From: Synergistaceae bacterium | GTDB lineage: Bacteria; Synergistota; Synergistia; Synergistales; Aminobacteriaceae | Length of the DNA stretch: 64,000 nucleotides | Assembly (NCBI GenBank): GCA_017540085.1 | Contig: JAFYBQ010000028.1 | Location: forward strand, 62,001 to 126,000 | Direction: 5' to 3' | Shown here: piece after piece, positions 1 to 64,000 of the stretch | Layout of the letters: each line of letters starts with the position of its first letter | How positions within the stretch are numbered: the first letter of the stretch is position 1 | The notes under the pieces: generated by a model | Database searches by the model: none | What the model saw: the letters and a program-made list of their open reading frames with translations, nothing else | Told to the model about the DNA's origin: nothing | Translations under genes and position numbers: made by a program

Positions 1-2
1 CC

Positions 3-878
3 GGAACACGCCCAGCAGGAATCTACACAGCCGGGACTGCTCAAAGATTCGTCAACATGGAAGGCTACATGCCGGGAAAACGTGCGGTGATTCTCGGTTC
101 GGGCGACATAGGGCTAATCATGGCGCGGCGAATGATCTGGGAGGGCGCAACGGTTGAAGGTGTCTACGAGGTAATGTCATGGCCGGGCGGATTAAGGCGC
201 AACATTGCTCAGTGCCTCGACGATTACGGGATACCATTCCATTTGCGGACGACTGTAACACGCATTCACGGCAACGACAGGCTAGAGGGCGTTACGGTCG
301 CAGAAGTTGACGATCATATGACACCGATAGCCGGGACAGAACGCTACGTAGAGTGTGATACGCTCCTGCTTGCCATCGGGCTTATACCTGAGAACGAGTT
401 ATCCCGCATGGCCGGAGTCGAAATTCACCCCGTAACGGGCGGGCCTGTCGTGAATGATTTATTGCAGACGAGTAACCCCGCAATATTCGCCGCCGGAAAT
501 GTCGTTATCGTCTATGATCTTGTCGACAACGTAAGCGACGAGGGACTAATAGCCGGAGCGAACGCCGCAAAATTCGCCGCCGGGAAAATTTCACCGTCAG
601 CAAGAATCCCGGTCAAAGGCGGGGAAAATGTCAGGCTATATTCTCCGCAAATTGTTACGGGCGAAACTGACGCAACAATCTTCATGCGCGTAACTCATCC
701 CATAGAGGAAGCGTGCAGGGTCTTTGCTGTCTGTGATAACGGGGCGGAATTATATTCGCAGAGACTGAGATATGCCCGACCCGGCGAAATGAACGAGGTT
801 AGAATCAATGCGGAAAAATTGCGCGGAGCAGGAAAAGTTTCAGGCATAACGATAGATATACAGGCGGTGAAAAAATGA
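3..878 (+). CDS. NAD(P)/FAD-dependent oxidoreductase, 3' part
   Basis: The frame is open from the left edge; the first internal ATG is at 57, but the codons before it (reading ...AGIYTAGTAQRFVN) continue the protein, so the start lies outside the window. A dinucleotide-binding Rossmann motif (VILGSGDIGLIMARR) sits just after that ATG, and a C-terminal FAD-binding stretch ends in IFAAGN. This matches the pyridine nucleotide-disulphide oxidoreductase superfamily. The stop overlaps the DUF1667 start (ATGA), so the two are co-translated. In Firmicutes and Synergistota this pair usually follows an anaerobic glycerol-3-phosphate dehydrogenase-like flavoprotein. An electron-transfer role beside such an enzyme is inferred from that arrangement; the substrate cannot be read here. 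Confidence 0.85.
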   Translation, partial: GTRPAGIYTAGTAQRFVNMEGYMPGKRAVILGSGDIGLIMARRMIWEGATVEGVYEVMSWPGGLRRNIAQCLDDYGIPFHLRTTVTRIHGNDRLEGVTVAEVDDHMTPIAGTERYVECDTLLLAIGLIPENELSRMAGVEIHPVTGGPVVNDLLQTSNPAIFAAGNVVIVYDLVDNVSDEGLIAGANAAKFAAGKISPSARIPVKGGENVRLYSPQIVTGETDATIFMRVTHPIEEACRVFAVCDNGAELYSQRLRYARPGEMNEVRINAEKLRGAGKVSGITIDIQAVKK

Positions 879-1252
879 GCAGTGAGAGAAAATTTATCTG
901 CGTTTCATGCCCTTTAGGGTGCGGCTTAACCGTAACGCTTGATGATTCGGGCGAGGCCGTGAAAGTTGAGGGCAACACTTGCCCAAGGGGTGAGAGTTAC
1001 GCCCGCTCGGAAGTGAAAGATCCCCGGCGCGTTTTCGCGTCAACCGTGAGAGTCAGCGGAGGAAAGCTCCCTGTATGCCCCGTAAGAAGCAAAACTCCCG
1101 CTCCAAGGGGAAAACTTTTCGACATCGCCAGGGCTGTGGCAGGTCTGAACGTTGAAGCTCCCGTGAAAATCGGACAGGTATTAATTCACAATGTCTGCGG
1201 GACTGATGTCGATATTGTAGCAAGCAGAGATTTAGAGGCCGCAAAATTCTGA
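875..1252 (+). CDS. DUF1667 cysteine-rich protein
   Basis: A 125-residue protein of the DUF1667 family. The N terminus has a CVSCPLGC motif, followed by NTCPRG and CPVRS, so it carries several cysteines able to hold an iron-sulfur centre or other metal. The family is repeatedly found as the last gene of a glycerol-3-phosphate dehydrogenase-like / pyridine-nucleotide oxidoreductase operon, and here its ATG overlaps the stop of such an oxidoreductase. A role as small electron-transfer partner is inferred, not proven. The length is typical. A strong terminator follows, so this ends the operon. Confidence 0.85.
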   Translation: MSSERKFICVSCPLGCGLTVTLDDSGEAVKVEGNTCPRGESYARSEVKDPRRVFASTVRVSGGKLPVCPVRSKTPAPRGKLFDIARAVAGLNVEAPVKIGQVLIHNVCGTDVDIVASRDLEAAKF

Positions 1253-1283
1253 ATGAACGAGAAGTAATCCCGCAAAGAAAAAA

Positions 1284-1320
1284 CCGGCAGACCCCCTCGC
1301 GAGACCTGCCGGAAAATTTT
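1284..1320. terminator. Bidirectional terminator between convergent genes
   Basis: A 7-bp inverted repeat (CCGGCAG at 1284-1290, CTGCCGG at 1306-1312) is flanked by an A-run on the left and AAAATTTTT on the right. It lies between the DUF1667 gene and the convergent peptidase gene, so it can serve both. Confidence 0.75.
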
Positions 1321-1325
1321 TCCCC

Positions 1326-3209
1326 CTACCTTGAGCCTAAATATTTTCGGAAGAATGCTTCAAGCTCCCTGTAGAAATCAAATCTGTTCTCCTCGTTGTG
1401 AAAGCCGTAGCCCTCGTTGTCTTTCACCATGTATACGACTTCTTTGCCCGTCTTCCTCACAGCCTCGACAATCTGATCTGACTCGGCCTTGTTGACTCTT
1501 GGGTCATTAGCACCCTGCGCCACAAAAAGCGGTATCCTTATATTTTCCGCGTGGAAAACCGGCGACACTTCCCGCAGTAATTCTTTGTCGGCTGAAGGAT
1601 CCCCTATCATTTCGTGCTCCATCTCAATAAACGGCTTCCAGTACGGCGGAATACTCTCAAGAAGCGTGAAGAGGTTCGACGGCCCTACATAGCTCACCGC
1701 ACAGGCATATAGATACGGCGTGAATGTTGCCCCCGCAAGCGCGCTGTAACCCCCGTAGCTGCACCCGTAAATAGCCAGCCTCGAACGGTCTGCGATGCCC
1801 TCGTTCACCGCCCACTGCACACCGTCTGTAACGTCTTCCTGCATTTTTCGCCCCCACTGCTTGAAGCCGGCCTGCCAGAATGATTTACCGTAGCCCGTTG
1901 ACCCCCGGAAATTCACCTGAAGCACAGCGATTCCCCTGTTGGCGAGAAATTGTGCCTCCGAGTCAAATCCCCATGTGTCGCGCCCGCTCGGCCCTCCGTG
2001 CGGAATCACTACAAGCGGAAGATTTTTCGCCTCAACACCTGCAGGCAGAGTAATATATCCGTGTATCGTGAGGCCGTCCCGCGCCGTGAAAGTTATTGCC
2101 TTCATCGGGGACATATGCTCAGGCTTAATCCACGGGGAAAGGTCAGAAAGTTTCATCACCGAATTGTCCCGGCGGTCAAAAAGATAATACGCTCCGCGAG
2201 TCCTGTCGCTGTATGTCCTGACAATATATCGCTGTTCATCGTCATCACAGTCAACAGCAGCCGCTTCAAGTCCCGGAAAAAATTCGTCAAGAGTCTTCTG
2301 CAACTCTTCCCGCTCAGTGTCGAAAAATTTATAGTGCCTCCTGTCTGTCGTGTAGGTTACGCCCGTTATGATTTTTCGCTTCTTTGAGTGCATTATCCCG
2401 CCTGCGTCAACTTCATCATGTGAAAATATAAGGTCAAGAGTTTTCCCCGTCTCAGGATCATATGTATATATTGCGGCTTTGTCGGTGCTGAGATTCGAGA
2501 CTACATACATCAGTTTGTTGTCATAGGCGAAAAGTGCGGGCGAAAATGTTTCCTTGAAGTTAAGCGTCATAAGCTCGCGAAATTCCTGCGACTCGTCCGT
2601 GCGGTATAACAATGTCTCGTTCACACCGTCAGTGCGGGCGGCGACTCTGAGTTTTCCGTCATGATCTGTCATCCATCCGGTGATGTTTCCGGGATTTTTT
2701 GCGAGTAGCTCAAGCTCTCCCGTCATAATGTTACAGCGGTAAACGTCAAAAACTTCCGGGTTGTCCCTGTTCATGCCAATCAGCATGTGAATGGGATCGT
2801 CTTCAAGATCGTCAAGCACTCCCGCTTTCACCTTGTCGAACGGCGTTAAGTCTCTCGGCTCTCTTCCGTCAATGTCTGTGATATAGAGATGGTAATTTTC
2901 ATCCCCGCCCGTGTCCTGCGCGAACACTATTTTTCCGTTTCCCTTCCAGAAAAATCCGGCTATGTCGCGTTCTGTGGCTGACGTGATTCGCTTCTCTGTC
3001 CCTGTCGAAATCTCACGGACATAGACATTCATACGATGCTGCCACGGACGCGCAAAGGCTAACCATTTTCCGTCAGGCGAAATCGAGAAGGCAGAATTTT
3101 CCGGGTTCCTGAAGAAATCTTCCATCGGCAAAAGGGGAGGCACCGCGGCGAAAGCGCAGACGGCCGGCATTGCGACAAACAAAGCTGCGAGGACAAATAA
3201 TATTCTCAT
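1326..3209 (-). CDS. Exported S9 family peptidase (prolyl oligopeptidase / acylaminoacyl peptidase type)
   Basis: A 627-residue serine peptidase. The first ~22 residues form a signal peptide (MRILFVLAALFVAMPAVCAFA), so it is probably periplasmic. The middle region (SISPDGKWLAFARP and similar segments) has the WD40-like/beta-propeller repeats of family S9, and the C-terminal alpha/beta hydrolase domain holds the catalytic triad: Ser484 in GCSYGGY, Asp569 in GANDPRV and His604 in GFHNEEN. These match the S9C acylaminoacyl-peptidase group, which removes residues or dipeptides from short peptides. A peptide-scavenging role would suit an amino-acid-fermenting anaerobe, but that is inference. It is transcribed alone and convergent with the upstream operon. 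Confidence 0.9.
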   Translation of the reverse strand: MRILFVLAALFVAMPAVCAFAAVPPLLPMEDFFRNPENSAFSISPDGKWLAFARPWQHRMNVYVREISTGTEKRITSATERDIAGFFWKGNGKIVFAQDTGGDENYHLYITDIDGREPRDLTPFDKVKAGVLDDLEDDPIHMLIGMNRDNPEVFDVYRCNIMTGELELLAKNPGNITGWMTDHDGKLRVAARTDGVNETLLYRTDESQEFRELMTLNFKETFSPALFAYDNKLMYVVSNLSTDKAAIYTYDPETGKTLDLIFSHDEVDAGGIMHSKKRKIITGVTYTTDRRHYKFFDTEREELQKTLDEFFPGLEAAAVDCDDDEQRYIVRTYSDRTRGAYYLFDRRDNSVMKLSDLSPWIKPEHMSPMKAITFTARDGLTIHGYITLPAGVEAKNLPLVVIPHGGPSGRDTWGFDSEAQFLANRGIAVLQVNFRGSTGYGKSFWQAGFKQWGRKMQEDVTDGVQWAVNEGIADRSRLAIYGCSYGGYSALAGATFTPYLYACAVSYVGPSNLFTLLESIPPYWKPFIEMEHEMIGDPSADKELLREVSPVFHAENIRIPLFVAQGANDPRVNKAESDQIVEAVRKTGKEVVYMVKDNEGYGFHNEENRFDFYRELEAFFRKYLGSR

Positions 3210-3327
3210 GGATAAGGATCTCCCTTCAATGGAATTTTCGCGATTGATTGTATCATGGCCGCGTAAAACATTCCTGCTTTGTATTAGAATATTTCACGGT
3301 AATGAATTTCATGAGGAGGGGAAAAAT

Positions 3328-4512
3328 TTGCAGGATAATATTTCTGTTTACCCCGTAAAAGTTTCAAGTGCTGAAGATGTCATTAAAATTTGCGCGAAAA
3401 TCGGAACAGACTCCGGCGCATTATCGTACTTAGTCCCAAAAGCAAATATCATTCACATTTACGCCGAGAGAGTCGACTACAGAGCGGCGAATTTCGTCAA
3501 GCAGGAAATGTTATCACGCGGGGGAGATTGTGCGGTCGGGAAACATGTCATTGACGGCAAGACAGATTACAGCGACATTTTCATAATGGGTACGGAAAAG
3601 CAGATAACGAGTCTCACGGAGAAAATGACGGCCATGAATATATGGGGGATTCCTGCACTGCGTGAGAAAATCGCGGGCATAATGAGGAACATAAAGCGGG
3701 GAAAATGGGAGATAATCTCGCCGAATGGACGCAAAATAATTCTTGGCCGGAAGACGCGGTTAATGGCCATTCTGAATCTCACGCCGGACTCGTTTCACCC
3801 TGAGAGCCGGACGGATGAGCGCGGAATAATTGAGCGTGCCGGGAAATTTCTTGACGATGGAGCGTACATTCTTGATGTCGGAGCGGAGTCGACAAGGCCG
3901 GGGGCGAGTCCAGTCTCAGAATCTGACGAGGCCGGAAGATTACTGCCTGCCCTGCGAGCTTTGCGGCGCGAGTTTCCAGAGGCGTTAATCTCTGTCGACA
4001 CATACAAGGCTGAAATTGCGCGTCTCTCTGCGGGTGAAGGTGCTGACATCATCAACGACATAAGCGGCTTCAGTTTCGACTCGGACATGGCCGGAACAAT
4101 AGCCGGACTCGGTATCCCCTATGTATTGTCGCACATAACCGGGACTCCGTCAGACATGGCCGGATATGAGTCGCACGAAAATATTTTAGGCGAGATGGAT
4201 AAATATTTTGCGGAAAAACTTTCGGAGCTTGAATCCGCCGGGGTCAAACGGGAAAACGTGATACTTGACCCGGGATTAGGTTTCGGGAAATCTGCCGGGG
4301 ATAATTTCACCGTGCTGAAGAATATTGAGAGCCTTGCGGGATTCGGGCTTCCTGTGATGATTGGGCATTCGCGGAAGAGATTCACGGGGGGGCTTTCGGG
4401 GACTCTCGGTGTTACGGCGATGATGGCGGGAAGGGTGAGCCTCCTGCGGGTTCATGATGTTGCGGGGAATATGGAGGCTCTGAGAGTCGCGGAGGGGATT
4501 AACGGCGCGTGA
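3328..4512 (+). CDS. folP: Dihydropteroate synthase with N-terminal extension
   Basis: Makes 7,8-dihydropteroate from p-aminobenzoate and the pterin diphosphate in folate synthesis. The C-terminal ~265 residues carry all DHPS signatures: AILNLTPDSF, DVGAESTRPGA, ISVDTYKAEIA, INDISG, DPGLGFGKS and MIGHSRKRF. The frame is open from an ATG at 3208, but a strong site (GAGGAGGG, 3313-3320) stands 7 bases before an in-frame TTG at 3328, which I take as the start (394 residues). About 130 residues precede the DHPS core. Such extended forms occur in other anaerobes; the extension has no motif I recognise. The gene overlaps the convergent GT8 remnant by 14 bases. Confidence 0.9.
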   Translation: MQDNISVYPVKVSSAEDVIKICAKIGTDSGALSYLVPKANIIHIYAERVDYRAANFVKQEMLSRGGDCAVGKHVIDGKTDYSDIFIMGTEKQITSLTEKMTAMNIWGIPALREKIAGIMRNIKRGKWEIISPNGRKIILGRKTRLMAILNLTPDSFHPESRTDERGIIERAGKFLDDGAYILDVGAESTRPGASPVSESDEAGRLLPALRALRREFPEALISVDTYKAEIARLSAGEGADIINDISGFSFDSDMAGTIAGLGIPYVLSHITGTPSDMAGYESHENILGEMDKYFAEKLSELESAGVKRENVILDPGLGFGKSAGDNFTVLKNIESLAGFGLPVMIGHSRKRFTGGLSGTLGVTAMMAGRVSLLRVHDVAGNMEALRVAEGINGA

Positions 4513-5309
4513 GGCGATATTTCAGGCGGTAAAATATATCCCTGAGAACGAGTTTTGCGGATGATATTGCTTCGGGAAGAACGTTAAATATTTTCCGTAT
4601 GTTTCTGCTGAAGAGCCTGTATTCAGGGGCTGAGATTTTCGCGCGGGCTGATATTGCGTCAATTAATTCTTCACGGCTGCTGTTTTCGCCCCATGCGCTG
4701 TGAGTATAATACTTCCAGTAAAGAGTCTGGCTCGGATGGCCTGAAATTTCCCAAGGTTTTACTGCTCCGGCAAAATGAAGCACAGAGTTTTCTGTTATGC
4801 CTCCCGGATTTGTCCCGCTAATGACATTGAAACGGCTGTCTATAATTTTTATTGAGCCGCGGAAAATGCTGTTGTATGCGTCCTGATCCGGGCATGAGGC
4901 GTTATGTATATGCTTTCGGAGCCATTCAGCCGTAATAATATCCTGAGCCGCCAGCCTGAACAATGAACCGACAGTGAAACTTCTGCTGATAGATTCTGGG
5001 ATATTCCTGCCAAGCCCTGCCATTTGCCGCGTAACATCGTGAAGCTCAAGACCCTGCGAATATTTTTCCGCTGTCCGTATGAATTTCTGCCTGTTGTCGT
5101 CTGTGAGTGTGTCGTCATGTAGAATGTGAACTGTAACTTTGCTGTGAGTGTTCTCGAAAATTTAAGTCATTGTGACTCCGGCGTGCTGTGAATACGTGCC
5201 TGAAGGATCATATACCGCCAGCACTATGTGAATTACGTCATCTGATTTTGGGCATGAATCAGCGTTGGGCGTTGGGCGTTGGGCGTTTATATCCACAATA
5301 TTCCGTCAA
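4499..5309 (-). pseudogene. Decayed family 8 glycosyltransferase (LPS glycosyltransferase type)
   Basis: Translation shows a GT8 N terminus (VIHIVLAVYDPSGTYSQHAG), a middle part (VTVHILHDDTLTDDNRQKF, then FTVGSLFRL) and a C terminus (CPDQDAYNSIFRG, HFAGAVKPWE). Three lesions are visible. First, an in-frame TAA at 5162-5164 replaces the Ser of a [T]SIFENTHS stretch, one base from TCA. Second, the text jumps from SLFRLAAQDIIT to AEWLRKHI, so roughly 90-100 residues including the DXD metal/donor motif are missing. Third, the best start (TTG 5307-5309 after AAGGAG) is one base out of frame with the body because of a heptamer repeat. Only 174 residues remain open from the ATG at 5023. It would have decorated LPS or capsule; adjacent rml genes supply rhamnose. 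Confidence 0.8.
5263..5287. repeat. Heptanucleotide tandem repeat (GTTGGGC x3)
   Basis: Three exact copies of GTTGGGC at 5264-5284 plus a partial fourth lie inside the 5' end of the GT8 remnant. Seven is not a multiple of three, so each gain or loss changes the reading frame. By my count two or five copies would join the TTG start at 5309 to the downstream GT8 frame. Confidence 0.8.
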
Positions 5310-5344
5310 TGTCAATATCTCCTTTCTGATGAATGGCGAAATTA

Positions 5345-5401
5345 TAGCAGAGAAATCTTATATCCCGTATAATTCACACAAACATTCAGGAGGACACAAA
5401 C
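5345..5401 (+). promoter_or_regulatory. Probable promoter and RBS of the rml operon
   Basis: A perfect TATAAT stands at 5368-5373, with a poor -35 (TAGCAG, 5345-5350) at 17 bp. AGGAGG precedes the rmlA ATG by about 9 bases. This is the only gap before the four tightly packed rml genes. Confidence 0.5.
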
Positions 5402-6295
5402 ATGAAAGGAATCGTACTGGCCGGGGGAAGCGGGACTCGCTTGTACCCTCTGACCCTCGTAACATCAAAGCAATTACTGCCCGTTTACGACAAGCCGATG
5501 ATATATTACCCGGTATCAATCCTAATGCAGGCAAAAATCCGCGACATTCTCATAATCTCAACGCCCGATGATTTGCCCCGTTTCGAGAAACTTTTAGGCA
5601 CTGGCGAAAGATTCGGCGTTAAATTCTCGTACAAGGTTCAGCCATCACCTGACGGACTCGCGCAGGCGTTCATTCTCGGAAAGGACTTTATCGGCCATGA
5701 CACAGCCGCGATGATTCTCGGCGACAATATATTTTCCGGGCAGGGATTGACTCGCCGACTCGCTGAGGCTGTCTCGAACGCCGAATCCGGGAAGGGAGCG
5801 ACAATTTTCGGCTACTATGTCGATGACCCGGAGCGTTTCGGAATCGTAGAGTTTGACTCACACGGCCGGGCAGTGTCCATTGAGGAGAAGCCCGAACATC
5901 CCAAAAGCAATTACGCCGTTACGGGGCTGTATTTCTATGACAACAGGGTGATAGAGTTTGCCGAATCCCTGAAGCCCTCAAAGCGCGGTGAACTCGAAAT
6001 TACCGACCTCAACAGGATATATCTTGAGCGCGGAGAGCTGAACGTTGAATTACTCGGACAGGGCTTTACGTGGCTTGACACCGGGACTCATGAGAGCCTC
6101 GCGGACGCTACGAATTTCGTCAAGACTCTTGAGACTCACCAGCACAGAAAGATAGCCTGTCTTGAGGAAATCGCCTACCTTAACGGATGGATTACCCGCG
6201 AAAATGTTATGACGGTCGCAAACCAGCTCAGGAAAAATCAGTACGGGCAGTATTTGATTGACGTTATAGAAGGGAAGTATATCGATGCAAGATAA
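5402..6295 (+). CDS. rmlA: Glucose-1-phosphate thymidylyltransferase
   Basis: First enzyme of dTDP-L-rhamnose synthesis: dTTP + glucose-1-phosphate to dTDP-glucose + diphosphate. The N terminus has the nucleotidyltransferase loop GGSGTRLYP (residues 8-16) followed by [16 protein letters not shown]. Further family motifs are ILGDNIFSG (Mg-binding Asp), [20 protein letters not shown] and [12 protein letters not shown]. At 297 residues it is full length. It is cytoplasmic and opens a four-gene operon. Its last 11 bases overlap rmlD. The enzyme family is usually feedback-inhibited by dTDP-rhamnose. Confidence 0.97.
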
Positions 6296-7190
6296 AATTT
6301 TCATCACGGGGGCAAACGGCCAGTTAGGGCGCGACCTTGTTCACGAATTAACCGGGCGCGGAATTTCCTGCGTTGCCTCAGACATTCAGCCGGAATTTTC
6401 CGGGGATGAGGAATGCGAATATATCCCCCTCGACATCACGGACTCGGACGCTGTTGACTTGGCCATGAGGAAGTCAGGAGTCTCAAGAGTCATACATTGC
6501 GCCGCGTGGACTGCTGTCGACTCTGCCGAGGATGATGCGAACCGGGCAAAAGTTTACGCCGTCAACGTAATCGGCACTGAGAACATCGCAAAAGCCTGCG
6601 CGGAACACAATCTCATCATGACATACATCAGCACGGACTATGTTTTTGACGGAACCGGGACAGCCCCCCGAAAGCCTGATGACGAATCATTTTCCCCGCT
6701 GAATTATTACGGGTACACGAAATTGCAGGGAGAGTTAGCGGTGAAGAAGTACCTGCAAAAATTCTTCATTGTCCGAATCGCGTGGGTTTTCGGGAAAAAC
6801 GGAAATAATTTCGTCCGAACAATGCTGAAACTTTCACGGACTCATGACACGCTCCGAGTCGTGAATGATCAGATAGGGACTCCTACATACACTCCCGATT
6901 TGGCGCGGCTTCTCGCTGACATTAGCATGACGGATAAATTTGGCATATACCACGCAACGAACGAGGGCGGCTATATTAGCTGGTATGATTTCGCGTGTGA
7001 GATATTCCGGCAGTCGGGCGTTAATGTGAATGTGATTCCCGTAACGACTGCTGAATATGGGCTGTCAAAAGCAAAGAGGCCGTATAATTCCCGTCTCGAC
7101 AAAAGCAAGCTGGTATCATCAGGATTTGAGCCGCTCCCGGACTGGCGGGACGCATTGAGGAGGTATCTGTCAGAATATGAGTCAGATTAG
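6285..7190 (+). CDS. rmlD: dTDP-4-dehydrorhamnose reductase
   Basis: Last step of the rhamnose pathway: NAD(P)H-dependent reduction of dTDP-4-dehydro-L-rhamnose. The cofactor motif [10 protein letters not shown] is at residues 9-18. [10 protein letters not shown] and the catalytic [10 protein letters not shown] (YxxxK) follow, with [18 protein letters not shown] and [14 protein letters not shown] typical of RmlD. It has 301 residues, the usual length. It overlaps rmlA by 11 bases and rmlC by 14, so the operon is strongly coupled. Confidence 0.97.
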
Positions 7191-7734
7191 CGTTGAACAT
7201 AACGCCGGAGGGATTGAGGGACTCTGCGTTATCACACAGACGGTACACGGGGACAAGCGCGGGTATTTCACAGAGACATACAACCGCAGGGACATGGCCG
7301 AAGCCGGGCTTGATTACGATTTTGTGCAGGACAACCAGAGCAGCAGCACAAAGGGAGTCCTCCGGGGGCTTCATTTCCAGATACATTATCCGCAGACGAA
7401 ATTAGTACGGGTAATACGGGGGGCAGTGTATGATGTAGCTGTTGACGTTCGCAGGGGAAGCGCGACATTCGGGAAGTATTACGGAATAATTCTGACGGAG
7501 GACAATCACAGGCAGTTTTTGATTCCCAAGGGATTCGCTCATGGCTTCCTTGTTATTTCTGACTTTGCGGAGTTCTGCTACAAGTGCGATGACTACTGGC
7601 ACCCAAACGATGAGGGCGGGATAATATATTCTGACCCCGATGTAAATATCGACTGGCCTAAAGTTGACGCGCCATTGAACATTATCGAGAGGGACAGCAA
7701 ATTACCGACATTAAGGGAGGCTGTATTGCCGTGA
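7177..7734 (+). CDS. rmlC: dTDP-4-dehydrorhamnose 3,5-epimerase
   Basis: Cupin-fold epimerase that converts dTDP-4-dehydro-6-deoxyglucose to dTDP-4-dehydrorhamnose. Recognised by QDNQSSSTKGVLRGLHFQ with the catalytic His, VRVIRGAVYDVAVDVRRGS, and FLIPKGFAHGFLV. Length is 185 residues, normal for the family. It starts inside the end of rmlD; its TGA overlaps the GTG start of rmlB. The order A-D-C-B differs from the enterobacterial B-D-A-C. Confidence 0.97.
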   Translation: MSQISVEHNAGGIEGLCVITQTVHGDKRGYFTETYNRRDMAEAGLDYDFVQDNQSSSTKGVLRGLHFQIHYPQTKLVRVIRGAVYDVAVDVRRGSATFGKYYGIILTEDNHRQFLIPKGFAHGFLVISDFAEFCYKCDDYWHPNDEGGIIYSDPDVNIDWPKVDAPLNIIERDSKLPTLREAVLP

Positions 7735-8714
7735 AAATAATCGTAACCGGGGGAGCGGGCTTTATCGGAAGCAATTTCATTTTCCACATGCTGAAGTCTC
7801 ACCCTGAAGACAAAATAATCTGTATCGACAAGCTGACATACGCCGGGAATCTCGCTACCCTGAAGGAAGTTATTGCTGAGGGAAAAATATCGTTCTTCCA
7901 CATGGACATCTGCGACCGTGAGAGGGTATACGGCCTGTTTGAGCGGGAGCGGCCCGACATCGTGGTGAATTTCGCGGCGGAATCTCATGTTGACCGCTCA
8001 ATAAATGACCCGGGAATTTTCCTGTTCACAAACACGCTTGGGACAGGGGTACTTCTTGACGCTTGCATGAAGTACGGAATAACGCGCTATCATCAGGTAA
8101 GCACGGATGAGGTTTACGGGGATTTGCCGCTTGACCGCCCTGACCTGTTTTTCACGGAGGACTCGCCGATTCACACATCATCGCCGTATTCAGCCTCCAA
8201 AGCAGGAGCTGATATGTTAGTGCTTGCGTATCACAGGACGTACAATTTGCCCGTGAGTATTTCGCGGTGTTCGAACAATTACGGCCCGTATCATTTCCCG
8301 GAGAAATTAATCCCCCTGATGATAATCAACGCCCTTCATGATAAGCCGCTACCTGTTTACGGAAAAGGGATAAACGTCCGGGACTGGCTATATGTTGAGG
8401 ATCACTGCCGGGCTATAGACATGATAATTCACGACACTGACTCGGAGGGTGAAATCTTCAACATCGGCGGGCATAACGAGATGAGGAATATTGATATTGT
8501 CCGTCTGATATGCGCGGAGCTTGGGAAGCCTGAGAGCCTGATTACGTTTGTGGAGGACAGGAAAGGCCATGACCTGAGATATGCTATTGACCCGACAAAG
8601 ATATACCTGCGGTTAGGGTGGCGGCCTGAGACGAGATTCGCGGATGGGATAAAGAAGACAATACGCTGGTATCTCGACAATGAGTCGTGGTGGCGGCCAT
8701 TGGTGAAGGCTTAA
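7731..8714 (+). CDS. rmlB: dTDP-glucose 4,6-dehydratase
   Basis: Second enzyme of the pathway, an NAD-dependent short-chain dehydrogenase-type dehydratase. The NAD motif GGAGFIGSNF is at residues 6-15. HMDICDR, NFAAESHVDRSI, STDEVYGDL, the catalytic YSASKAGAD (YxxxK) and SNNYGPYHFPEKLIP all match RmlB. It starts with GTG overlapping the rmlC stop (GTGA). At 327 residues it is close to the usual 330-360. It closes the operon and converges with the restriction gene. Confidence 0.97.
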   Translation: MKIIVTGGAGFIGSNFIFHMLKSHPEDKIICIDKLTYAGNLATLKEVIAEGKISFFHMDICDRERVYGLFERERPDIVVNFAAESHVDRSINDPGIFLFTNTLGTGVLLDACMKYGITRYHQVSTDEVYGDLPLDRPDLFFTEDSPIHTSSPYSASKAGADMLVLAYHRTYNLPVSISRCSNNYGPYHFPEKLIPLMIINALHDKPLPVYGKGINVRDWLYVEDHCRAIDMIIHDTDSEGEIFNIGGHNEMRNIDIVRLICAELGKPESLITFVEDRKGHDLRYAIDPTKIYLRLGWRPETRFADGIKKTIRWYLDNESWWRPLVKA

Positions 8715-9580
8715 TGCCTGCGGGGGATTCTGAGGCGGTCTAAAATTTCTGTGAAGTCAGGAATTATCCGGCCATTATCGCGCAGGGTGAGATATTCTGT
8801 TCCGCGTTCTTTGAGCTGTGATTGAGCCTGCCCGCTGAGAGTGTCAGCTATGAATATGTCGGTGTCCCGCGCTATAGTCATGTCTGCGCTCTCAGGATTC
8901 CCCCTGCCCATCAATTTCACTTCAACGCGGTAAACTTTCCCCGTAATGCTTTTGAGGCGGTAATCAGTCTCGCGGTCATACGGGAGACTCTTATTACGCC
9001 TGAAATTTTCCCTGTCAATAAATTCTTCAGGGACTCCTGCGCGCCTGCACAGCTCATCAACTAACGGCTTCTCGACTCTTTTACCGATTGCGCTCCATGC
9101 TCCGCCTATAATTTGAAGTTTTTTCGCAGCCAAAGCATTAATGACTAACAGGCTTTCAGTTAAAGAAAGTTCTACAGTAATGTCATTATGGGTGATTTTA
9201 GTTGATAGTGCAAAATCGTCTTCTGAGTTCTTCTCAATTTCGTTAATCACAGCACTTAAACTCTCAAGATTATTTTTCGATGTGTCTAGCATAATTTTAC
9301 GAGCTGAAGTCCCGTATATATTTGTGATAGTCTTCCTGTTAAGCCCGGCGTAAATTACAGCGTCATCAGGCGAAACATTATCACCGTCAATGAAATGTTC
9401 TATATACCATGCCATATTAATATTTCCGCCGTCAAATTTTGCGTATACGATCTCACGGAAAAATTTTACGAAGAAATCAAAGAATAGCTTATCGATTGCA
9501 TGAACTATAATTTCTCTGTAATCATATCCAGATAATAATCTGCTGACCGTGTTTCTTACCGCTTCTTCCCCGAACGTCAT
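8711..9580 (-). CDS. CfrBI-like type II restriction endonuclease
   Basis: The frame is open from 9889, but the methyltransferase runs in another frame there. The first ATG giving family-like sequence is at 9580 (MTFGEEAVRNTVSRLLSGYD), so I predict 289 residues. The text matches what I recall of the CfrBI endonuclease family: GLNRKTITNIY, GGAWSAIGKRVEKPLV, and a PD-(D/E)XK-like site with an Asp in RETDYRL and E-x-K in YRVEVKLMGRGNPESAD. CfrBI cuts CCWWGG; the same specificity here is inference. The frame is intact. It overlaps the original 3' end of its methyltransferase by about 58 bases and converges with rmlB. Confidence 0.75.
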   Translation of the reverse strand: MTFGEEAVRNTVSRLLSGYDYREIIVHAIDKLFFDFFVKFFREIVYAKFDGGNINMAWYIEHFIDGDNVSPDDAVIYAGLNRKTITNIYGTSARKIMLDTSKNNLESLSAVINEIEKNSEDDFALSTKITHNDITVELSLTESLLVINALAAKKLQIIGGAWSAIGKRVEKPLVDELCRRAGVPEEFIDRENFRRNKSLPYDRETDYRLKSITGKVYRVEVKLMGRGNPESADMTIARDTDIFIADTLSGQAQSQLKERGTEYLTLRDNGRIIPDFTEILDRLRIPRRH

Positions 9581-9629
9581 AATATCCCACGCTTTCACTC
9601 TCGATAATATCCGCGTAATCCCCGTTAAT

Positions 9630-10574
9630 CTAACACAGAACAGGAATCCTTGCCATTTTCCGCGCCGCCCTTCCGAATGTCCCCGAACTCGCAAAAGTAT
9701 CCAGCACCGTGTCCCCCTCGAACGAATAATAGCGCAAGACTTTCCGGCATAATTCCTCCGGGAAAACAGCAGGGTGATTCTTGTCATATTTCGGCGCAAT
9801 GTACCAGCAGTTTGTTGTGTCGATTGGCTCATCGTCGTGCCTGTCAGACCCAGAAGGCTCCGGCTTGACCCATAAAATTTCGTCCACAAAGTAATATCCC
9901 GTCTCCGTCAAAACTCTGTGCAGGTCGTAATGTATCGGGTATCTTATGCTCTCGAACTCGCGCCCGGGACGGCGTGTTATCACTGGCGACACGTTCACGA
10001 TGATAAAGCGTCCGTCCTCAAGCACACGATGACACGCGGAAAATGTTTCGCCCATTTTCGACAGGTATACGGCGTATGGTGAGTAGTCCGAATACTCGCG
10101 GGCGTTGTAATACGGCGGGGACGTGAATATGAGCTGCACCGAATTTTCCGGAAGAGCTTTGAGTGTCTCTGTGTTGTCGCCGATAAGCAGAAGCGGAGAT
10201 GTTATTCTGTTCACGGGGAGGGGCTTTTCTTTTGGCTGACGAAAATTGTAGTACTCGTTCATTTTGCCGATAATCTCATTGTCCCAGAAAGCTATCATCT
10301 CATCACGAAGGCGCGAAAATCTTTCGTCATCCCTGCTCCTGTAAAGGCATGTCCTGAACATCTGATATATTAATTCCATCGGGTTATCCCGGCTGAATGC
10401 TTCCTCCCTCAGAAATGAATATATCCTTGCGCTGTCGTTGTGCCTGCCGATAGATGACACTGCCTCGCGGCTAACGTCAATATTTTCGTCTGACCTGAAT
10501 ATTTCAAGAAGCGTGTCGAAACTTTCAGGCGTTCTCACTTTCGCAAGTGCTTTAACATTTTCGACTGTGTACAT
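9630..10574 (-). CDS. Site-specific DNA methyltransferase (beta class), C-terminally truncated by a stop codon
   Basis: Start is the ATG at 10574, directly after the ABC ATPase stop. Residues 1-~115 look like a HEAT-type helical region. The catalytic motif IV TSPPYYNARE marks an N4-cytosine/N6-adenine amino-methyltransferase of the beta class, and motif I (DTFASSGTFGRAARKM) lies near the C terminus as expected. The frame ends at TAG 9630-9632 after ARIPVLC. Past that TAG the same frame continues as INGDYADIIESESVGYYD to a TGA at 9522, which is the normal end of such enzymes (usually VLCEIN...). The TAG therefore most likely replaces the motif II Glu (GAG), leaving 314 residues. Its endonuclease partner downstream is intact. 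Confidence 0.8.
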   Translation of the reverse strand: MYTVENVKALAKVRTPESFDTLLEIFRSDENIDVSREAVSSIGRHNDSARIYSFLREEAFSRDNPMELIYQMFRTCLYRSRDDERFSRLRDEMIAFWDNEIIGKMNEYYNFRQPKEKPLPVNRITSPLLLIGDNTETLKALPENSVQLIFTSPPYYNAREYSDYSPYAVYLSKMGETFSACHRVLEDGRFIIVNVSPVITRRPGREFESIRYPIHYDLHRVLTETGYYFVDEILWVKPEPSGSDRHDDEPIDTTNCWYIAPKYDKNHPAVFPEELCRKVLRYYSFEGDTVLDTFASSGTFGRAARKMARIPVLC

Positions 10575-10575
10575 T

Positions 10576-11292
10576 TTAGTGCTTGGCCTCGCTGTCAAGC
10601 TCCTCGATTTTCGGGGCGGCCTCGTCCGCAATCAATCTCCCGTCCCTGAATCGTAATACTCTCTCGCTCCATGTCGCTATCTCCGGCTCATGCGTAACAA
10701 GTATCACCGTTATCCCCTGCCTGTGAAGCTCCGTAAAGATATTCATGATCTCGACAGTTGTCTTTGTGTCAAGATTCCCGGTAGGCTCATCGGCTAATAT
10801 AATCGGTGCTTCTCCGACTATTGCGCGGGCTATTGCGACTCTCTGCTGTTGTCCGCCTGACATTTGCGCGGGGCGGTGATGGAGTCTTTTTCCGAGTCCA
10901 ACTTTTTCGAGGGCATTAACGGCGGCTTTCCTTCTTTCTGACGAGCTGACTCCGCGATAAAGCAGGGGCAATTCTACATTCTCTACAGCGTCAACTTTCG
11001 GCAGGAGGTTGAAGCCCTGAAACACAAATCCCAGTTTCTGATTCCGAATGTCGGCAAGCTCGGCCTTAGTCTGGTCTTTCACATCTACCCCGTCAAGCTC
11101 GTATTTCCCGCTCGTAGGAACGTCAAGACACCCTAATATATTCATCATCGTAGACTTCCCCGAACCTGAAGGCCCCATCACGCAGACAAATTCCCCCCGC
11201 TCAATCTTGAAGCTCACTCCGTCAAGAGCGCGTAATTCTATGTCGCCCGTAACATAAATTTTCGTGAGGTCGCGCACTTCTATTATGCTCAT
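10576..11292 (-). CDS. ABC transporter ATP-binding protein, MacB/LolD type
   Basis: A 238-residue cytoplasmic ATPase. Walker A is GPSGSGKST, the signature is [16 protein letters not shown] and Walker B runs into [11 protein letters not shown], with the H-loop VTHEP. The DEPTGNLD and [21 protein letters not shown] text places it in the MacB/LolD/FtsE-like group that works with FtsX-like permeases. It starts with ATG overlapping the stop of the MacA-like adaptor gene. No permease gene follows: the methyltransferase starts 2 bases after its stop. Either the permease is elsewhere or it was replaced by the restriction cassette. Confidence 0.9.
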
Positions 11293-12563
11293 TATCTCGG
11301 ACCGCCTCCGCCAGTACGCCGCCTTCCTCCGCCGGGAGCACCGAATAATCCCCCGCGTGTATTTGTTCCTGTGCTGACTCCTTTCTGGGCATTCGTTACG
11401 AGTTCGACTCCCTCGCGCAGTGCAGGCCGTTTTCTGTCAGAGCTTTCCTTTACCAGCTCTACCCATTGGCTGTCGGTTATACCCGTAACAACCTGTATCG
11501 GCCTCATCATGAATCCGTTTCGCTCAGGCCACACGATTCCCGAATGAAGAGTCTTCTTTGCCGTCAATATATCGCGGTCAAATGAGATAGTCGCAAGCAA
11601 ATCTTCAGGGGGTGTGAATCTCAATGCCGCTACGGGGATTCGGAGTACGTTTTCTGATTTGGCCGTCTCGATTGATACATTCGCGGTCATTCCGGGCTTG
11701 AGCTTCAATTCATCGTTGCTTACGTGTATTATTACTGTGTACGTTACAACATTTTCGCTTGTGTTGGGAGCTATTCTGACTTGGACGACCTTCCCCGAAA
11801 ATGTTTCGTCAGGGAAAGCATCAACCCTGAAAGTTACGTTTTGCCCCTCTGCTACCGTGCCTATGTCGGCCTCGTCTACTTTCGTCTCAATTCTCATCCG
11901 TGTCAAATCTTCCGCAATCTTGAAGAGTGTCGGAGCCTGCAAACTTGCCGCGACTGTCTGCCCTGCGTCAACCTGCCTGTCAATGACGACTCCGTTCACG
12001 GGAGATTTTATCTGCGTGTAATTCAGGTTGGTACGCGCGCGTTCTACTGCTGCTTTTGCCTGCTTTACGCGGGATTGCGCTTCCTGCAGTGAGGCTTTCT
12101 TCATTTCTACGTCTGCTTCACTGGTATCAACTTCACTGCGGGCGATTAATTTCCGGCTGAATAATTCCTTGTTCCGCGTGTATTTCCGCTGTGAGTCGGT
12201 AAGGGCGGCCTGTGCGCTTTTCACGGCGGCTTCATTCACAGCTAGGGAGGCTTGAGACTCGTTGAGGGTTAAGCGCAAGACAGAAGGGTCTATCAGCGCG
12301 ATTAATTGACCTGCTTTCACGGGCGAATTGAAGTCAACGTAAATTTCCTGCACTGTTCCTGAGACCTGAGTCCCGACTTCTACGACACTTATCGCGTTAA
12401 GCTCGCCTGTTGCTGTAACTTCCGAGACTATATCACCCCGCGTTATCGCTGACGTTGTGAGGCCGTAATTCACGGGTTCGGGCGCGAAAAAATACTCCCA
12501 TCCCAGCCAGCAGAGTCCCGCGAAAATTCCCAGTATCAATAATTTCTTGAGTCCCGCTCTCAT
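11292..12563 (-). CDS. MacA-like periplasmic adaptor (HlyD/RND membrane-fusion family)
   Basis: The frame extends to 12752, but the ATG at 12563 gives a natural inner-membrane anchor (MRAGLKKLLILGIFAGLCWL) and follows the PHP gene by 2 bases, so 423 residues. The biotinyl-lipoyl-like segments are seen at GDIVSEVTATGELNAISVVE and IKSPVNGVVIDRQVDAGQTV, separated by a long alpha-helical hairpin (residues ~95-190). The C terminus is Gly/Arg-rich (GGRRRTGGGGPR). It would connect an inner-membrane ABC pump to the TolC-like protein encoded two genes upstream. Its stop overlaps the ATPase start (TAATG). Confidence 0.88.
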   Translation of the reverse strand: MRAGLKKLLILGIFAGLCWLGWEYFFAPEPVNYGLTTSAITRGDIVSEVTATGELNAISVVEVGTQVSGTVQEIYVDFNSPVKAGQLIALIDPSVLRLTLNESQASLAVNEAAVKSAQAALTDSQRKYTRNKELFSRKLIARSEVDTSEADVEMKKASLQEAQSRVKQAKAAVERARTNLNYTQIKSPVNGVVIDRQVDAGQTVAASLQAPTLFKIAEDLTRMRIETKVDEADIGTVAEGQNVTFRVDAFPDETFSGKVVQVRIAPNTSENVVTYTVIIHVSNDELKLKPGMTANVSIETAKSENVLRIPVAALRFTPPEDLLATISFDRDILTAKKTLHSGIVWPERNGFMMRPIQVVTGITDSQWVELVKESSDRKRPALREGVELVTNAQKGVSTGTNTRGGLFGAPGGGRRRTGGGGPR

Positions 12564-12565
12564 TG

Positions 12566-13411
12566 CTACAGCCTCCGCAGAATGCTCAAACGTTCGTAGC
12601 CTATGCTTTCGTTGTCGGAATTGAGACGGCCAAGCGGTATTGATTTGTTCGTCCCGTGATAGTCGCTTCCTCCTGAGACAAGAAGCCCGGATGTTTCTGC
12701 GTATTCCGTCAGCCATTTGCATTTTGACACGGGATATTTCGAGTACCAGCACTCCAAGCCCTTTATGCCGTATGACATCAATTCGCGCAGGGTCATCCTG
12801 AATGTTTCCTCTGTTGACTCCTTCTCGCCCTCACCGCCGAGAGGGTGCGCCCAGACCGGGAAGCCGTCAGCCGACAATATCGCCCTCACTGCCTGACGCG
12901 CCGGGATTCTCGTTGTTCCTGTCCTGCATTTGTCGATGTAGCGTTCTATTGCGTCCTGTATATTGTCAGCGAGTCCCTTCATCACCATCATGTTGGCTAT
13001 GTGAGGCTTTCCGACGCTGGGAATGTTGAGCAGCGATGTTATTTCGTCGTCCGTAAACTCAATCCCGAAATTTTCCCGCAAGAGCTTTATACGCAGGTGA
13101 AATTTCTGATGCCTGAGACTGTCGCCCGTTCTCAGAGCCTCCCGGAAATCGGGGTTGTACTCGTCATATCCCAGTCCAAGAATATGGCACTTTGTCCCCG
13201 TATCAGTAACGCATGAGAACTCCACGCCCTGAATGAACTTTATACCAGGCGGGATTATCTTCTTCATTCTCAGCGCGCCTTTGATTGTGTCATGATCTGT
13301 TACTGCAAAAATATTTATTCCGGCCTTCTGAATGTTCCACAACAATTGCTCCGGCGAGTCTGTGCCGTCTGAAGCGTTCGTGTGAATGTGCAAGTCTACT
13401 GTTCCTGCCAT
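12566..13411 (-). CDS. PHP-domain phosphoesterase (TrpH/RNase AM-like)
   Basis: A 281-residue PHP-family metal-dependent phosphoesterase. Residues 5-14 read VDLHIHTNAS (HxH metal ligands), then VTDHDTIKGA, GVEFSC and the late SGGSDYHG motif complete the binuclear/trinuclear metal site. The closest known functions are 5'-3' trimming of small RNAs and hydrolysis of 3',5'-nucleotide bisphosphates; which applies is inferred. It overlaps the end of the TolC-like gene by 16 bases and precedes the adaptor by 2, so it is embedded in an efflux operon without an obvious functional link. Confidence 0.85.
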   Translation of the reverse strand: MAGTVDLHIHTNASDGTDSPEQLLWNIQKAGINIFAVTDHDTIKGALRMKKIIPPGIKFIQGVEFSCVTDTGTKCHILGLGYDEYNPDFREALRTGDSLRHQKFHLRIKLLRENFGIEFTDDEITSLLNIPSVGKPHIANMMVMKGLADNIQDAIERYIDKCRTGTTRIPARQAVRAILSADGFPVWAHPLGGEGEKESTEETFRMTLRELMSYGIKGLECWYSKYPVSKCKWLTEYAETSGLLVSGGSDYHGTNKSIPLGRLNSDNESIGYERLSILRRL

Positions 13412-14712
13412 AAATCCTGTCTCCCTTCTATTTCGGGCGGAAAATGCCCAAGTGCCTCGTCAAGATTCGCCCGCGCTGTCTGAGCGTCATATATTGCCTG
13501 ATAGTATGTGTGCTTTGCTTCCGCGAGGGCTGATACTGCATCGCTTACTTCTACGGAATTTCCGACCCCTACAATGTAGCGTCCGTTCGCCAGCTCTAAA
13601 TTCTCCTCCGAATATTTCACGGCCTCTTCTGCCGCTATTGCCCGGTCTTTTGCGTTGAGGAGGGACAATGCCGCACTCATTACGCCGTAAGTGATATTCT
13701 GCCTCAGCGTGTCAACATCCGCGTAAACCTGCTCAAGCTGAATCCTTGCGCGGGTGATTGCCGCTTTCGTCTCGCCTCCGTCCGCGACAGGAACATTCAC
13801 GCTCACGCCCGCATAATAATTCGTGTTCGCTGTCCCGTGCTGTGAATTGCTCAGTGATGTCCCAGCCTGGCCTGTTATTGTCGGGGAATCTGCCCTTGCC
13901 GCGTCCTTTATGGTGAGTTCGCCCGCTGTGATGTCGTGCATAAGTTTGCGGAAGTCGGGACGGTCAGAGAGTGCTACGTCAACAAGTGAAGCAAAATTTT
14001 CTGGGAGCGAGGGCAGTAATAATTCAGACGGTACAGAAATGTTGAACGGGCTGTGAAGCTCCGTACCCATTGCGACCTTCAGGGCTTCCTGCGCGAGTAA
14101 TATATCATTGTTGGCTTTGAGGAGGGCGACTCTTGCCGACGACAAATCAGTCTGGGCTTTCGTTACGTCAATATAGGGGCTGTTGCCGACCTCGTAGAGT
14201 CCCTGCGCCCTGTTCAAATGTTCCTCAAGATTATTCACTTTCTCCTGCTGTAAATCGCGGTCAAGAAATTCAAGCACAAGGTCATAATATTTGCGTTTGG
14301 CCTCGGCTGTTACGGTTGTCATTGTGCGGCGGTGAGTCTCACGCGAGGCGGAAAGATTTTCGGCGCGTATCTGCCGCTGAATTTTGTTGCGGCTGTTGTC
14401 GTAAATTAATTTCGTTGCGCTGAGTGTGATTGACTCGTTGTGGTAATTGTCGCTGAAGTAATCATAATCCCCGTTGTACCTAGCCGAGCCTGTCGCTGTA
14501 ACTTTGACTCTTGCCGCGGCTCTTAGGGACTCTATCTGCGCTTCTATGTCTTTTGCTGAGGCTTTAGTTTTTCGGAGTGAGGGGTGATTGTTCAGTGAGA
14601 GGATTAGACATTCTTCAAGAGAGAGTCCCGAAATATCGGGTGAAATATTCTGAGCGTATGAGGCTGTGAAGGACAATAATATTATTGAGAGTGTGAGAAA
14701 AATTCCGCGCAT
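13396..14712 (-). CDS. TolC-like outer-membrane efflux protein
   Basis: A 438-residue protein with a signal peptide (MRGIFLTLSIILLSFTASYA) followed by the two OEP repeats of the TolC family: LSLEECLILSLNNHPSLRK at the N terminus and a second block near QAIYDAQTARANLDEALG. The content of long amphipathic helices rich in Ala, Gln and Asn is typical. It forms the outer-membrane channel of a tripartite pump. It is the first gene of the minus-strand cluster with the PHP protein, adaptor and ATPase. It is direct evidence for an outer membrane. Confidence 0.9.
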   Translation of the reverse strand: MRGIFLTLSIILLSFTASYAQNISPDISGLSLEECLILSLNNHPSLRKTKASAKDIEAQIESLRAAARVKVTATGSARYNGDYDYFSDNYHNESITLSATKLIYDNSRNKIQRQIRAENLSASRETHRRTMTTVTAEAKRKYYDLVLEFLDRDLQQEKVNNLEEHLNRAQGLYEVGNSPYIDVTKAQTDLSSARVALLKANNDILLAQEALKVAMGTELHSPFNISVPSELLLPSLPENFASLVDVALSDRPDFRKLMHDITAGELTIKDAARADSPTITGQAGTSLSNSQHGTANTNYYAGVSVNVPVADGGETKAAITRARIQLEQVYADVDTLRQNITYGVMSAALSLLNAKDRAIAAEEAVKYSEENLELANGRYIVGVGNSVEVSDAVSALAEAKHTYYQAIYDAQTARANLDEALGHFPPEIEGRQDLWQEQ

Positions 14713-14740
14713 ATCAGCAATAACTCCTGAAATAAAATTA

Positions 14741-14778
14741 GACCCCGTGAAGAAGATTTTACACTAAATCACGGAGTC
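14741..14778 (-). terminator. Terminator after the hydroxyacid dehydrogenase gene
   Basis: On the minus strand a 10-bp stem with one mismatch (GACTCCGTGA / TCACGGGGTC) encloses an 18-nt loop and is followed by TAATTTTATTT. It lies between the dehydrogenase stop and the tolC-like start. Confidence 0.55.
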
Positions 14779-14814
14779 CAGTATATTCAGATTGATTGAA
14801 GACTTTGTGAAACT

Positions 14815-15711
14815 CTAGCCGCGTGTGATTTCGGTGTTGGCCATCTTCTCGTAGACTTTGGCGAGTGCGCTGTGATCGTCCTGCCCGCAGCCGTCCCCGT
14901 GAAGAATCTTCATCATTTCCGCAACCTGAACCGTTAAAGGTATGGGACTGTCGACAGCTTTAGCCGCGTCCATGACGTTGGCCAAGTCCTTAATGTGAAG
15001 GTCAATCTTGAAGCCGGGCTTGAAGTTGCGATCCATAATCATGGGTGCTTTTGCGTCCATGACTGTAGAGCCTGCGAGTCCTCCGCGTATTGCCTGGTAT
15101 ATTGCTTCAGGATTAACGCCTGCCTTTTTGCCGAGCATGAGAGCCTCACTCACTGCCGCGATGTTTACGGCTACAACTATCTGATTACAGAGTTTCGTTA
15201 CGTTGCCCGCGCCGATTTCACCGCAGAGGACTACGGAGCTTCCCATAGCCTTTAGCACCGGCTCGAATTTCGCGAACACTTCCTTTTTGCCGCCTACCAT
15301 GAAACTTAATGTGCCGTCAATGGCTTTCGGCTCACCGCCTGACACGGGAGCGTCAAGCATATCGATTCCCTTTTTGGCGAGAGCGTCAGCAATTTCACGG
15401 CTGGCAATCGGGTTGATGGACGACATATCAATGAAGGCCGCGCCTTTCTCCATGTGGTCGGCGACTTTGTCATCCTCAAGCATGACGCTTTTGACGTGCG
15501 GCGAATTGGGCAGCATGGTCAACACAAGCTCGACACCTTTAGCTGCGTCTACGGCGTTTGCTGCTTTGACGGCTTTCCCTTTCCCGAACTCTACAACCTC
15601 ATCCGCAACTGCCGCTGTACGGTCGTAGACTCTCAGCTCATGTCCGGCTTTGATGAGGTTCTTTGCCATAGGCTTGCCCATAATGCCCAGTCCGATAAAT
15701 CCTATCTTCAT
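14815..15711 (-). CDS. 2-hydroxy-3-oxopropionate reductase / 3-hydroxyisobutyrate dehydrogenase family
   Basis: A 298-residue beta-hydroxyacid dehydrogenase. The NAD(P) motif GLGIMGKPMAKNL starts at residue 7; the substrate loop DAPVSGGEPKAIDGTLSFMV and the catalytic Lys region GAGNVTKLCNQ are complete. The text is closest to tartronate semialdehyde reductase (GarR/GlxR), which reduces 2-hydroxy-3-oxopropionate to glycerate, but the exact substrate cannot be fixed by sequence. It stands alone, with a terminator downstream and an AT-rich leader upstream. Confidence 0.88.
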   Translation of the reverse strand: MKIGFIGLGIMGKPMAKNLIKAGHELRVYDRTAAVADEVVEFGKGKAVKAANAVDAAKGVELVLTMLPNSPHVKSVMLEDDKVADHMEKGAAFIDMSSINPIASREIADALAKKGIDMLDAPVSGGEPKAIDGTLSFMVGGKKEVFAKFEPVLKAMGSSVVLCGEIGAGNVTKLCNQIVVAVNIAAVSEALMLGKKAGVNPEAIYQAIRGGLAGSTVMDAKAPMIMDRNFKPGFKIDLHIKDLANVMDAAKAVDSPIPLTVQVAEMMKILHGDGCGQDDHSALAKVYEKMANTEITRG

Positions 15712-16062
15712 TTGTGTGCTTCCTCTCTTTGTGGAAATATTTACGTTTCAAATTATAACAGAGTGCTTCACTTCATTATGCGGTATATTACGTCTCGAAT
15801 CATCATGGGCTTGTTCTGAGATGGAGAACGGCCTGATTTGTCACGGCTGACGCTTGTTACACAGTCGCCGCGGCAGAATGAAGGCGGGCTTGACTATATC
15901 GATGCTGGCTCATTATTATCGATACTCTCCAAATGTTCAGAAGGCAGTTATCCGGCAAGGGGAGCATGTACTCAGAAGACTACGGAATATACAAAATACC
16001 ATAATCCATATGGATAAAAGTTTCTTCCATACGCCACTTTTTGAAAGTGAATGCTACACTCT
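15712..16062. other. Gap without a recognisable gene
   Basis: The first ~60 bases are the AT-rich upstream region of the dehydrogenase gene. The rest has only short frames without recognisable domains (the longest, 15854-16078 on plus, reads into the IS end). It probably contains debris left by insertion of the neighbouring IS. Confidence 0.4.
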
Positions 16063-16567
16063 GGGGTCTGTCAAGTAAACTGTGTATGAGATTTTTCTAT
16101 GACACTTTCGGGAAACGGTCTGCGTATCTCACATAGAAGTGCCTTAATGCTTTTGACCAGTTGCTTATCGGCATTGTCCACTTCTGGGACGCTTTTGATA
16201 CCGCTATCCATACCAGTTTCACCGCACTCTCATCGCTCCCTAGTATCCGTTTCGTTTTCATGCGGCTTCTTATTACTCCGTTGAGCGACTCGATCGCGTT
16301 GGTCGTATATATCACTCGTCTTATCTCCGCCGGGTACGTGAAGATTGTTACTATGTTCTCCCAGTTACGTTCCCAAAGCGAGTAGATTGCTGGCGACTTC
16401 TCGTTCCACTTTTCCCCTAGTCTAAGCAAGGCTGCTTCGGCCCCTTCCAACGTTCCGGCATGGTAGATTTCCTTCAAATCTCGCGCTAATTCCTTGCGGT
16501 ATTTGTACGATACGTATTTCAAACTGTTCCGAACAAGATGAACTATGCACAGCTGAATGTGAAACTG
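16063..16567 (-). mobile_element. IS256-family insertion sequence, 3' fragment
   Basis: From 16567 down to 16097 the minus strand encodes the C-terminal ~155 residues of an IS256-type transposase: QLCIVHLVRNSLKYVS, NAIESLNGVIRSR and a downstream region ending in YADRFPKVS. The family protein is ~400 residues, so the N-terminal two thirds, including the first catalytic Asp, are gone. Similarity begins abruptly at about 16567, where unrelated sequence is joined in frame. Just past the stop, GGGTCTGTCAAGTAAACTGT (starting about 16063) resembles the terminal inverted repeat of IS256 relatives. The element is dead. Confidence 0.8.
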
Positions 16568-16621
16568 ACATTTTCCGCCTGAAAAATTCAGAAAGCCGGA
16601 AAGGAATAACACCGGCAAACA

Positions 16622-16652
16622 CCCCCCGCCTAAAAAACGGGGGATATATTTT
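16622..16652 (+). terminator. Orphan terminator-like hairpin
   Basis: CCCCCG (16623-16628) and CGGGGG (16638-16643) form a stem followed by ATATATTTT on plus. No plus-strand gene precedes it, so it may be the end of a gene removed when the IS fragment formed. Confidence 0.5.
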
Positions 16653-16773
16653 CTGTCAAGAATGGACTGACTCAGGGACTCTCCTCTGTTGTCGCTGATT
16701 TTGATTAAGCCCGCAAATATTTTCCCCGCCCATTAATCTATAATAGCTTCCATCAGACAAGGGAGTGAAATTT

Positions 16774-19700
16774 TTGACAGACGAAGAGAAACAGCAGGTT
16801 CAGAATTTAATCAGCGCAAGGACGAAATTACTGACCGAGAAAACAGCAAGGCAGGATGACGAGATAAAGACACTCAGCGCACATTTAATTTCATTGCACA
16901 GCACGCTAGAGTCCCGCGAGGCCGAAATAGAATCCCTGAACGAAAAATTGTCGCAGGCTCAGGAGGAATTATCACGCGCAAAGGAACAGAACAGACAGCT
17001 CGCCGCCCTCATTCAGTCCGAACAGACAAAGCCCGAAAAATCACAGCCGATTCCTGAAAAGCCTAACTATCTTTTGTCGCTGTTACGTCAGCATTTCGGG
17101 TACGACAATTTCAGGCCGGGACAGGAGGAAATCATTGACGCACTTTTGTCCGGGCGCGATGTCTTCTGCTCAATGCCCGAAAATTACGGCAGGAGCATTT
17201 GTTACCGCCTCCCCGCGCTGTTAATGCCCGGCGTTACTCTCGCTGTTACTCCCGATGACCCGCCCGACTCCCTCGCCGACTCTCACTCCGAAATATTATC
17301 GCCCTCCCTGACTCCCGCAAAGAGGCGCGAAATCCTCCGCAAAGTCCGTAACGGTACGTGCAAGATACTTTATTCGACCGTTCAGCAGTTATCAGAGTCC
17401 GACTCCCTGTCAGCCCTGAAGAAGTCAGAAATTTCTATGGCCGCAATCATTTCACGCTGGGGGACTCCTCACGGCCTCGCCTCATGGCCGGATATTGTCT
17501 CATCAATAACATCACGAAAAATCACCGCCGGAATTTTCGCCGACACTACAAGCCCCGCGCTTAGGCAGGAATTGTTGAAGCTCGCCGGGCTTAATTCTCC
17601 GCTGAAAGTCATAACGGGCTTCAGACGGGATAATTCAGAGATACGAATCATACGCGCCGAAAATAAGCAGTCAGCACTGAACGAGATATTAGCGGGGAAA
17701 GCAGGAGTCCCCGGTGTGATTTACTGCTCGACTCCTGAGACGGCCTACAAGTTAGGGGAAATGCTCCGGGATTTTGGCGGGCTGAATGACTCCCTGCTCA
17801 TCATGCCAATGTTGCTTTACCGCGAAATTTCCCGCAGAGATATACGCTTCACCGTTCATTACGACATGCCAGCGTCCCCCGGCGATTTCTCACAGCATAT
17901 CAATATCACCGGGAACAATCCCAAGTCCGAGTCAATAATTCTTGTCTCACGCAATGACATCCGCAACACTGACCGCAATATGATTCCATTCTGCAAGAGC
18001 GAATCCCCCGGAGATTATCTGCTGTCGTATCTCGGAGTCGATGAGAGCATTACCCCGTCAACAGAGACAGAAAGCGCAGAGTCCGCAAAAATTTCGCCTG
18101 ATGATGTCTCTGATTTCGACTTTGGGAACGCAAACGAGTCCCAGCGGGAAGCCATCACAGCGACAAACGGCCCCCTTCTGATTATCGCCGGGCCTGGGAC
18201 GGGAAAAACTTTCACCCTTGTGCAGCGCGTTGTGTTTCTGATACAGAAAAAGCGGGTCAGCCCGGAAAATATCATGCTCGCGACATTCACCGATAAGGCC
18301 GCAAATGAGATTGTTACGCGTGTTACTCAGGAGCTTTCACGGCGGAATATCACTGCCGACACTGGCGCAATGTACGCAGGGACGTTTCACGCGATATGCG
18401 GGCGAATCCTGAAGGAGTACTCAGACTTCACCGGGAGGCCGAAAAATTTCCGGGTTCTTGATGATTTCGGACACGCCTACATGATTATGCAGAACATGAA
18501 GAAGTTTGACGGGATTCCGGGACTTTCTTCCGCGCTCAAGTCAAAAGGAAGATGGGCAAATTCCCGCGAGCTTAGGGACTGTATCAATACACTGTCGGAA
18601 GAGCTTGCTGACCCTGAAGAATTAATCCGCGACTCAAATCCTGCTGTCAGTGCGTTAGGCCGTGCCATGAAGATTCATGATGACATTCTCCGGGAGTCAA
18701 ACTCTCTGAGCTGGTCGGCGATTCTTGTTGAGACGTATAAACTTCTCCGCGACAATCCCGAAATCCTCGCAGACCTTCAAGCCCGTGTGAAATATGTCAT
18801 GGCTGACGAGTATCAGGACACGAATTATATTCAGGAGCAAATAGCGTTATTGATAGCGGGAGAGTCCCGGAATATTTGCGCGGCGGGCGATGATGATCAG
18901 AGCATATATAGATTCAGGGGGGCGGAAGTCCGCAACATTCTCGAATTTCCGGGGCGTTTCGGGAATGAATGCAGGGTTGTGCGTCTCATGCTCAATTACA
19001 GGTCAAGACCGGGGATAATAGATTTCTTCTCTCAATGGATGACAGACACGGGAAAATTTTTCGCGTGGGAAATTTTTAGGCATGAAAAGAAACTTGAAGC
19101 ATACCGCCCGGCCATGAATAATAATCCTTCCGTGATGAGGCTTGCAGGAATCGCCGACAAAAACGAATGGCACGAGAAAATATTTCACCTGATACAGTCC
19201 CTCAAAGACTCCGGGAAACTCAGCGACTACAGCCAGATAGCATTTCTCTTCCGTTCCGTGAAAAATCCTGATGTCAAAGCCCTGTCGCAATATCTTGAGG
19301 AACACAACATAGGGGTATATTCTCCGCGCTCTGATATGTTCTTTCAGCGGAAAGAGATAATTTTCGCGGTCGGCTGCATCATAGCAATGTTCCCGGATTA
19401 CCTGAAGGGGCTAGAGTCCGGGGCGTTCAACTTCAACGGAGGCGAGCCGGATTATATTGCGTACTACAAAAAGTGCCTGGCCTATGTGAAACGCTACATT
19501 GACCGCCCGCAGTATTCCGCCCTGAAGAAGCATATAATCTCCTGCCGTAATCATCACGCAAAACTCACGGGCTACACGGGCTATACTTTCTCTGATTTGC
19601 TGTATGAGCTTTTCGCGTACCCTCCTTTTGACGCGGCATTGAGCGCGGATATTTCCGGGACAGTGAAAGAACTGCGGCCTGCCCGGAATCTGTCGCGGCT

Positions 19701-20979
19701 CGTTCAGATTCTCCGGCACTATGAGCACAGCTACAACATCAACAACCTTAACGCGAAATATATCGCCAATCAATTCACGATAATGATGAACATATATATG
19801 CGCTTCATGATAGAGGAGGGAGCAGACGAATACGAGGGCGGAGAGTCCCCGGTGCCGCCCGGCCATGTGGCATTCATGACTATACATCAGGCCAAGGGGA
19901 TGGAGTTTCCTGTAGTTTTCGCCGACTCCTTATGGGCATACCCGCAGGAAAATTCCGTGAGCGAGATTATGCGGGACATATCCCGGAAATATTACAGGAG
20001 GCCGGAATTTGAGCCTGAAGACCGCGTAAAGTACTTTGACTTCTGGCGGCTGTACTATGTTGCGTTCACGCGGGCGCAGGATTTGCTGATATTGACGTGC
20101 TGCGAGGACAGGAATACGCCGAGCCGATATTTTGAGGACGCATACAACCGGCTTGATGACGCTGACGAATCTTTGCGGATTCCCGACGCTGAAATAAGCC
20201 CGGCGAAAGTTTCGGGGCTGAAGAACACGTATTCATTCACGGGCGATATTTTGACGTACGAGAAATGCCCGACGCAGTACAAATTTTTCCGTGAGCTTGA
20301 GTTCATGCCGGGGCGGTCTGAATCAACATTCACGGGGACATTGATACATGCGGTGCTTGAGGACATACACAGGGCGGTGATTAATCATGAGGAAAGCAGG
20401 ATAACGCCGGAAAATATTTCGTCATGGTTTGCGGATGAGTACGAACATTTGTCGCGGCGTGAGCAGGCATACCTGAGTCAGTCGGCAAGAAACACCGCGC
20501 TGAATCAGATTATGCGCTACGTTCAGAGGCAGGGCGATGACTGGTCAGCGGTGAGAAAAGCGGAGTATGATGTGAACACTGTCCGGGATGATTATATTCT
20601 TGGGGGGAAAATTGACCTGATTTCAGTCCGGGACGGTGAGACGGAAATCACAGACTTCAAGTCAGGCGCGAAACCTAATGTCAACATCAGCGCAGACCGC
20701 GAACGCCTCGAAACATACCGCCGTCAGATTTTCGCGTATTCATTCATGGCCGGGAACGCAACGGGACTCAATGCTGGCCGACTCAGGCTTTACTTCACAG
20801 GAGAGGAGAATGGAAGCCCGGAAATCATATACCAGTATGACCCGGACGAGGCCGCAGAAATCATGAAGGGATTTGACGAGACCGTAAGCAAAATTATCCG
20901 CAAGGACTTCAATCACAAAGCTGACGACTCCGAAAATTGCCGGGACTGTGTTTTCAGGCACTACTGCGGGAGGGAATGA
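16774..20979 (+). CDS. Fusion protein: coiled coil + inactive RecQ-like domain + UvrD-type helicase + iron-sulfur PD-(D/E)XK nuclease
   Basis: Predicted start TTG 16774 after AAGGGAG (1,401 residues); the GTG at 16765 lies inside the RBS. Residues ~5-85 are a coiled coil. Residues ~90-420 are RecQ-like (LRQHFGYDNFRPGQEEIIDA), but the Walker A is PENYGRS (135-141, Arg140 where Lys is required) and no DEAH box is found where one would be expected (AAIISRWGTPHG). Residues ~455-1120 are a full UvrD/PcrA helicase: GPGTGKT with Lys478, MADEYQDTN, GDDDQSIYRFRGA, TIHQAKGMEFP and YVAFTRAQDLL. The C terminus is a RecB/AddB/Cas4-like nuclease with Asp1281, Asp1294 and Lys1296 (DFKSG) and four cysteines (1165, 1389, 1392, 1398) placed as in AddB [4Fe-4S] nucleases. 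Likely double-strand end processing or defence; inferred. Confidence 0.85.
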   Translation: MTDEEKQQVQNLISARTKLLTEKTARQDDEIKTLSAHLISLHSTLESREAEIESLNEKLSQAQEELSRAKEQNRQLAALIQSEQTKPEKSQPIPEKPNYLLSLLRQHFGYDNFRPGQEEIIDALLSGRDVFCSMPENYGRSICYRLPALLMPGVTLAVTPDDPPDSLADSHSEILSPSLTPAKRREILRKVRNGTCKILYSTVQQLSESDSLSALKKSEISMAAIISRWGTPHGLASWPDIVSSITSRKITAGIFADTTSPALRQELLKLAGLNSPLKVITGFRRDNSEIRIIRAENKQSALNEILAGKAGVPGVIYCSTPETAYKLGEMLRDFGGLNDSLLIMPMLLYREISRRDIRFTVHYDMPASPGDFSQHINITGNNPKSESIILVSRNDIRNTDRNMIPFCKSESPGDYLLSYLGVDESITPSTETESAESAKISPDDVSDFDFGNANESQREAITATNGPLLIIAGPGTGKTFTLVQRVVFLIQKKRVSPENIMLATFTDKAANEIVTRVTQELSRRNITADTGAMYAGTFHAICGRILKEYSDFTGRPKNFRVLDDFGHAYMIMQNMKKFDGIPGLSSALKSKGRWANSRELRDCINTLSEELADPEELIRDSNPAVSALGRAMKIHDDILRESNSLSWSAILVETYKLLRDNPEILADLQARVKYVMADEYQDTNYIQEQIALLIAGESRNICAAGDDDQSIYRFRGAEVRNILEFPGRFGNECRVVRLMLNYRSRPGIIDFFSQWMTDTGKFFAWEIFRHEKKLEAYRPAMNNNPSVMRLAGIADKNEWHEKIFHLIQSLKDSGKLSDYSQIAFLFRSVKNPDVKALSQYLEEHNIGVYSPRSDMFFQRKEIIFAVGCIIAMFPDYLKGLESGAFNFNGGEPDYIAYYKKCLAYVKRYIDRPQYSALKKHIISCRNHHAKLTGYTGYTFSDLLYELFAYPPFDAALSADISGTVKELRPARNLSRLVQILRHYEHSYNINNLNAKYIANQFTIMMNIYMRFMIEEGADEYEGGESPVPPGHVAFMTIHQAKGMEFPVVFADSLWAYPQENSVSEIMRDISRKYYRRPEFEPEDRVKYFDFWRLYYVAFTRAQDLLILTCCEDRNTPSRYFEDAYNRLDDADESLRIPDAEISPAKVSGLKNTYSFTGDILTYEKCPTQYKFFRELEFMPGRSESTFTGTLIHAVLEDIHRAVINHEESRITPENISSWFADEYEHLSRREQAYLSQSARNTALNQIMRYVQRQGDDWSAVRKAEYDVNTVRDDYILGGKIDLISVRDGETEITDFKSGAKPNVNISADRERLETYRRQIFAYSFMAGNATGLNAGRLRLYFTGEENGSPEIIYQYDPDEAAEIMKGFDETVSKIIRKDFNHKADDSENCRDCVFRHYCGRE

Positions 20980-20982
20980 CGG

Positions 20983-21552
20983 CTATTCTTCCTTCCTGAA
21001 ATTTAGTGTGAAACTGTATTCCGCGCTGTAGCCTGCATACATTGCGGGCGTAACTCCCTGATAGTTTACCCGTATGATTTTGTCTGATGAGACTGTTATG
21101 TTCATGAGCGTTTTTGCGCTGTCCCCGTCTACGTTGCAGCGCCATTTGTCTTTTGCCTGATGGATCATTCTCCCGGCCTCATTCGAGAAAGTGAGTCCAA
21201 GATTCTGAATGCCTAGGTTAATATGCTCGTCGCCGCTCGTGTAGCTTGTGTGCCATTCCTGAGCACTGCCCACTGTAGCATAAGCAACGCTCCCGGACAT
21301 GTCTACAGAGTCAAACGTGAGCCGCGCTGAACTGAGCCTGAAGCCGAAATTCCCCGCGCTGAACTGAGATGTGCTGTCAATTGCTGACCATGCCCCGCTG
21401 AGAACTTCCTGCGTCCTGTAAGTGTCAGGAATGTTCAGTGTATCCTGATTCCCGCTGTTTGTGCTGTCGAGACTCCCCCCTCCGCACCCCGAAAGAACCG
21501 CGACAAATATCCCAATCACAGCAATCATGCTCCACATCCTGAATTTACGCAT
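20983..21552 (-). CDS. Predicted lipoprotein of unknown function
   Basis: A 189-residue protein with a basic N terminus, a hydrophobic stretch and a lipobox VLSGC (Cys23), followed by GGGSLDSTNSG, a typical flexible linker of an exported lipoprotein. The body is rich in Ser, Thr and beta-prone segments and has no family I recognise. It converges with the helicase-nuclease gene with only 3 bases between them and precedes the tRNA cluster. Function unknown. Confidence 0.75.
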   Translation of the reverse strand: MRKFRMWSMIAVIGIFVAVLSGCGGGSLDSTNSGNQDTLNIPDTYRTQEVLSGAWSAIDSTSQFSAGNFGFRLSSARLTFDSVDMSGSVAYATVGSAQEWHTSYTSGDEHINLGIQNLGLTFSNEAGRMIHQAKDKWRCNVDGDSAKTLMNITVSSDKIIRVNYQGVTPAMYAGYSAEYSFTLNFRKEE

Positions 21553-21598
21553 AAAGACTCATCCTTTCATGATAAGAATCAAAGCTATTATATCAGCG

Positions 21599-21635
21599 CA
21601 AAAAAAAAGCCTCAGAGTTTATTTTGCCCTGAAGC
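21599..21635 (-). terminator. Terminator of the tRNA cluster
   Basis: On the minus strand GCTTCAG pairs with CTGAGGC (one G-T wobble) and is followed by eight T residues. It lies directly after tRNA-Gly. Confidence 0.75.
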
Positions 21636-21652
21636 TGTCATCTTCTCATTCT

Positions 21653-21727
21653 TGGAGCGGAAGACGGGATTTGAACCCGCGACCCCAACCTTGGCAAGGT
21701 TGTGCTCTACCCCTGAGCTACTTCCGC
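21653..21727 (-). tRNA. tRNA-Gly (anticodon GCC)
   Basis: Acceptor GCGGAAG pairs with CTTCCGC. T8-A9 and a GTAGCTCAG D-arm are present, the anticodon loop is flanked by CAACC/GGTTG with GCC, and the T-loop is GTTCAAAT. CCA is encoded. It is last of four tRNA genes read on the minus strand. Confidence 0.95.
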
Positions 21728-21775
21728 AACTTATACCCCTTTGCATTTCCCCTTCTCAGGGGCAACTGTTGTTAC

Positions 21776-21851
21776 TGGTGGCGGGACCCAGAATCGAACC
21801 GGGGACACATGGATTTTCAGTCCATTGCTCTACCGACTGAGCTATCCCGCC
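21776..21851 (-). tRNA. tRNA-Phe (anticodon GAA)
   Basis: Acceptor GGCGGGA pairs with TCCCGCC, the anticodon loop CTGAAAA carries GAA, the T-loop is GTTCGATT, and CCA is encoded. Confidence 0.95.
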
Positions 21852-21877
21852 TCGCATTGTCTAGTGATTTAATTTAT

Positions 21878-21955
21878 TGGCGGGGCCGACGAGACTTGAA
21901 CTCGCGACCTTCGGCGTGACAGGCCGACACTCTAAACCGACTGAGCTACGACCCC
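21878..21955 (-). tRNA. tRNA-Asp (anticodon GTC)
   Basis: Acceptor GGGGTCG pairs with CGGCCCC, discriminator G and CCA encoded. The anticodon loop CTGTCAC carries GTC. The T-loop is GTTCAAGT. Confidence 0.95.
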
Positions 21956-21970
21956 GCGTAGGTAAATCAC

Positions 21971-22045
21971 TGGTGGGCGAAGCAGGGTTCGAACCTACGA
22001 CCCCCTGCGTGTAAAGCAGGTGTTCTACCGCTGAACTATCCGCCC
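21971..22045 (-). tRNA. tRNA-Val (anticodon TAC)
   Basis: Acceptor GGGCGGA pairs with TTCGCCC (one G-T pair). The anticodon loop CTTTACA carries TAC. The T-loop is GTTCGAAC and CCA is encoded. It is first of the cluster. Confidence 0.95.
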
Positions 22046-22067
22046 CGCTTGAACAACGAAAGGTATT

Positions 22068-23360
22068 TTATTCCTCACCCGCTTTTCTGTCAAGCATGTA
22101 CGACTTTATTTCGTCCCATGTCTTTTTTGCCGCACCTCCAAGCGTCTTGAAATACGCATTGCAGTTCTTCAGGGAAATTTTCACGTTCTCAGGCTCAAGA
22201 CAGTCGAGCCAGATTTTTGCCAGCTCTGAGTCATTATGGACGCAGAAAGCCGCCTTCATGGAGTCCATTCTGTCAGTGTCCGGGAAATCAGTCATGCATG
22301 GCCCGTGTATTGCAGGCAGTCCGAAAAGCGCAGGCTCAAAGGGATTCTGTCCTCCCTTCTGAACGAGGCTTCCCCCGACAAAAACAGCATCGCTTGCGGC
22401 GTAGAGGTCGAACAATACCCCGATACGGTCAACTACGATAATATCCGCAGTGTTGTTGCCCTGCTCAATTTTCGACAGCAGTTCGGCGTGAACGTCATCA
22501 TACGGCAAAGCGGCGGCTATCGTCATCAATGCGCGCTCAGGGTGGCGGGGGACAATCGCAAGTCTTGCGCCGGGAAATGTCCTGCGTACTATCCTGAAGG
22601 CTGATATTACTATTTCTTCCTCGCCGGGGTGAGTGCTTCCGGCTGTGAAAAGTGGCGATTTCCCATTCTTGAGCCAGCTCCATTTGTCCGGGCTTGTGGC
22701 CTTGCGTCTGTCTAAAAGCGCGTCAACCTTGCAGTCCCCAGTAACAATAATTTTCTCATCAGGGACTCCCAGCGCGTGAAATTTTTCCCTGTCATCGTCA
22801 AAACGAACCATTAATTTATTCAGGCAGTCTAGGATTCCGCGCCAGAAAAATTTTGTCCGCCTCATTCTGTTAAAACTCTTGTCCGAGAGTCTCCCGTTGG
22901 CAAGAAACGCAGGTACATTCCGCGCCCTTAGCTGTGTCAGAATCTCCGGCCATAGTTCCGTCTCCATCGTGATATATATTGCCGGCCTTATTGCGTCAAG
23001 CGAGCGTGATACGAATCTGCGAGAGTCAAACGGGCTGTAGATTATTCGGTCTGCGACTCCTGACAGTAATTTTTCGGCCATGCTTCTGCCTGTGGGTGTT
23101 ACGGTTGAGATTATGCAGGGGTACGCGCTGCGGGACTTTATGCGCCGGATTAGTGAGCTTGCCGACTGAACCTCGCCGACTGATACGGCATGAACCCACA
23201 CAGGATTTTCCGGGATATTCTCAACATTGCCGATCCTCTCTGATATATCGCCCTTGTATTTTCGTTTCAGGAGCTGAAGACCTCCAAGCCTGTAGAACGC
23301 CCCCGATATTATTCGGTATATGAACATTCCCAAAGGGGAAGCGTTTTTTTCTGCGGTCAA
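22068..23360 (-). CDS. waaA: 3-deoxy-D-manno-octulosonic acid (Kdo) transferase
   Basis: Transfers Kdo from CMP-Kdo to lipid A precursor at the inner membrane. Motifs are VHAVSVGEVQ (catalytic Glu), TELWPEIL, FLANGRLSDKS, VTGDCKVDAL, AGSTHPGEEE and the sugar-nucleotide region GGSLVQKGGQNPFEPA. A hydrophobic N terminus is present. The ATG at 23369 is only 2 bases from GGAGG, whereas the in-frame TTG at 23360 is ~10 bases away, so I prefer the TTG (430 residues). Shows that this organism makes LPS. It reads into the tRNA cluster. Confidence 0.93.
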   Translation of the reverse strand: MTAEKNASPLGMFIYRIISGAFYRLGGLQLLKRKYKGDISERIGNVENIPENPVWVHAVSVGEVQSASSLIRRIKSRSAYPCIISTVTPTGRSMAEKLLSGVADRIIYSPFDSRRFVSRSLDAIRPAIYITMETELWPEILTQLRARNVPAFLANGRLSDKSFNRMRRTKFFWRGILDCLNKLMVRFDDDREKFHALGVPDEKIIVTGDCKVDALLDRRKATSPDKWSWLKNGKSPLFTAGSTHPGEEEIVISAFRIVRRTFPGARLAIVPRHPERALMTIAAALPYDDVHAELLSKIEQGNNTADIIVVDRIGVLFDLYAASDAVFVGGSLVQKGGQNPFEPALFGLPAIHGPCMTDFPDTDRMDSMKAAFCVHNDSELAKIWLDCLEPENVKISLKNCNAYFKTLGGAAKKTWDEIKSYMLDRKAGEE

Positions 23361-23599
23361 ATTTTTCATTCCTCCCTCATTTTTTGTGCTGATGATTTTT
23401 CACACGGGGTATTATATATTCTATTCACGCCCGAAATTTTGCCGGAGGATAATAATACATTAGGGGAATGGCGTAACTTAATGCCCGGAAAAATTCTGCG
23501 GAATAAAAACGGCTGTGAAAAATTACGTATATTTTAATTGTGAAGTATACAAATCTGTTATAAAATCATCATGTCATTTCAGAGGAGGCAAAAAATTTC

Positions 23600-23938
23600 A
23601 TGAGTGATTGTATTTTCTGCAAGATTGCTGACGGAGAAATTCCGACAAATTTCGTCTATCAGGATGAGAATGTTGTCGCGTTCCGTGACGTGAACCCGCA
23701 GGCCCCCGTTCATATACTTGTCATTCCCAAGAAGCATATAGCCTCCTCCGCAACTGTTGACGACTCCTCAGTGTGGAGCAGCTTAATGGGCAGTGCCGTG
23801 AAAATTGCCCGTGAATTAGGACTTGAGGCTGACGGCTATCGTATGGTAATCAATACGGGGAAGCAAGGCGGGCAGTCTGTACCTCACCTTCACCTGCACC
23901 TGCTGGCAGGACGCAATCTCGGCTGGCCTCCGGGCTAA
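23600..23938 (+). CDS. hinT: HIT family nucleotide-binding protein (HinT-like)
   Basis: A 112-residue purine-nucleoside phosphoramidase-type protein. It has the N-terminal [15 protein letters not shown] stretch (Cys-x-x-Cys), the [12 protein letters not shown] core and the histidine triad HLHLHLL with the catalytic central His near the C terminus. Full length. AGAGGAGG precedes the ATG by about 12 bases. rpsU follows 44 bases later; the pair is often found together. Confidence 0.95.
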
Positions 23939-23982
23939 CTGAGTACCAATGCTGTAAGATACCCCGAAGGGAGGGAATTATC

Positions 23983-24180
23983 ATGACCACTGTAGTACGC
24001 AAGGAAGGCGAGCAGATCGAGGACACCCTCAAAAGATTCAGGCGTGAGGTCGCCAAGGTCGGCACGCTCAGGGAAGCAAGGAAGCGCGAACATTACGAGA
24101 AGCCCAGCGACGCGAAAAAGATAAAACGCGCCGAGGCCGCACGCAAGAGAAAATCAATGCGCCGCAGGAATCCGGGCTAA
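23983..24180 (+). CDS. rpsU: Small-subunit ribosomal protein S21
   Basis: A 65-residue strongly basic protein beginning [20 protein letters not shown], the S21 signature, and ending in an Arg/Lys-rich tail ([12 protein letters not shown]). Good RBS (GGGAGGG). The gene is closed by a strong terminator, so its mRNA is short. Confidence 0.97.
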
Positions 24181-24196
24181 GAGTTTGAACAGTTTG

Positions 24197-24227
24197 CGGG
24201 GGCTGAAAGATGGCTCCCGTTTTTTTT
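24197..24227 (+). terminator. Terminator after rpsU
   Basis: CGGGGGC (24197-24203) pairs with GCTCCCG (24213-24219), and eight T residues follow. The T-run ends just before the yqeY RBS. Confidence 0.8.
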
Positions 24228-24249
24228 GCTGACAAAAGGAGGAATATTT

Positions 24250-24699
24250 ATGCTTGCACAGGACATAGCGCACGATCTCACACAGGCCATGAAATTACGC
24301 GAAGAGCCGAGACTCTCCACTCTCCGAATGCTGAAGGCCGAACTCCAGAAATTACAGGCCGACAAAGGAAAATCAGCCGAAATCACAGATGATGACGTTC
24401 ACACAGTAATACGCCGCCTCATCAAACAGCGAAAAGACGCGGCGGAACAGTACAAAGCCGGGGGCGCGGCTGACCGGGCAGAGTCAGAATTGGCCGAAAT
24501 CGGAATACTTGAACCCTATCTCCCGAAACAGCTCGGCACGGATGAGATTGACGCGATAATCTCAGAGGCCGCGAAAGAAATTAACGCCTCATCCCCGAAA
24601 GACATGGGCAAATTGATGAAGGCTGTAATGTCAAAAGCAAAAGGACAGGCAGACGGCTCAAAAGTGAAAGAAAGGGTTAATGCGTTCCTGAACAAGTAA
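24250..24699 (+). CDS. yqeY: GatB/YqeY domain protein
   Basis: A 149-residue protein resembling the tRNA-binding tail of the GatB amidotransferase subunit: MKLREEPRLSTLRMLKAELQ, VIRRLIKQRKDAAEQY, LPKQL and DMGKLMKAVMSKAKG are family landmarks. The ATG at 24250 follows AAGGAGG by 8 bases, so it is preferred over the upstream in-frame start. The family commonly follows rpsU, as here. Its molecular role is not settled; a tRNA-related function is the usual inference. Confidence 0.93.
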   Translation: MLAQDIAHDLTQAMKLREEPRLSTLRMLKAELQKLQADKGKSAEITDDDVHTVIRRLIKQRKDAAEQYKAGGAADRAESELAEIGILEPYLPKQLGTDEIDAIISEAAKEINASSPKDMGKLMKAVMSKAKGQADGSKVKERVNAFLNK

Positions 24700-24721
24700 G
24701 TTGTAGGAATGGAAGGTTTCA

Positions 24722-24752
24722 AGCCGGGGGGATTTGCGATTTCTCCCCGGCT
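24722..24752 (+). terminator. Probable terminator after yqeY
   Basis: An 8-bp perfect stem, AGCCGGGG / CCCCGGCT, lies 20 bases past the yqeY stop. The T-tract after it is weak (GTTGCATTCT). Confidence 0.5.
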
Positions 24753-24953
24753 GTTGCATTCTCTGAAAGGTAATCCGAAAAGATATTGTTTACATTCGCA
24801 ATATGTACTGAATTGATTTGAGCCGGAATTTTACGCCGCGTTTTTCAGTTTGTCAAATTTACCCGCAGAAAAATCCATAATTTTCCCCTCAAAAAATTTC
24901 GCTGAATATGCTAAACATAATGCCTCACAAAAATTTTACAGGGAGGAATCTTT

Positions 24954-25784
24954 TTGCATACCCTGACGCTGAATAACGGCCTCATAATTCCTGCTATAGG
25001 TTTCGGAACATACAAGGCCGGACTTGACACTATCATTCACGCGCTGGAGGCAGGATATAAATATTTCGACACAGCGTCATTTTATGGCAATGAGCGCGAT
25101 ATTTCGGAGGCATTAATACAAACGGGCGTTAAACGCGGGGAAGTCTTTATAGCGTCAAAAATATGGAAGTCTGACATGGGATATGAAAAAACGCTCTCGG
25201 CATTCTCCCGTACACTTGAGAATCTCAGGTGTGATTATGTTGACGTTCTTATGATACACTGGCCGCGCCCAAATCTTGATGTCAGGGAATGGAAAGTGCT
25301 CGATATTGAAACTTGGCGGGCAATGGAATATTTATACTCTCAGAGAAAAATACGGGCGTTAGGTCTCAGCAATTTTCTTCCGTATCACGCAGACAATATA
25401 TTTTCCCGCTGTGAGGTTCCGCCGTCAGTCGCCCAGCTTGAATTTCACCCGGGATACATGCAGTTCCCCGCGCTGGAATATTACCGCCGGAAAGGGATTC
25501 AGGTTCAGGCATGGAGTCCTATGGGACGGGGGCGTGTGCTTGATGACATTCTGATTCGTGAGCTTGCCGGGAAGTATCATGTTACGCCGGCGCAGGTCTG
25601 TATGCGCTTCTGCATTCAGGAAGGAGTCATGCCTCTGCCGAAAGCGTCGAGTCCTGAGAGAATGCGCGAGAATTTAGAGGGCGTGAATTTCGTGATTGAT
25701 GAGGAGGATATGTCGAGGCTTGAGAATATGCCCCCGTCAGGCTGGAGCGGAGAGCATCCCGACCGTGAGCGCGTGAAAATATGA
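24954..25784 (+). CDS. Aldo/keto reductase
   Basis: A 276-residue NADPH-dependent (beta/alpha)8 oxidoreductase. The start is TTG 24954 after GGGAGG. The catalytic tetrad is seen as Asp in FDTASFYGNE, Tyr in the same segment, Lys in IASKIWKSDMGY and His in MIHWPRP. LGLSNFLPYHAD, QLEFHPGYMQF and PLPKASSPERMRENL are standard family segments. It is most like the 2,5-diketo-gluconate reductase group. The substrate is unknown. It stands alone between yqeY and the antiporter-like gene, preceded by an AT-rich 200-base gap. Confidence 0.92.
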   Translation: MHTLTLNNGLIIPAIGFGTYKAGLDTIIHALEAGYKYFDTASFYGNERDISEALIQTGVKRGEVFIASKIWKSDMGYEKTLSAFSRTLENLRCDYVDVLMIHWPRPNLDVREWKVLDIETWRAMEYLYSQRKIRALGLSNFLPYHADNIFSRCEVPPSVAQLEFHPGYMQFPALEYYRRKGIQVQAWSPMGRGRVLDDILIRELAGKYHVTPAQVCMRFCIQEGVMPLPKASSPERMRENLEGVNFVIDEEDMSRLENMPPSGWSGEHPDRERVKI

Positions 25785-25839
25785 TTGCTGTTATAATTCA
25801 GTCATTCCCAAAAGACATTAAGGAGGCCGAAATATTCCC

Positions 25840-27309
25840 ATGAACGAAAAATTACTCCTTCTCCCGATAATTATCCCGGCAATTTCCGCCCTTCTCATCA
25901 CAACGCTGAACTTCAAGAGCCGGACTCAGCGCAACATATTCATAGAGTCGTGCGTAATCCTGAACACGCTCGCGATATTGCTGCTTGTGATTTATCCCCC
26001 GTCAAACGCATTAACCCTCTTCAGGTTCTCAGAACGTGCGGGATTTTCGCTGAGGCTTGACGGACTCGGAATGGTATTCGCCGTATTGATTGCAGTACTG
26101 TGGCCGCTGACGACTCTTTACGCATTCGAGTATATGAGCCATGAACACCGCGAGACATCATTTTTCGGGTGGTTCGTGCTGACGTATGGCGTTGTGTCGG
26201 GGATAGCTCTGTCGTCTGACCTTCTGACGCTGTACCTGTTCTACGAGATTATGACACTAACGACCCTTCCTCTTGTCATGCACGAGATGGACGGCCGCGC
26301 AAGATACGCCGGGCGGAAATACCTGACGTACTCGGTTGCGGGGGCGGCGTGTGCGTTTATCGCCCTGACCTATGCGATGTCGCAGGGAGGCGGGGAGTCG
26401 TTCACGCTGGGCGGGACATTCGGAATTTGGCCGAACAAGCCGGATAACATGCTTCTTGCTGCGTGGTTCTTGGGCTTCTTGGGATTCGGTGTGAAGGCCG
26501 CTGTGTTTCCGTTTCACGGGTGGCTGCCGTCTGCGTCCGTAGCTCCGACTCCTGTTACCGCGCTGTTACATGCCGTTGCTGTGGTGAAGGCGGGAGTCTT
26601 TGCGGTGATTCGTCTGACGTGGTATGTGTTTGAGCCTGAGACTCTCGCGGGGACTTGGGCGCAGTACGCCGCATTCACGATGGTATGTATCACGATAATT
26701 TACGGGTCATCAATGGCACTTGCGACTCAGCACCTTAAACGCCGTTTCGCGTACTCAACAATAAGCCAGCTGTCATATATATTGCTGGGAGTGTTATTGC
26801 TTACGCCTGAAGGACTCACGGGAGCATTGACTCACATGGGCGGACATGCTGTCATGAAGATAAATTTATTCTTCTGTGCGGGGGCTGTGTTGTGCCAGAC
26901 GGAAAGAGAATATCTTTTTGACATGCGCGGGCTTGGTCTCGGAATGCCGAAAACATTTCTCGCGCTCCTGATTTCTGGGCTTGCGCTGTGCGGTCTTCCT
27001 CCGTCGGCGGGCTTCATGGGAAAATGGCAGCTCGGCACGGCTTCTGCGGCTGTCGGGATGGGTCATGCGGGGATTGCTATGCTGATGGTGTCGGCGGTGC
27101 TTACGGTGCTTTATGTGTTCTCGATATTCAGCATATTCATTATGCCGGGACAGAAATTTGACTTCAAGACAGCGAACAGGGGCGTGAAAGATCCGGGCTA
27201 TGAAATGCTCGTGCCTCTTGGGATTTTGGCGGCGGGGTCATTCCTTTACGGGATGTATTCTGAGCCTCTAATAAACTTTTTCGGGAAAATAGCGCAGGGG
27301 GTGATATAA
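25840..27309 (+). CDS. Proton-antiporter/complex I subunit-like membrane protein (NuoL/M/N-MrpA/D family)
   Basis: A 489-residue polytopic membrane protein with about 13-14 hydrophobic segments. The proton-channel family text is clear: YLFYEIMTLTTLPLVM (conserved Glu), FGVKAAVFPFHGWLPSA (the Lys-containing helix), HAVAVVKAGVFAVIR, and LTHMGGHAVMKINLFFCAGA. Such subunits normally sit in nuo, mrp or membrane-hydrogenase operons; here none of the partner genes is adjacent. AAGGAGG lies 13 bases before the ATG. Likely works with a complex encoded elsewhere, or alone; unknown. Confidence 0.85.
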   Translation: MNEKLLLLPIIIPAISALLITTLNFKSRTQRNIFIESCVILNTLAILLLVIYPPSNALTLFRFSERAGFSLRLDGLGMVFAVLIAVLWPLTTLYAFEYMSHEHRETSFFGWFVLTYGVVSGIALSSDLLTLYLFYEIMTLTTLPLVMHEMDGRARYAGRKYLTYSVAGAACAFIALTYAMSQGGGESFTLGGTFGIWPNKPDNMLLAAWFLGFLGFGVKAAVFPFHGWLPSASVAPTPVTALLHAVAVVKAGVFAVIRLTWYVFEPETLAGTWAQYAAFTMVCITIIYGSSMALATQHLKRRFAYSTISQLSYILLGVLLLTPEGLTGALTHMGGHAVMKINLFFCAGAVLCQTEREYLFDMRGLGLGMPKTFLALLISGLALCGLPPSAGFMGKWQLGTASAAVGMGHAGIAMLMVSAVLTVLYVFSIFSIFIMPGQKFDFKTANRGVKDPGYEMLVPLGILAAGSFLYGMYSEPLINFFGKIAQGVI

Positions 27310-27319
27310 TTCTCTCGTT

Positions 27320-27392
27320 GCGCTTGTAGCTCAGCGGATAGAGCGTTGGCCTCCGGAGCCAAAGGCCAGGAGTCCGAATCTCCTCAAGCGCG
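27320..27392 (+). tRNA. tRNA-Arg (anticodon CCG)
   Basis: Acceptor GCGCTTG pairs with CAAGCGC, T8-A9 and a GTAGCTCAG D-arm are present. The anticodon stem TTGGC/GCCAA holds loop CTCCGGA with CCG. CCA is not encoded (CTG follows the discriminator G), unlike the four other tRNAs here. The T-loop reads TCCGAAT, so position 55 is C rather than the near-universal U. Confidence 0.9.
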
Positions 27393-27494
27393 CTGAATTT
27401 TCCGGCCTCGTCCGTTCATTCGGGCGGGGCTTTTCGTTTGTCCCTATGCTACAATACACATATCCCAGTTCACTCAAAGGAGGAATATTTCACC

Positions 27495-28472
27495 ATGACC
27501 GACGGAAGCAGATACATCCCCTACAGCCAGAGAGCCGGAAATGAGTCAATCGTATACTTCACCCGCGACCTTTCAGCAGACGGCCTCAGAAAACTTTATG
27601 CCCGGATCAATCAGCACATCACCGGGAAAATTGCCGTCAAGCTCCACACAGGAGAGCCGCACGGCCCGAACATTATCCCGCGCCCCTGGGTAAAATCCCT
27701 CATCACAAACGACATTCCCGGCGCGAAAATCGTTGAGACTAATTCATACTATGACGGCGACAGGTACACGACAGCCCGGCACCGCGAGACACTCAAAATT
27801 AACGGCTGGGATTTCGCGAACGTTGATATTATTGACGAGCTTGGCACAACATTATTACCCGTAAAGGGCGGTCATCACTTCTCGAATATGTCAGTGGGAG
27901 TCAATATCCTGAATTATGACTCTCTTCTCGTTCTGACTCACTTCAAGGGACACGTTCAGGGCGGTTTCGGAGGCTCAAACAAGAACATAGGCATCGGAAT
28001 CGCTGACGGCAGAATCGGAAAGGCATGGATTCACACGACACCGGGACAGCCGAATCAGTGGGACATAGCTACGGAAGAGTTCATGGAGAAAATCAGCGAG
28101 TCAGCAAAAGCCACCGTTGACCATTTCGGCAGGCACATCGCCTACATCAACGTAATGCGGAACATGTCAGTGTCATGCGACTGCGAGGGAGTCGCCGCAG
28201 AGCCTGTTGTTACGCCCAATGTCGGAATACTTGCCTCGCTTGATATTCTCGCTGTCGATCAGGCGTGTGTTGATCTGGTCTACGCAATGCCCGAAAACTT
28301 CAATCATGATTTAGTCGAGCGCATAGAGTCGCGGCACGGCCTGCGTCAGCTCACGTACATGAAAGAGTTAGGCATGGGCAATGATAAGTACGTGCTTATT
28401 GACACGGACAACGGAGACTCAAGAATTTTCCCGGCGGACGCTGTGAAAGGAGTCAAGCCCTTTGAGGGTTAA
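27495..28472 (+). CDS. DUF362 domain protein
   Basis: A 325-residue protein of the DUF362 family. Recognisable segments are KIAVKLHTGEPHGPNIIPRP near the N terminus, NYDSLLVLTHFKGHVQGGFG and GGSNKNIGIGIADGRIGK in the middle, and NVGILASLDILAVDQACVDL near the C terminus. It lacks the 4Fe-4S ferredoxin tail that many relatives carry. The ATG at 27495 follows AAAGGAGG by ~10 bases and is preferred over 27438. It runs directly into two ADP-ribosylglycohydrolase genes (3 and 5 bases apart), suggesting an operon. Biochemical role unknown. Confidence 0.85.
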   Translation: MTDGSRYIPYSQRAGNESIVYFTRDLSADGLRKLYARINQHITGKIAVKLHTGEPHGPNIIPRPWVKSLITNDIPGAKIVETNSYYDGDRYTTARHRETLKINGWDFANVDIIDELGTTLLPVKGGHHFSNMSVGVNILNYDSLLVLTHFKGHVQGGFGGSNKNIGIGIADGRIGKAWIHTTPGQPNQWDIATEEFMEKISESAKATVDHFGRHIAYINVMRNMSVSCDCEGVAAEPVVTPNVGILASLDILAVDQACVDLVYAMPENFNHDLVERIESRHGLRQLTYMKELGMGNDKYVLIDTDNGDSRIFPADAVKGVKPFEG

Positions 28473-28475
28473 TTG

Positions 28476-29279
28476 ATGCTCGGCGCTGTTGTCGGGGACA
28501 TAATCGGAAGCCTTTACCATGAAGGATGGATGACGGGCATGAATTTTCCGCTGTTCAGCCAGGAGTCAGAGCCTACAGATGACACTGTATTGACTCTTGC
28601 TGTTGCTGACGCTCTCATGATGTCGCTTCCTTCACGGACGGACAAGACAACGGGCGCGGCTTTCGCGGAGAACGTGAAGGACTCACTGCGGAGTCTCTGC
28701 AATCATTACAGGCACATGCGCTACGGCGGGGGCTTTTCCCGCTGGCTGAAGTGGAAATATCCTCATCCCTTTGTCAGCTACGGGAATAACCCTGCTGTGA
28801 GAGTCTCGCCGGTCTCTTGGGCGTTTGATGACATTGAGACTGTCGAATGGTTTGCGGAGATAAGCGCGGTTGTAACTCATGACCACCCGGAAGCGATAAA
28901 GGCGGCCCGGTGTGTGGCAGGGGCTGTCTTTCTTGCACGTACAGGACACGCAAAGGACGACATACGCGCATACATCACCGGGAAATACGGCTACGAGATT
29001 CGGACGCTTGACGAGATCCGCCCGGATTATGTCTATACGTCATCATGTCCCGGCACAGTGCCGGAAGCGTTTTCGGCGTTCCTTGAGGGGGAAAATTTCG
29101 AGGACGTTATACGCAAGGCAGTAACATTAGGCGGGGAATCGGACTCTCTTGCGGCCATGTCAGGGGCGATAGCGGAGCCGTTTTTCGGGATTCCCACGCT
29201 GATACAGGTCAGGGCGTTCAACAGGCTGCGAGATAGAATGAAATTTATTGTGCAGAAATGGGAGCAATGGAGGGATTAG
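28476..29279 (+). CDS. ADP-ribosylglycohydrolase family protein, divergent copy
   Basis: A 267-residue DraG/ARH-type protein starting at the ATG right after the DUF362 stop (a TTG one codon earlier is also in frame). MLGAVVGDIIGSLYHEGWM and EPTDDTVLTLAVADAL give the N-terminal metal site. The C-terminal metal motif reads GGESDSLAAM, where the family and the next gene have GGDSDT, and NNPAVRVSPV replaces NGSAMRVSPI. It is about half identical by eye to the following paralogue. It may bind rather than hydrolyse ADP-ribose, or use another substrate; inferred. Confidence 0.85.
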   Translation: MLGAVVGDIIGSLYHEGWMTGMNFPLFSQESEPTDDTVLTLAVADALMMSLPSRTDKTTGAAFAENVKDSLRSLCNHYRHMRYGGGFSRWLKWKYPHPFVSYGNNPAVRVSPVSWAFDDIETVEWFAEISAVVTHDHPEAIKAARCVAGAVFLARTGHAKDDIRAYITGKYGYEIRTLDEIRPDYVYTSSCPGTVPEAFSAFLEGENFEDVIRKAVTLGGESDSLAAMSGAIAEPFFGIPTLIQVRAFNRLRDRMKFIVQKWEQWRD

Positions 29280-29284
29280 CGTAA

Positions 29285-30109
29285 ATGTTAGGCGCGATTG
29301 TCGGAGATATTGCCGGAAGCCCGTACGAGTTCGACAGGAGGCGGAAAGAAGCTCACAGCATGAAATTTCCGCTTGTGCTTGAAGGTGTTTCGCGTTTCAC
29401 GGATGATACTGTTCTGACTCTGGCTGTTGCTGACGCTCTGATGTCGATAATGCCCAAGAGGGGCGGAAATGCTGACGGTGAACAATTCCGCGTGGCCGTT
29501 ATAGCTTCAATGCGCGAATTTGCCCGGCGTTATCCTAATGCGGGGTACGGTGCGCGTTTCATGTACTGGCTTCTGAGAGGAAATCCGCAGCCTTATAACA
29601 GTTTCGGGAACGGGTCAGCAATGAGAGTTTCCCCGATTGCGTGGGCGTTTGATGACTTGTGGACGGTTGAACATTTTGCGGAAATCAGCGCGGAAATCTC
29701 GCACAATCACCCGGAAGGCATAAAGGGCGCACAGTCGACAGCCTCAGCAATATTTCTAGCCCGCAAAGGACACAGCAAGGACGAAATCAGGCACTATATC
29801 TCCCTGCGTTACGGCTATGATTTGTCGCGGACGCTTGACGAGATTCGCCCGAATTATTTTCACGTTGAGTCATGTCAGGAGACAGTCCCGGAGGCAATAA
29901 CAGCGTTTCTTGAGGGTGAGAATTTCGAGGACGTTACGCGGAAGGCTGTATCACTCGGCGGGGACTCTGACACGTTAGCGGCTATATCATGCTCAATAGC
30001 TGAAGGGATGTACGGAATCCCGGAAGAAATTGACGACATTATGATTCCGCTGCTTGATGATTATCTTACGGACAAATTATTGAAGTGGGAGCTTTGGCGT
30101 GCCCATTGA
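29285..30109 (+). CDS. ADP-ribosylglycohydrolase family protein, canonical copy
   Basis: A 274-residue paralogue of the preceding gene, 5 bases downstream. It has MLGAIVGDIAGSPYEF, RFTDDTVLTLAVADAL, GNGSAMRVSPIAWAFDD, NHPEGIKGAQSTA and SLGGDSDTLAAI, all standard for binuclear-metal ADP-ribose hydrolases that remove ADP-ribose from proteins, nucleic acids or small molecules. The conserved acidic ligands are all present, so it is likely active. No ADP-ribosyltransferase gene is adjacent. Confidence 0.9.
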   Translation: MLGAIVGDIAGSPYEFDRRRKEAHSMKFPLVLEGVSRFTDDTVLTLAVADALMSIMPKRGGNADGEQFRVAVIASMREFARRYPNAGYGARFMYWLLRGNPQPYNSFGNGSAMRVSPIAWAFDDLWTVEHFAEISAEISHNHPEGIKGAQSTASAIFLARKGHSKDEIRHYISLRYGYDLSRTLDEIRPNYFHVESCQETVPEAITAFLEGENFEDVTRKAVSLGGDSDTLAAISCSIAEGMYGIPEEIDDIMIPLLDDYLTDKLLKWELWRAH

Positions 30110-30211
30110 GGGCAGAATTTCAGGGAGGCCGGGAAATAGCCTGAAAATTTTTGCTCCTGCTGACTGTGCTATGATAAGCGGCAAAATTTTTTGAAGGGAG
30201 AAAATTACTTC

Positions 30212-31723
30212 ATGGCGTATTATTACAGCGAACCTTCTCACACATTCTCCGAGTACCTTCTTGTTCCGTCGTACTCATCAGAAAATTGCGTGCCGTCAAA
30301 CGTCTCACTTCGGACTCCCCTGTGCAAGTTCAGGAAGGGCGAAGAGTCTCCGCTGTCGGTGAATATACCGCTGGTGTCGGCGTGTATGCAGTCAGTCTCA
30401 AACGACACAATGGCGGTGGCTCTTGCGCGTGAGGGGGGATTGTCATTCATATACTGCTCCCAGTCAATAGAGTCGCAGGCCGAAATGACAGCGAGGGTGA
30501 AGCGGTACAAGGCCGGATTCGTGGCGAATGATTCGGCGGTCGGCCCTGAACAGACATTAGCCGACATTCTCAGGCTGAAGGAGCAGACCGGACACACAAC
30601 AGTAGCTGTTACTCATGACGGAAGCCTCACGGGGAAATTGCTGGGCATAATTACGAGCCGTGATTACCGTGTAACAAGGACTCCTGCTGACACAAAGGTG
30701 CGCGACTTCATGACCCCGATCGACAAAGTTATATCCGCTCATGACGGACTCAGCCTCACGGAAGCCAATGATATTTTGTGGGAGCATAAATTGAACTCTC
30801 TGCCGGTTGTTGACGATGACGGGAACATGGTCGCGTTTGTCTTCAGGAAAGATTACGACATGCACAAGGAGAACCCGTTAGAGCTTCTCGACAGTCAGAA
30901 ACGCTACATGACGGGTGCCGGAATAAACACGCGGGATTATGCCGAGAGAGTGCCTGCACTGGTGAACGCCGGGGCGGATGTTCTGTGCATAGATTCGTCA
31001 GAGGGCTTCACGGAATGGCAGAGGCGGACTCTTTCGTGGATTCGCGAAAATTACGGGGACTCGGTGAAAGTCGGCGGGGGGAACGTTGTTGACGCTGACG
31101 GATTCAGGTTTCTTGCTGACGCGGGCGCGGATTTCGTGAAGATAGGAATCGGCGGCGGGTCAATCTGCATTACTCGTGAAGCGAAAGGAATCGGGCGCGG
31201 ACAGGCTACGGCGGTGATAGAGGTCGCAAAGGCAAGGGATGAATATTTTGCTGAGACAGGAGTCTATGTGCCGATATGCTCGGACGGCGGCATAGTTATG
31301 GACTATCATATAACGCTGGCTCTTGCGATGGGCGCGGACTTCTGCATGTTAGGGAGATACTTTGCGAGATTCGACGAGAGTCCCACGAATCGAGTCATGC
31401 TCAACGGGAACTACGTCAAAGAATACTGGGGGGAAGGCTCATCACGCGCAAGGAACTGGCAGAGATACGACAGCGGCGACTCATCACAGGCAAAATTATC
31501 GTTTGAGGAGGGAGTCGACAGCTATGTACCGTACGCGGGAAGCCTGCGCGATAATGTCAGCGAGACACTCAGCAAGATAAAATCAACGTTCTGCAACTGC
31601 GGAGCATTGAGCCTCCCGGAAATGAGAGAGAAAGCAAGATTGACGCTCGTCTCACCTGTAACACTTGCTGAAGGGGGAGCGCATGACGTTATGATGAAGG
31701 AGGCTGTGAGGCGGTCGAAATGA
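30212..31723 (+). CDS. guaB: IMP dehydrogenase
   Basis: Oxidises IMP to XMP with NAD+, the first committed step to GMP. Start ATG 30212 after GAAGGGAG (503 residues). [20 protein letters not shown], two CBS domains (about residues 110-230: [35 protein letters not shown]), [12 protein letters not shown], the active-site loop GGGSICITR with Cys319, and [32 protein letters not shown] are present. The loop has Gly-Gly-Gly where the most common form has GPG. Convergent with the acyltransferase remnant, with a terminator between them. Confidence 0.95.
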
Positions 31724-31731
31724 TGAAAAGT

Positions 31732-31770
31732 CCCCCTGCTGTGAAAATTTTCGGCGGGGGGATTAATTTT
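31732..31770 (+). terminator. Terminator after guaB
   Basis: CCCCC and GGGGG arms (about 31732-31736 and 31757-31761) enclose an AT-rich loop and are followed by ATTAATTTT. Confidence 0.6.
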
Positions 31771-31805
31771 GCCTCAGAAATATATTGCTGTGAGGACTCA
31801 ACTTT

Positions 31806-32733
31806 CTACGGCGTAACGTGCCTCTGTATCTTGCCGACAATAACCATCATGGCAAATGACACAGCGAGGCTCACGGCCATGAACGCAGACAGCGTATAAT
31901 CATGCAGGAAGTGAAGCATAATCCCCTGAACAAATCCGTGGCAAAGGTACAGCGCGTAGCTCATTTTCCCGGAGAATATCATCATCCGCTGTAACATAAC
32001 AGACTTCACATCAATACCCCGCGAGCTGATTATGACCATCGTTGCAGCAGGGTAAATCAGAATGTCAGCGTATGAATCTTTCGTGTACAGGCAGACAGAG
32101 ACAAGCATAATCACAGACAGCGCGAAAATTGCCCCCGGATATTTCAGCCTGATATTGTCCCTGAACGTGAAGACAAGCCAGCCGACTCCCATTCCCGCAA
32201 AGCCCCGCATTATTCCCAGCGAGACAACTCGCTTCACAACGCCGTGAACATGAATATGCCCGTACTTTATGTACTATCACAGAAAAGCACAAGGCCGACA
32301 ATGCCGCGATAATATACGCCTGAATCTTAGGGGTGAATTTCTTTGACAGGAAGAAATAAACGCATGACACGAACATCATCGCCGATATGTACCATGTTGC
32401 GCCGTTGTAGTAAGGGAAGCAGTTTATTATTCCCCATTCCTGAATCATCGCAAGCTCTTCAAGAATCGCAATGACTCTCCGCATTCCGTGAAAGCCGTTT
32501 AGGAATACGCCTGTGCAGACAGCCGGAATCAATGCCGCAATGTAATACGGGTAAAGGGTCATGAGTCTTCTTTTGAGCCATGAGAAAAAAGATGTTTCGC
32601 GGGAAAGTGAGAGAAGGACTTTCGCGCACATGAAGCCGGATATTACGAAGAATGCATCAACGCAAATATAGCCGCCGCGGAAAAGTATATTGCTGTTCCA
32701 GCCGAGAAGGAAAAAATTGTAGTGGTATATCAC
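31806..32733 (-). pseudogene. Acyltransferase 3 (OafA/YrhL type), frameshifted and 5'-truncated
   Basis: The first frame (32733 to about 32266) reads YHYNFFLLGW, VDAFFVISGFMCAKVLLS and NGATWYISAMMFVSCVYFF; the second frame (from about 32263 to 31806) reads KYGHIHVHGVVKRVV and GKMSYALYLCHGF. One extra base near 32265 (CATAAAGTACGGG on minus) breaks the frame between VIVHK and YGHIHVHG. The normal first ~20 residues, including the catalytic-His region start, are missing: an in-frame TAA precedes VIYHYNFF and a different sequence begins at about 32734. The family O-acylates surface polysaccharides with ~10 membrane helices. It is non-functional as read. Confidence 0.85.
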
Positions 32734-32886
32734 AATTTACGTTACAGGCAGACAGCTTGAAAGCGGCGAAACTGACGGGCGTTATTCGGAGCTTCCGCCA
32801 TACCTGCGATACCCTACGCCCCCTCCCCCGGGGCTGGCTTTCGGAAAATTCTATACTGTGAAATAGTCTGAGCCTATACGCCCTCT
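32734..32886 (-). other. Non-coding segment, possible small dispersed element
   Basis: Abruptly replaces the acyltransferase 5' end. On the minus strand it contains AAGCCAGCCCCGG, AGGGTA, GGCGGAA and TCCGAA in that order, and ends in TAACGTAAATT. The same landmarks in the same order occur at 38712-38875 on plus. It contains no convincing gene. Confidence 0.35.
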
Positions 32887-33135
32887 TCATGGCCGATAAA
32901 TTTTCTTTGCGTTCTGTTCGCGCTTGGCTTTCTCCTGACGCTTGTACGCTGTCTCAAGTGCCCGGACAATCTCGCTCCATTTCGTGCGCCATGCAATATC
33001 GGCCTTGCAGGGGGAGTTATCCTTCCGGGAAGGGTTATCGGTCTCGGTGATTCCTTTCGGCCTGCGCTGAATCGTGAAGCCCTCCCCGTCAAATGATATG
33101 CTTGAGCCGTCATCGAACGGAATATATACCCTCAT
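32887..33135 (-). CDS. Small hypothetical protein
   Basis: An 82-residue protein with a beta-strand-like start (MRVYIPFDDGSSISFDGEGF) and a highly charged, helical C-terminal half (RALETAYKRQEKAKREQNAK). Its ATG overlaps the rimI-like stop (ATGA), and it ends the purA-rimI operon. I recognise no family. The tight coupling and codon use like the neighbours support a real gene. Confidence 0.6.
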   Translation of the reverse strand: MRVYIPFDDGSSISFDGEGFTIQRRPKGITETDNPSRKDNSPCKADIAWRTKWSEIVRALETAYKRQEKAKREQNAKKIYRP

Positions 33136-33611
33136 TGCCGCGTCCTTAACTTTAACGGAAGAGCCGCGCTCATGATTATTGCGTCCTCGCCGTTGGAGTA
33201 ATACCCCCGCCGGATAGTCTCGCCGGAAAATGACATCTGTGTGTACAGCGCGATTGCCCCGGAATTTGACTTCCTCACTTTGAGCTTCAGACGGCGGAAT
33301 CGCATATACACAGCGCAGTCGCCCACAGCCATCAATAACTGCCGCCCGATTCCCTTCCGCCTGTATGCAGTGTCAACAACAAGAGCCATCAGAAGCCCGG
33401 CGCGTTTTTCCCGGCCTAAGACAGCATAGCCCAAAAGAGGAGCTTCCGCAGTTGTCGCGAAAGCCCCCAGGTATGTCGTCTCATTCTGCGAGTCATCTCT
33501 GAGGTCTGAACGTATTACTTCCTCCGGCCATGAACATGACGAGGCAGCATTTATTCTCAGGATTCCGGGCAGGTCGTCAAATGTCAGAAAGTCTATATCC
33601 GGCACATACAC
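33132..33611 (-). CDS. GNAT N-acetyltransferase, RimI-like
   Basis: A 159-residue GNAT protein. The acetyl-CoA binding motif is RRKGIGRQLL, followed by RLKLKVRKSNSGAIALYTQMSF and YYSNGEDAIIM, the pattern of RimI enzymes that acetylate the N terminus of ribosomal protein S18 or other proteins. The start ATG is 3 bases after the purA stop. The exact target is inferred from resemblance. Confidence 0.85.
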   Translation of the reverse strand: MYVPDIDFLTFDDLPGILRINAASSCSWPEEVIRSDLRDDSQNETTYLGAFATTAEAPLLGYAVLGREKRAGLLMALVVDTAYRRKGIGRQLLMAVGDCAVYMRFRRLKLKVRKSNSGAIALYTQMSFSGETIRRGYYSNGEDAIIMSAALPLKLRTRQ

Positions 33612-33614
33612 AGA

Positions 33615-34910
33615 TTACTGCATTCCTCTGTTGATTGTCTGATTCCTGTCCGCACCGACTCCGATTAATGCTACAGGGACATTCACAGCACTCTCGATAT
33701 ACTTCACGTAGGCTTTCGCGTTTTCGGGAAGCTCGTCAAAGCTCTTGCAGTTCGTGATGTCGTCATCCCAGCCCGGCAATGTCTCGTAGACCGGCTGAAT
33801 CTCGCCTAATGTCCGCGTGTCTGTCGGCCATGACGTGAACCGCTCGCCGTTTTTCTCGTAAGCTGTGCAGACTTTTATGCCGCCCATGCCCGTGAGAACG
33901 TCCAATTTTGTCAGCGCAATGACATCCGCCCCGTTAAGCTCCATAGAGTAGCGCAATGCAGGAATGTCAAGCCACCCGCAACGCCTCGGACGGCCTGTAG
34001 TCGCTCCGTACTCGCCGCCGTTCGCCCGGAGTTTCTCGCCCATCTCGGTGAAATCCTCTGTCGGGAATGGCCCTTCTCCCACGCGGGTCGTGTATGCCTT
34101 CACGACAGCTATAACGCGGGTCAAATCATGAGGGGCTAACCCTGTCCCGGTGAAAGCTCCCGCCGCTGAGGTTGAAGAGCTTGTTACATAGGGATATGTC
34201 CCGTGATCTATGTCGAGCAACGCCGCCTGCGCTCCCTCAAGCAGGATATGTTTCCCTTCGTCAGCAGCACGGCGCAGCAACGCTCTTGTGTCGTCAACGT
34301 ACGGCGCAATTGCCTCGCCCCATTTCCTTGCAGGCTCGTAGATTTCATCAAAGGCTAATGGCTTCTGCCCGTACAGTTTCGTGATTATCTGATTCTTCTC
34401 GTCAAGAATATATGTCAGTCTCTCGCGCAGTAAATCAGCGTCAATGAGATCCTCAACCCTGAGTCCTGAGCGCGAATACTTGTCGACATAGCAAGGCCCG
34501 ATTCCGCGTCCTGTCGTGCCGATTTTGCGACCCTTCCCGCGGGCTTCCTCCTGAAGTTTGTCGAGCATTTTGTGATAGGGCATTACTACATGAGCATGAG
34601 GACTCACAGCAAGCCGCGCCCTGTCCTGACCTTTCGCGAACAAGTCGCCGGTCTCCGCCAGGAACTGCTCAGGGTCAAGAACGAGTCCATTTCCCAGCAC
34701 GCAGAGTTTTCCCGGGTAGAGCATTCCCGACGGCAGGAGGTGAAACACTGTCTTCTGCCCATCCGTGATTACCGTGTGGCCTGCGTTCGCACCGCCCTGA
34801 AAGCGCACAAACACATCAACATCCGCGCCGAGCATGTCGACTACTTTCCCTTTTCCTTCATCGCCCCACTGAGCGCCCACAAGCAAATCTACATTTTTCT
34901 TTGCACCCAA
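33615..34910 (-). CDS. purA: Adenylosuccinate synthetase
   Basis: Joins IMP and aspartate using GTP, the first step from IMP to AMP. GAQWGDEGKGKVVD at residues 12-25 holds the GTP-binding and catalytic Asp; GGANAGHTV, KIGTTGRGIGPCY, LEGAQAALLDIDHGTYPYVTSS and TTGRPRRCGWLD are standard. 431 residues, full length. It opens the operon with the rimI-like gene. With guaB nearby, both branches from IMP are represented. Confidence 0.97.
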   Translation of the reverse strand: MGAKKNVDLLVGAQWGDEGKGKVVDMLGADVDVFVRFQGGANAGHTVITDGQKTVFHLLPSGMLYPGKLCVLGNGLVLDPEQFLAETGDLFAKGQDRARLAVSPHAHVVMPYHKMLDKLQEEARGKGRKIGTTGRGIGPCYVDKYSRSGLRVEDLIDADLLRERLTYILDEKNQIITKLYGQKPLAFDEIYEPARKWGEAIAPYVDDTRALLRRAADEGKHILLEGAQAALLDIDHGTYPYVTSSSTSAAGAFTGTGLAPHDLTRVIAVVKAYTTRVGEGPFPTEDFTEMGEKLRANGGEYGATTGRPRRCGWLDIPALRYSMELNGADVIALTKLDVLTGMGGIKVCTAYEKNGERFTSWPTDTRTLGEIQPVYETLPGWDDDITNCKSFDELPENAKAYVKYIESAVNVPVALIGVGADRNQTINRGMQ

Positions 34911-34927
34911 AATTATTATTCCTCCTC

Positions 34928-36145
34928 TTAATTTCTCCGGCCTGCTACTGACCGCATTGATTTTTTCACTTCTTCTATTGCTCTCTGTAACTGTGTATCC
35001 TTTGACTTGTCCCGGTCCGGCTCACCCTTCACTTCAATGTCAGGCGACAATCCGACATGGTCAATCACTTTCCCGGAAGGCGTGTAGTATCTCGCTATTG
35101 TTACGTATACCCCGCTCCCGTCAGTCAATGGGAACAATGTCTGAACGCTTCCCTTTCCGAAACTTTTCTCGCCGATTAATTTCGCCCGGCCTCTGTCATT
35201 CAACGCTCCTGCTACTATCTCTGACGCGCTCGCGCTTCCGCCGTTGATTAATACGGTCATGGGCAAATTAGTCGCGTAGTAATTTTTGTTCGCGTAATAT
35301 TTCTCGTTTGAACGCTCTGAACGCCCCTTCGTTTCGACAATGAGTCCCTCGCGCAAAAACATGCTTGCTATTTTCACGCTTGCGTCGAGAAGTCCGCCGC
35401 CGTTGTTGCGTAAGTCGAGTATTAACGCCCGCATTCCCTTGCGTATCATGTCGCGGACTGCGTTTCGGGACTCGTCTGCTGTGCCGTGCTTGAACTGTGT
35501 CAGCCGCAAATAGCCTATATCATCGGACAGCATTTCATATCTCACGCTGTGGAGCTTGATTATCTCCCTCGTAATCGTGAACTCTAAAAGCTCGTCTTGA
35601 CCCTCGCGCCTTACCCACACTGTAACTTTTGTGTCAGGCTCTCCGCGCAGCTTCTGCACTGCCCTGTCAGATGTCCAGCCTACAACTACTTCATTGTCGA
35701 TTTTTACGATCTGATCCTTGGGCTTGAGTCCGGCTCTCTCGGCGGGGGAGTCCTCCATAGGGCTTATCACGAGAATTTGCCCGTCCCTGTCGCCTATGTA
35801 CATTCCGAGTCCGCCGTATTTGCCCTCTAATTCTATTTCCTCGTCTTTAAGCTGGCGGGGCGATACGAACCTCGTATAGGGGTCTTTCCACGCCTCAACC
35901 ATTCCTTTGGCCGCGCCGTGAAGAAGGTCATCATCTGTGGCCGGCTTTGTGTCCGCGTCAACCTGGTAGCTTTCGATTATGTAGCGAACCTGACGAAGAA
36001 GCCACAGTGAGCGCACGTTGAAGGGGGATATTCTGTTGAAGTCGTCCTCGGAAAAGTCTGCTGACTGAGCTTTGTACCCGAAAAGAAATCCCGCGAGCAT
36101 CAGAGAAGTAAACAGCAAGATATAAACTCTCTTGTATTTCGTCAT
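34928..36145 (-). CDS. ctpA: S41 carboxyl-terminal processing peptidase (CtpA type)
   Basis: Exported serine protease of 405 residues if started at the ATG at 36145 (the frame opens at 36199; RBS unclear). A hydrophobic anchor/signal follows (YILLFTSLMLAGFLFGYKAQ). A PDZ domain lies at ~110-190 (GGLGMYIGDRDGQILVISPM), and the S41 core has DLRNNGGGLLD, the nucleophile in NGGSASASEIVAGAL and the general-base Lys in GEKSFGKGSVQT. It follows two EnvC-like genes; in many bacteria CtpA controls levels of wall-hydrolase activators or hydrolases. That link here is inferred from context. Confidence 0.92.
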   Translation of the reverse strand: MTKYKRVYILLFTSLMLAGFLFGYKAQSADFSEDDFNRISPFNVRSLWLLRQVRYIIESYQVDADTKPATDDDLLHGAAKGMVEAWKDPYTRFVSPRQLKDEEIELEGKYGGLGMYIGDRDGQILVISPMEDSPAERAGLKPKDQIVKIDNEVVVGWTSDRAVQKLRGEPDTKVTVWVRREGQDELLEFTITREIIKLHSVRYEMLSDDIGYLRLTQFKHGTADESRNAVRDMIRKGMRALILDLRNNGGGLLDASVKIASMFLREGLIVETKGRSERSNEKYYANKNYYATNLPMTVLINGGSASASEIVAGALNDRGRAKLIGEKSFGKGSVQTLFPLTDGSGVYVTIARYYTPSGKVIDHVGLSPDIEVKGEPDRDKSKDTQLQRAIEEVKKSMRSVAGRRN

Positions 36146-36210
36146 GTTGAATATTGATTTTGCACCTGCCTTCTGAGAATAGCAAGAATTATACAGCAAT
36201 CATCAAATTT

Positions 36211-37437
36211 TTATCTCCGCAAATAGTTCATTGGGTTGACCGCAGAGCCGTTTTTCCTGACCTCGAAATGAAGCCCGTATTCCGCGTCTGTGCCGGTGTT
36301 GCCCGCGCTCCCTATCACTGTTCCCGTGCTGACCCTCGCACCCTCACGCACTGAAGTCCGCCCTAAATGCGCGTAAACTGTCGTAAGGTCTCCGCCGTGA
36401 TCTATTATTACGACTTGGCCAAGTCCCCTCAGCCATCCCTGATAGAGGACTTCTCCCGGCCCGGAGGCTTTCACGGGAGTCCCTGCCGCGGCGGCTATGT
36501 CGATTCCTGAGTTGAATATTTTTGTCTTGAATGTCGGGTGAACTCGTGAGCCGTACTGCATTGTTACACGTCCTGTCATAGGCCACGCAAGAGAATTGAC
36601 GCTCCTTTGAGGCGATGAGCCTGCCGAATTTACCGGGACTGTAGCTTTTGAGCCGCCGACATTAGAATTTTTCCCGCCGGATTTTGACGGGGTAATCTTC
36701 ATGGCTGAGGCGCGTTTCTTCTTGTTCATGAGATTTGTTATCTTGCTGCCTACAGCCCTTTGCGCTGACTCTAATTCCTTTGCGGCTGACTCGGCTTTCT
36801 TCTGCTCGCTCTGTACGTTCTTCAGGAGGGTATCTGTTTTCCTCACTGCGCTGTCGAACTCCTCGCGCTTTTTCCTGAGTTCGTCTGTCTGACTCGTTAT
36901 CTTCTTTTTGTCGGACTCAAGTTTTGCCTTTGCCTGCGCTAATTCCTTCTCCCTTGCGTTAAGAGCCGCGAACATGGCCAAGTCATTGCGGGCAAAAATA
37001 TTCAGCATGTACGCGGTGTTGACTGCCTCATGAGGGCCGCCCGCGCTGAATATTGCGTTTATCCCGCTTCCGTCCGGCGAATGCTTGTACAGCTCCGTAA
37101 GCCTGCCCCGTAACATCGTGAGTATATGATTCATGGACTCGCTTACACGGGCAATATTGCGGTTCAATTCTGCTACTGATGCCTGAAGTTTCGAGTTCTC
37201 GCGCTGAAGGTCATTCATACGGGACTCGGACTCGCTGGCGTTCTGCCTGAGACGGGATAACTGACTCAGCAGGGATTTTGACTCTTTCGATTTCTGCCGG
37301 GCTATTTTGTTGTACTGCTCTATGCGCTTCTTCATGTCGGCCTGATTCTGTTTCTGTGTACGAATCTGCTTGTCTATGTTCGAGGCGTTTACCGTCAGCA
37401 GAATCAGAGCCAGCAAAAATATTACTCTCTTCAACAT
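36211..37437 (-). CDS. EnvC-like coiled-coil protein with degenerate M23 (LytM) domain
   Basis: 408 residues: signal peptide (LKRVIFLLALILLTVNAS), a long coiled coil (~20-230) and a LytM-type domain. The zinc site is broken: the motif that should read HxxxD is NSGID (Asn309, Asp313), and HxH reads GLH (Gly388, His390). By analogy with E. coli EnvC, whose degenerate LytM domain activates amidases, this copy is probably a regulator rather than an enzyme. It follows an intact paralogue by 12 bases and is downstream of ftsEX, as expected for septal hydrolase control. Confidence 0.9.
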   Translation of the reverse strand: MLKRVIFLLALILLTVNASNIDKQIRTQKQNQADMKKRIEQYNKIARQKSKESKSLLSQLSRLRQNASESESRMNDLQRENSKLQASVAELNRNIARVSESMNHILTMLRGRLTELYKHSPDGSGINAIFSAGGPHEAVNTAYMLNIFARNDLAMFAALNAREKELAQAKAKLESDKKKITSQTDELRKKREEFDSAVRKTDTLLKNVQSEQKKAESAAKELESAQRAVGSKITNLMNKKKRASAMKITPSKSGGKNSNVGGSKATVPVNSAGSSPQRSVNSLAWPMTGRVTMQYGSRVHPTFKTKIFNSGIDIAAAAGTPVKASGPGEVLYQGWLRGLGQVVIIDHGGDLTTVYAHLGRTSVREGARVSTGTVIGSAGNTGTDAEYGLHFEVRKNGSAVNPMNYLRR

Positions 37438-37449
37438 TATTCCCCACCT

Positions 37450-38607
37450 CTAACGCTTGAGATACTTTATCGGGTTGACGGGTGTGCCGTAGTGCCTGAC
37501 CTCAAAATGAAGGTGATAGCCCGTAACATTTCCCGTCCTGCCGACTTTGGCGATGTTTGCGCCGGATTTCACGACCTGCCCTTCATGTACTAGGCTTGCG
37601 GACAAATGCGCGTAAAGTGTCGAGAAGCCCCGGCCATGATCTATTACGACAACGCGACCGTAGCCCCGGAGCCATCCGTTGTAGATGACTTCACCGGGGG
37701 CGGCAGTCTTGACGGGAGTACCGTTTGAGGCGGCAATGTCGATTCCTGCGTGGAGGATTTTGCGCTTCAAGATAGGGTGTATCCTGTCGCCGTAGGGACT
37801 CGCCATAGGCCCGCGAACAGGCCAGTCGAATTTTGACCCTTTCCCGGTGGCGGGCATGTAGGCTCTTGCGCGTTTCCTCTGCAATTCCGCTATCATCGCT
37901 CCGGCTTCCCGCTGGGCTTCTTCTGCTTCACGGGCGGCTTTCTCGGCTAATTCCTTCTGACGGCGCAATGACGTTATGAACCTGTTTGTGTCTTTGATTG
38001 TCTGCTGGTACTTGTCGCGCTGTTCCTGTACGGCCTCGCTTTTCTCTTTCAGGCGTATTTGATGGTCGTCCATTGTCCGCCGGGAGAGATCCATATTCTG
38101 AATCTTCTCCTGCAATTGCGACAATATATCCTCGTCCCGGTCATTCATGAGCTTCAAGAGATACGCATCCTCGACAGCCTCGAACACGCTCCGGGAGGCA
38201 AAAAGAGTCCTCATCCGCCCGGTTTCGCCGTACTTGTACATGTCAACAAGCCGCTCACTCATCTTCTTTGACAGCTCATCAATTTTCACCTGCTCGGCCT
38301 TCATGTATACGTCGAGAACGTCTATATTCTCCCGAATCTTTTCGCTCTGAAGCTCTAACAGCGTCAATTCCTGCTCGGCTATATTCTCGTCCTGCTGAAG
38401 GGTGTTGACTTTTGTGAGGAGTCCTTCAACACGCGCTCCCATTTTCTTTATCTGACTCCTGTACGTCTGAACCTGCCGCGCAAGCTCCGCCCGTTTCTTT
38501 TCCTCCGCCGCTATCTGTGAGTCAATGCTTCCTTTTTGTTTTGCCGCTGACGGTGAAAATAACAGTGCCAGCAAAATTATTACTGCTGAAAGTTTCCTGT
38601 TCATCAC
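37450..38607 (-). CDS. EnvC-like coiled-coil M23 peptidase, intact zinc site
   Basis: 385 residues: signal peptide (SAVIILLALLFSPSAA), a coiled coil (~20-235) and an M23 domain. The zinc ligands are complete: His286 and Asp290 in HAGID, and HLH (His365, His367); YAHL is also present. It can therefore be a D,D-endopeptidase acting on peptidoglycan cross-links in the periplasm. It shares the same architecture with the following degenerate copy, pointing to a tandem duplication and division of labour. A 268-base gap separates it from ftsX. Confidence 0.9.
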   Translation of the reverse strand: MMNRKLSAVIILLALLFSPSAAKQKGSIDSQIAAEEKKRAELARQVQTYRSQIKKMGARVEGLLTKVNTLQQDENIAEQELTLLELQSEKIRENIDVLDVYMKAEQVKIDELSKKMSERLVDMYKYGETGRMRTLFASRSVFEAVEDAYLLKLMNDRDEDILSQLQEKIQNMDLSRRTMDDHQIRLKEKSEAVQEQRDKYQQTIKDTNRFITSLRRQKELAEKAAREAEEAQREAGAMIAELQRKRARAYMPATGKGSKFDWPVRGPMASPYGDRIHPILKRKILHAGIDIAASNGTPVKTAAPGEVIYNGWLRGYGRVVVIDHGRGFSTLYAHLSASLVHEGQVVKSGANIAKVGRTGNVTGYHLHFEVRHYGTPVNPIKYLKR

Positions 38608-38711
38608 AAAATGCTCATAAATATCCCTATTTTGTTACAGGGAAGAAGCGCGCCTCCTTTCTTTTTGCTATAATTTTATCAGCGTTTAACGAGTGCCGGA
38701 TAAAAACATAA

Positions 38712-38875
38712 AATCAACACATTACATTAAACGTAACCCGGTGGCCTTTCATGGTCTACGGTATAGAGGCTGAGTAAGCCAGCCCCGGCGAATAAGGGTA
38801 CTCTGAGGCGGAAACATTCGAGGCTCAGACGTTCAGGCCATGTGCCAAACTTCACCGAAAGCCCGCAAGGGTCGC
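38712..38875. other. Structured non-coding segment between ftsX and the M23 genes
   Basis: Interrupts an otherwise compact operon. Long-range pairing is visible: CGG TGGC..CATGG (about 38738-38753) with CCATG.GCCA..CCG (about 38847-38863), and inside it CTGAG with CTCAG. It shares ordered landmarks (AAGCCAGCCCCGG, AGGGTA, GGCGGAA, TTCGA) with 32734-32886. It could be an RNA element or a small mobile-element relic. No gene is seen; 38608-38711 is only AT-rich leader for the M23 gene. Confidence 0.35.
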
Positions 38876-39772
38876 TTACTCTGGCCTCGTGATAGAGTTA
38901 ATGAATCTTGCCACTACCAAATAGCTGCATACCCATCCCAGAGTCGCACCGAACCCCGCGAGAAGCCCGCAGAATCTCCATATCACCGGCTTGTCTGTGA
39001 TGATTATGTTCGTCAGCAATGGCAGATTTTCCCGTATCAGCTCAATTCCTGGGAAGTATGCCGCAACTATCCCACCGCCCGCAATAAGCGCGCCGAGAAA
39101 CGCCAGCAATGTACCTTCAAGCACAAACGGAGTCGCAATATATGCCCGCGTTGCCCCGACAAGGTACATTATCCCGATTTCCTCACGCCGTGAATACAGC
39201 GATATGTGAATCGTGTTGTACACTACCAGCGCAGTTATTATCACCGCAAGAAGGAACATGATTAACGCTACCCGCGATGATATTCGTGAAAGGGCTGATA
39301 TTCTCTTGACGACTAACCCGGCGTAGACGACATCATCAATTTCCGGCATGTCCTTTAACGCCTCGACTAACGGCTCTATGTCGCTTGCGCTGTTGACGTG
39401 AATCTCAAAGTTCCACGGAATAGGATTGTCGCCGAGCATTTCAAGCGCACGGGACTGGCTTCCCATTTTCTGCTGAAGTTTTGCGAGGGACTCGGACGGT
39501 GAAAATGTCTTTATGCTGTAGACACCTTCAAGGCTCTGAATCCTCCGGGCTATCGCTTCCGCGTCTAATGTGTTGTCCTTCACCATATATGCCTGAACCG
39601 CAAGCTCCGACTCAAGCCGCGACAATAAATTTTCCATGTTGAGCGACAAAAGAGTCGTTACACCCAGTACCCAGAGCATTACGCCCGCCGTTATGAGTGT
39701 CAGAAGTCCTAATACCCAGTGATGGAAGATTAACCGCCATGTGTCGCGGAGTACGTATCTTAATGCCGTCAT
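38876..39772 (-). CDS. ftsX: Cell division protein FtsX
   Basis: Permease-like partner of FtsE. 298 residues with a short cytoplasmic N terminus, a first membrane helix (LGLLTLITAGVMLWVLGVTT), a ~100-residue periplasmic domain and three further helices near residues 165-285. EEIGIMYLVGATRAYI is the FtsX coupling-helix region. FtsEX transmits ATP hydrolysis to periplasmic EnvC-type activators. Its ATG overlaps the ftsE stop by 4 bases, and EnvC-like genes follow. Confidence 0.95.
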   Translation of the reverse strand: MTALRYVLRDTWRLIFHHWVLGLLTLITAGVMLWVLGVTTLLSLNMENLLSRLESELAVQAYMVKDNTLDAEAIARRIQSLEGVYSIKTFSPSESLAKLQQKMGSQSRALEMLGDNPIPWNFEIHVNSASDIEPLVEALKDMPEIDDVVYAGLVVKRISALSRISSRVALIMFLLAVIITALVVYNTIHISLYSRREEIGIMYLVGATRAYIATPFVLEGTLLAFLGALIAGGGIVAAYFPGIELIRENLPLLTNIIITDKPVIWRFCGLLAGFGATLGWVCSYLVVARFINSITRPE

Positions 39773-40452
39773 TCTGAATATAACCCGCCTTTCTCATCAC
39801 GGACAAGCCGCCCGCCCTCAAGCTCTATCACTCTCTGCCGTGAGGCGTTCACGATTCCCTGATTGTGTGTTGACATAACAACCGTAACCCCGGCCGCGTT
39901 AATCGCAAAAAGGATCTTCATGACTTCCGCCGCTGTGTGAAAGTCAAGATTCCCGGTCGGTTCGTCAGCAATGAAAAGAGACGGTGAATTAGCCAGTGCC
40001 CGGGCAATTGCGACTCTCTGCTGTTCCCCGCCGGAAAGCTGTGCAGGCCTCATTGAGCGTCTCCGCCATAGTCCCACCTGGTTTATGACATCTTTCGCAC
40101 GTTCGGCGACTAATCTTTTCGGGACTGACATAGCTTCCATGACAAACGCTATATTCTCGTAGACTGTGAGAGACGGTATCAGCTTGAAATCCTGCGCGAC
40201 TAGTCCCACGTCCCTGCGGTAATACGGAATATCGGCCTTCCTCATTCGGGCGAGGTCATATCCTCCGACAGCTACAACGCCTCTTGACGGCAATATTTCG
40301 CGTGTTATGAGACGGAGAAGAGTCGATTTCCCGGAGCCTGTCTGCCCGATTATGTAGACGAACTCGCCCTGCTCAATGTTGAGATTTACATCAACGAGGG
40401 CGGCTATATCAGGCTCAAATACTTTGCTTACCCCTGAAAACTGTATATTCAT
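39769..40452 (-). CDS. ftsE: Cell division ATP-binding protein FtsE
   Basis: A 227-residue ABC ATPase. Walker [10 protein letters not shown] is residues 36-44, the signature [17 protein letters not shown] and Walker [13 protein letters not shown] are complete, with STHN as H-loop. [21 protein letters not shown] is characteristic of FtsE. It is coupled to ftsX by an ATGA-type overlap and to the preceding unknown gene by another. Confidence 0.95.
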
Positions 40453-41378
40453 TGCGTGAAGTCCTCAGCTCCTTTATATTTTGCGCGTTCAGACATGGCC
40501 GAGCGGGTCTCGTATTCGCCCCACAGGGCAAGAACGATGTCATTGACGGTTAATTTCCTGCGTTCGCGGAGTTCGTTCCACAGCTCATGATTCATATATG
40601 CCCAGAGAAAAAATATCGTGTCCCGGTTCCGTCCAAGCCTGCCGAGAACAAGCCAGCCCGATAACTGATTGTACAGCACTATCGGTGAAGCGTTCTGCGC
40701 GGACATCCGTTTAAGCTCAAGCGGGGAAAATGAAAGCTCTTCAAGCTCCTTCATTGCGTCAGAGTCCGGCATGTCAAGAAGTGAAAACCATATCCGCGAG
40801 TCATGGCCGGGGCGCGTGAAAACTTCCGGGCCTGCCTTCAGCCACGCTTTTAGCCGGGTAAGTGTCTCAAGCTCCCCGCGGTTCATGGCGAAACGGAGAG
40901 TCCAATATGCTTTTGTGAGAATGATATTATCTTTCACGGCCTGAAGAAAATATTTCTCGTCAAGATATTCTGCGTTCAGCGACAAAAATACAGGCTCATT
41001 CCGCATAAACGTTCGTAGCATTAACACCGCGCCCGTGTGATTTCCGGGAGGCTCTGACCGTGCAAACAATTCGCGCCGCAATGTGTTGACCGTTCCGGCT
41101 GTGAGGATTGTGGATTCCGCGCCGTCATTGAGAAGCTCTATGCTCTGACTGTCGTATAAGTGGACTTTATGCGGGGAAGTCTCGCGCCCCTCTCCTGAAT
41201 ATATCCATTCAGACCCGCGGCGGCCAATCAAATATTTGTTGTGAGGAAGCAAAAGCATGACGCATGAATCGCCGGGCGGAGTCGGGAAAATTTCCGGCGG
41301 AGGAGAAAAATTTTCGGGCGGCAATTCGGCAAGTGAACCATTTGACATTAACTCTAAAAGCATTCCTCTTGTGTTCAC
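40449..41378 (-). CDS. Hypothetical protein upstream of ftsE
   Basis: Up to 309 residues with no family I recognise. The N terminus is Pro-rich (LPPENFSPPPEIFPTPPGD); the rest is mixed alpha/beta with segments such as VMLLLPHNKYLIGRRGSEWI and LWAYMNHELWNELRERRKLT. No signal peptide or membrane helix is visible. The start is uncertain: GTG 41378 overlaps AGAGGAG, and ATGs at 41363 and 41348 are possible. The 4-base overlap with ftsE suggests a partner in the division operon, perhaps cytoplasmic. Confidence 0.7.
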   Translation of the reverse strand: MNTRGMLLELMSNGSLAELPPENFSPPPEIFPTPPGDSCVMLLLPHNKYLIGRRGSEWIYSGEGRETSPHKVHLYDSQSIELLNDGAESTILTAGTVNTLRRELFARSEPPGNHTGAVLMLRTFMRNEPVFLSLNAEYLDEKYFLQAVKDNIILTKAYWTLRFAMNRGELETLTRLKAWLKAGPEVFTRPGHDSRIWFSLLDMPDSDAMKELEELSFSPLELKRMSAQNASPIVLYNQLSGWLVLGRLGRNRDTIFFLWAYMNHELWNELRERRKLTVNDIVLALWGEYETRSAMSERAKYKGAEDFTQ

Positions 41379-41411
41379 TCCTCTGTTACTTTATGGGATA
41401 TTTTGCCTGTA

Positions 41412-42323
41412 TTATATCTCACTCAGTAATATTCCATGCCTCAATCCGTTTATGCTCACCGTACATTTTTCCGCGCCGAGAGTCTTCATGGCCGCAAAAA
41501 CTATGCACGCACTTCCGAGAATCACCTCAGCCCGCGATTTTGGCAGGCCGATAATATTCTCACGCTCGCTTAATGTCAGGGACGAATACAGCCGAATCTG
41601 CCTCCTTACGTCATTTCGCGTTATAGTGCTTCCGTGAAGACGTGAAGGGACGAAATTCTCGCAGGCATTCTTCACACCCGACATCGCCACGACTCCCCCT
41701 CCAACGGCGATAACCTCAGATTTCCCCGCCGTAAAGGACGCTATATCATTCTCAGAAAATAATCCCTCAACATATTTCACAGCCTCATCACACGCGGATT
41801 TAGGTACGGGATTCGAGCCGTCAGCAAAAAATTTCTCCGACAGATTCACCGCCCCTACAGGAACGCTTACAGAGCGCAGAATTTCCCGGCCATGCCCCGA
41901 CACAAATTCGGTGCTTCCCCCGCCCGTGTCAAACATCACTGCATTGCCCGAAATACTAAAGCCGTCAACAGCTCCCAGCCATGAATACCGCGCTTCCTCC
42001 GTCCCCGTCAAAATGTGAACGTCAAGACCGCAAGAGTCCTTCACCATTCGCACAAAGTCAGCAGAATTTTCCGCCGTCCTTAGTGCCATAGTCCCGGCAA
42101 TGAATATCTCCGCTCCGATTTTACGCGCACGGCTCACCATACGGACGACTGCACCGCATGAGAGCTTCATACTTTCGGGAGATAGGAGTCCTGTTGACGA
42201 CATTCCCCGGCCGAGTCGGACAACTTCCGTCTCATCACGAATCACATGAACAGTCCCCGCGCTTATGGAGGCTACACGCATTTTTATGGAGTTGCTTCCG
42301 ATGTCTATTACTGCCTTAATCAT
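41412..42323 (-). CDS. Ppx/GppA family phosphatase
   Basis: A 303-residue exopolyphosphatase/guanosine pentaphosphatase-type protein of the ASKHA fold. VIDIGSNSIKMRVA at the N terminus (usually DIGSNS[VI]R), TMALRTAEN, TGTEEARYSWLGA, MFDTGGGSTEF and VAVGGGVVAMSG match. It is shorter than the ~500-residue enterobacterial forms and lacks their C-terminal HD-like domain. The start overlaps the YibE/F-type gene. It degrades polyphosphate or pppGpp; which one is not decidable. Confidence 0.9.
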   Translation of the reverse strand: MIKAVIDIGSNSIKMRVASISAGTVHVIRDETEVVRLGRGMSSTGLLSPESMKLSCGAVVRMVSRARKIGAEIFIAGTMALRTAENSADFVRMVKDSCGLDVHILTGTEEARYSWLGAVDGFSISGNAVMFDTGGGSTEFVSGHGREILRSVSVPVGAVNLSEKFFADGSNPVPKSACDEAVKYVEGLFSENDIASFTAGKSEVIAVGGGVVAMSGVKNACENFVPSRLHGSTITRNDVRRQIRLYSSLTLSERENIIGLPKSRAEVILGSACIVFAAMKTLGAEKCTVSINGLRHGILLSEI

Positions 42324-43437
42324 GAGACCGCCTCACAGTCTCAGCCGCCACAAACACGAACGCCGTCGCAGGAATCGTAAACAGCAATCCCAATGTCCCC
42401 GCAAGACTCTGCACTATCTCCTGCGCTATATATGGGTCATTCATTATCCCGGTGATTTCGACTCCCGCAGAGCATATCAATACCGCCATAGGCAATGAGC
42501 TTCCCATATACGCCAAAATCAGCGTGTTAATCATGCTTCCGAGTACCTCCGAGCCGACATTGAGTCCCGCAAGAAGTAATCTGTCTAGGTGAATATCCTC
42601 GTCATAGTCGACAAACTCAGACATTGAAGCCGTTACGGAGATTGCAACGTCCAACACAGCACCGATTGAGCCGATAAGCACGGACGCAAGCAATATCCCG
42701 CGCATGTTCAGACCCGGCAATGTTGACGCAAGCAGCGCAGAGCCTTCACCCGCAAGCCCGGTTAATTCCCACATGTATACCATCACAGCACCGCACAAGA
42801 ATCCGCACATTACACCGCCGAGACTCCCTGCAAGTGCTACAATCCTGTAACGCGCATGACGCACTACGCACAAAACTGTTACCGTTGAGATGATAAAGAC
42901 TGACGCAACCGCAAGCCACACACAGTCCCAGCCTTTGACCGTCAAAGGAATCATAATGAACACGAGAACGAACACTGACGCGCCGAGTCCCAGTAACGCG
43001 AAAAATCCCCGCCAGCCCGTGAACGCGATTAACATCGTGCAGACAAGCATAACGATTCCCGCAACTGAAGGTATCCTGAATGCATCGGCGATGGAGTACT
43101 GAATTGTTCCGTCCGTGAACATGTCCCACACAAGAAGGTAACGCCGCCCGGGAACAATATCGAGTCCGCTCCCTGAGAGTCTCACTGTCTTTAACGTCAT
43201 CTGCTTTCCCGGCTCACTCCCTGAGACAAGCTCCAATACTGTATCACGCTCGGCCATCTCGTAGGAGTCTTCATCTTCCGAGGGGATAATCTTTTCCGGG
43301 CCTGCTGAGATTACGCGGACGATTAGAGACTCGCTGCTGTTCCACCGGGAAACAGTGAAAGAGTCGGCAAAATAGTAGAAGCCCTGAGAGATAAGCATAG
43401 CAATAATAATCCTGATGAGTAAATTTTTCGTCCTCAT
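42316..43437 (-). CDS. YibE/F family membrane protein
   Basis: A 373-residue protein with an N-terminal membrane helix, an extracytoplasmic beta domain of ~100 residues (VLELVSGSEPGKQMTLKTVR) and about seven C-terminal helices, including DVAISVTASMSEFVDYDEDI, a conserved family segment. Transport function has been proposed for relatives but none is established. The start overlaps the RluC-like stop by 4 bases. Confidence 0.88.
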   Translation of the reverse strand: MRTKNLLIRIIIAMLISQGFYYFADSFTVSRWNSSESLIVRVISAGPEKIIPSEDEDSYEMAERDTVLELVSGSEPGKQMTLKTVRLSGSGLDIVPGRRYLLVWDMFTDGTIQYSIADAFRIPSVAGIVMLVCTMLIAFTGWRGFFALLGLGASVFVLVFIMIPLTVKGWDCVWLAVASVFIISTVTVLCVVRHARYRIVALAGSLGGVMCGFLCGAVMVYMWELTGLAGEGSALLASTLPGLNMRGILLASVLIGSIGAVLDVAISVTASMSEFVDYDEDIHLDRLLLAGLNVGSEVLGSMINTLILAYMGSSLPMAVLICSAGVEITGIMNDPYIAQEIVQSLAGTLGLLFTIPATAFVFVAAETVRRSHD

Positions 43438-44354
43438 AATGAAAGCCCCCGCGCTGAAATAAATTCTCTCATGTCGTCCGGCAATGGAGCTGTAAAAGTC
43501 TTCCCGGCAATTTCTGACAGTGAGTCGTGAATGTCGTCCGGGAATGATAGTTCATATGCGTGCAATAATGGCCGTGATACATTGGCGCGTCTGTTTGCGT
43601 GAAAATCTCCGTATTTCCTGTCGCCTATTATGGGATGATGTATATATGCCGTGTGGACTCTGGCCTGATGAGTTCTGCCCGTCAGCAATTCAATCCGCGC
43701 TAGGGTATATTCGCCGTCTGTGCTTATGGGTGATATGACTGATACCGCCCTCGCCCCGTCAGCAGAAACTTTCACCGTATTATTCTCAGCGTCCTTCAGT
43801 AGTGGAGCGTCAACCGTAATATTCTCCGGCAAATTTCCTGCGATGACAGCGATATATATTTTTCGGACTCTCCTTGCTTTGAACAGCTCCTCCAATGCCC
43901 TCAATGCCTCCCCGTGAAGAGCAACAGAAAGCACCCCCGTTGTGTTACGGTCAAGACGGTGAACAGCCGCGGGCGGGTAAGAGTTTGGGCCGACATAGCC
44001 GCGTATGCGAGTGATGATTGAGTCTCCGTTAGGTTCGTCGGGCTGAACGAGAATATTTGCGGGCTTGTTCAGAATCATGACATTTTCGCCCTGAAATATT
44101 ATGCCGATTTTGCCGAGACCTGAATATTTCGGGGGGGCGTTAAAGATTTCGCCTTTGACCCATGGGACTGTGAGAATGTCCCCTGCGTTTACGTGAGTCC
44201 CTCCGTCCCGGACTCTTTGGCCGTTTACGCGTACTGCCCCTTTTCGGACGGCCTTCATGATTTCGCCGAGGGTTACGGCCTTGAAGGTTGTGCGTAATAC
44301 ACGGTCAAGCCGCCTGCCGTTGTCGTCCTGCGATACAGTGAGGGAATGACTCAT
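43434..44354 (-). CDS. RNA pseudouridine synthase, RluA/RluC family
   Basis: 306 residues from the ATG at 44354 (a start at 44372 is also in frame). An S4 RNA-binding domain (DRVLRTTFKAVTLGEIMKAV, GAVRVNGQRVRDGG) precedes the catalytic domain with the motif HRLDRNTTG, in which Asp is the nucleophile, and LLTGRTHQARVH. This makes it a 23S rRNA uridine isomerase like RluC; the sites modified are inferred. The ATGA overlap with the upstream HD gene indicates coupling. Confidence 0.92.
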   Translation of the reverse strand: MSHSLTVSQDDNGRRLDRVLRTTFKAVTLGEIMKAVRKGAVRVNGQRVRDGGTHVNAGDILTVPWVKGEIFNAPPKYSGLGKIGIIFQGENVMILNKPANILVQPDEPNGDSIITRIRGYVGPNSYPPAAVHRLDRNTTGVLSVALHGEALRALEELFKARRVRKIYIAVIAGNLPENITVDAPLLKDAENNTVKVSADGARAVSVISPISTDGEYTLARIELLTGRTHQARVHTAYIHHPIIGDRKYGDFHANRRANVSRPLLHAYELSFPDDIHDSLSEIAGKTFTAPLPDDMREFISARGLSL

Positions 44355-45364
44355 AGCTTTATGCCCCGCCATAATCGCCGGTCAATTGGCTGAAGGTAAT
44401 CGGTCATATCTGCGTCAGGGTTGAGCGCGTCAATCTGCGTTTTCCAGTACGAAAGCTCAAAGTCTACATTATCAGCCGCGCTAACGATAAATGCTTCAGG
44501 TGTTGCGGGCAAAACTGGCGAACCGTATTCGCGTTTTCCGTGATGGCTCGTAATTATGTGGCCTAAAGCGAGCGTGATGTTCTTGTCGAGGGACTCAGCC
44601 TCAGCGTATTTCATGAACATTGCGTAGCCCATAGCGATATGTTCAACCGCTGACCCTGCTACTGTAACCTGCGGGGCGGGATTCATAGTGTAGGCTTCAA
44701 GTTTGCCGATGTCGTGAAGGAGTGAGCCTGCTATAACGATGTCCATGTTGACGGGAATCTTGAAGACAGAATAATGCCGGGCAAGATCCATAGCACCAAT
44801 TGCGACAGATACGGAATGTTCGAGGAGTCCGCCTGTATAAGCGTGATGGAGTGATACAGCCGCCGGCCATGACCTGAATTTTTCCCAAAGCCCGTGCTTG
44901 AAGAATACAGCGTGAACAAAATCATGAAGCTGTTTGTGCGAAATCTGAGCGATTAATTTCATGAAGAGGTCTTCGAGAATTTCTGCTTTTACGGGTGAAT
45001 GACGTGTGAACATTTTCGGGGGATATTCTTCCTGGCTGAGGTATGATATTTCGCTGAAGTTGTACTGTATCTGCTCTCTGAACTCGGCGACAGTCCCGAT
45101 GACTTTCACGGAAGCACCCTCGAATTTCAGCCCGCAGTTTTCCGGGTCAATGGGAAAATCGTCCCCGCCCTGAGTGTTACGCCATGAGGAAGCCTGCCAG
45201 ACTTTTCCGTCAATGTCCCCGGAAGGGTCGCTCAATGTCATATCCCAGAATGAAGAGTTGTTGCGGTCTTTCCTGCGTATGAATTTCGACACGACTCCAA
45301 TTGTAACGAAATCGGAATTTTTCGGGAGCTGCTTTATGTCTTTGACGCTGAGAAAATTTTTCAT
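44351..45364 (-). CDS. 3'-5' exoribonuclease of the YhaM family (OB + HD domains)
   Basis: 337 residues. An OB-fold nucleic-acid-binding domain occupies ~1-110 (SFWDMTLSDPSGDIDGKVW). The HD domain starts at HHAYTGGLLEHSVSVA and continues with GSLLHDIGKLEAY (HD pair), HIAMGY and HIITSHHG (metal ligands), ending SAADNVDFEL. This order is that of YhaM/CBF1, a single-strand-specific exonuclease. It heads a small operon with the pseudouridine synthase. Confidence 0.9.
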   Translation of the reverse strand: MKNFLSVKDIKQLPKNSDFVTIGVVSKFIRRKDRNNSSFWDMTLSDPSGDIDGKVWQASSWRNTQGGDDFPIDPENCGLKFEGASVKVIGTVAEFREQIQYNFSEISYLSQEEYPPKMFTRHSPVKAEILEDLFMKLIAQISHKQLHDFVHAVFFKHGLWEKFRSWPAAVSLHHAYTGGLLEHSVSVAIGAMDLARHYSVFKIPVNMDIVIAGSLLHDIGKLEAYTMNPAPQVTVAGSAVEHIAMGYAMFMKYAEAESLDKNITLALGHIITSHHGKREYGSPVLPATPEAFIVSAADNVDFELSYWKTQIDALNPDADMTDYLQPIDRRLWRGIKL

Positions 45365-45405
45365 GATGAGTGAGATATTTTGCCTTTCGCGTGAATTTGG
45401 CGATA

Positions 45406-46437
45406 TTATATCAGCGGTGTGTGTCCTCCTTTTTGTGATCCGTGAAAATGCCTGTGCGAGTCCGGCGTGATGTAGTGATTGTGTTCGTGGGTGTGCGTGA
45501 AAATATGGGCGTGAAGGATTCCGTTATGGCTGTGAATATATGCGTGCCTGTGGGCGTGGGAATGTCTCTGCCTCAGCGTGTCAATCACAGCAAGTGCTGA
45601 CCCTGCGAGCATTACGGCCAGCGCAAGAATGTACGTCCCTGAAAGTTTCTCGCGGAGAAGCACGAACGACATCACCGACCCGATAAACGGAGCGGCGGCA
45701 TAATACGCGCTAGTTTTGGCGGCTCCTAAAGTTTTCTGCGCCCTGACGTAAAGGAATATGCTTAAACCGTAAGCCACAAATCCCAGCACGAGAGCGCACA
45801 GAGAGTCATAAATCGGGGGGAGGCTCTCTCCTGTCATCAACGCTATCATTATTGAGCCGAGTCCCGAAAAAAGTCCCTTCAGTATCACGATCATTGACGC
45901 GCTTTTTGATGATAATTTTCTCGTGCAGTTGTTCTCAAGCCCCCAGAATGACGCGGCAAGAAGTACGAATATTGAGCCGTAAGAAAATTTCAGGCTATCA
46001 GCTCCCCCAAATGTCAGAATCATTCCCGACAATGTGATTAGAGCGATGGCAACACGCAGACGATTTGACACAGGCTCGCGGAATATCACGGAGGCAATGA
46101 GGGCGGTTGCGACAATCTCGAAATTTCCCAGAAGAGAGGCGTTTGATGATGTCCCGAAAGCTATCCCCGTCATCAGGAAAATCGGCGCGGCAATGTCAAG
46201 AACAATCATTCCGGCAATGAACGGCATATCATACCGCGTGAAAGGCTCTGTGTTCCCCTCAATGTTAAGTTTCAGCAGCGAAAGAATCATCATGCCTGCT
46301 CCCGCTCCGAGATAGAGAAGCCCGGCCATGAATGAAGGCTCAATGTTACGCAGGAGGATTTTTGACAGCGGGACATTCAGCGCATAGAAAACGGCGGCGG
46401 ACAACGCGAAAATTACGGCTTTTATTTTTATGTTCAT
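45406..46437 (-). CDS. EamA/DMT family transporter with histidine-rich C-terminal tail
   Basis: 343 residues: ten hydrophobic helices in the two EamA repeats (VFYALNVPLSKILLRNIEPS, then a second half starting at SFWGLENNCTRKLS), then a soluble tail of ~55 residues after AVIDTLRQ. The tail has many HxH patterns: HSHAHRHAYIHSH, HAHIFTHTHEHNHY and HRHFHG. Family members export or import small metabolites; the tail may bind Zn, Ni or Cu. It is transcribed divergently from dcd. Confidence 0.88.
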   Translation of the reverse strand: MNIKIKAVIFALSAAVFYALNVPLSKILLRNIEPSFMAGLLYLGAGAGMMILSLLKLNIEGNTEPFTRYDMPFIAGMIVLDIAAPIFLMTGIAFGTSSNASLLGNFEIVATALIASVIFREPVSNRLRVAIALITLSGMILTFGGADSLKFSYGSIFVLLAASFWGLENNCTRKLSSKSASMIVILKGLFSGLGSIMIALMTGESLPPIYDSLCALVLGFVAYGLSIFLYVRAQKTLGAAKTSAYYAAAPFIGSVMSFVLLREKLSGTYILALAVMLAGSALAVIDTLRQRHSHAHRHAYIHSHNGILHAHIFTHTHEHNHYITPDSHRHFHGSQKGGHTPLI

Positions 46438-46473
46438 GGGCGGATTATACTATAGAAAAAGGAGGTTTTTACG

Positions 46474-46998
46474 TTGATACTTTCAGGATTAGAGATAAAG
46501 AATCACATAGGCCGCGAAATTATTATTGACCCTTTCGACGACTCACGCCTTAATCCCAACAGCTATAACTTGTCGCTACATGATGAGTTACTCGTGTACA
46601 CTCATGAAGAGTTAGACATGAGGCGCGACAATCCGTCAGCAAAAATCGCAATCCCCTCTGAAGGATTCGTGCTTAGGCCGGGAAAATTATACTTGGGACG
46701 CACAGCCGAGTACACGAAAACAGAGGGCTATATTCCTATGCTTGAGGGGCGGTCATCAATTGGGCGGCTGGGAATCTGCATACATGTTACGGCGGGATTC
46801 GGTGATGTGGGTTTTGCTGGGTATTGGACGCTTGAATTATTCTGCGTTCAGCCTGTGAGGATTTACGCGGGAGTCCAGATAGCGCAGATATATTATCACA
46901 CAATCACGGAGCCTTACGAGCGTTACACGTCAGGAAAATATCAGAACAACACGGGGATACAGTCGAGCATGTTATACAAAGAGTTTGACAGAGTATAA
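46474..46998 (+). CDS. dcd: dCTP deaminase
   Basis: 174 residues starting with TTG 46474 after AAAGGAGG. It deaminates dCTP to dUTP (or, in bifunctional forms, to dUMP). LNPNSYNLSLHDEL, EGRSSIGRLGICIHVTAGFGD and ELFCVQPVRIYAGVQIAQI are the expected motifs. The catalytic Glu is in the AGYWTLELF segment. The nadK frame begins 13 bases before its stop, although the nadK start itself is after it. Confidence 0.93.
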   Translation: MILSGLEIKNHIGREIIIDPFDDSRLNPNSYNLSLHDELLVYTHEELDMRRDNPSAKIAIPSEGFVLRPGKLYLGRTAEYTKTEGYIPMLEGRSSIGRLGICIHVTAGFGDVGFAGYWTLELFCVQPVRIYAGVQIAQIYYHTITEPYERYTSGKYQNNTGIQSSMLYKEFDRV

Positions 46999-47032
46999 TA
47001 ATCACTCGTTCACAAAAGACAGGAGAAAATTA

Positions 47033-47899
47033 TTGACCGTGAAAAAAGTCGGAATGATAGTAAACTTACGCAAGCCCGAAGCCGTGAACATGGCCGGAAA
47101 ATTACTGCAATGGGGAAAAGATAACGGCTGTCCCTTTCTTTTGCCGCACCATGAAGCCAGCGCACTCACCACAGCGGGACTCGACGATGAGCAGTGGCTG
47201 AAGACTGTTGAGCTTGCTGTAGTAATCGGCGGGGATGGTACATTCTTGCGGGCTGCCCGCTACATCATGGGAACGGACATAATACTTCACGGGATAAACA
47301 TGGGTCATCTAGGCTTCCTCGCGTCAAGCCGGCCTGACGAATGCGAGAATGATTTGCAGAATATACTTTCCGACAATTTCACGGTGCTTGAACGGCGTGT
47401 GCTGAAGTGCATACTGTATCATGACGGTTCAGCCCTTCACCGAATATACGCCCTCAATGACGCAGTACTAACTACGAACGCAATAGCCAGACTCCTGCGG
47501 ATTGAGATACTGTTCAACGGAAAATTTTTCTGTGAAATGCCTGCTGACGGCGCAATAGTCTCAACGGCTACAGGCTCAACGGCATACGCTCTTTCAGCGG
47601 GAGGCCCTGTTATTCCCCCTCAAATGAACGCGATGATACTTGCTCCCTTGTGCGCTCACACTCTGTACTCTCGTCCGTTAATCGCGGCTGAGGATGACTG
47701 CATATCGCTTATCCCTAAAGGAGCGTCGCGGGATATACTTTTGACGCAGGACGGTCAGTTAGCGTATGAGGTTCTCCCGGGCGACAAGATAGACATAACA
47801 TTATCGCGGTCAAAGAGAATACACACGGTGAATCTTCCCGGGCGGAGCTTTCTTGACATCGTGCGCGAAAAACTGGGCTGGGGGCAGGCGTTCAGGTGA
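47033..47899 (+). CDS. nadK: NAD kinase
   Basis: Phosphorylates NAD+ to NADP+. The frame opens at 46985, but ACAGGAG lies 7 bases before the TTG at 47033, giving 288 residues. GGDGTFLRAAR, INMGHLGFLAS, NDAVLTTN and ATGSTAYALSAGGPVIPP are diagnostic. It is followed by recN with a GTGA overlap, an arrangement known from several phyla. Confidence 0.95.
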   Translation: MTVKKVGMIVNLRKPEAVNMAGKLLQWGKDNGCPFLLPHHEASALTTAGLDDEQWLKTVELAVVIGGDGTFLRAARYIMGTDIILHGINMGHLGFLASSRPDECENDLQNILSDNFTVLERRVLKCILYHDGSALHRIYALNDAVLTTNAIARLLRIEILFNGKFFCEMPADGAIVSTATGSTAYALSAGGPVIPPQMNAMILAPLCAHTLYSRPLIAAEDDCISLIPKGASRDILLTQDGQLAYEVLPGDKIDITLSRSKRIHTVNLPGRSFLDIVREKLGWGQAFR

Positions 47900-49473
47900 T
47901 ACGGCGCGTAACAGTACACAACATCGGCGGAATACGCGAGGCGGAATTGACATTTTCGCCCGGCCTCAACGTCATAACGGGCGAGAGTGGCGCGGGGAAG
48001 TCTAGCGTAGTGCGTTCGCTTGAACTGTTGACGGGGACTCGCGGGGGCGTGAAATACATTCGTGCGGGCGAGTCACGGGGAAATGTGGAGGCTGATTTTG
48101 ACGGCCTCACAATATCGCGCGAAATTCTCAGCACAGGGCGGTCAAAGGCAAAAATTGACGGCGTAAATGTCGGTCTCAATGAATGCGCCGAGCGTGTCAA
48201 CAGCCTTGTGAGGATTCAGAGCCAGTTCGCGCAAATGGAGCTGTTAGACCCTTCCCGGCAGTTAGCGATGATTGACTCGTGCCTTCCCGCGAAAGTGAGG
48301 GGGGATATTATTCCGTCATTCCGTGAAATTTTCGACAAGGCCAGCACAAGCGCGAGAGAGTTACGCGAAATCAAGAAACGCCGGGCCGACATAGAGCGGA
48401 AATACTCGAACGCCCGCGAAATTTTTTCCCTCGTCAAAACCGCAAAGCCTGAAGCCGGACTCGAAATGCGCCTCGAAAACGAATTAGCCGACATCACCCA
48501 CAGAATCGCGAAACGCGAAAGGGCGCGTGAATCTCTTGACCTTCTGACGGGCGGACTGTCTGAGAACGGCTTAATCCCGAACGCTGAGTCATGCTTTGAG
48601 TCTCTTTATGACTTCATGAATGATGATGAGGCTGACGAAATCCGGCGGTCATTTGAGGTGCTGTACATGTCGGTGAAGGGTCTTGCGGGTGAAATCGGCG
48701 ATGATACAGATGACGCGGCCATGAAGGAAGCTACAGAGTCGCGGCTTGGAGCATTGCGGCGGCTGAAGAGGCTGTGCAATATTCCCGATGAAGGGCAATT
48801 GCTGACATACTGCGGTGAAATCTATGAGAGTCTCGAATGGCTAGAGAAGAGCTATAACGGAATGGAGGAGCTTTCAGCGCGTTCACTTGACGAAAAGCGG
48901 CGGGCTAATTCTCTTGCGATGGAAATCCGCCGGGCGCGTCATGAGTCTGGCGGAATATTAGCGGGCCGGGTCAATGCTGTACTCTCTGAGCTTGCCATGA
49001 ACGGAATAACATTCAGCATAAATTTCACGGGACTCACAAAATTACGCCGGGATGGTGCGGACAGTGCGGAGTTTATTTTGACGGACGGGACTCGCTCAGG
49101 CCGTGTAGAGAAAATAGCCTCAGGCGGTGAACTGAGTCGGCTGTTGCTTGCGTTACAGCTGTCGCTTCCTGAAGAGTGGCTGCCTCCGACGATAATATTT
49201 GACGAGGTTGAAGCGGGACTCGGAGGGCGTGCGGCGGTTTTGTCGGGGCTACAGCTGAAGAAGTTATCGCGAAAGTGTCAGGTGATACTTGTTACGCACG
49301 AGGCATCAATAGCGGCGTTAGGGGACTCGCACATACTGATTCAGAGAGCCGGAAGCGAGTCGGCCATGAAGAATATCACGGGCGGTGAAAGAGTGAGGGA
49401 AATTGCGCGTATGCTTTCGGGGTCGCCTGACATGACGGAGGCACTAGAACACGCAAGAACGCTGTTAGGCTAA
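47896..49473 (+). CDS. recN: DNA repair protein RecN
   Basis: 525-residue SMC-like ATPase in double-strand-break repair. Walker A is GESGAGKSS near residue 29, the middle holds coiled coils, and the C terminus has SGGELSRLLLALQLSL and the Walker B TIIFDEVEAGLGGRAA. The start is GTG overlapping the nadK stop. It is slightly shorter than the ~550-residue E. coli protein. It ends about 55 bases before the trxA terminator of the convergent operon. Confidence 0.95.
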   Translation: MIRRVTVHNIGGIREAELTFSPGLNVITGESGAGKSSVVRSLELLTGTRGGVKYIRAGESRGNVEADFDGLTISREILSTGRSKAKIDGVNVGLNECAERVNSLVRIQSQFAQMELLDPSRQLAMIDSCLPAKVRGDIIPSFREIFDKASTSARELREIKKRRADIERKYSNAREIFSLVKTAKPEAGLEMRLENELADITHRIAKRERARESLDLLTGGLSENGLIPNAESCFESLYDFMNDDEADEIRRSFEVLYMSVKGLAGEIGDDTDDAAMKEATESRLGALRRLKRLCNIPDEGQLLTYCGEIYESLEWLEKSYNGMEELSARSLDEKRRANSLAMEIRRARHESGGILAGRVNAVLSELAMNGITFSINFTGLTKLRRDGADSAEFILTDGTRSGRVEKIASGGELSRLLLALQLSLPEEWLPPTIIFDEVEAGLGGRAAVLSGLQLKKLSRKCQVILVTHEASIAALGDSHILIQRAGSESAMKNITGGERVREIARMLSGSPDMTEALEHARTLLG

Positions 49474-49518
49474 AATTTGACGGCGTGAATAAAAATACAT
49501 GGCAATGATATACCGGGC

Positions 49519-49554
49519 AAAAAAAAAATCCCTCCCCCGATAATGGAGAAGGGA
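49519..49554 (-). terminator. Terminator of the gpx-trxA operon
   Basis: On the minus strand TCCCTTCTCC pairs with GGGGGAGGGA, followed by a run of ten T. It could also slow recN transcription on plus, but the T-tract favours minus. Confidence 0.8.
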
Positions 49555-49569
49555 AAATAAATTTTCCGG

Positions 49570-49884
49570 CTACACGTTCGCTTCAAACCATGCGCGCAAC
49601 TCTTCAGCGTCCTGAAATCCCACGTGCCTAGCTGTAACTTTGCCTTCCTTCATGATTACGATGTTGGGAATGCTCATTACCCGGAGCTTCTTGGCCAGTC
49701 CGGGATTCTCCTCAGCGTCTGCCTTGAAGAACTCTGCTTTGTCTGCGTACTCTTCTGACAGAGCCTCGACTACGGGAGCTATCATCTTGCACGGCCCGCA
49801 CCATGTTGCCCACACATCGAGCAGGGCTACTTTGGCGGCATTGAGAGCGGAGTCGTCATCGTTCGTTATGACTTTTACGGCCAT
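49570..49884 (-). CDS. trxA: Thioredoxin
   Basis: 104 residues from the ATG at 49884, which follows GGGAGGAC; the longer frame upstream lies in the gpx end. Redox motif WCGPC (Cys29, Cys32) and the cis-Pro segment SIPNIVIMKEGK are present. It lies 13 bases after the glutathione-peroxidase-like gene, so it is the probable reductant of that peroxidase. Confidence 0.95.
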   Translation of the reverse strand: MAVKVITNDDDSALNAAKVALLDVWATWCGPCKMIAPVVEALSEEYADKAEFFKADAEENPGLAKKLRVMSIPNIVIMKEGKVTARHVGFQDAEELRAWFEANV

Positions 49885-49897
49885 GATTGAGTCCTCC

Positions 49898-50443
49898 CTA
49901 GAGCAGAGATGCGGCGCACTTCTCAACGTCGGCCATGTCCGCTGTAGGCTCAAAGCGGGCGACTACATTCCCGGAGCGGTCAACGACAAATTTCGTGAAG
50001 TTCCACTTTATGTCGGGCTTCTTGGCGAAATCGGGATCAGCCTTTGCGAGCATCTCATTAAGCACCGCCGTGAGCTTGTGTTCGCCGAACCCCTCAAAAC
50101 CTTTCTGGCTCTTCAGGTACGTATAGAGGGGAAGCTCGTTAGGGCCATTTACGTCAGCTTTCTTGAACTGGTCGTATGTCGTGTTGAAGTGGAGCGTGCA
50201 GAAGGCGTGAATTTCCTCATCGCTGCCGGGAGCCTGATTGCCGAACTGGTTGCAGGGGATGTCGATGATTTCGAGTCCCTTGTCGTGGTACTTCCTGTAC
50301 ATTTCTTCGAGCTGCTCATACTGGGGTGTGAAGCCGCAGCCTGTCGCGGTGTTGACGATGACGAGAACCTTGCCCGCGAATGTTGAGAGTTTTACCTCTT
50401 CACCCTTGGGCGTGAATACGGAATAATCATAAATTTTGCTCAT
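49898..50443 (-). CDS. Glutathione-peroxidase family protein (probably thioredoxin-dependent)
   Basis: 181 residues from the ATG at 50443, which has GGAGG 9 bases upstream. The peroxidatic Cys is Cys36 in NTATGCGFTPQY; PCNQFGNQ, KWNFTKFVVD and the resolving-Cys region (HAFCTLHFN) fit the family. Cys is used, not selenocysteine. The gene is in an operon with trxA, which supports thioredoxin as electron donor for reducing hydroperoxides. The frame is open another 20 codons upstream and would encode a signal-peptide-like stretch, but the RBS argues against its use. Confidence 0.9.
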   Translation of the reverse strand: MSKIYDYSVFTPKGEEVKLSTFAGKVLVIVNTATGCGFTPQYEQLEEMYRKYHDKGLEIIDIPCNQFGNQAPGSDEEIHAFCTLHFNTTYDQFKKADVNGPNELPLYTYLKSQKGFEGFGEHKLTAVLNEMLAKADPDFAKKPDIKWNFTKFVVDRSGNVVARFEPTADMADVEKCAASLL

Positions 50444-50549
50444 TGCGTAAGCCTCCGTGTTTAGTATTAATGTCAGTGCTAGTATGGAAATGATACCTAT
50501 CATTATACACTCACCATCCTAGAATATAAACATGGCCGGGCAAATTGAC

Positions 50550-51134
50550 TTACCAGCCATGATGCCGCACAGCGTCAAACAGATATTTCAGCAGGGAGAT
50601 TTTGCCTCTGGGTGTGTCATGCAGGAAAATCCCCGCACGCCTTAGCAGCTTGTTGACGGTTCCGCGAGTGCGGTATTTCTTCTCCCATTCCGCTTCATAT
50701 TCGGGCGAAGGAGTTATTGATTCTGTTATTTCTTCCCGGGTTATTTCGTGGTCATGCGCGAATCCTGACGGGAAAATCAGAAAGCTGTCCTCATTCTCAA
50801 GCCCCCGCTCAAATTCCATCTGCCTTTTCTGAAGGTGTACATGCAGAAATTCACGCTCCTGCCCGTCTGGATATATCCCGAAAAGTTTACCCCTATCATA
50901 TCTGAACGCCGCAATAGGTTTATCCGGGGCTGCCCACAATGTCATTTGCCTGCGGTAAGGCACAATATCAGCCCGTCCGGGAATAGGGCTTTGCTTTCAT
51001 CGAAAAACATAGCGGCCTTTGATATGTAGCACGAACTTGAAATCAGAATTAGCCCCGGCACTTTTCAGCCACAGGGGAAAATAATTCGGCAACTTCCCGA
51101 AATACGGCAGTATCATCGCAACTTTATATTTCAA
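50550..51134 (-). pseudogene. Remnant of a DUF6625-like polysaccharide/glycosyltransferase-type gene
   Basis: A TTG at 51134 with AAGGAG upstream begins KYKVAMILPYFGKLPNYFPL, the look of a glycosyltransferase-like N terminus. The same frame hits TGA at 50997-50999 and then continues as GRADIVPYRRQMTLWAAPDK to FLHVHLQKRQMEF and the stop at 50550. A short piece in another frame (SKAAMFFDESKALFP) lies between, so a large internal deletion with frame change is likely; about 190 residues remain of a family near 300. Assignment to DUF6625 is from memory of FLHLHLQKRKM-type text and is moderate. Confidence 0.65.
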
Positions 51135-51172
51135 CGGTCAAAGACTCCTTCACTTTTTGGGATGGCTATATT

Positions 51173-52258
51173 CTACACTATGAGCATAGCGTCCCCAAAT
51201 GAGAAAAACCGCCAGCCCTCCGCCGCGGCTGTCTCGTAAATATCAATCAGGCGGGACAAAATTTCTTCCTCATGGCCGTATGCTTCTGCCTTGTCCGCCG
51301 CAAACGCCGACACAAGCATAATCAGCGAGCTTTGCGGCAAATGGAAGTTTGTGATTAATGCGTCAACAACATGAAACTTATAGCCCGGATAAATATAGAG
51401 TCCTGTATCTTTCACGCCCGATGTGATTCCGTCCCCGTCAGCAAAAGACTCAAGAGTCCGCGCTGAAGTCGTCCCGGACGCAATGACACGCCCGCCGGAT
51501 TTCCTGCATTCCCGGATTAATTCTGCTGTCTCCGGGGAAATTTCGCAGTGTTCCGTGTGAATGCGGTGATCCCGTATGTCCTCAGATTTTACCGGGCGGA
51601 ATGTCCCTAGTCCTACGTGAAGAGTCACATACGCTGTACGGACTCCCATCGCCTGAATCTTTGCGAGTAGTTCGGGCGTAAAGTGAAGGCTTGCTGTAGG
51701 GGCGGCTGATGATCCGTCATTGCGGGCGAAAACTGTCTGATACGATTCGCGCATTGTGTTGTCTCCGTGAATATAGGGGGGAAGGGGAACATTCCCAGCA
51801 GTCTCAAGAAACATCATAAACTCACCGCGGGACGGAAAATCAAATTTCACCCGGCGTATTCCTTCCGGCAAATCGTCCGTGATATATGCTTCATGGCCGG
51901 AAATCATCACAGTATCACCAGCGTGAATCTTCCGGGCAGGCTTCACGAGCGCGTCCCATTCGAGAAAGTCCGCCGTAACATTCCGCAGTAATAACAGCTC
52001 GCATTTACCGCCCGTTTTGCGTTTTGCCCATAATCTTGCGGGTATGACTCTGGTATCGTTCAGCACAAGCAAATCTCCCGGCCTAAAATATTCGGTGATG
52101 TCCCTGAAATGCCGGGATTCTGTCGTGTCATCTCTCACATTCCACACAAGAAGCCGTGAAGAATCGCGGGGGACTGCGGGAGTCTGGGCTATGTTCTCAG
52201 GAGGGAGGGAATAATTGTAGGACGCTAAATCGTAGAGTCTCTCATGCGGAATTGTCAT
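51173..52258 (-). CDS. queA: S-adenosylmethionine:tRNA ribosyltransferase-isomerase
   Basis: Makes epoxyqueuosine in tRNA from preQ1 by transfer of the ribosyl part of SAM. 361 residues from the ATG at 52258 (the frame opens further upstream within spoIID). YNYSLPPENIAQTPAVPRDS, LNDTRVIPARL, TAYVTLHVGLGTFRPV and NFHLPQSSLIMLVSAF are diagnostic. Its ATG overlaps the ancestral spoIID stop (TGATG). Confidence 0.95.
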   Translation of the reverse strand: MTIPHERLYDLASYNYSLPPENIAQTPAVPRDSSRLLVWNVRDDTTESRHFRDITEYFRPGDLLVLNDTRVIPARLWAKRKTGGKCELLLLRNVTADFLEWDALVKPARKIHAGDTVMISGHEAYITDDLPEGIRRVKFDFPSRGEFMMFLETAGNVPLPPYIHGDNTMRESYQTVFARNDGSSAAPTASLHFTPELLAKIQAMGVRTAYVTLHVGLGTFRPVKSEDIRDHRIHTEHCEISPETAELIRECRKSGGRVIASGTTSARTLESFADGDGITSGVKDTGLYIYPGYKFHVVDALITNFHLPQSSLIMLVSAFAADKAEAYGHEEEILSRLIDIYETAAAEGWRFFSFGDAMLIV

Positions 52259-52455
52259 CACTTTATCTTTTTGACGGACGTTCCCGGGTAATAGTGGGCT
52301 AATATTTTCTCGGCTGTGTAGCCCTGCTCGGCCATCGCCATTGCTCCCCATTGAGACATTCCAACACCGTGTCCCCAGCCGCGCCCGTAAAATATGAAGT
52401 CATTGCCGGCCTTCTCAACGGAATACCCGTATTTGTTGCGGGGCTTTTTGGCGGG
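52258..52455 (-). pseudogene. Detached C-terminal part of spoIID/lytB-like gene
   Basis: Continues the spoIID frame past its TAA for 65 residues: a Lys/Pro linker, then GRGWGHGVGMSQWGAMAMA and LAHYYPGTSVKKIK, the most conserved end of the SpoIID domain, with a TGA that overlaps the queA ATG. It has no good start of its own. Confidence 0.8.
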
Positions 52456-53628
52456 TTATGATTTTTTGCCGACACGCCCGATTCCTGTCTGGTAATACTT
52501 CTTGAGCTTTCTGGGATTCGAGAGCATGTCAATCAATTCTGTTGACGTGAAGACACCTTCAGAGGCCATTTTTGCGAGTCCGCGCTCCTCCTCAAACGTT
52601 AGTGCCGTGTCAGAAGCCTGCGTTTTCTGAGGCGTTACGATTCCGCTTGGCGTTGCTTTGTTGTCGACTTTGAACGCACCGCCCGACGGTGTAAGCATTG
52701 TGCTTTTGATTTCACGTGGGCTTACTGCTGTGCGGAACTGGCTGGCCTTCATTGACTTGCTTCCGTTTGAGCCAATGAATGTCATTGTTACCGCCCTTCC
52801 GCCGTCATCGACTTCTGACACCTGAACCTCTGAGATTTCGCCGATGTCATCCCCTGTAACTTTCTTCACGGCGTTCTGTATTCTCTGCGCCGAAATTTTC
52901 GCGTTCCATGATGAGACGGGCGATTTGTAGTTGACTATCTCAGGGACTCCCTTCAGGTATGGATAATTCGTACCCCATACGTCAGAAATATCCGCCGTGT
53001 GTCCGCCGCTGTCTGAGTGGAAGTACGTAATCGCCAAATCTTTGCCGTAAGTCAGGACTTCACCTGCCGTGCTTGCGACAGCCTGATTCGTTTTCGCCGT
53101 CTCGACTCCTGCTCCCTTGTAGACCTGATCCGCGTCAGTGTCGACAACATCATAGCCCTTCTCGGCTCTGTTCATGCTCTGCTTCAGGACGTAGGTACGG
53201 GCGCAGATGGCCTGAGTCCGCAGTGCTTCATTGTGCCAGTTTGCGCCGACTTCAGCAGGGAGAACCCCGCACAAATACGACTCTACATCAATCACATTCA
53301 GCAGTCCCGCACGAGGCGTAATCATGAATGCCCCCCGGTACATTCTCCCTTTGTGCTGTAACAATCCCGCCCCCGAAATTCTCACAGGCAGGAGAAACTG
53401 ATGACCCATAATCACAGCATAGCCGCCGCTTACGGAAATTTCTGCGCTGTCTCCGAGATTGGCGAGTCGGCCTTCTGAGTCTGTCATAGTGAGCATTCCT
53501 TCTGTTATTCCGATAGAGTAAGAGCCGGAGTTTGACAGCCTCACATAGACATCACGCGCAAAACTTTCGCCCGGCCATGTGAGAACGAATGCCATAATGA
53601 CAAAAATTCTGATACGAATATCAATCAT
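52456..53628 (-). CDS. SpoIID/LytB domain protein interrupted by a stop codon
   Basis: 390 residues as read. Signal peptide IFVIMAFVLTWPGESFA; the SpoIID domain (LCGVLPAEVGANWHNEALRT, QAICARTYVL, YFHSDSGGHTADISDVWG, YLKGVPE) covers ~100-320. An in-frame TAA at 52456-52458 stops it just before the conserved GRGWGHGVGMSQWGA block, which follows in the same frame. Related proteins are lytic transglycosylases that cut denuded glycan strands; in non-sporulating bacteria they act in wall remodelling. Activity of the short form is doubtful. Its start overlaps the ruvC stop (ATGA). Confidence 0.85.
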   Translation of the reverse strand: MIDIRIRIFVIMAFVLTWPGESFARDVYVRLSNSGSYSIGITEGMLTMTDSEGRLANLGDSAEISVSGGYAVIMGHQFLLPVRISGAGLLQHKGRMYRGAFMITPRAGLLNVIDVESYLCGVLPAEVGANWHNEALRTQAICARTYVLKQSMNRAEKGYDVVDTDADQVYKGAGVETAKTNQAVASTAGEVLTYGKDLAITYFHSDSGGHTADISDVWGTNYPYLKGVPEIVNYKSPVSSWNAKISAQRIQNAVKKVTGDDIGEISEVQVSEVDDGGRAVTMTFIGSNGSKSMKASQFRTAVSPREIKSTMLTPSGGAFKVDNKATPSGIVTPQKTQASDTALTFEEERGLAKMASEGVFTSTELIDMLSNPRKLKKYYQTGIGRVGKKS

Positions 53629-54104
53629 CCCCCCTCATACAAAGAAAGACCCGCAACAGCCGCCGCGAGAGCATCTGCCGTGTCATCGGGTCTCGGTGTT
53701 TCCTCAAGTGATAATATTTCCCGCACTGCCGCCTGTATGTCGTGCTTTTTCGCCTTTATGTTTCCTGTTACGCTGCGTTTTATGCTGTTTGGAGTAAGCT
53801 CTATGAACGGGAGATTGTTTTCCGCAATGAGGAGCATTATTACTCCCCGCGCCTGATAAACATATTCAGCTGTCCTTGCATTTTTCCCGAAAAACAATTT
53901 TTCAACCGACACGAAATCAGGACAAAGAGCCGTAATTTTCTCCTGCAAGACGGTATGAAGTTTCAGCAAACGCTCTGTGAATTTCATTGCCGGAGTCGTC
54001 TCTATACAGCCGTAACCGACAGCGCAAAGCCCCGAATCCGTCATCATTACAGCACCGTAACCAAGTCGGGCAAGTCCGGGATCTATTCCCAGACATACAG
54101 GCAA
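53625..54104 (-). CDS. ruvC: Holliday-junction resolvase RuvC
   Basis: 159 residues starting with TTG. The four acidic catalytic residues are in LGIDPGLARLGYG (Asp7), VSVEKLFFGKN (Glu) and PDDTADALAAAV (two Asp). It starts directly after the yebC stop, a common neighbourhood. No ruvA or ruvB is in the window. Confidence 0.95.
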   Translation of the reverse strand: MPVCLGIDPGLARLGYGAVMMTDSGLCAVGYGCIETTPAMKFTERLLKLHTVLQEKITALCPDFVSVEKLFFGKNARTAEYVYQARGVIMLLIAENNLPFIELTPNSIKRSVTGNIKAKKHDIQAAVREILSLEETPRPDDTADALAAAVAGLSLYEGG

Positions 54105-54860
54105 CTAATCATCCTCGATCTTTGACGCTACCTCGTCAGGAATGTCAAAGTTAGAGTAAACATTCTGAACGTCGTCGTGTTCCTCAAGAGCGTCAACAAG
54201 CCGCAGAACTTTCCGCGCCGCTTCCGGGTCTGAGACTTCAACGGGAGTTTTTGCGATCATTGAGACTTCAGCATTATCTATGACATATTTCGCGTCCTCA
54301 AGAGCTTTCTGCAATGTGTCAAGGTCTGACGGCTCGCAGTACAGCGTGAAGCCCTCATCATTTGCTTCCATGTCGGACATACCCGAATCGAGTCCGAGAG
54401 TCATTAGTTCGTCCTCGTCAATATCTTTCCCTTTTACTTCAATGACTCCTTTTCTGTCGAACATCCACGCCACAGAGCCTTCCGAACCCATCTGCCCGCC
54501 GTTTCTGGCAAGGAGTGCGCGAATTTCGGGGGTAGTGCGGTTTCTGTTGTCGGTCATGACGTTCACGAGGACTGCTATACCTGAAGGGCCGATTACCTCG
54601 TAGGTGAGTTCGTCATATGAGATGTCGCCAAGCTCGCCCGTTCCGCGTTTTATGGCGCGTGTGATATTGTCGTTGGGTACGCTTACGGCCTTTGCGCGTT
54701 CGATGGCTGTCTTTAGGCGCATGTTCATGGCCGGGTCTCCGCCGCCGTCTTTGGCCGCGATGATTATTGCGCGCACGAGCTTCTGAAACAGGTTACCGCG
54801 CTTTGCGTCCTGAGCTGCTTTTCTGTGCTTGATGTTTGCCCATTTTGAATGTCCTGACAT
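54105..54860 (-). CDS. yebC: YebC/PmpR family protein
   Basis: 251 residues, full length: MSGHSKWANIKHRKAAQDAK, DNITRAIKRGTGE, NGGQMGSEGSVAWMF and DVQNVYSNFDIPD are characteristic. Relatives were described as transcription regulators and more recently as factors that help ribosomes through difficult (for example proline-rich) sequences. The window contains strongly Pro-rich proteins. It directly precedes ruvC. Confidence 0.95.
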   Translation of the reverse strand: MSGHSKWANIKHRKAAQDAKRGNLFQKLVRAIIIAAKDGGGDPAMNMRLKTAIERAKAVSVPNDNITRAIKRGTGELGDISYDELTYEVIGPSGIAVLVNVMTDNRNRTTPEIRALLARNGGQMGSEGSVAWMFDRKGVIEVKGKDIDEDELMTLGLDSGMSDMEANDEGFTLYCEPSDLDTLQKALEDAKYVIDNAEVSMIAKTPVEVSDPEAARKVLRLVDALEEHDDVQNVYSNFDIPDEVASKIEDD

Positions 54861-54917
54861 GTTAAATCACTCCTAAATATTAAAGATACCCCACTGTTTC
54901 CCACTTGTGAGGTGTTA

Positions 54918-55018
54918 CCCTCCTTCCGCTTGCGCTCCCTCCCTCCTTGTCAGGGGGGGACGAGAGACTCGCCCGTGTTCTTGCCTCCCCTGCGAAAGGG
55001 GAGGGCAGGGTGGGGTCG
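54918..55018. repeat. GC-rich palindromic intergenic segment
   Basis: Polypyrimidine and polypurine runs (CCCTCCCTCC, CAGGGGGGGA) surround a 7-bp hairpin CCTCCCC / GGGGAGG at 54984-55004. Composition differs sharply from the neighbours. It looks like a dispersed intergenic repeat and could also end nadE transcription. No gene. Confidence 0.5.
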
Positions 55019-55027
55019 GGGAAGATT

Positions 55028-55741
55028 TTATTTCCCGAAGAAAGGAATCGGCTTGCGTTTGTGTTCTGAGCGTCTCCGCATAACGTCAATGCGCTGTTTT
55101 GCTGACGGGTCATCAATTTTCCCGGACGCTAAATATTCGTCGAGTACGTCATACGTGAATCCCATATCGCCCTCATCAGTCTGTCCGTCAACGAGTCCCG
55201 CGCTTGGAGCTTTCGTGATGATTCGTTCGGGGACTCCCAGTATTTTGGCCATTGCCCGAATATCACGCTTCAGGAAGCTCACCAGCGGCAGCAAGTCAGA
55301 GCCTGAGTCGCCGTATTTCGTGAAGTATCCTGTCTCGTATTCTGACCTGTTGCTTGTCCCGCAGACTAAAAGCCCGTTTGACTGGCCGAGAGCGTAAAGC
55401 GTAACCATTCGGAGTCTGGCCTTCATGTTTGAGCGGACTAGGGGACTAAGATTCCCGCCGATTGCATCGCACATAACGGTGAATGTTTCTGACAGGTCAG
55501 CGCGGGTATATCTCACGTCAAGAGATTCTGCGAGGAGGATTGCGTCTTTCTCGTCATCGGGATTGCTTCCGCACGGCATAATCACGCCGAGTACACCTTC
55601 ACGGCCTAACGCTTCACGGCCTAACGCCGCAAGGACTGAGGAGTCAATTCCGCCGGAGAGTCCGAGAATTATTCCTTTCGCGCCGGCTTTCCCGACCTCA
55701 TCAGACAGCCATTTTTCGCACTGAATTACTACATCGCGCAA
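55028..55741 (-). CDS. nadE: NH3-dependent NAD+ synthetase
   Basis: 237 residues. The ATP-pyrophosphatase P-loop LSGGIDSSVLAALG is near residue 28; CGTSNRSEYETGYFTKYGD and KAPSAGLVDGQTDEGDMGFTYDVLDEYL are diagnostic. It lacks a glutaminase domain, so it uses ammonia. A 15-bp tandem duplication encodes LGREALGREG. A TATAAT-like box lies upstream on the minus strand near 55785-55790. Confidence 0.95.
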   Translation of the reverse strand: MRDVVIQCEKWLSDEVGKAGAKGIILGLSGGIDSSVLAALGREALGREGVLGVIMPCGSNPDDEKDAILLAESLDVRYTRADLSETFTVMCDAIGGNLSPLVRSNMKARLRMVTLYALGQSNGLLVCGTSNRSEYETGYFTKYGDSGSDLLPLVSFLKRDIRAMAKILGVPERIITKAPSAGLVDGQTDEGDMGFTYDVLDEYLASGKIDDPSAKQRIDVMRRRSEHKRKPIPFFGK

Positions 55742-55814
55742 GTCTTTGTGTTCCTCTCTATTTTGTGTGGATAAAATTTTCTGTATTATACACTCATTTG
55801 TTACAGCCTGAAGA

Positions 55815-56744
55815 TTATTCCGATGTTACGAGAATTTCGCCGTCCCCCGAAAACGCATAATCATGTTCACAGTTACACGGCACGAAAATATTTCCCCCCT
55901 TCAGCAGCCCGCACGAAAAATCACCGCACCTGAACACGCATTCACCGTCAATGCACATCATGAAGCGGAAGCCTTTTCCCTGAGTGTTACCCGTGAAAGG
56001 AGCGCGGAGTCTCTCAGCCCGAAATTTGTTGCAGCTCACTATGACATTTCCCGCCCGGCCCGGAGGCGTGATATTCAGCGGGAATGTGTTTGTTACGTCA
56101 AGTGCCTTGCGTATGTGAAGCTCCCGCGGCTTTCCGTCTGCGCCTAATCTCCCGTAATCGTATACCCTGTACGTTATGTTGCTGTTCTCTTGAATCTCTG
56201 CTAACGTTATCCCCGCCCCGATTGCGTGAATCGTCCCGGCAGGTATGAAGAACATATCACCGTCATTAACATAAATTTTCCTCAGAATGTCCGTTAATGT
56301 CTCATCCATTATTGCCCGCTCAAATTCACGCCGCGTAACATGCCTGCTGAAACCGAGATATATATACGCTCCTTCCTCATGGCCGAGAATGTACCACGCC
56401 TCAATTTTTCCCCGGCTGTGTTCGACTCTCCGTGCGTATTCCGTGAACGGGTGAACCTGAACCGACAAAGGCCGGGCAGCGTCAATCAGTTTCACCATAA
56501 GCGGGAAAGAATCATCAGGGCTGAATTTTCCTGAGACTATCGCCGGAAATCTCCTCACAGCCTCCGAGAGAGTCAGCCCGGATAATTCGCCGTCAAGAAT
56601 GATATTGTCCCCGTCCGGGTGAGAGGCTAATTCCCAGCTCTCAGCGAGAGTTTCAGACTCAGGAGTCTTCCTCCATGACGTTATGAGATTCTTACCGCCC
56701 CATATGTAGTCCTTGTAGACCGGCTTTAACCTGAACGGCAGCAT
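55815..56744 (-). CDS. manA: Mannose-6-phosphate isomerase, type I
   Basis: 309-residue zinc cupin enzyme interconverting mannose-6-phosphate and fructose-6-phosphate. PLMVKLIDAARPLSVQVHP (zinc ligands Gln and His), EAWYILGHEEGAYIYLGF, FIPAGTIHAIGAGITLAEIQ and SNITYRVYDYGR match. Placed 3 bases after alr on the minus strand, so the two are one unit. It supplies mannose units for surface sugars. Confidence 0.93.
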   Translation of the reverse strand: MLPFRLKPVYKDYIWGGKNLITSWRKTPESETLAESWELASHPDGDNIILDGELSGLTLSEAVRRFPAIVSGKFSPDDSFPLMVKLIDAARPLSVQVHPFTEYARRVEHSRGKIEAWYILGHEEGAYIYLGFSRHVTRREFERAIMDETLTDILRKIYVNDGDMFFIPAGTIHAIGAGITLAEIQENSNITYRVYDYGRLGADGKPRELHIRKALDVTNTFPLNITPPGRAGNVIVSCNKFRAERLRAPFTGNTQGKGFRFMMCIDGECVFRCGDFSCGLLKGGNIFVPCNCEHDYAFSGDGEILVTSE

Positions 56745-56747
56745 GAT

Positions 56748-57908
56748 TTACACCGACATTTTTCCGCCGTCAATGTAGACTCTTGGGACTCTTGCTGACG
56801 GAGCGCAGACTATCTCATGAATTATTGTCCCGGCGTTTTTCGCGGCAATGGGTGCAAGTTCCCCGTCAAGAATCACAGCGACATCCCCGGCTTTCACGTT
56901 CGGTACATCAGTAACATCAATCATCATCATGTCCATGCACACCCGCCCTAACACAGGACACGCCGCCCCGTGAACTTTCACGCCGTAATTGTTCGACAGT
57001 ACGCGGTGAACACCGTCAGCATATCCTGCGGGAATGACTGCGATAACAGAGTCGCGCTTTAGGGTATACGTTCGCCCGTAGCTTATTGTCGTTCCCGCCG
57101 GAAGATTCCTGACCGCCGTAATCCTGCTCTTGACGGTCATAACTGGGTGAAGTCCTAAGTTGCTTCCCTCGTTGCCTGTTTCTGTTGACGCATAGCCGTA
57201 AAGGACGAGGCCGAATCGTCCCATGTCTAAATGTGCCTCCGGGTAATCAATAACTCCCACAGAGGCCGCAGAGTGTACTATCTCGAAATCGCGTCCCATT
57301 CCGTGAAGGTACTCCCTTGCGTCAAGAAGCCGGGACAATTGCAGGCGCGTATAGTCAGAATCCCCGTCAGCCGCGGCAAAGTGCGTGAACATTCCTTCAG
57401 CATATAGCCCGGGCATGTTGCAGACTCCGAGAATCTCACGCGCTGTAGACTCTTTCCCACCGTCATCATCAGGCCAGTAAAATCCCGTCCGGCTCATTCC
57501 CGTATCAACCTTAATGTGAACGCGGATTGATTTCCCCGATGAGGCCGCGTAATCTGAGAGGGCTTTTGCGTTCTGAGAGTCGCCGACCGCCTGTGTGATT
57601 CTGAAATCGGCCATGAGTGAAGCGAGATCGGGAGTCGTTTGTCCGAGACATAATATCGGAATCGTTACGCCGTTTTTGCGGAGTTCGACTCCTTCCGGGA
57701 TTGTTGCGACCGCGAGCCAGTCCGCGCCGGAGTCCTGTAACTTTTTGGCGCATTGAGTCATTCCGTGCCCGTATGCGTTTGCCTTCACGACTCCGAGAAA
57801 TTTTGCTGACGGTGAAAGATGAGTCCTCAGAATTTTTGCGTTTAATGCGAGTGCGTCAAGATTTATTTCCGCCCACGTTCTTGAAAGCGCGAGTTCTAAT
57901 TCTGTCAT
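56748..57908 (-). CDS. alr: Alanine racemase
   Basis: PLP enzyme making D-alanine for peptidoglycan. 386 residues from the ATG at 57908. The PLP Lys is in VVKANAYGHGMTQ, VDTGMSRTGF is the second signature, and the catalytic Tyr is in the RTYTLKRDSVIAVIPAGYAD segment; CMDMMMIDVTDV is also conserved. It heads the alr-manA unit next to the long non-coding stretch. Confidence 0.95.
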   Translation of the reverse strand: MTELELALSRTWAEINLDALALNAKILRTHLSPSAKFLGVVKANAYGHGMTQCAKKLQDSGADWLAVATIPEGVELRKNGVTIPILCLGQTTPDLASLMADFRITQAVGDSQNAKALSDYAASSGKSIRVHIKVDTGMSRTGFYWPDDDGGKESTAREILGVCNMPGLYAEGMFTHFAAADGDSDYTRLQLSRLLDAREYLHGMGRDFEIVHSAASVGVIDYPEAHLDMGRFGLVLYGYASTETGNEGSNLGLHPVMTVKSRITAVRNLPAGTTISYGRTYTLKRDSVIAVIPAGYADGVHRVLSNNYGVKVHGAACPVLGRVCMDMMMIDVTDVPNVKAGDVAVILDGELAPIAAKNAGTIIHEIVCAPSARVPRVYIDGGKMSV

Positions 57909-58310
57909 CAAAAAAATTGCGCCGTATACCCCTTGCTTTCGCTATGGGGAGGAGGCGCATACCTCCTATTTCTTGTTGTAACGCCCAAGGGCGTGCGGGC
58001 TTTATATCTGCTAACATGAAACAGACCTCCGCCCGCTAGAGTAATAATCCTTCGCCAATGTTATCCTGCGGTTTTGTATGCTTGCAACACTGTCCCTACC
58101 CCTCAGAACTGCTTAATCACAAGCCGCAGTGCTACAGATTAGGATTTACGTCCGTAGGTGCCTATATATTCGCAGGCAACGTAGCTTACGCTAAGGCTAG
58201 TCAGTCAAGGCTTTTACAAGCCTCCGGCTTTAGCCGTGAGGTTACTGACTATGATTCTCCTTGTGGATTGTATGAGGGATATTATATCTTCACTGCGTAA
58301 TTTTTCAGAC
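57909..58310 (+). mobile_element. Relic resembling an IS200/IS605 (TnpB) right end with omega-RNA-like hairpins
   Basis: No intact gene. Several hairpins lie in series: AGGAGG/CCTCCT near 57950-57967, perfect ACGCCCAAGGGCGT at 57981-57994, and at 58198-58251 an 8-bp outer stem TAGTCAGT/ACTGACTA enclosing CCTCCGGCT/AGCCGTGAGG. The last structure (AAGCCTCCGGCTTTAGCCG then ACTGACTA) is of the kind found at the 3' end of TnpB genes, where it forms the guide-RNA scaffold. tnpA and tnpB are absent. Frames here are short and lack domain similarity that I recognise. Confidence 0.5.
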
Positions 58311-58371
58311 AAAAACGCCGGGCATATAGTGTAAAATACTCGCGCAAAATTTTTCGTTTACGTGAAGTGAT

Positions 58372-58382
58372 TGCACAGTGCA
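58372..58382. promoter_or_regulatory. Perfect palindrome upstream of the surface-operon promoter
   Basis: TGCACAGTGCA (5-bp arms around a single A) lies about 26 bases before the -35 box. It may be an operator. No regulator gene is nearby. Confidence 0.3.
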
Positions 58383-58407
58383 TACTGAAAGACAAGCAAT
58401 AACCCTC

Positions 58408-58437
58408 TTGACATTCCGCGAAAATCGTAATCATAAT
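58408..58437 (+). promoter_or_regulatory. Strong promoter of the surface-protein operon
   Basis: A consensus TTGACA (58408-58413) stands 18 bases from CATAAT (58432-58437). It is directly followed by the octamer repeat, so transcription should start at or inside that repeat, about 175 bases before the first ATG. Confidence 0.7.
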
Positions 58438-58441
58438 TGTT

Positions 58442-58485
58442 ACGGGCTTACGGGCTTACGGGCTTACGGGCTTACGGGCTTGGGC
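58442..58485. repeat. Octanucleotide tandem repeat (ACGGGCTT x5)
   Basis: Five exact copies of ACGGGCTT at 58442-58481 plus a partial sixth (GGGCT). The array starts 5 bases after the -10 box and so lies at the predicted transcription start and beginning of the 5' leader. Copy number is likely variable between strains. Confidence 0.85.
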
Positions 58486-58618
58486 TATTCATATGCGTAA
58501 AATCCCTTCACATATTCGGATTCACCTGACGAGATTTTTCCTTTGAGCGCAAATTCAGATGTGCGGATTCATTTTCCGTGCGAGTCATTCAACCACAAAC
58601 ATAAAGGAGAATCTCAAT

Positions 58619-59440
58619 ATGAGTATCAGAAAATTAACATCAATACTTATCACGGCATTAATACTTTTCGGCGCAACATCAGCATTCGGAGCAGAATACA
58701 AAACAAAACTCACGCTCACAGTCGCTCACGCCTCAACAACAGATGAGGCATACGTCCTCACTGTCCCTGCCGACCTGACGCTTTCAGGTTCGGGCTGGAA
58801 CTCAATCGGTAACGTCAACGTTGCTCATGACTCAACAAAAACAACGACAACATTCGACACTTCAAAGAAAGTTGTTGTTACTGCGTCATCACAGAACAGC
58901 GGTCTCACTAACACTACAGACAGCACCAAGAAAATCTCCTACACCTTCAAGAATGCTGAGACTGAAACAGGCGACGGTTCAAGCAATCTGTCGATCGAGT
59001 TCTCAGCGTCAGAAATCAACACTTCGGGCGGAACAAATAAGTCTTTCGGTATCGTAGTTGCCGACACAAGCAGTGCAAGCAACGGAACATACGAGGACTA
59101 CATCACCTACACGGCGGAAGTTCAGTCGGCAGCCACAACCACCACCGTAACATGGAATGCCTCTGACATAACCGGCAGCGGTAATTCATTCACCAAAGAC
59201 AACGTTACCATAACTGCCGGTAGCATAGATTTCCGCAATAAGACTTTCTATGAAGGCGGAACATTCACGACTACTCTTGGGAAATTCACCAAAATTGAAA
59301 TCACTGCCGGTGACTTGGAGGAGTTTAGTGGCGGCGAAGGCTGGTCAGGAGGTACATGGACAGGCACTGCGTCCAACAGCGTAGCGTTCGGTAGGGATAT
59401 TGCGCTAATTTCAACGATAGTCTTTACGATTGAGCAGTGA
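58619..59440 (+). CDS. Secreted beta-rich surface protein
   Basis: 273 residues from the ATG at 58619 (AAAGGAGA upstream). Signal peptide SILITALILFGATSAFGA. The mature part begins EYKTKLTLTVAH and is very rich in Thr, Ser and Asn, poor in Cys and Trp, with repeated strand-like segments: VPADLTLSGSGWNS, KVVVTASSQNSGLTN, GTYEDYITYTAEV and a second beta domain after residue 180. It looks like an extracellular adhesin or pilin-like subunit; no family is certain. The next gene starts on its stop (TGATG), and the third protein begins its mature part with the same YTTKLTLV pattern. Confidence 0.8.
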   Translation: MSIRKLTSILITALILFGATSAFGAEYKTKLTLTVAHASTTDEAYVLTVPADLTLSGSGWNSIGNVNVAHDSTKTTTTFDTSKKVVVTASSQNSGLTNTTDSTKKISYTFKNAETETGDGSSNLSIEFSASEINTSGGTNKSFGIVVADTSSASNGTYEDYITYTAEVQSAATTTTVTWNASDITGSGNSFTKDNVTITAGSIDFRNKTFYEGGTFTTTLGKFTKIEITAGDLEEFSGGEGWSGGTWTGTASNSVAFGRDIALISTIVFTIEQ

Positions 59441-59808
59441 TGAAGACAGTTTTACTCGCGCTGATTATCGCACTGGCCGCAAGTCCTGCATTCTGCGGAG
59501 AGATACATATTCCGGGCTATGAGGTGATTCACTTCAAGGCTGACAGTATCGAACAGCAGGTGTTTTTCCGAAACCCTGAGGAGAACGAAAGCTCTTTCAG
59601 AATGAGCATATACCTTTCTGACGGTTCACTCATCTGGAAGTCAAAGGACGTTCTTAATCCGGGAGAGGTCTTCCTGAGAATCGACCTCGAAAGGGAATTG
59701 AGGCGCGGAATTTACACTAATGCTCTTCTGAAGTATGAGTGCTGGACTGTTGACGGTAAATACAGAATGAACGGTGCAGAAATGCGGGTAACTCTGCTAT
59801 TCGAGTAA
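59440..59808 (+). CDS. Small exported protein of the surface operon
   Basis: 122 residues. Signal peptide VLLALIIALAASPAFCG, then IPGYEVIHFKADSIEQQVFF, RNPEENESSFRMSIYLSDGS, LNPGEVFLRIDLERELRRG and MNGAEMRVTLLFE. I recall similar small exported proteins beside surface beta-proteins in gut Firmicutes; their function is not known to me. The predicted all-beta single domain could be a subunit or chaperone-like partner of the first protein. It overlaps that gene by one base, so their synthesis is coupled. Confidence 0.78.
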   Translation: MKTVLLALIIALAASPAFCGEIHIPGYEVIHFKADSIEQQVFFRNPEENESSFRMSIYLSDGSLIWKSKDVLNPGEVFLRIDLERELRRGIYTNALLKYECWTVDGKYRMNGAEMRVTLLFE

Positions 59809-59854
59809 TGAAAGCAACACAAAATTTCAAGGAAGAAGGGAGGGAGGAAATATC

Positions 59855-61657
59855 ATGAGAAGAAGAATCATGACGGCGTTAATATTTTCTGTTCTTGCGG
59901 TGTTCTTTGCTGTGTCGTCTGAGGCGGCATACACGACAAAATTAACGCTCGTAATCAACAGGTCTGCTCCCGTGAAAGTCAGCGCGGATCAAATTTCTTC
60001 TGACGGAACATTTCACGGGACTGTCGACTCTCGCAAAACGTCAACGGACTCGCATGGCCGGAGAACGTCAGAGACTCATACGCTTTTCACGAACAGGGCG
60101 GGAATCATAATGATGTCGGCTGATGTCCGTATCGCGTCAATGTCTGATGACTACAAAGCGTTATCGGGTGAAAAGTTTGCGGAGACTCTGAGCGTTGACT
60201 CGGTGATTGAGCTTTACGACTCTGCGTATGACAGCTATACATACTCGCTTGATGTCAAAGGACTTCCCGAATGGCTGAAAGTTTCGGGCGCAACAAAGAC
60301 CAGTGAGTCAATATCTGTCGGAGTGAGTGAACACCATCATGAATTTGTGATTGCCGGGACTCCTGAGCGTGAATATGACACGGCCAATATAATTTTCACG
60401 GCGTTAATATTCGTGTCGGGTGATTATCCCGCAATGCTCGCAAAGGTCAGCAAGGACATAAATATTTCTGCCGAATCGATTCCGAAACCGCCTGACGAGA
60501 TTCCGAAATCGCCGGATATTGTGCCTAAGTCGCCTGACGTTGTGCCGAAATCGCCGGATATATCGCCTGACGTTGTGCCTAAATCTGACGATGTAACGCC
60601 TGACGTTGTGCCAAAGTCTGACGATGTAACGCCGGATGTCGTGCCTAAATCTGATGACGTATCGACAACGCCGGATGAATCATCGACAACGCCGACAACA
60701 ATTGACACTGGCGGAACTGGTACGGGCGCAGGGACTCGGACTCTTGCTGAGGCAGTAAGGAGCATGACACCAGCGCAGAAAGCAGCGGTTAAAGTCCTGA
60801 AGGTTGACGCAGGCATAACGAGTCTTGAAGGGCTTGACGAGTTCACGAACCTCGAACGCCTTGACCTGAAGGAAGCATTGAGCCTCGAAACGGTGAATCT
60901 CAGCGGTAATTCGTCCGTAAAGAGCGTAGATATTGCCGGAAACATGGCCGTGAAGACTCTGACTCTCACAGGAAGCAGGGTAGAAACTCTTGACGCGTCC
61001 GGATGTGAGAGTCTCGCTGAGGTGAACGTTGCCGGGTGCGTGTCGCTGAAGTCTCTTAACGTCAGCAATACGGCGATAACGAGTCTTAACGCTGAGGGGT
61101 GCACGGGTCTTGAAGTGCTTGACTGTTCGCACTGTCAGCTTGAGGATTTGAGGCTTACGGGATGTGAGTCGCTGAATGTTCTTGATTGCAGCTATAACGA
61201 TCTTCACAGGCTTGATGTGTATATGCTGCTGCGGCTTGACGTTCTCAGGTGCGAGCATCAGATAGTGTACGGCCCGAATATAGGCAGAGTGCTTGACATG
61301 TCGCAGTATTTCGCGGGAATATCAGCGTCAGGGAACGAGTCATATGACTCAGGAGTCGAGAACGTGATAAATCTCCGGGCGTTTGATTCGTCAGGGCGTG
61401 AGATTTCCTCCGAGTACGATAAAGAGACGGGCATAGCGTCATTCAGCGAAGAGCCTGCAAGGATAACGTATGACTATATTACGGGCTTCAGGGACGTATA
61501 TATGGACGTAACAATTTATCCTGCTGACGAAAGCGGCGGCGGTGAATATGGTGTGCCTAATGAAAGATCCGGGTGCAGTGCTGTATCAATCCTGCCATTG
61601 TTAGCGGCGATGATGATTATTGTCGCGGGTGTAAGACATCTTCACAGGAGGATTTGA
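59855..61657 (+). CDS. Leucine-rich-repeat surface protein with Synerg-CTERM-like sorting tail
   Basis: 600 residues, strong RBS (GGGAGGGAGG). Signal peptide ALIFSVLAVFFAVSSEA; mature start YTTKLTLVINRSAPV as in the first gene of the operon. A beta-rich domain (~25-205) is followed by a Pro-Lys-Ser-Asp repeat linker (~208-275), then leucine-rich repeats (~310-460: LTLTGSRVETLDASGCESLA, LNVSNTAITSLNAEGCTGLE), a C-terminal domain and the tail ERSGCSAVSILPLLAAMMII ending in basic HLHRRI. The tail has Gly-Cys, a membrane helix and a basic end, as in Synerg-CTERM signals. LRRs suggest binding to host or other cells. Confidence 0.85.
   Translation: MRRRIMTALIFSVLAVFFAVSSEAAYTTKLTLVINRSAPVKVSADQISSDGTFHGTVDSRKTSTDSHGRRTSETHTLFTNRAGIIMMSADVRIASMSDDYKALSGEKFAETLSVDSVIELYDSAYDSYTYSLDVKGLPEWLKVSGATKTSESISVGVSEHHHEFVIAGTPEREYDTANIIFTALIFVSGDYPAMLAKVSKDINISAESIPKPPDEIPKSPDIVPKSPDVVPKSPDISPDVVPKSDDVTPDVVPKSDDVTPDVVPKSDDVSTTPDESSTTPTTIDTGGTGTGAGTRTLAEAVRSMTPAQKAAVKVLKVDAGITSLEGLDEFTNLERLDLKEALSLETVNLSGNSSVKSVDIAGNMAVKTLTLTGSRVETLDASGCESLAEVNVAGCVSLKSLNVSNTAITSLNAEGCTGLEVLDCSHCQLEDLRLTGCESLNVLDCSYNDLHRLDVYMLLRLDVLRCEHQIVYGPNIGRVLDMSQYFAGISASGNESYDSGVENVINLRAFDSSGREISSEYDKETGIASFSEEPARITYDYITGFRDVYMDVTIYPADESGGGEYGVPNERSGCSAVSILPLLAAMMIIVAGVRHLHRRI
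60478..60670 (+). repeat. In-frame repeat encoding Pro-Lys-Ser-(Pro/Asp)-Asp linker
   Basis: Direct repeats of about 21-33 bases encode IPKSPDI, VPKSPDV and SPDVVPKSDDV/TPDVVPKSDDV units. All are multiples of three, so length can vary without loss of frame. It separates the N-terminal beta domain from the LRR domain. Confidence 0.8.
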
Positions 61658-61748
61658 TAACAACAAAGGGGGCTGAAATATGCCCTCTTTATTTTTTCTG
61701 TGCGATAATACAAAGCCAGCAACAAAATTTTTGGAGGAATAATATATT

Positions 61749-63356
61749 TTGGATTTCAACTCATACGGCCTCAGAAAGGAATTATTATCCGCCCTCAGTG
61801 AACACGGATTCGACTCCCCTATGGACGTTCAAGACAGGGTGCTTTCTGAAGACTGGAACAGCGATTTAATTGTCCGGGCTAAAACGGGTTCGGGAAAAAC
61901 ATTAGCATTCTTGCTCCCGTTAATGCAGGAAATGAAGATAGGCGAGCGAAACCCGCAGATACTCATCCTTGCGCCTACACGCGAACTTGCACAGCAGACA
62001 GCAGACGAGGCAGAATTTCTCGGCAAATTCCTCAAAGTATCATGCGCTTCACTTGTCGGGGGAATGGACATTGTTCCGCAGCTCAAAACGTTAAAGCACG
62101 GAGCCGCAATCATAGCCGGGACTCCCGGGCGCGTAAGAGATCACATTCAGCGCGGGACTCTGAAGACTGACGAGATTCACAGCGTTGTGCTTGACGAGGG
62201 CGATTTGATGCTTGACATGGGATTCCGTGAAGAGCTTGAAGCGATTCTTGACGCAATGCCGGACGGGCGGAGATGGCTTTTCTCCGCGACAATGCCCCCG
62301 GAAGTCAGAGAGCTTGCCGGGAAATATCTCAATGACCCGTTAATGCTTGCGGTTGATGACGAGGGCGAACAGCACGGCGACATTACGCACAGGGTATACA
62401 GGATTCCTTCGCAGAAAAGATTCGAGGGACTCGTTGATATTCTCCTGTGGGAACATCCATCGCGGACGCTTGTTTTCTGCCACACGAAAATGGAGTCGAT
62501 AGAGATCGCGCAAAGATTGCAGGATCACGGCTTCAGCGCGGCGGCCATGCAGGGGGACATGACTCAGGGCGAGCGAAACGCGGTATTAGCCTCGTTCAAA
62601 TCGGGGTCAGTCCCGTGTTTAGTCGCAACAAACGTAGCGGCGAGGGGACTCGATATTGACGGAGTGAGCCACGTTATACAGCTTGGGCTTCCTGATGACC
62701 GCGAGACGTTCATTCACAGGAGCGGGAGAACTGGCCGGGCAGGTCATGAGGGAGTGAATATCGTCCTTCTTTCACCGCCTGAAATCGGGAGATTCCGCGA
62801 GATGTTACGGGGGACGAACATCAAAACCGACTGGCAGGACATTCCCGGCCTCGACAAAATCCGCAGTGCATGGAGAGATTCAGCCGAGCAGGATATTTTC
62901 GCGGCTCCTGTTGACGCTGATTTTAGCGAGTGCGTGAAATGGGCCGAGGACATGATGACGCGGGCAGAGCCGAAAATAATCATCGCAAAACTTCTCGCAG
63001 TCCTCAGCACACGCAGCAAGGGTTACGCATTAGACCGCGAATTACAGCGCGAGCAGGAACGGAGGAACAAGAAGCCCTCAAAGACTCCCAAGTCCCAGAC
63101 GAAAGCAGGGACATCAAAGCCCAAGGGAGCATTCAAGCGTTTCAAGAGTAATCAGTCTCAGGATGTCGGGCATGTTCTGAATGCTATGTGCCGTGCGCTG
63201 AAGGTTGAACGCTCAGAAGTGGGAGCTATACGGCTGAAGGACAATCATGTAATTGTCGAGCTTATGCCGCTTGCGGTGTCGAGGCTTGAGCAGGGGATTG
63301 CGGGATTGTCGAAATTCGGACTCTTCCCGGACGAACAGAAAAAGCGCGGGCGTTAA
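61749..63356 (+). CDS. DEAD-box RNA helicase (CshA/DeaD/DbpA-like)
   Basis: 535 residues, TTG start after GGAGG. The Q motif (FDSPMDVQDRVL), Walker A AKTGSGKT (Lys50), PTRELAQQ, TPGRVRDH, motif II DEGD (149-152, Gly where Ala is usual), SAT, and HRSGRTGRAG are present. After ~380 comes a helical region, a Lys-rich linker (NKKPSKTPKSQTKAG) and a C-terminal DbpA-type RNA-binding domain (IRLKDNHVIVELMPLAV). It probably remodels rRNA or mRNA. Monocistronic, with a terminator. Confidence 0.93.
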   Translation: MDFNSYGLRKELLSALSEHGFDSPMDVQDRVLSEDWNSDLIVRAKTGSGKTLAFLLPLMQEMKIGERNPQILILAPTRELAQQTADEAEFLGKFLKVSCASLVGGMDIVPQLKTLKHGAAIIAGTPGRVRDHIQRGTLKTDEIHSVVLDEGDLMLDMGFREELEAILDAMPDGRRWLFSATMPPEVRELAGKYLNDPLMLAVDDEGEQHGDITHRVYRIPSQKRFEGLVDILLWEHPSRTLVFCHTKMESIEIAQRLQDHGFSAAAMQGDMTQGERNAVLASFKSGSVPCLVATNVAARGLDIDGVSHVIQLGLPDDRETFIHRSGRTGRAGHEGVNIVLLSPPEIGRFREMLRGTNIKTDWQDIPGLDKIRSAWRDSAEQDIFAAPVDADFSECVKWAEDMMTRAEPKIIIAKLLAVLSTRSKGYALDRELQREQERRNKKPSKTPKSQTKAGTSKPKGAFKRFKSNQSQDVGHVLNAMCRALKVERSEVGAIRLKDNHVIVELMPLAVSRLEQGIAGLSKFGLFPDEQKKRGR

Positions 63357-63362
63357 AATTTT

Positions 63363-63396
63363 TCCCTCCTGACAGCGATGCCAAGAGGGATTTTTT
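63363..63396 (+). terminator. Terminator after the DEAD-box helicase gene
   Basis: TCCCTC (63363-63368) pairs with GAGGGA (63385-63390), followed by six T. Confidence 0.75.
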
Positions 63397-63435
63397 CTGC
63401 CTTATCCATGAAGATTGACCATTATGTCAGCCCGT

Positions 63436-63469
63436 AAAAAACAGCAGTCCCCCTCAAAAAAGGAACTGC
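63436..63469 (-). terminator. Terminator of the right-edge minus-strand gene
   Basis: On the minus strand GCAGTTCC pairs with GGGACTGC (one mismatch) and is followed by TGTTTTTT. Confidence 0.65.
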
Positions 63470-63499
63470 CGCCGCAAATCTGAAATCACAAAAATCAAT

Positions 63500-64000
63500 C
63501 TACTGACGCTTCAATGCACCCTCAATTTTTTTCTTGAACTGACGCGCCGGAACATACTGCGGAAGAATCTCAAGAGACTTGTTTACCCACTGCATAGACA
63601 TGTCATAGTCGGCCATGTCGTAAGCGTTGACTGAAGCCCTGTATGCCGCAAGATAATCCTGCGGGTAGTCGCTGAAAATCATAATGTATCTGTCGAATCT
63701 CTCGCGTTTCCCCGCGCCCCTTTCGGCGGAGTGGTGAAGGTCGAGAAGGTTCAGCGTTGTAGTCTCGTCAAGTCCGTAGCTCGGTATGACTTTCTCCGGG
63801 TCTGCTGAATATCTTTCGTAGTTGGCCGATGCTTTCGGCTTGGGAGACGGAAGCGGAGTCGAAATCGGAGTCGGAGTCGGCGTTGGAGTCGGAGTCGGAG
63901 TCGGCGTTGGAGTCGGAGTCGGCGTGGGAGTCGGAGTCGGCGTGGGTGTCGGCGTTGGTGTAGGTGTCGGAGTCGGTGTAGGTGTCGGAGTCGGATCTGG
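63500..64000 (-). CDS. C-terminal part of a protein with a long Thr-Pro linker
   Basis: The frame is open from the right edge to the TAG at 63500, about 166 residues. It begins with a continuous (Thr-Pro)n tract of about 40 residues, then PKPKASANYERYSADPEK, and ends in a tetratricopeptide-like helical region (DYLAAYRASVNAYDMADYDM, VNKSLEILPQYVPARQFKKK). An internal ATG at 63682 is not the true start. The Thr-Pro tract is typical of an extracytoplasmic linker. What lies N-terminal is outside the window, so function is unknown. Confidence 0.75.
   Translation of the reverse strand, partial: PDPTPTPTPTPTPTPTPTPTPTPTPTPTPTPTPTPTPTPTPTPTPISTPLPSPKPKASANYERYSADPEKVIPSYGLDETTTLNLLDLHHSAERGAGKRERFDRYIMIFSDYPQDYLAAYRASVNAYDMADYDMSMQWVNKSLEILPQYVPARQFKKKIEGALKRQ
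63865..63996 (-). repeat. Hexanucleotide-type repeat encoding (Thr-Pro)n
   Basis: Degenerate tandem ACTCCG/ACACCT/ACGCCG/ACACCC hexamers, all coding Thr-Pro. Length changes stay in frame. Confidence 0.85.

What the first reader, a model, noticed from the sequence alone, without database searches (positions are those of the whole stretch)
16774..20979. Single-chain pseudo-RecQ / UvrD helicase / iron-sulfur nuclease
The sequence shows a RecQ-like domain whose Walker A is PENYGRS and which lacks a recognisable DEAH box, fused to a UvrD helicase with all motifs and a C-terminal PD-(D/E)XK nuclease with the four-Cys pattern of AddB. UvrD-nuclease fusions are known from AddA/RecB. A catalytically dead RecQ module in front is not something I know as a described architecture. 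It could be a DNA-recognition or auto-regulatory arm of an end-processing or anti-phage machine. The gene sits alone beside an IS fragment and a terminator with no upstream gene.
Basis: partly seen in the sequence, partly recalled or inferred. Interest (0 to 1): 0.72.

Follow-up and report, generated by a model that had tools for sequence, protein, structure and literature searches.

The report
Dead-RecQ helicase-nuclease fusion, genus-specific
A gut bacterial genus carries a DNA-cutting motor protein whose front part is a RecQ helicase that has lost its engine but is still kept by selection; its nearest relatives are helicase-nucleases encoded in mobile restriction-modification-like gene clusters, so it looks like a domesticated DNA-processing enzyme with a built-in 'dead helicase' arm.

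Summary
One gene (TTG 16774 to 20979, +) encodes a four-part chain: predicted coiled coil, degenerate RecQ core, intact UvrD motor, intact PD-(D/E)XK nuclease with AddB-type four-Cys pattern. AlphaFold2 plus Foldseek confirm a RecQ fold in residues about 92-430. Every orthologue covering the region lacks the RecQ DEAH box and motif VI is unrecognisable; the Walker-A lysine was lost at least six times. Yet dN/dS of the RecQ part (about 0.12-0.25) is near that of the nuclease, so it is a maintained pseudo-helicase. The architecture occurs in 30 of 43 genomes of one Synergistaceae genus, in none of 145 other genomes of the phylum, and arose once (100/100). About 36 relatives of the UvrD-nuclease half elsewhere lack RecQ; most with readable neighbours are gene 1 of a mobile UvrD-nuclease/methyltransferase/Res-helicase module. 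The fused gene instead sits in housekeeping context (often directly after rmlB) and coexists with AddA-like and AddB-like proteins. RecQ-UvrD fusions with active RecQ and no nuclease exist elsewhere, so only the dead-RecQ/nuclease combination is new. Likely role (inferred): DNA end or foreign-DNA processing, the dead RecQ binding DNA or partners as dead helicase domains of AddB/RecC do.

The parts
16774..20979 (+). whole gene, TTG start, 1401 aa (1404 aa if the GTG at 16765 is used; residue numbers elsewhere in this report follow the GTG count)
16759..16765 (+). ribosome-binding site AAGGGAG, 8 nt before TTG 16774
   Evidence: sequence
16774..17040 (+). N-terminal extension: conserved opening (M/L)T-x-EE-x-QQVQN(L/I)I-x-ARTKLL followed by a heptad-rich coiled-coil-like stretch (about residues 4-92)
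   Evidence: (weak coiled-coil models only)
17050..18070 (+). degenerate RecQ core (residues about 96-435): motif 0 kept, Walker A MPENYGRS, DEAH box and motif VI missing, zinc module lost
17176..17199 (+). eroded RecQ motif I MPENYGRS, about residues 137-144
18106..20160 (+). UvrD/PcrA-type SF1 motor (residues about 448-1132), motifs I-VI intact (K481, D681, E682, R1103)
20254..20976 (+). PD-(D/E)XK nuclease (residues 1164-1404): H1195, D1284, D1297-x-K1299; four Cys C1168, C1392, C1395, C1401
16097..16618 (-). IS256/mutator-family transposase fragment upstream, not part of the gene
5402..8714 (+). rmlA, rmlD, rmlC, rmlB genes (named from sequence); in other genomes of the genus the fused gene often starts directly after rmlB

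Best explanation
A chromosomally fixed, single-chain helicase-nuclease. Its motor and nuclease half descends from (or shares a recent ancestor with) the first gene of a mobile UvrD-nuclease/methyltransferase/Res-helicase module. Once, in the ancestor of one Synergistaceae genus or of most of it, that half became fused behind a RecQ core and an N-terminal coiled coil. The RecQ core then lost ATP hydrolysis but kept its fold. The active parts are the UvrD motor (predicted 3'-to-5' translocation on ssDNA) and the Fe-S-type nuclease, which would track along and cut DNA from ends or gaps. The dead RecQ core most likely acts as a non-motor arm that holds ssDNA or a junction, or docks a partner, and so loads or gates the active half, in the way that the dead helicase domains of AddB and RecC do; the coiled coil probably makes it a dimer or tethers it. 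Shown here: the architecture, predicted fold, loss of RecQ catalytic motifs, intact UvrD/nuclease residues, single origin, purifying selection, and chromosomal context. Inferred: translocation, cutting, DNA binding by the dead arm, dimerisation, and the end-processing or foreign-DNA role.
For: RecQ fold: AF2 pLDDT 85.8, pTM 0.80; best PDB matches are RecQ catalytic cores (4tmu E 3.7e-22; 1oyw and BLM TM about 0.74-0.75). Dead: DEAH absent in every orthologue covering the region, motif VI unrecognisable, Walker lysine replaced by R, L, M or S on at least six tree branches. Maintained: RecQ-part dN/dS 0.12-0.25 in 16 pairs, close to the nuclease part (0.11-0.17) and the coil. Motor and nuclease residues intact in nearly all. 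Single origin of the fusion, 100/100 support, beside standalone forms. The basal member G015 still has Helicase_C and RecQ_Zn_bind matches, so the arm was a bona fide RecQ core. Standalone relatives sit in mobile R-M-like modules: 5 of 5 plasmid loci read, 4 of 5 near-full-length viral-contig loci, and most genome loci with readable flanks. Dead helicase domains as DNA readers are established for AddB/RecC (PMC4824097).
Against: No functional data. The RecQ-UvrD model has pTM 0.58, so the position of the RecQ arm is not predicted. The gene is absent from 12 of 43 genomes of the genus (one of these keeps a short fragment), so it is not essential; one lineage (G009/L022) has a damaged motor and nuclease and another (G015/L023) has K-to-R in the nuclease. 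Whether the arm binds DNA, protein or nothing is untested.
Confidence: 0.55

Rival explanations
1. The RecQ part is a decaying relic with no function; only the UvrD-nuclease half works.
For: Catalytic motifs lost; deletions and the lowest identity lie in RecQ domain 2; Walker lysine lost repeatedly.
Against: dN/dS 0.12-0.25, similar to the nuclease; the frame is kept open in 30 genomes; motif 0 and the flanks of motif I are nearly invariant.
Confidence: 0.12
2. It still works as the helicase-nuclease subunit of a restriction-modification-like defence system, using Mod/Res partners in trans.
For: Standalone relatives are encoded with Mod and Res; G044 has Mod/Res on another contig and the window's own genome has broken Mod/Res pieces on contig C30.
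Against: Only 2 of the 30 genomes with the fused gene have any Res match, and in the window's genome it is fragmented; the fused gene sits in housekeeping context.
Confidence: 0.12
3. It is a genus-specific defence nuclease acting alone against phage or plasmid DNA.
For: Ancestral family is mobile and R-M-like; patchy presence.
Against: Vertical inheritance, recurrent chromosomal position, no PADLOC assignment beyond generic helicase matches.
Confidence: 0.18
4. It is an ordinary member of the known RecQ-UvrD fusion proteins of about 1,700 aa.
For: Same order of domains, RecQ then UvrD.
Against: Those have active RecQ, a spacer of about 400-450 aa, no PD-(D/E)XK match, and match the window protein at only 22-37% in pieces, whereas the window's UvrD-nuclease is 47% identical over 959 aa to the R-M-associated standalone form.
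Confidence: 0.03

Closest known systems
Standalone UvrD-PD-(D/E)XK 'ATP-dependent DNA helicase' (about 955 aa) of mobile UvrD-nuclease/methyltransferase/Res(TnsA-like) modules, e.g. Enterococcus faecium pDY28-poxtA WP_002330457
   Same: homologous over the whole UvrD and nuclease halves (33-49% identity for the full-length relatives listed); four Cys invariant in the two standalone relatives aligned
   Different: no coiled coil, no RecQ; encoded next to Mod and Res; mobile
AddAB (AddB N-terminal dead helicase, Fe-S nuclease) and RecBCD (RecC)
   Same: active UvrD-type motor combined with a catalytically dead helicase domain and a PD-(D/E)XK nuclease; the Cys pattern as in AddB
   Different: in AddB/RecC the dead domain is SF1 (UvrD-like) and on a separate subunit; here it is SF2 (RecQ) and in the same chain; AddA and an AddB-like protein are present besides it
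Large RecQ-UvrD fusion helicases (about 1,700 aa; Cereibacter, Scytonema, Sulfitobacter plasmids)
   Same: RecQ and UvrD in one chain
   Different: RecQ catalytic motifs intact, long spacer, no PD-(D/E)XK nuclease; not closely related
RecQ plus DNA2 end resection (BLM/WRN-DNA2) in eukaryotes
   Same: RecQ fold working with an SF1 helicase carrying a nuclease
   Different: separate proteins and an active RecQ there; analogy only (PMC5030094, abstract seen)
UvrD/PcrA/Rep helicases
   Same: motor half best matched by PcrA/UvrD structures
   Different: carries a nuclease and a RecQ arm

Membership tests
RecQ helicase family | RecQ fold of the two RecA-like domains | tested here: met
   AF2 model and Foldseek
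RecQ helicase family | Walker A GGGKS and DEAH box | tested here: not met
   MPENYGRS; DEAH missing in all orthologues that cover it
RecQ helicase family | motif VI QxxGRxGR and RecQ zinc domain | tested here: not met
   zinc domain survives only in G015
RecQ helicase family | ATP-dependent 3'-5' unwinding by this domain | not testable with these tools
   predicted absent from the motifs
UvrD-like SF1A helicase-nuclease | complete UvrD motifs I-VI | tested here: met
UvrD-like SF1A helicase-nuclease | PD-(D/E)XK catalytic residues with four-Cys cluster pattern | tested here: met
   the Fe-S cluster itself not shown
R-M-associated UvrD-nuclease (UvrD-nuclease/Mod/Res module) | sequence homology and tree placement | tested here: met
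R-M-associated UvrD-nuclease (UvrD-nuclease/Mod/Res module) | encoded next to Mod and Res | tested here: not met
AddAB | two-subunit complex with AddA and AddB family matches | tested here: not met
   separate AddA and AddB-like proteins exist in the genome
AddAB | Chi-type recognition by the dead helicase domain | not testable with these tools
   needs biochemistry
RecQ-UvrD fusions of about 1,700 aa | active RecQ, long spacer, no nuclease | tested here: not met

The most novel reading that the evidence does not exclude
A new class of end-processing helicase-nuclease in which an SF2 pseudo-helicase (dead RecQ), fused in cis to an SF1 motor-nuclease, reads DNA (sequence, structure or junction) and switches the nuclease: an independent invention of the AddB/RecC principle from a different helicase superfamily, derived from a mobile R-M-like gene.
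Probability: 0.3. Interest if true: 0.75.

Novelty: new variant of a known kind. Interest (0 to 1): 0.52.

Why it matters
Catalytically dead helicase domains that became DNA readers are known from AddB and RecC, both SF1. This would be a case in which an SF2 (RecQ) helicase was turned into a non-motor arm of a helicase-nuclease, with divergent orthologues, an identifiable ancestor and a basal lineage that still has more of RecQ, so the path from enzyme to pseudo-enzyme can be followed and tested. It also points to a widespread mobile UvrD-nuclease/methyltransferase/Res module whose Res part has no match in the 2023 PADLOC library.

Tried and rejected
Active RecQ: rejected on motifs. Junk N-terminus or pseudogene: rejected on dN/dS and conservation. 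Isolated gene beside an IS: local to the window; other genomes show rmlB directly upstream. Replacement for AddAB: rejected, an AddA-like and an AddB-like protein are present. Hidden remnant where the gene is missing: no hit near rmlB in 7 genomes, within the about 1.5 kb flanks held. Viral copies of the RecQ arm: none found. RecQ as an operon partner of the standalone forms: none among the neighbours examined. RecQ-UvrD interface from AF2: not interpretable (pTM 0.58). Literature searches for RecQ-UvrD fusions, dead RecQ or the three-gene module gave nothing on point in the held library; subscription papers are not in it.
Full report
Check of the observation. The window holds one uninterrupted frame at 16765-20979 on the + strand. 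The likely start is TTG 16774, because AAGGGAG lies 8 nt upstream and two orthologues have ATG at that codon; residue numbers below count from the GTG at 16765. Pfam finds UvrD-helicase at 457-731, UvrD_C, and PDDEXK_1 at 1164-1401, and only a short DEAD remnant at 117-154. NCBIfam RecQ matches 106-335 with E 1.2e-37, far below its family cut-off. PDB sequence searches give PcrA/UvrD for the middle and RecQ catalytic cores for the N-terminal part.

The RecQ part is a real RecQ fold and it is dead. AlphaFold2 on residues 92-450 with 26 orthologues gives mean pLDDT 85.8 and pTM 0.80; the best Foldseek matches in the PDB are RecQ catalytic cores and BLM/RECQ5/RECQ1. Against an active standalone RecQ of the same genus, motif 0 (F-x-x-GQ-x) is kept. 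Motif I is MPENYGRS here and MPxxYGKS in many orthologues. The DEAH box is missing as a gap in all orthologues that cover it, part of motif Ia is deleted, and motif VI (QEAGRAGRDG) is gone. The Walker lysine is K in 17 of 26 rows and R, L, M or S in the rest. Laid on the tree this needs at least six separate losses.

The dead module is under selection. Pairwise Nei-Gojobori dN/dS is about 0.12-0.25 for the RecQ part, 0.08-0.16 for UvrD and 0.11-0.17 for the nuclease; for example L015/L059 (RecQ dS 0.26): 0.14, 0.12 and 0.13. Some pairs have dS near or above 1, so single values are rough, but no pair suggests neutrality.

The motor and nuclease are intact. K481, D681 and R1103 of UvrD are present in every row covering them and E682 in all but two (D in L022 and L023); nuclease H1195, D1284, D/E1297, K1299 and C1168, C1392, C1395, C1401 are kept in all covering rows except L022 (damaged nuclease) and L023 (K to R). 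The four Cys are also invariant in the two standalone relatives in that family alignment. An Fe-S cluster is inferred from the pattern, not shown.

Distribution. Within the genus (43 genomes; L071, a goat-gut 'Synergistaceae bacterium' MAG, is a member) 30 carry the fused gene (in a few it is split by contig ends), one (G055) has only a standalone UvrD-nuclease, and 12 have neither, one of these (G019) with a short fragment. Of 188 genomes of the phylum only one outside the genus (G133) has this UvrD-nuclease, and it is standalone. A 46-row IQ-TREE tree puts all fused forms on one side of a single branch with 100/100 support. The most divergent fused form, G015/L023, still matches Pfam Helicase_C and RecQ_Zn_bind, which shows that the arm began as a complete RecQ core.

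Where the UvrD-nuclease half comes from. Standalone relatives are followed by an N6/N4 methyltransferase (Mod) and an 870-aa ResIII/TnsA-like helicase-nuclease (Res) in 5 of 5 plasmid loci read, in G133 and G055, in L072-L076 and L081, and in 4 of 5 near-full-length viral-contig loci. A more divergent group (L077, L078, L160 and others) has different neighbours. PADLOC 2023 gives the methyltransferase R-M matches, the UvrD half only generic GajB/DRT matches, and the Res nothing. Res is found in only 3 of 43 genomes of the genus: G055 with the intact trio, G044, and broken pieces in the window's own genome on contig C30.

Genomic setting. In 8 of the 18 neighbourhoods read the fused gene starts directly after rmlB (within about 750 bp), and a lipoprotein-like gene and/or the Kdo-transferase gene often follow. 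Others lie beside recD2, or near recJ and relA/spoT. In the window rmlB ends at 8714, and a CfrBI-like R-M pair, efflux genes and an IS256 piece lie between. Genomes without the gene show no remnant in the about 1.5 kb held on each side of rmlB. The genome also has AddA (contig C6) and an AddB-like protein with a C-x2-C-x5-C tail (contig C14); AddA-size hits are present in genomes with and without the fusion. A strong standalone RecQ match was seen in few genomes of the genus and not in the window's own.

Comparison with known things. RecQ-UvrD single-chain proteins exist: about 1,700 aa, annotated 'RecQ family ATP-dependent DNA helicase', with intact RecQ and UvrD motifs, a spacer of about 400-450 aa and no PD-(D/E)XK match. 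They are not close relatives of the window protein. AddB and RecC supply the best functional precedent: 'inactivated helicase domains' that recognise Chi (PMC4824097). There the dead domain is SF1 and on a partner subunit; here it is SF2 and fused.

Mechanism, with status. Shown by sequence and model: domain order, RecQ fold, lack of RecQ ATPase motifs, intact UvrD and nuclease residues, single origin, purifying selection. Inferred from families: 3'-5' translocation by UvrD, Fe-S nuclease. Inferred only: that the dead arm binds ssDNA or a junction or a partner and controls loading or cutting; that the coiled coil dimerises; that the task is end processing or foreign-DNA degradation. The two-domain AF2 model (pTM 0.58) does not fix how the arm packs.

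Limits. MAG assemblies; sampled genomes; no experiment; literature limited to open-licence papers. I put 0.85 on 'selected pseudo-RecQ arm on an active helicase-nuclease' and about 0.55 on the fuller explanation with a DNA- or partner-binding role.

Noticed in passing
L151-L155, L061, L062, L072-L076, L081, L156-L159: Conserved mobile three-gene module UvrD-nuclease / N6-N4 methyltransferase / Res helicase with TnsA-like nuclease on plasmids, chromosomes and viral contigs of several phyla; the Res has no PADLOC 2023 match.
   Followed up: partly
L061:7988-12313: In G133 the module is followed by a second methyltransferase, a HerA-type ATPase and a 463-aa protein without Pfam match (possibly a NurA-like partner).
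   Followed up: no
window 8711-10631 (-): CfrBI-type restriction endonuclease and N6/N4 methyltransferase lie directly after rmlB, with overlapping reading frames.
   Followed up: partly
L186 (G000:C30:1-12000) 629-3658 and L189: The window's genome has broken Mod/Res pieces near argG; in G045 the fused gene itself lies near argG, so this may be an insertion hotspot or an old linkage.
   Followed up: partly
L209:3146-8266, L210:3212-8218, L211:3164-8266: RecQ-UvrD fusion helicases of about 1,700 aa with intact RecQ and UvrD motifs, on plasmids of Alphaproteobacteria and Cyanobacteria; my literature searches found no description.
   Followed up: partly
G047:C2:5263-6384 and G047:C10:62490-63611: RecQ-like frames of 1137 aa, each with an internal TAG and identical scores, in two contigs of one genome (possible duplicated element).
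   Followed up: no
L022 (G009:C126): In one lineage the fused protein has lost parts of UvrD motifs and of the nuclease, so the gene appears to be decaying there.
   Followed up: no
L205:4357-7290 and L188:34-3591: AddB-like (977 aa, C-x2-C-x5-C, no NCBIfam match) and AddA-like (1185 aa) genes lie on different contigs, and the AddB-like protein has no match near AddA in three relatives checked.
   Followed up: partly
window 20983-21552 (-): Fast-evolving lipoprotein-like gene convergent with the fused gene, conserved in position in the genus (25-61% identity).
   Followed up: no

Follow-up and report, generated by a model that had tools for sequence, protein, structure and literature searches.

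Phase variation of surface genes by repeats within coding sequences is well known from the lic genes of Haemophilus influenzae and the opa genes of Neisseria. For the H. influenzae genes hmw1A and hmw2A, a heptamer tract, (ATCTTTC)n, has been described between the promoters P2 and P1; at hmw1A this tract shares bases with the -10 box of P2 and is carried in the 5' UTR when transcription starts at P2, and more copies lead to less product (passages of PMC8262952). The (AGAT)n tract of Moraxella catarrhalis uspA2 is located 132 bp upstream of the open reading frame, and the transcript level is tied to the number of copies (passages of PMC7302503). Two repeat families with heptamer units have also been reported, namely the TAACTGA repeats of Beggiatoaceae, with many arrays per genome near start codons (passages of PMC4679880), and the GGGAATC quadruplex repeats of Xanthomonas and Nostoc, which form G-rich arrays (passages of PMC4692102). 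No report on phase variation in Synergistota or on tandem repeats in Fretibacterium, a member of that phylum, was found among the titles and abstract openings of the open-licence PMC literature.

The window analysed here is a stretch of 64,000 nucleotides from a Synergistaceae genome (contig 28, 62001-126000), in which a short tandem array stands between a promoter and three genes (Table 1). The first-pass annotation had described a TTGACA/CATAAT pair followed by five exact repeat copies and a three-gene operon, and both were confirmed. CATAAT is followed by the four bases TGTT and then by five exact copies of ACGGGCTT, starting at 58442, 58450, 58458, 58466 and 58474, which puts the start of the first copy at the fifth base past the -10 box. 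Read in the register of TTACGGGC, the array gave 100% matches and a TRF score of 84. A perfect short tandem repeat thus stands at a surface gene, as in described contingency loci. When two tandem units were searched in the window's own genome (G000) with up to two mismatches, four perfect matches were obtained, all within the window array, and six single matches with two mismatches were located outside it. The promoter scored 11/12 and was the top of eight sigma-70-like sites within 57000-62000; since shuffled sequences contained 6.3 such sites on average, the promoter scan by itself is no proof.

Table 1 Features of the window and their coordinates
Feature	Coordinates	Strand	Remarks
Second promoter-array module	5262-5315	-	TTGACA (5310-5315), spacer 18, TATAAA
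HEARO RNA (RF02033)	58041-58249	-	125.5 bits, cut-off 83; repeat about 57905-58256
Possible upstream -10	58332-58337	+	TAAAAT in GTGTAAAATA; by eye, unscored
-35 box TTGACA	58408-58413	+	Identical in 8/8 aligned surface loci (7 genomes)
-10 box CATAAT	58432-58437	+	Spacer 18 from TTGACA
Octamer tandem array	58440-58481	+	TTACGGGC x 5.2; predicted transcription start in unit 1
Leader, 137 bases	58482-58618	+	First part conserved in 9 loci / 7 genomes
Ribosome binding site AAAGGAG	58603-58609	+	First gene
ORF 1, 273 aa	58619-59440	+	Signal-peptide-like start (by eye)
ORF 2, 123 aa from GTG	59437-59808	+	122 aa from ATG 59440
ORF 3, 600 aa	59855-61657	+	Leucine-rich repeats (LRR_4), hydrophobic C-terminus (by eye)
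Terminator-like hairpin	61665-61690	+	3' of ORF 3

The array ends 122 bases before the AAAGGAG and 138 bases before ATG 58619. No ribosome binding site was found upstream of the window TTGACA, and no open reading frame links the sequence before the array to ATG 58619, because the leader has stops in all three frames. The array is thus predicted to belong to an untranslated leader, and frame switching was ruled out at the window locus. It adjoins the -10 box, is predicted to be transcribed and is followed by a ribosome binding site of its own standing, which corresponds to the hmw1A type of arrangement. A conserved leader fold was also considered as the cause of a length effect and rejected: the window leader alone gave a z score of -0.26, and the consensus fold from an alignment of nine leaders had five pairs at -0.42 kcal/mol, so that neither fold was supported. 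Sequence resembling GTGTAAAATA was seen by eye about 100 bases upstream of TTGACA at sister surface loci, and the -10-like site at 58332 could serve as the main promoter instead.

No Pfam family was assigned to ORF 1 or ORF 2. ORF 3 contains in-frame 33-base repeats at 60503-60661 (TRF), which form a linker rich in proline, lysine, serine and aspartate. The second module of the window carries the array AACGCCC x 3.7 (5262-5287, minus strand) and precedes a glycosyltransferase 8-like frame (PF01501, E 2.8e-10) with an in-frame stop. Near the end of the window, a GGAGTC hexamer array (63843-63995), with a unit divisible by three, has no adjoining promoter. An Rfam scan of 56500-62000 returned only HEARO, an RNA family associated with IscB, which lies between a racemase gene and the window promoter. 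The window's own genome has seven HEARO matches, one of them above the cut-off, and many copies at contig ends. HEARO was rejected as the cause of the array and regarded as a separate insertion, since some 150 bases lie between its end near 58256 and the promoter, and the array of a relative (G031) aligns only from 58329.

The promoter and leader were kept before homologous genes in other species (G numbers other than G000 denote relatives), with copy number and unit varying. In this comparison, made between species with one genome per species, the octamer has 5 copies in the window's own genome, 7 in G031 and at least 7 in G010, where contig ends interrupt the array; three loci of G030 have the 7-base unit TACGGGC in 7, 12 and at least 17 copies; CGGCTAT x5.4 was found in G001, CGGCTGT x2.3 in G032, about two CGGCTRT units in G004 (by eye), and CACAG x10.4 in G026 and x2.8 in G007. 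Among eight aligned promoters from seven genomes, identity was 88% in the -10 box and 65% in the spacer, beside the invariant -35 box, and the 17 bases upstream had 71% identity to the window. The conserved first part of the leader contains 24 invariant columns. Homologs of ORF 1 were found by profile search in 16 of 43 genomes of the genus. Arrays accompany the surface-protein homologs of these 16 at nine, and in 7 of the 16 genomes none was found in the fetched flank of the surface-gene homolog. A changed unit at a constant place speaks for the repeat itself being kept, and against both a fixed operator and a G-quadruplex.

The link between arrays and promoters was then counted over the whole of the window's own genome (2,168,954 bases) with exact arrays of period 5-12. 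The final count required a pair score of at least 10/12 and spacers of 15-18, with no fixed A/T demanded in the -10 box. Among arrays of at least 3.3 copies, 11/14 of those with a unit not a multiple of three adjoin a near-consensus sigma-70 pair, compared with 0/7 of the multiple-of-three arrays and 116 of 50,000 random positions (binomial 4e-27, Fisher 0.001). With the threshold at 3.0 copies the counts were 11/20 and 0/10, and 280 kb of G031 gave 4/4 and 0/3; stricter earlier criteria gave 8/30 for arrays overall and 9/14 for those not a multiple of three. The exceptions among the 14 were the arrays of contigs C5 and C34, which start at contig ends, and that of C37, which lacks a proper pair; the C5 unit recurs at the end of C10 in an array linked to a promoter. 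Sites with at least two copies numbered 12/261 (some weak and probably due to chance) versus 9/1,296 shifted positions. The idea that strong promoters give rise to arrays as a side effect was rejected, since only 8 of the 62 sites scoring 11-12 have one.

When the pattern of AAAGG, TTGACA, 16-18 bases and ATAAT was searched in the 43 genomes of the genus, 136 matches were obtained (30/43 genomes with a match), and the reversed pattern gave 4. All 12 matches of G034 are followed by an array. Twenty-seven loci were inspected (L410-L436, three from other genera); in the 23 of the genus (L414-L436), an array of at least two copies was read as present in 16 and absent in L414, L415, L418, L420, L424, L425 and L434. 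The element set combined 20 of L410-L436 with L437-L456 and G000 into 53 elements (51 distinct), with 8 of 11 pattern matches taken from G024, and those with at least 1.9 copies made up a sample of 40 arrays. Because this sample was picked by TTGACA and ATAAT, the association is tested without that choice only by the genome surveys. Judged from sequence, the modules form a genus-wide family, in which an array of 5-, 7- or 8-base units starts 0-4 bases past a near-consensus -35/-10 pair.

The unit length in the 40 arrays was 5 in 19, 7 in 18, 8 in 2 and 10 in 1, the last being doubtful (L450, 1.9 copies, before lepA). All 30 distinct units are stop-free in sense and 18 of them in antisense; shuffles reached 30 in 0.34%. 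The first ATG within the promoter-like stretch is distributed over the frames as 25, 11 and 1 of 37, and the frame with the single ATG is the one that reads TAA inside ATAAT (P 6e-6). Most sister arrays are read through by an open reading frame joined to the gene, as in coding-frameshift loci, so copy number shifts the frame there. Among 21 loci with a long frame entering the array, an in-frame ATG precedes the array in 9 and does not in 12. An enzyme domain begins 3-5 residues past the array at several loci, including glycosyltransferase 2 (L444, L456), Stealth CR1 (L447) and acyltransferase 3 (L423), and hence the start codon must precede the array. Ten other loci have a separate ribosome binding site for the gene downstream of the array, and in six of these a short upstream frame stops within 8 bases of the gene start in one copy-number class; in four it does not. 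These features are read here as marks of translational phase variation. With stops in all three leader frames, frame switching of the sister-locus kind does not apply at the window locus.

Downstream of the sister modules lie genes for glycosyltransferases, acyltransferases, capsule and other surface components. A Pfam match was obtained for 24/29 downstream open reading frames, mainly glycosyl, acyl and sugar transferases: glycosyltransferases 1, 2, 4, 11 and 61, Branch, bacterial sugar transferase and Stealth, as well as polysaccharide pyruvyl transferase, MBOAT, acyltransferase 3, DUF2142, methyltransferases, flagellin and an Ig-like protein. Matches to radical SAM, ornithine cyclodeaminase and, after the doubtful array, LepA were also present. 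A flank like CTATTGTCT or CTATTGCCTT recurs after many arrays, untranslated ones included (L417, L428, L448, L451 and contigs C4 and C13 of the window's own genome). Ten of the 84 contig ends of this genome fall in tandem arrays (C5, C8, C10, C27, C29, C32, C34, C36, C41, C42), with shared units at the C10 end and C5 start (ACCAC) and at the C8 end and C36 start (AGACAGC); this would fit either length heterogeneity or arrays beyond the span of the assembler, neither of which is proven.

Taken together, the most probable explanation, at a probability of about 0.6, is that the window holds a simple-sequence contingency (phase-variation) locus whose array lies in the untranslated leader and grades the output. 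The layout kept at homologous surface genes and the promoter-abutting arrays across the genome indicate that the array belongs with the promoter. What can be read from the DNA (the array, its promoter match, the conserved layout, the genome-wide association and the sister-locus frames) is consistent with this explanation, and we infer slippage, the transcription start and an effect on expression. The array adjoining the -10 box would form the first transcribed bases of the operon mRNA, copies presumably gained or lost by slippage would lengthen or shorten the untranslated leader of this secreted-protein operon, and operon output would change in a graded fashion with leader length, an effect proposed by analogy with hmw1A. 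Most sister modules also contain a ribosome binding site and a start codon and have the array read through; there, copy number modulo 3 would switch the gene, or a short upstream frame ending at the gene's start. Of the first-pass proposal of repeat-based phase variation, the general idea is favoured by the kept layout, the varying copies and unit and the genome-wide association, and the part in which copy number alters the transcription start was not supported: the array starts 2 bases past the -10 box, so by the standard distance from -10 to +1 unit 1 should always stay in the start region, and extra copies should only lengthen the leader.

A second explanation is that the near-consensus sigma-70 pair makes RNA polymerase open and transcribe the array and thereby raises slippage, the pair being kept for mutability over mRNA supply. 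At the sister loci the -10 box comes after a ribosome binding site and a start codon, so RNA from the near-consensus pair could not make the protein, and the pair in these coding loci either serves another RNA or fires into the array. Its retention despite spacers of 15, 16 and 17 (3, 21 and 16 of 40) and across the two main codon frames suggests that it is kept as DNA, and an extended -10-like site seen by eye before the ribosome binding site is on offer as a separate mRNA promoter. The scarcity of arrays at strong promoters as such, given above, also agrees with this. However, the array at C37:41237 and the C8/C36 halves, with an acyltransferase-like frame through the array, have TTGAAA about 22 bases from GATAAT, which implies that a promoter pair is not obligatory. 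Furthermore, 55% of the 40 elements have CATAAT, a weaker -10 box than TATAAT. This explanation was thus held to be unlikely, and so was its genus-wide form, in which a sigma-70 promoter in the start region fires into the array and initiation sets the rate of length change and switching.

Neutral tandem expansion without function, or an assembly artefact, was a further explanation considered. Slippage does create short arrays, and arrays of TACGGGC are not limited to the genus. They were found in 10 of 180 genomes of the order; at five from other genera (G109, G147, G151, G158, G160) the array starts 2 bases after a -10-like hexamer, which in G160 is a poor match (TACCCT). At three loci from another family (L233, L234 and L235, in G151, G158 and G160), an ATG lies 12 bases before the CTTGAC that precedes the array, and the open frame reads PLDxxIKPxTxL, so that there, too, one stretch can be read both as promoter-like and as coding. 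Among the matches listed, TACGGGC arrays also occur in unrelated bacteria (Halomonadaceae, Stutzerimonas, Akkermansiaceae, Variovorax), away from any obvious promoter; by eye none was seen at seven arrays (L088, L091, L106, L109, L110, L121, L163). A scan of viral contigs gave 28 stretches. Neutral expansion would nevertheless not be expected to produce the promoter association, the avoidance of multiples of three, the stop-free units and the frame avoidance, and the array was assembled independently in several species. These origins were therefore considered distinctly unlikely.

A fixed multi-site operator, or an RNA-binding platform for a regulator, would agree with the conserved position and leader, and a polymerising protein could use direct repeats as its binding sites, but homologous loci differ in the sequence and length of the unit and in copy number, and 30 distinct units occupy the same place across the genus, which makes this reading very unlikely. 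Least probable of all is a G-quadruplex on the nontemplate strand or in RNA acting at the start site: arrays of TTACGGGC and TACGGGC with at least four copies do have at least four GGG tracts, but these are not kept in homologs, where CGGCTAT, CGGCTGT and CACAG lack GGG.

If the contingency-locus explanation is correct, dozens of surface-glycan genes would be controlled by chance, and cells probably switch their surface coats at random by means of this repeat family. Such a large phase-variation repertoire is apparently undescribed in Synergistota, a little-studied, host-associated phylum. Since promoter and array are so constantly paired, it also becomes testable whether transcription initiation at a repeat controls its mutation rate.

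Compared with the described systems, the Beggiatoaceae repeats have one fixed unit in the passages of PMC4679880, while here each locus has a different unit; with 30 distinct units, membership in a one-unit family of the TAACTGA type was rejected. The likeness to the GGGAATC repeats, as presented in the passages of PMC4692102, lies in G-rich arrays, while GGG is not kept at homologous loci here. The sister loci resemble lic and opa in having an array between start codon and enzyme domain, with a unit not a multiple of three and a mix of in-frame and out-of-frame states; unlike lic and opa, a sigma-70 pair overlaps the start codon and adjoins the array, and the window locus itself is noncoding. 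A tandem tract upstream of a surface-protein open reading frame is shared with uspA2, whose unit is a tetranucleotide and for which the passages of PMC7302503 mention no adjoining promoter. The closest system is hmw1A. The first-pass annotation had called the layout less usual, and the heptamer tract overlapping the -10 box of hmw1A P2 provides a precedent (passages of PMC8262952): in both cases the tract stands at the -10 box of a surface promoter, in a 5' UTR that is predicted at the window locus. The hmw1A tract overlaps the -10 box and is a heptamer, while the window array lies 2 bases after it and is an octamer with few copies, and the layout found here, compared with hmw1A as described in those passages, recurs at many loci with different units.
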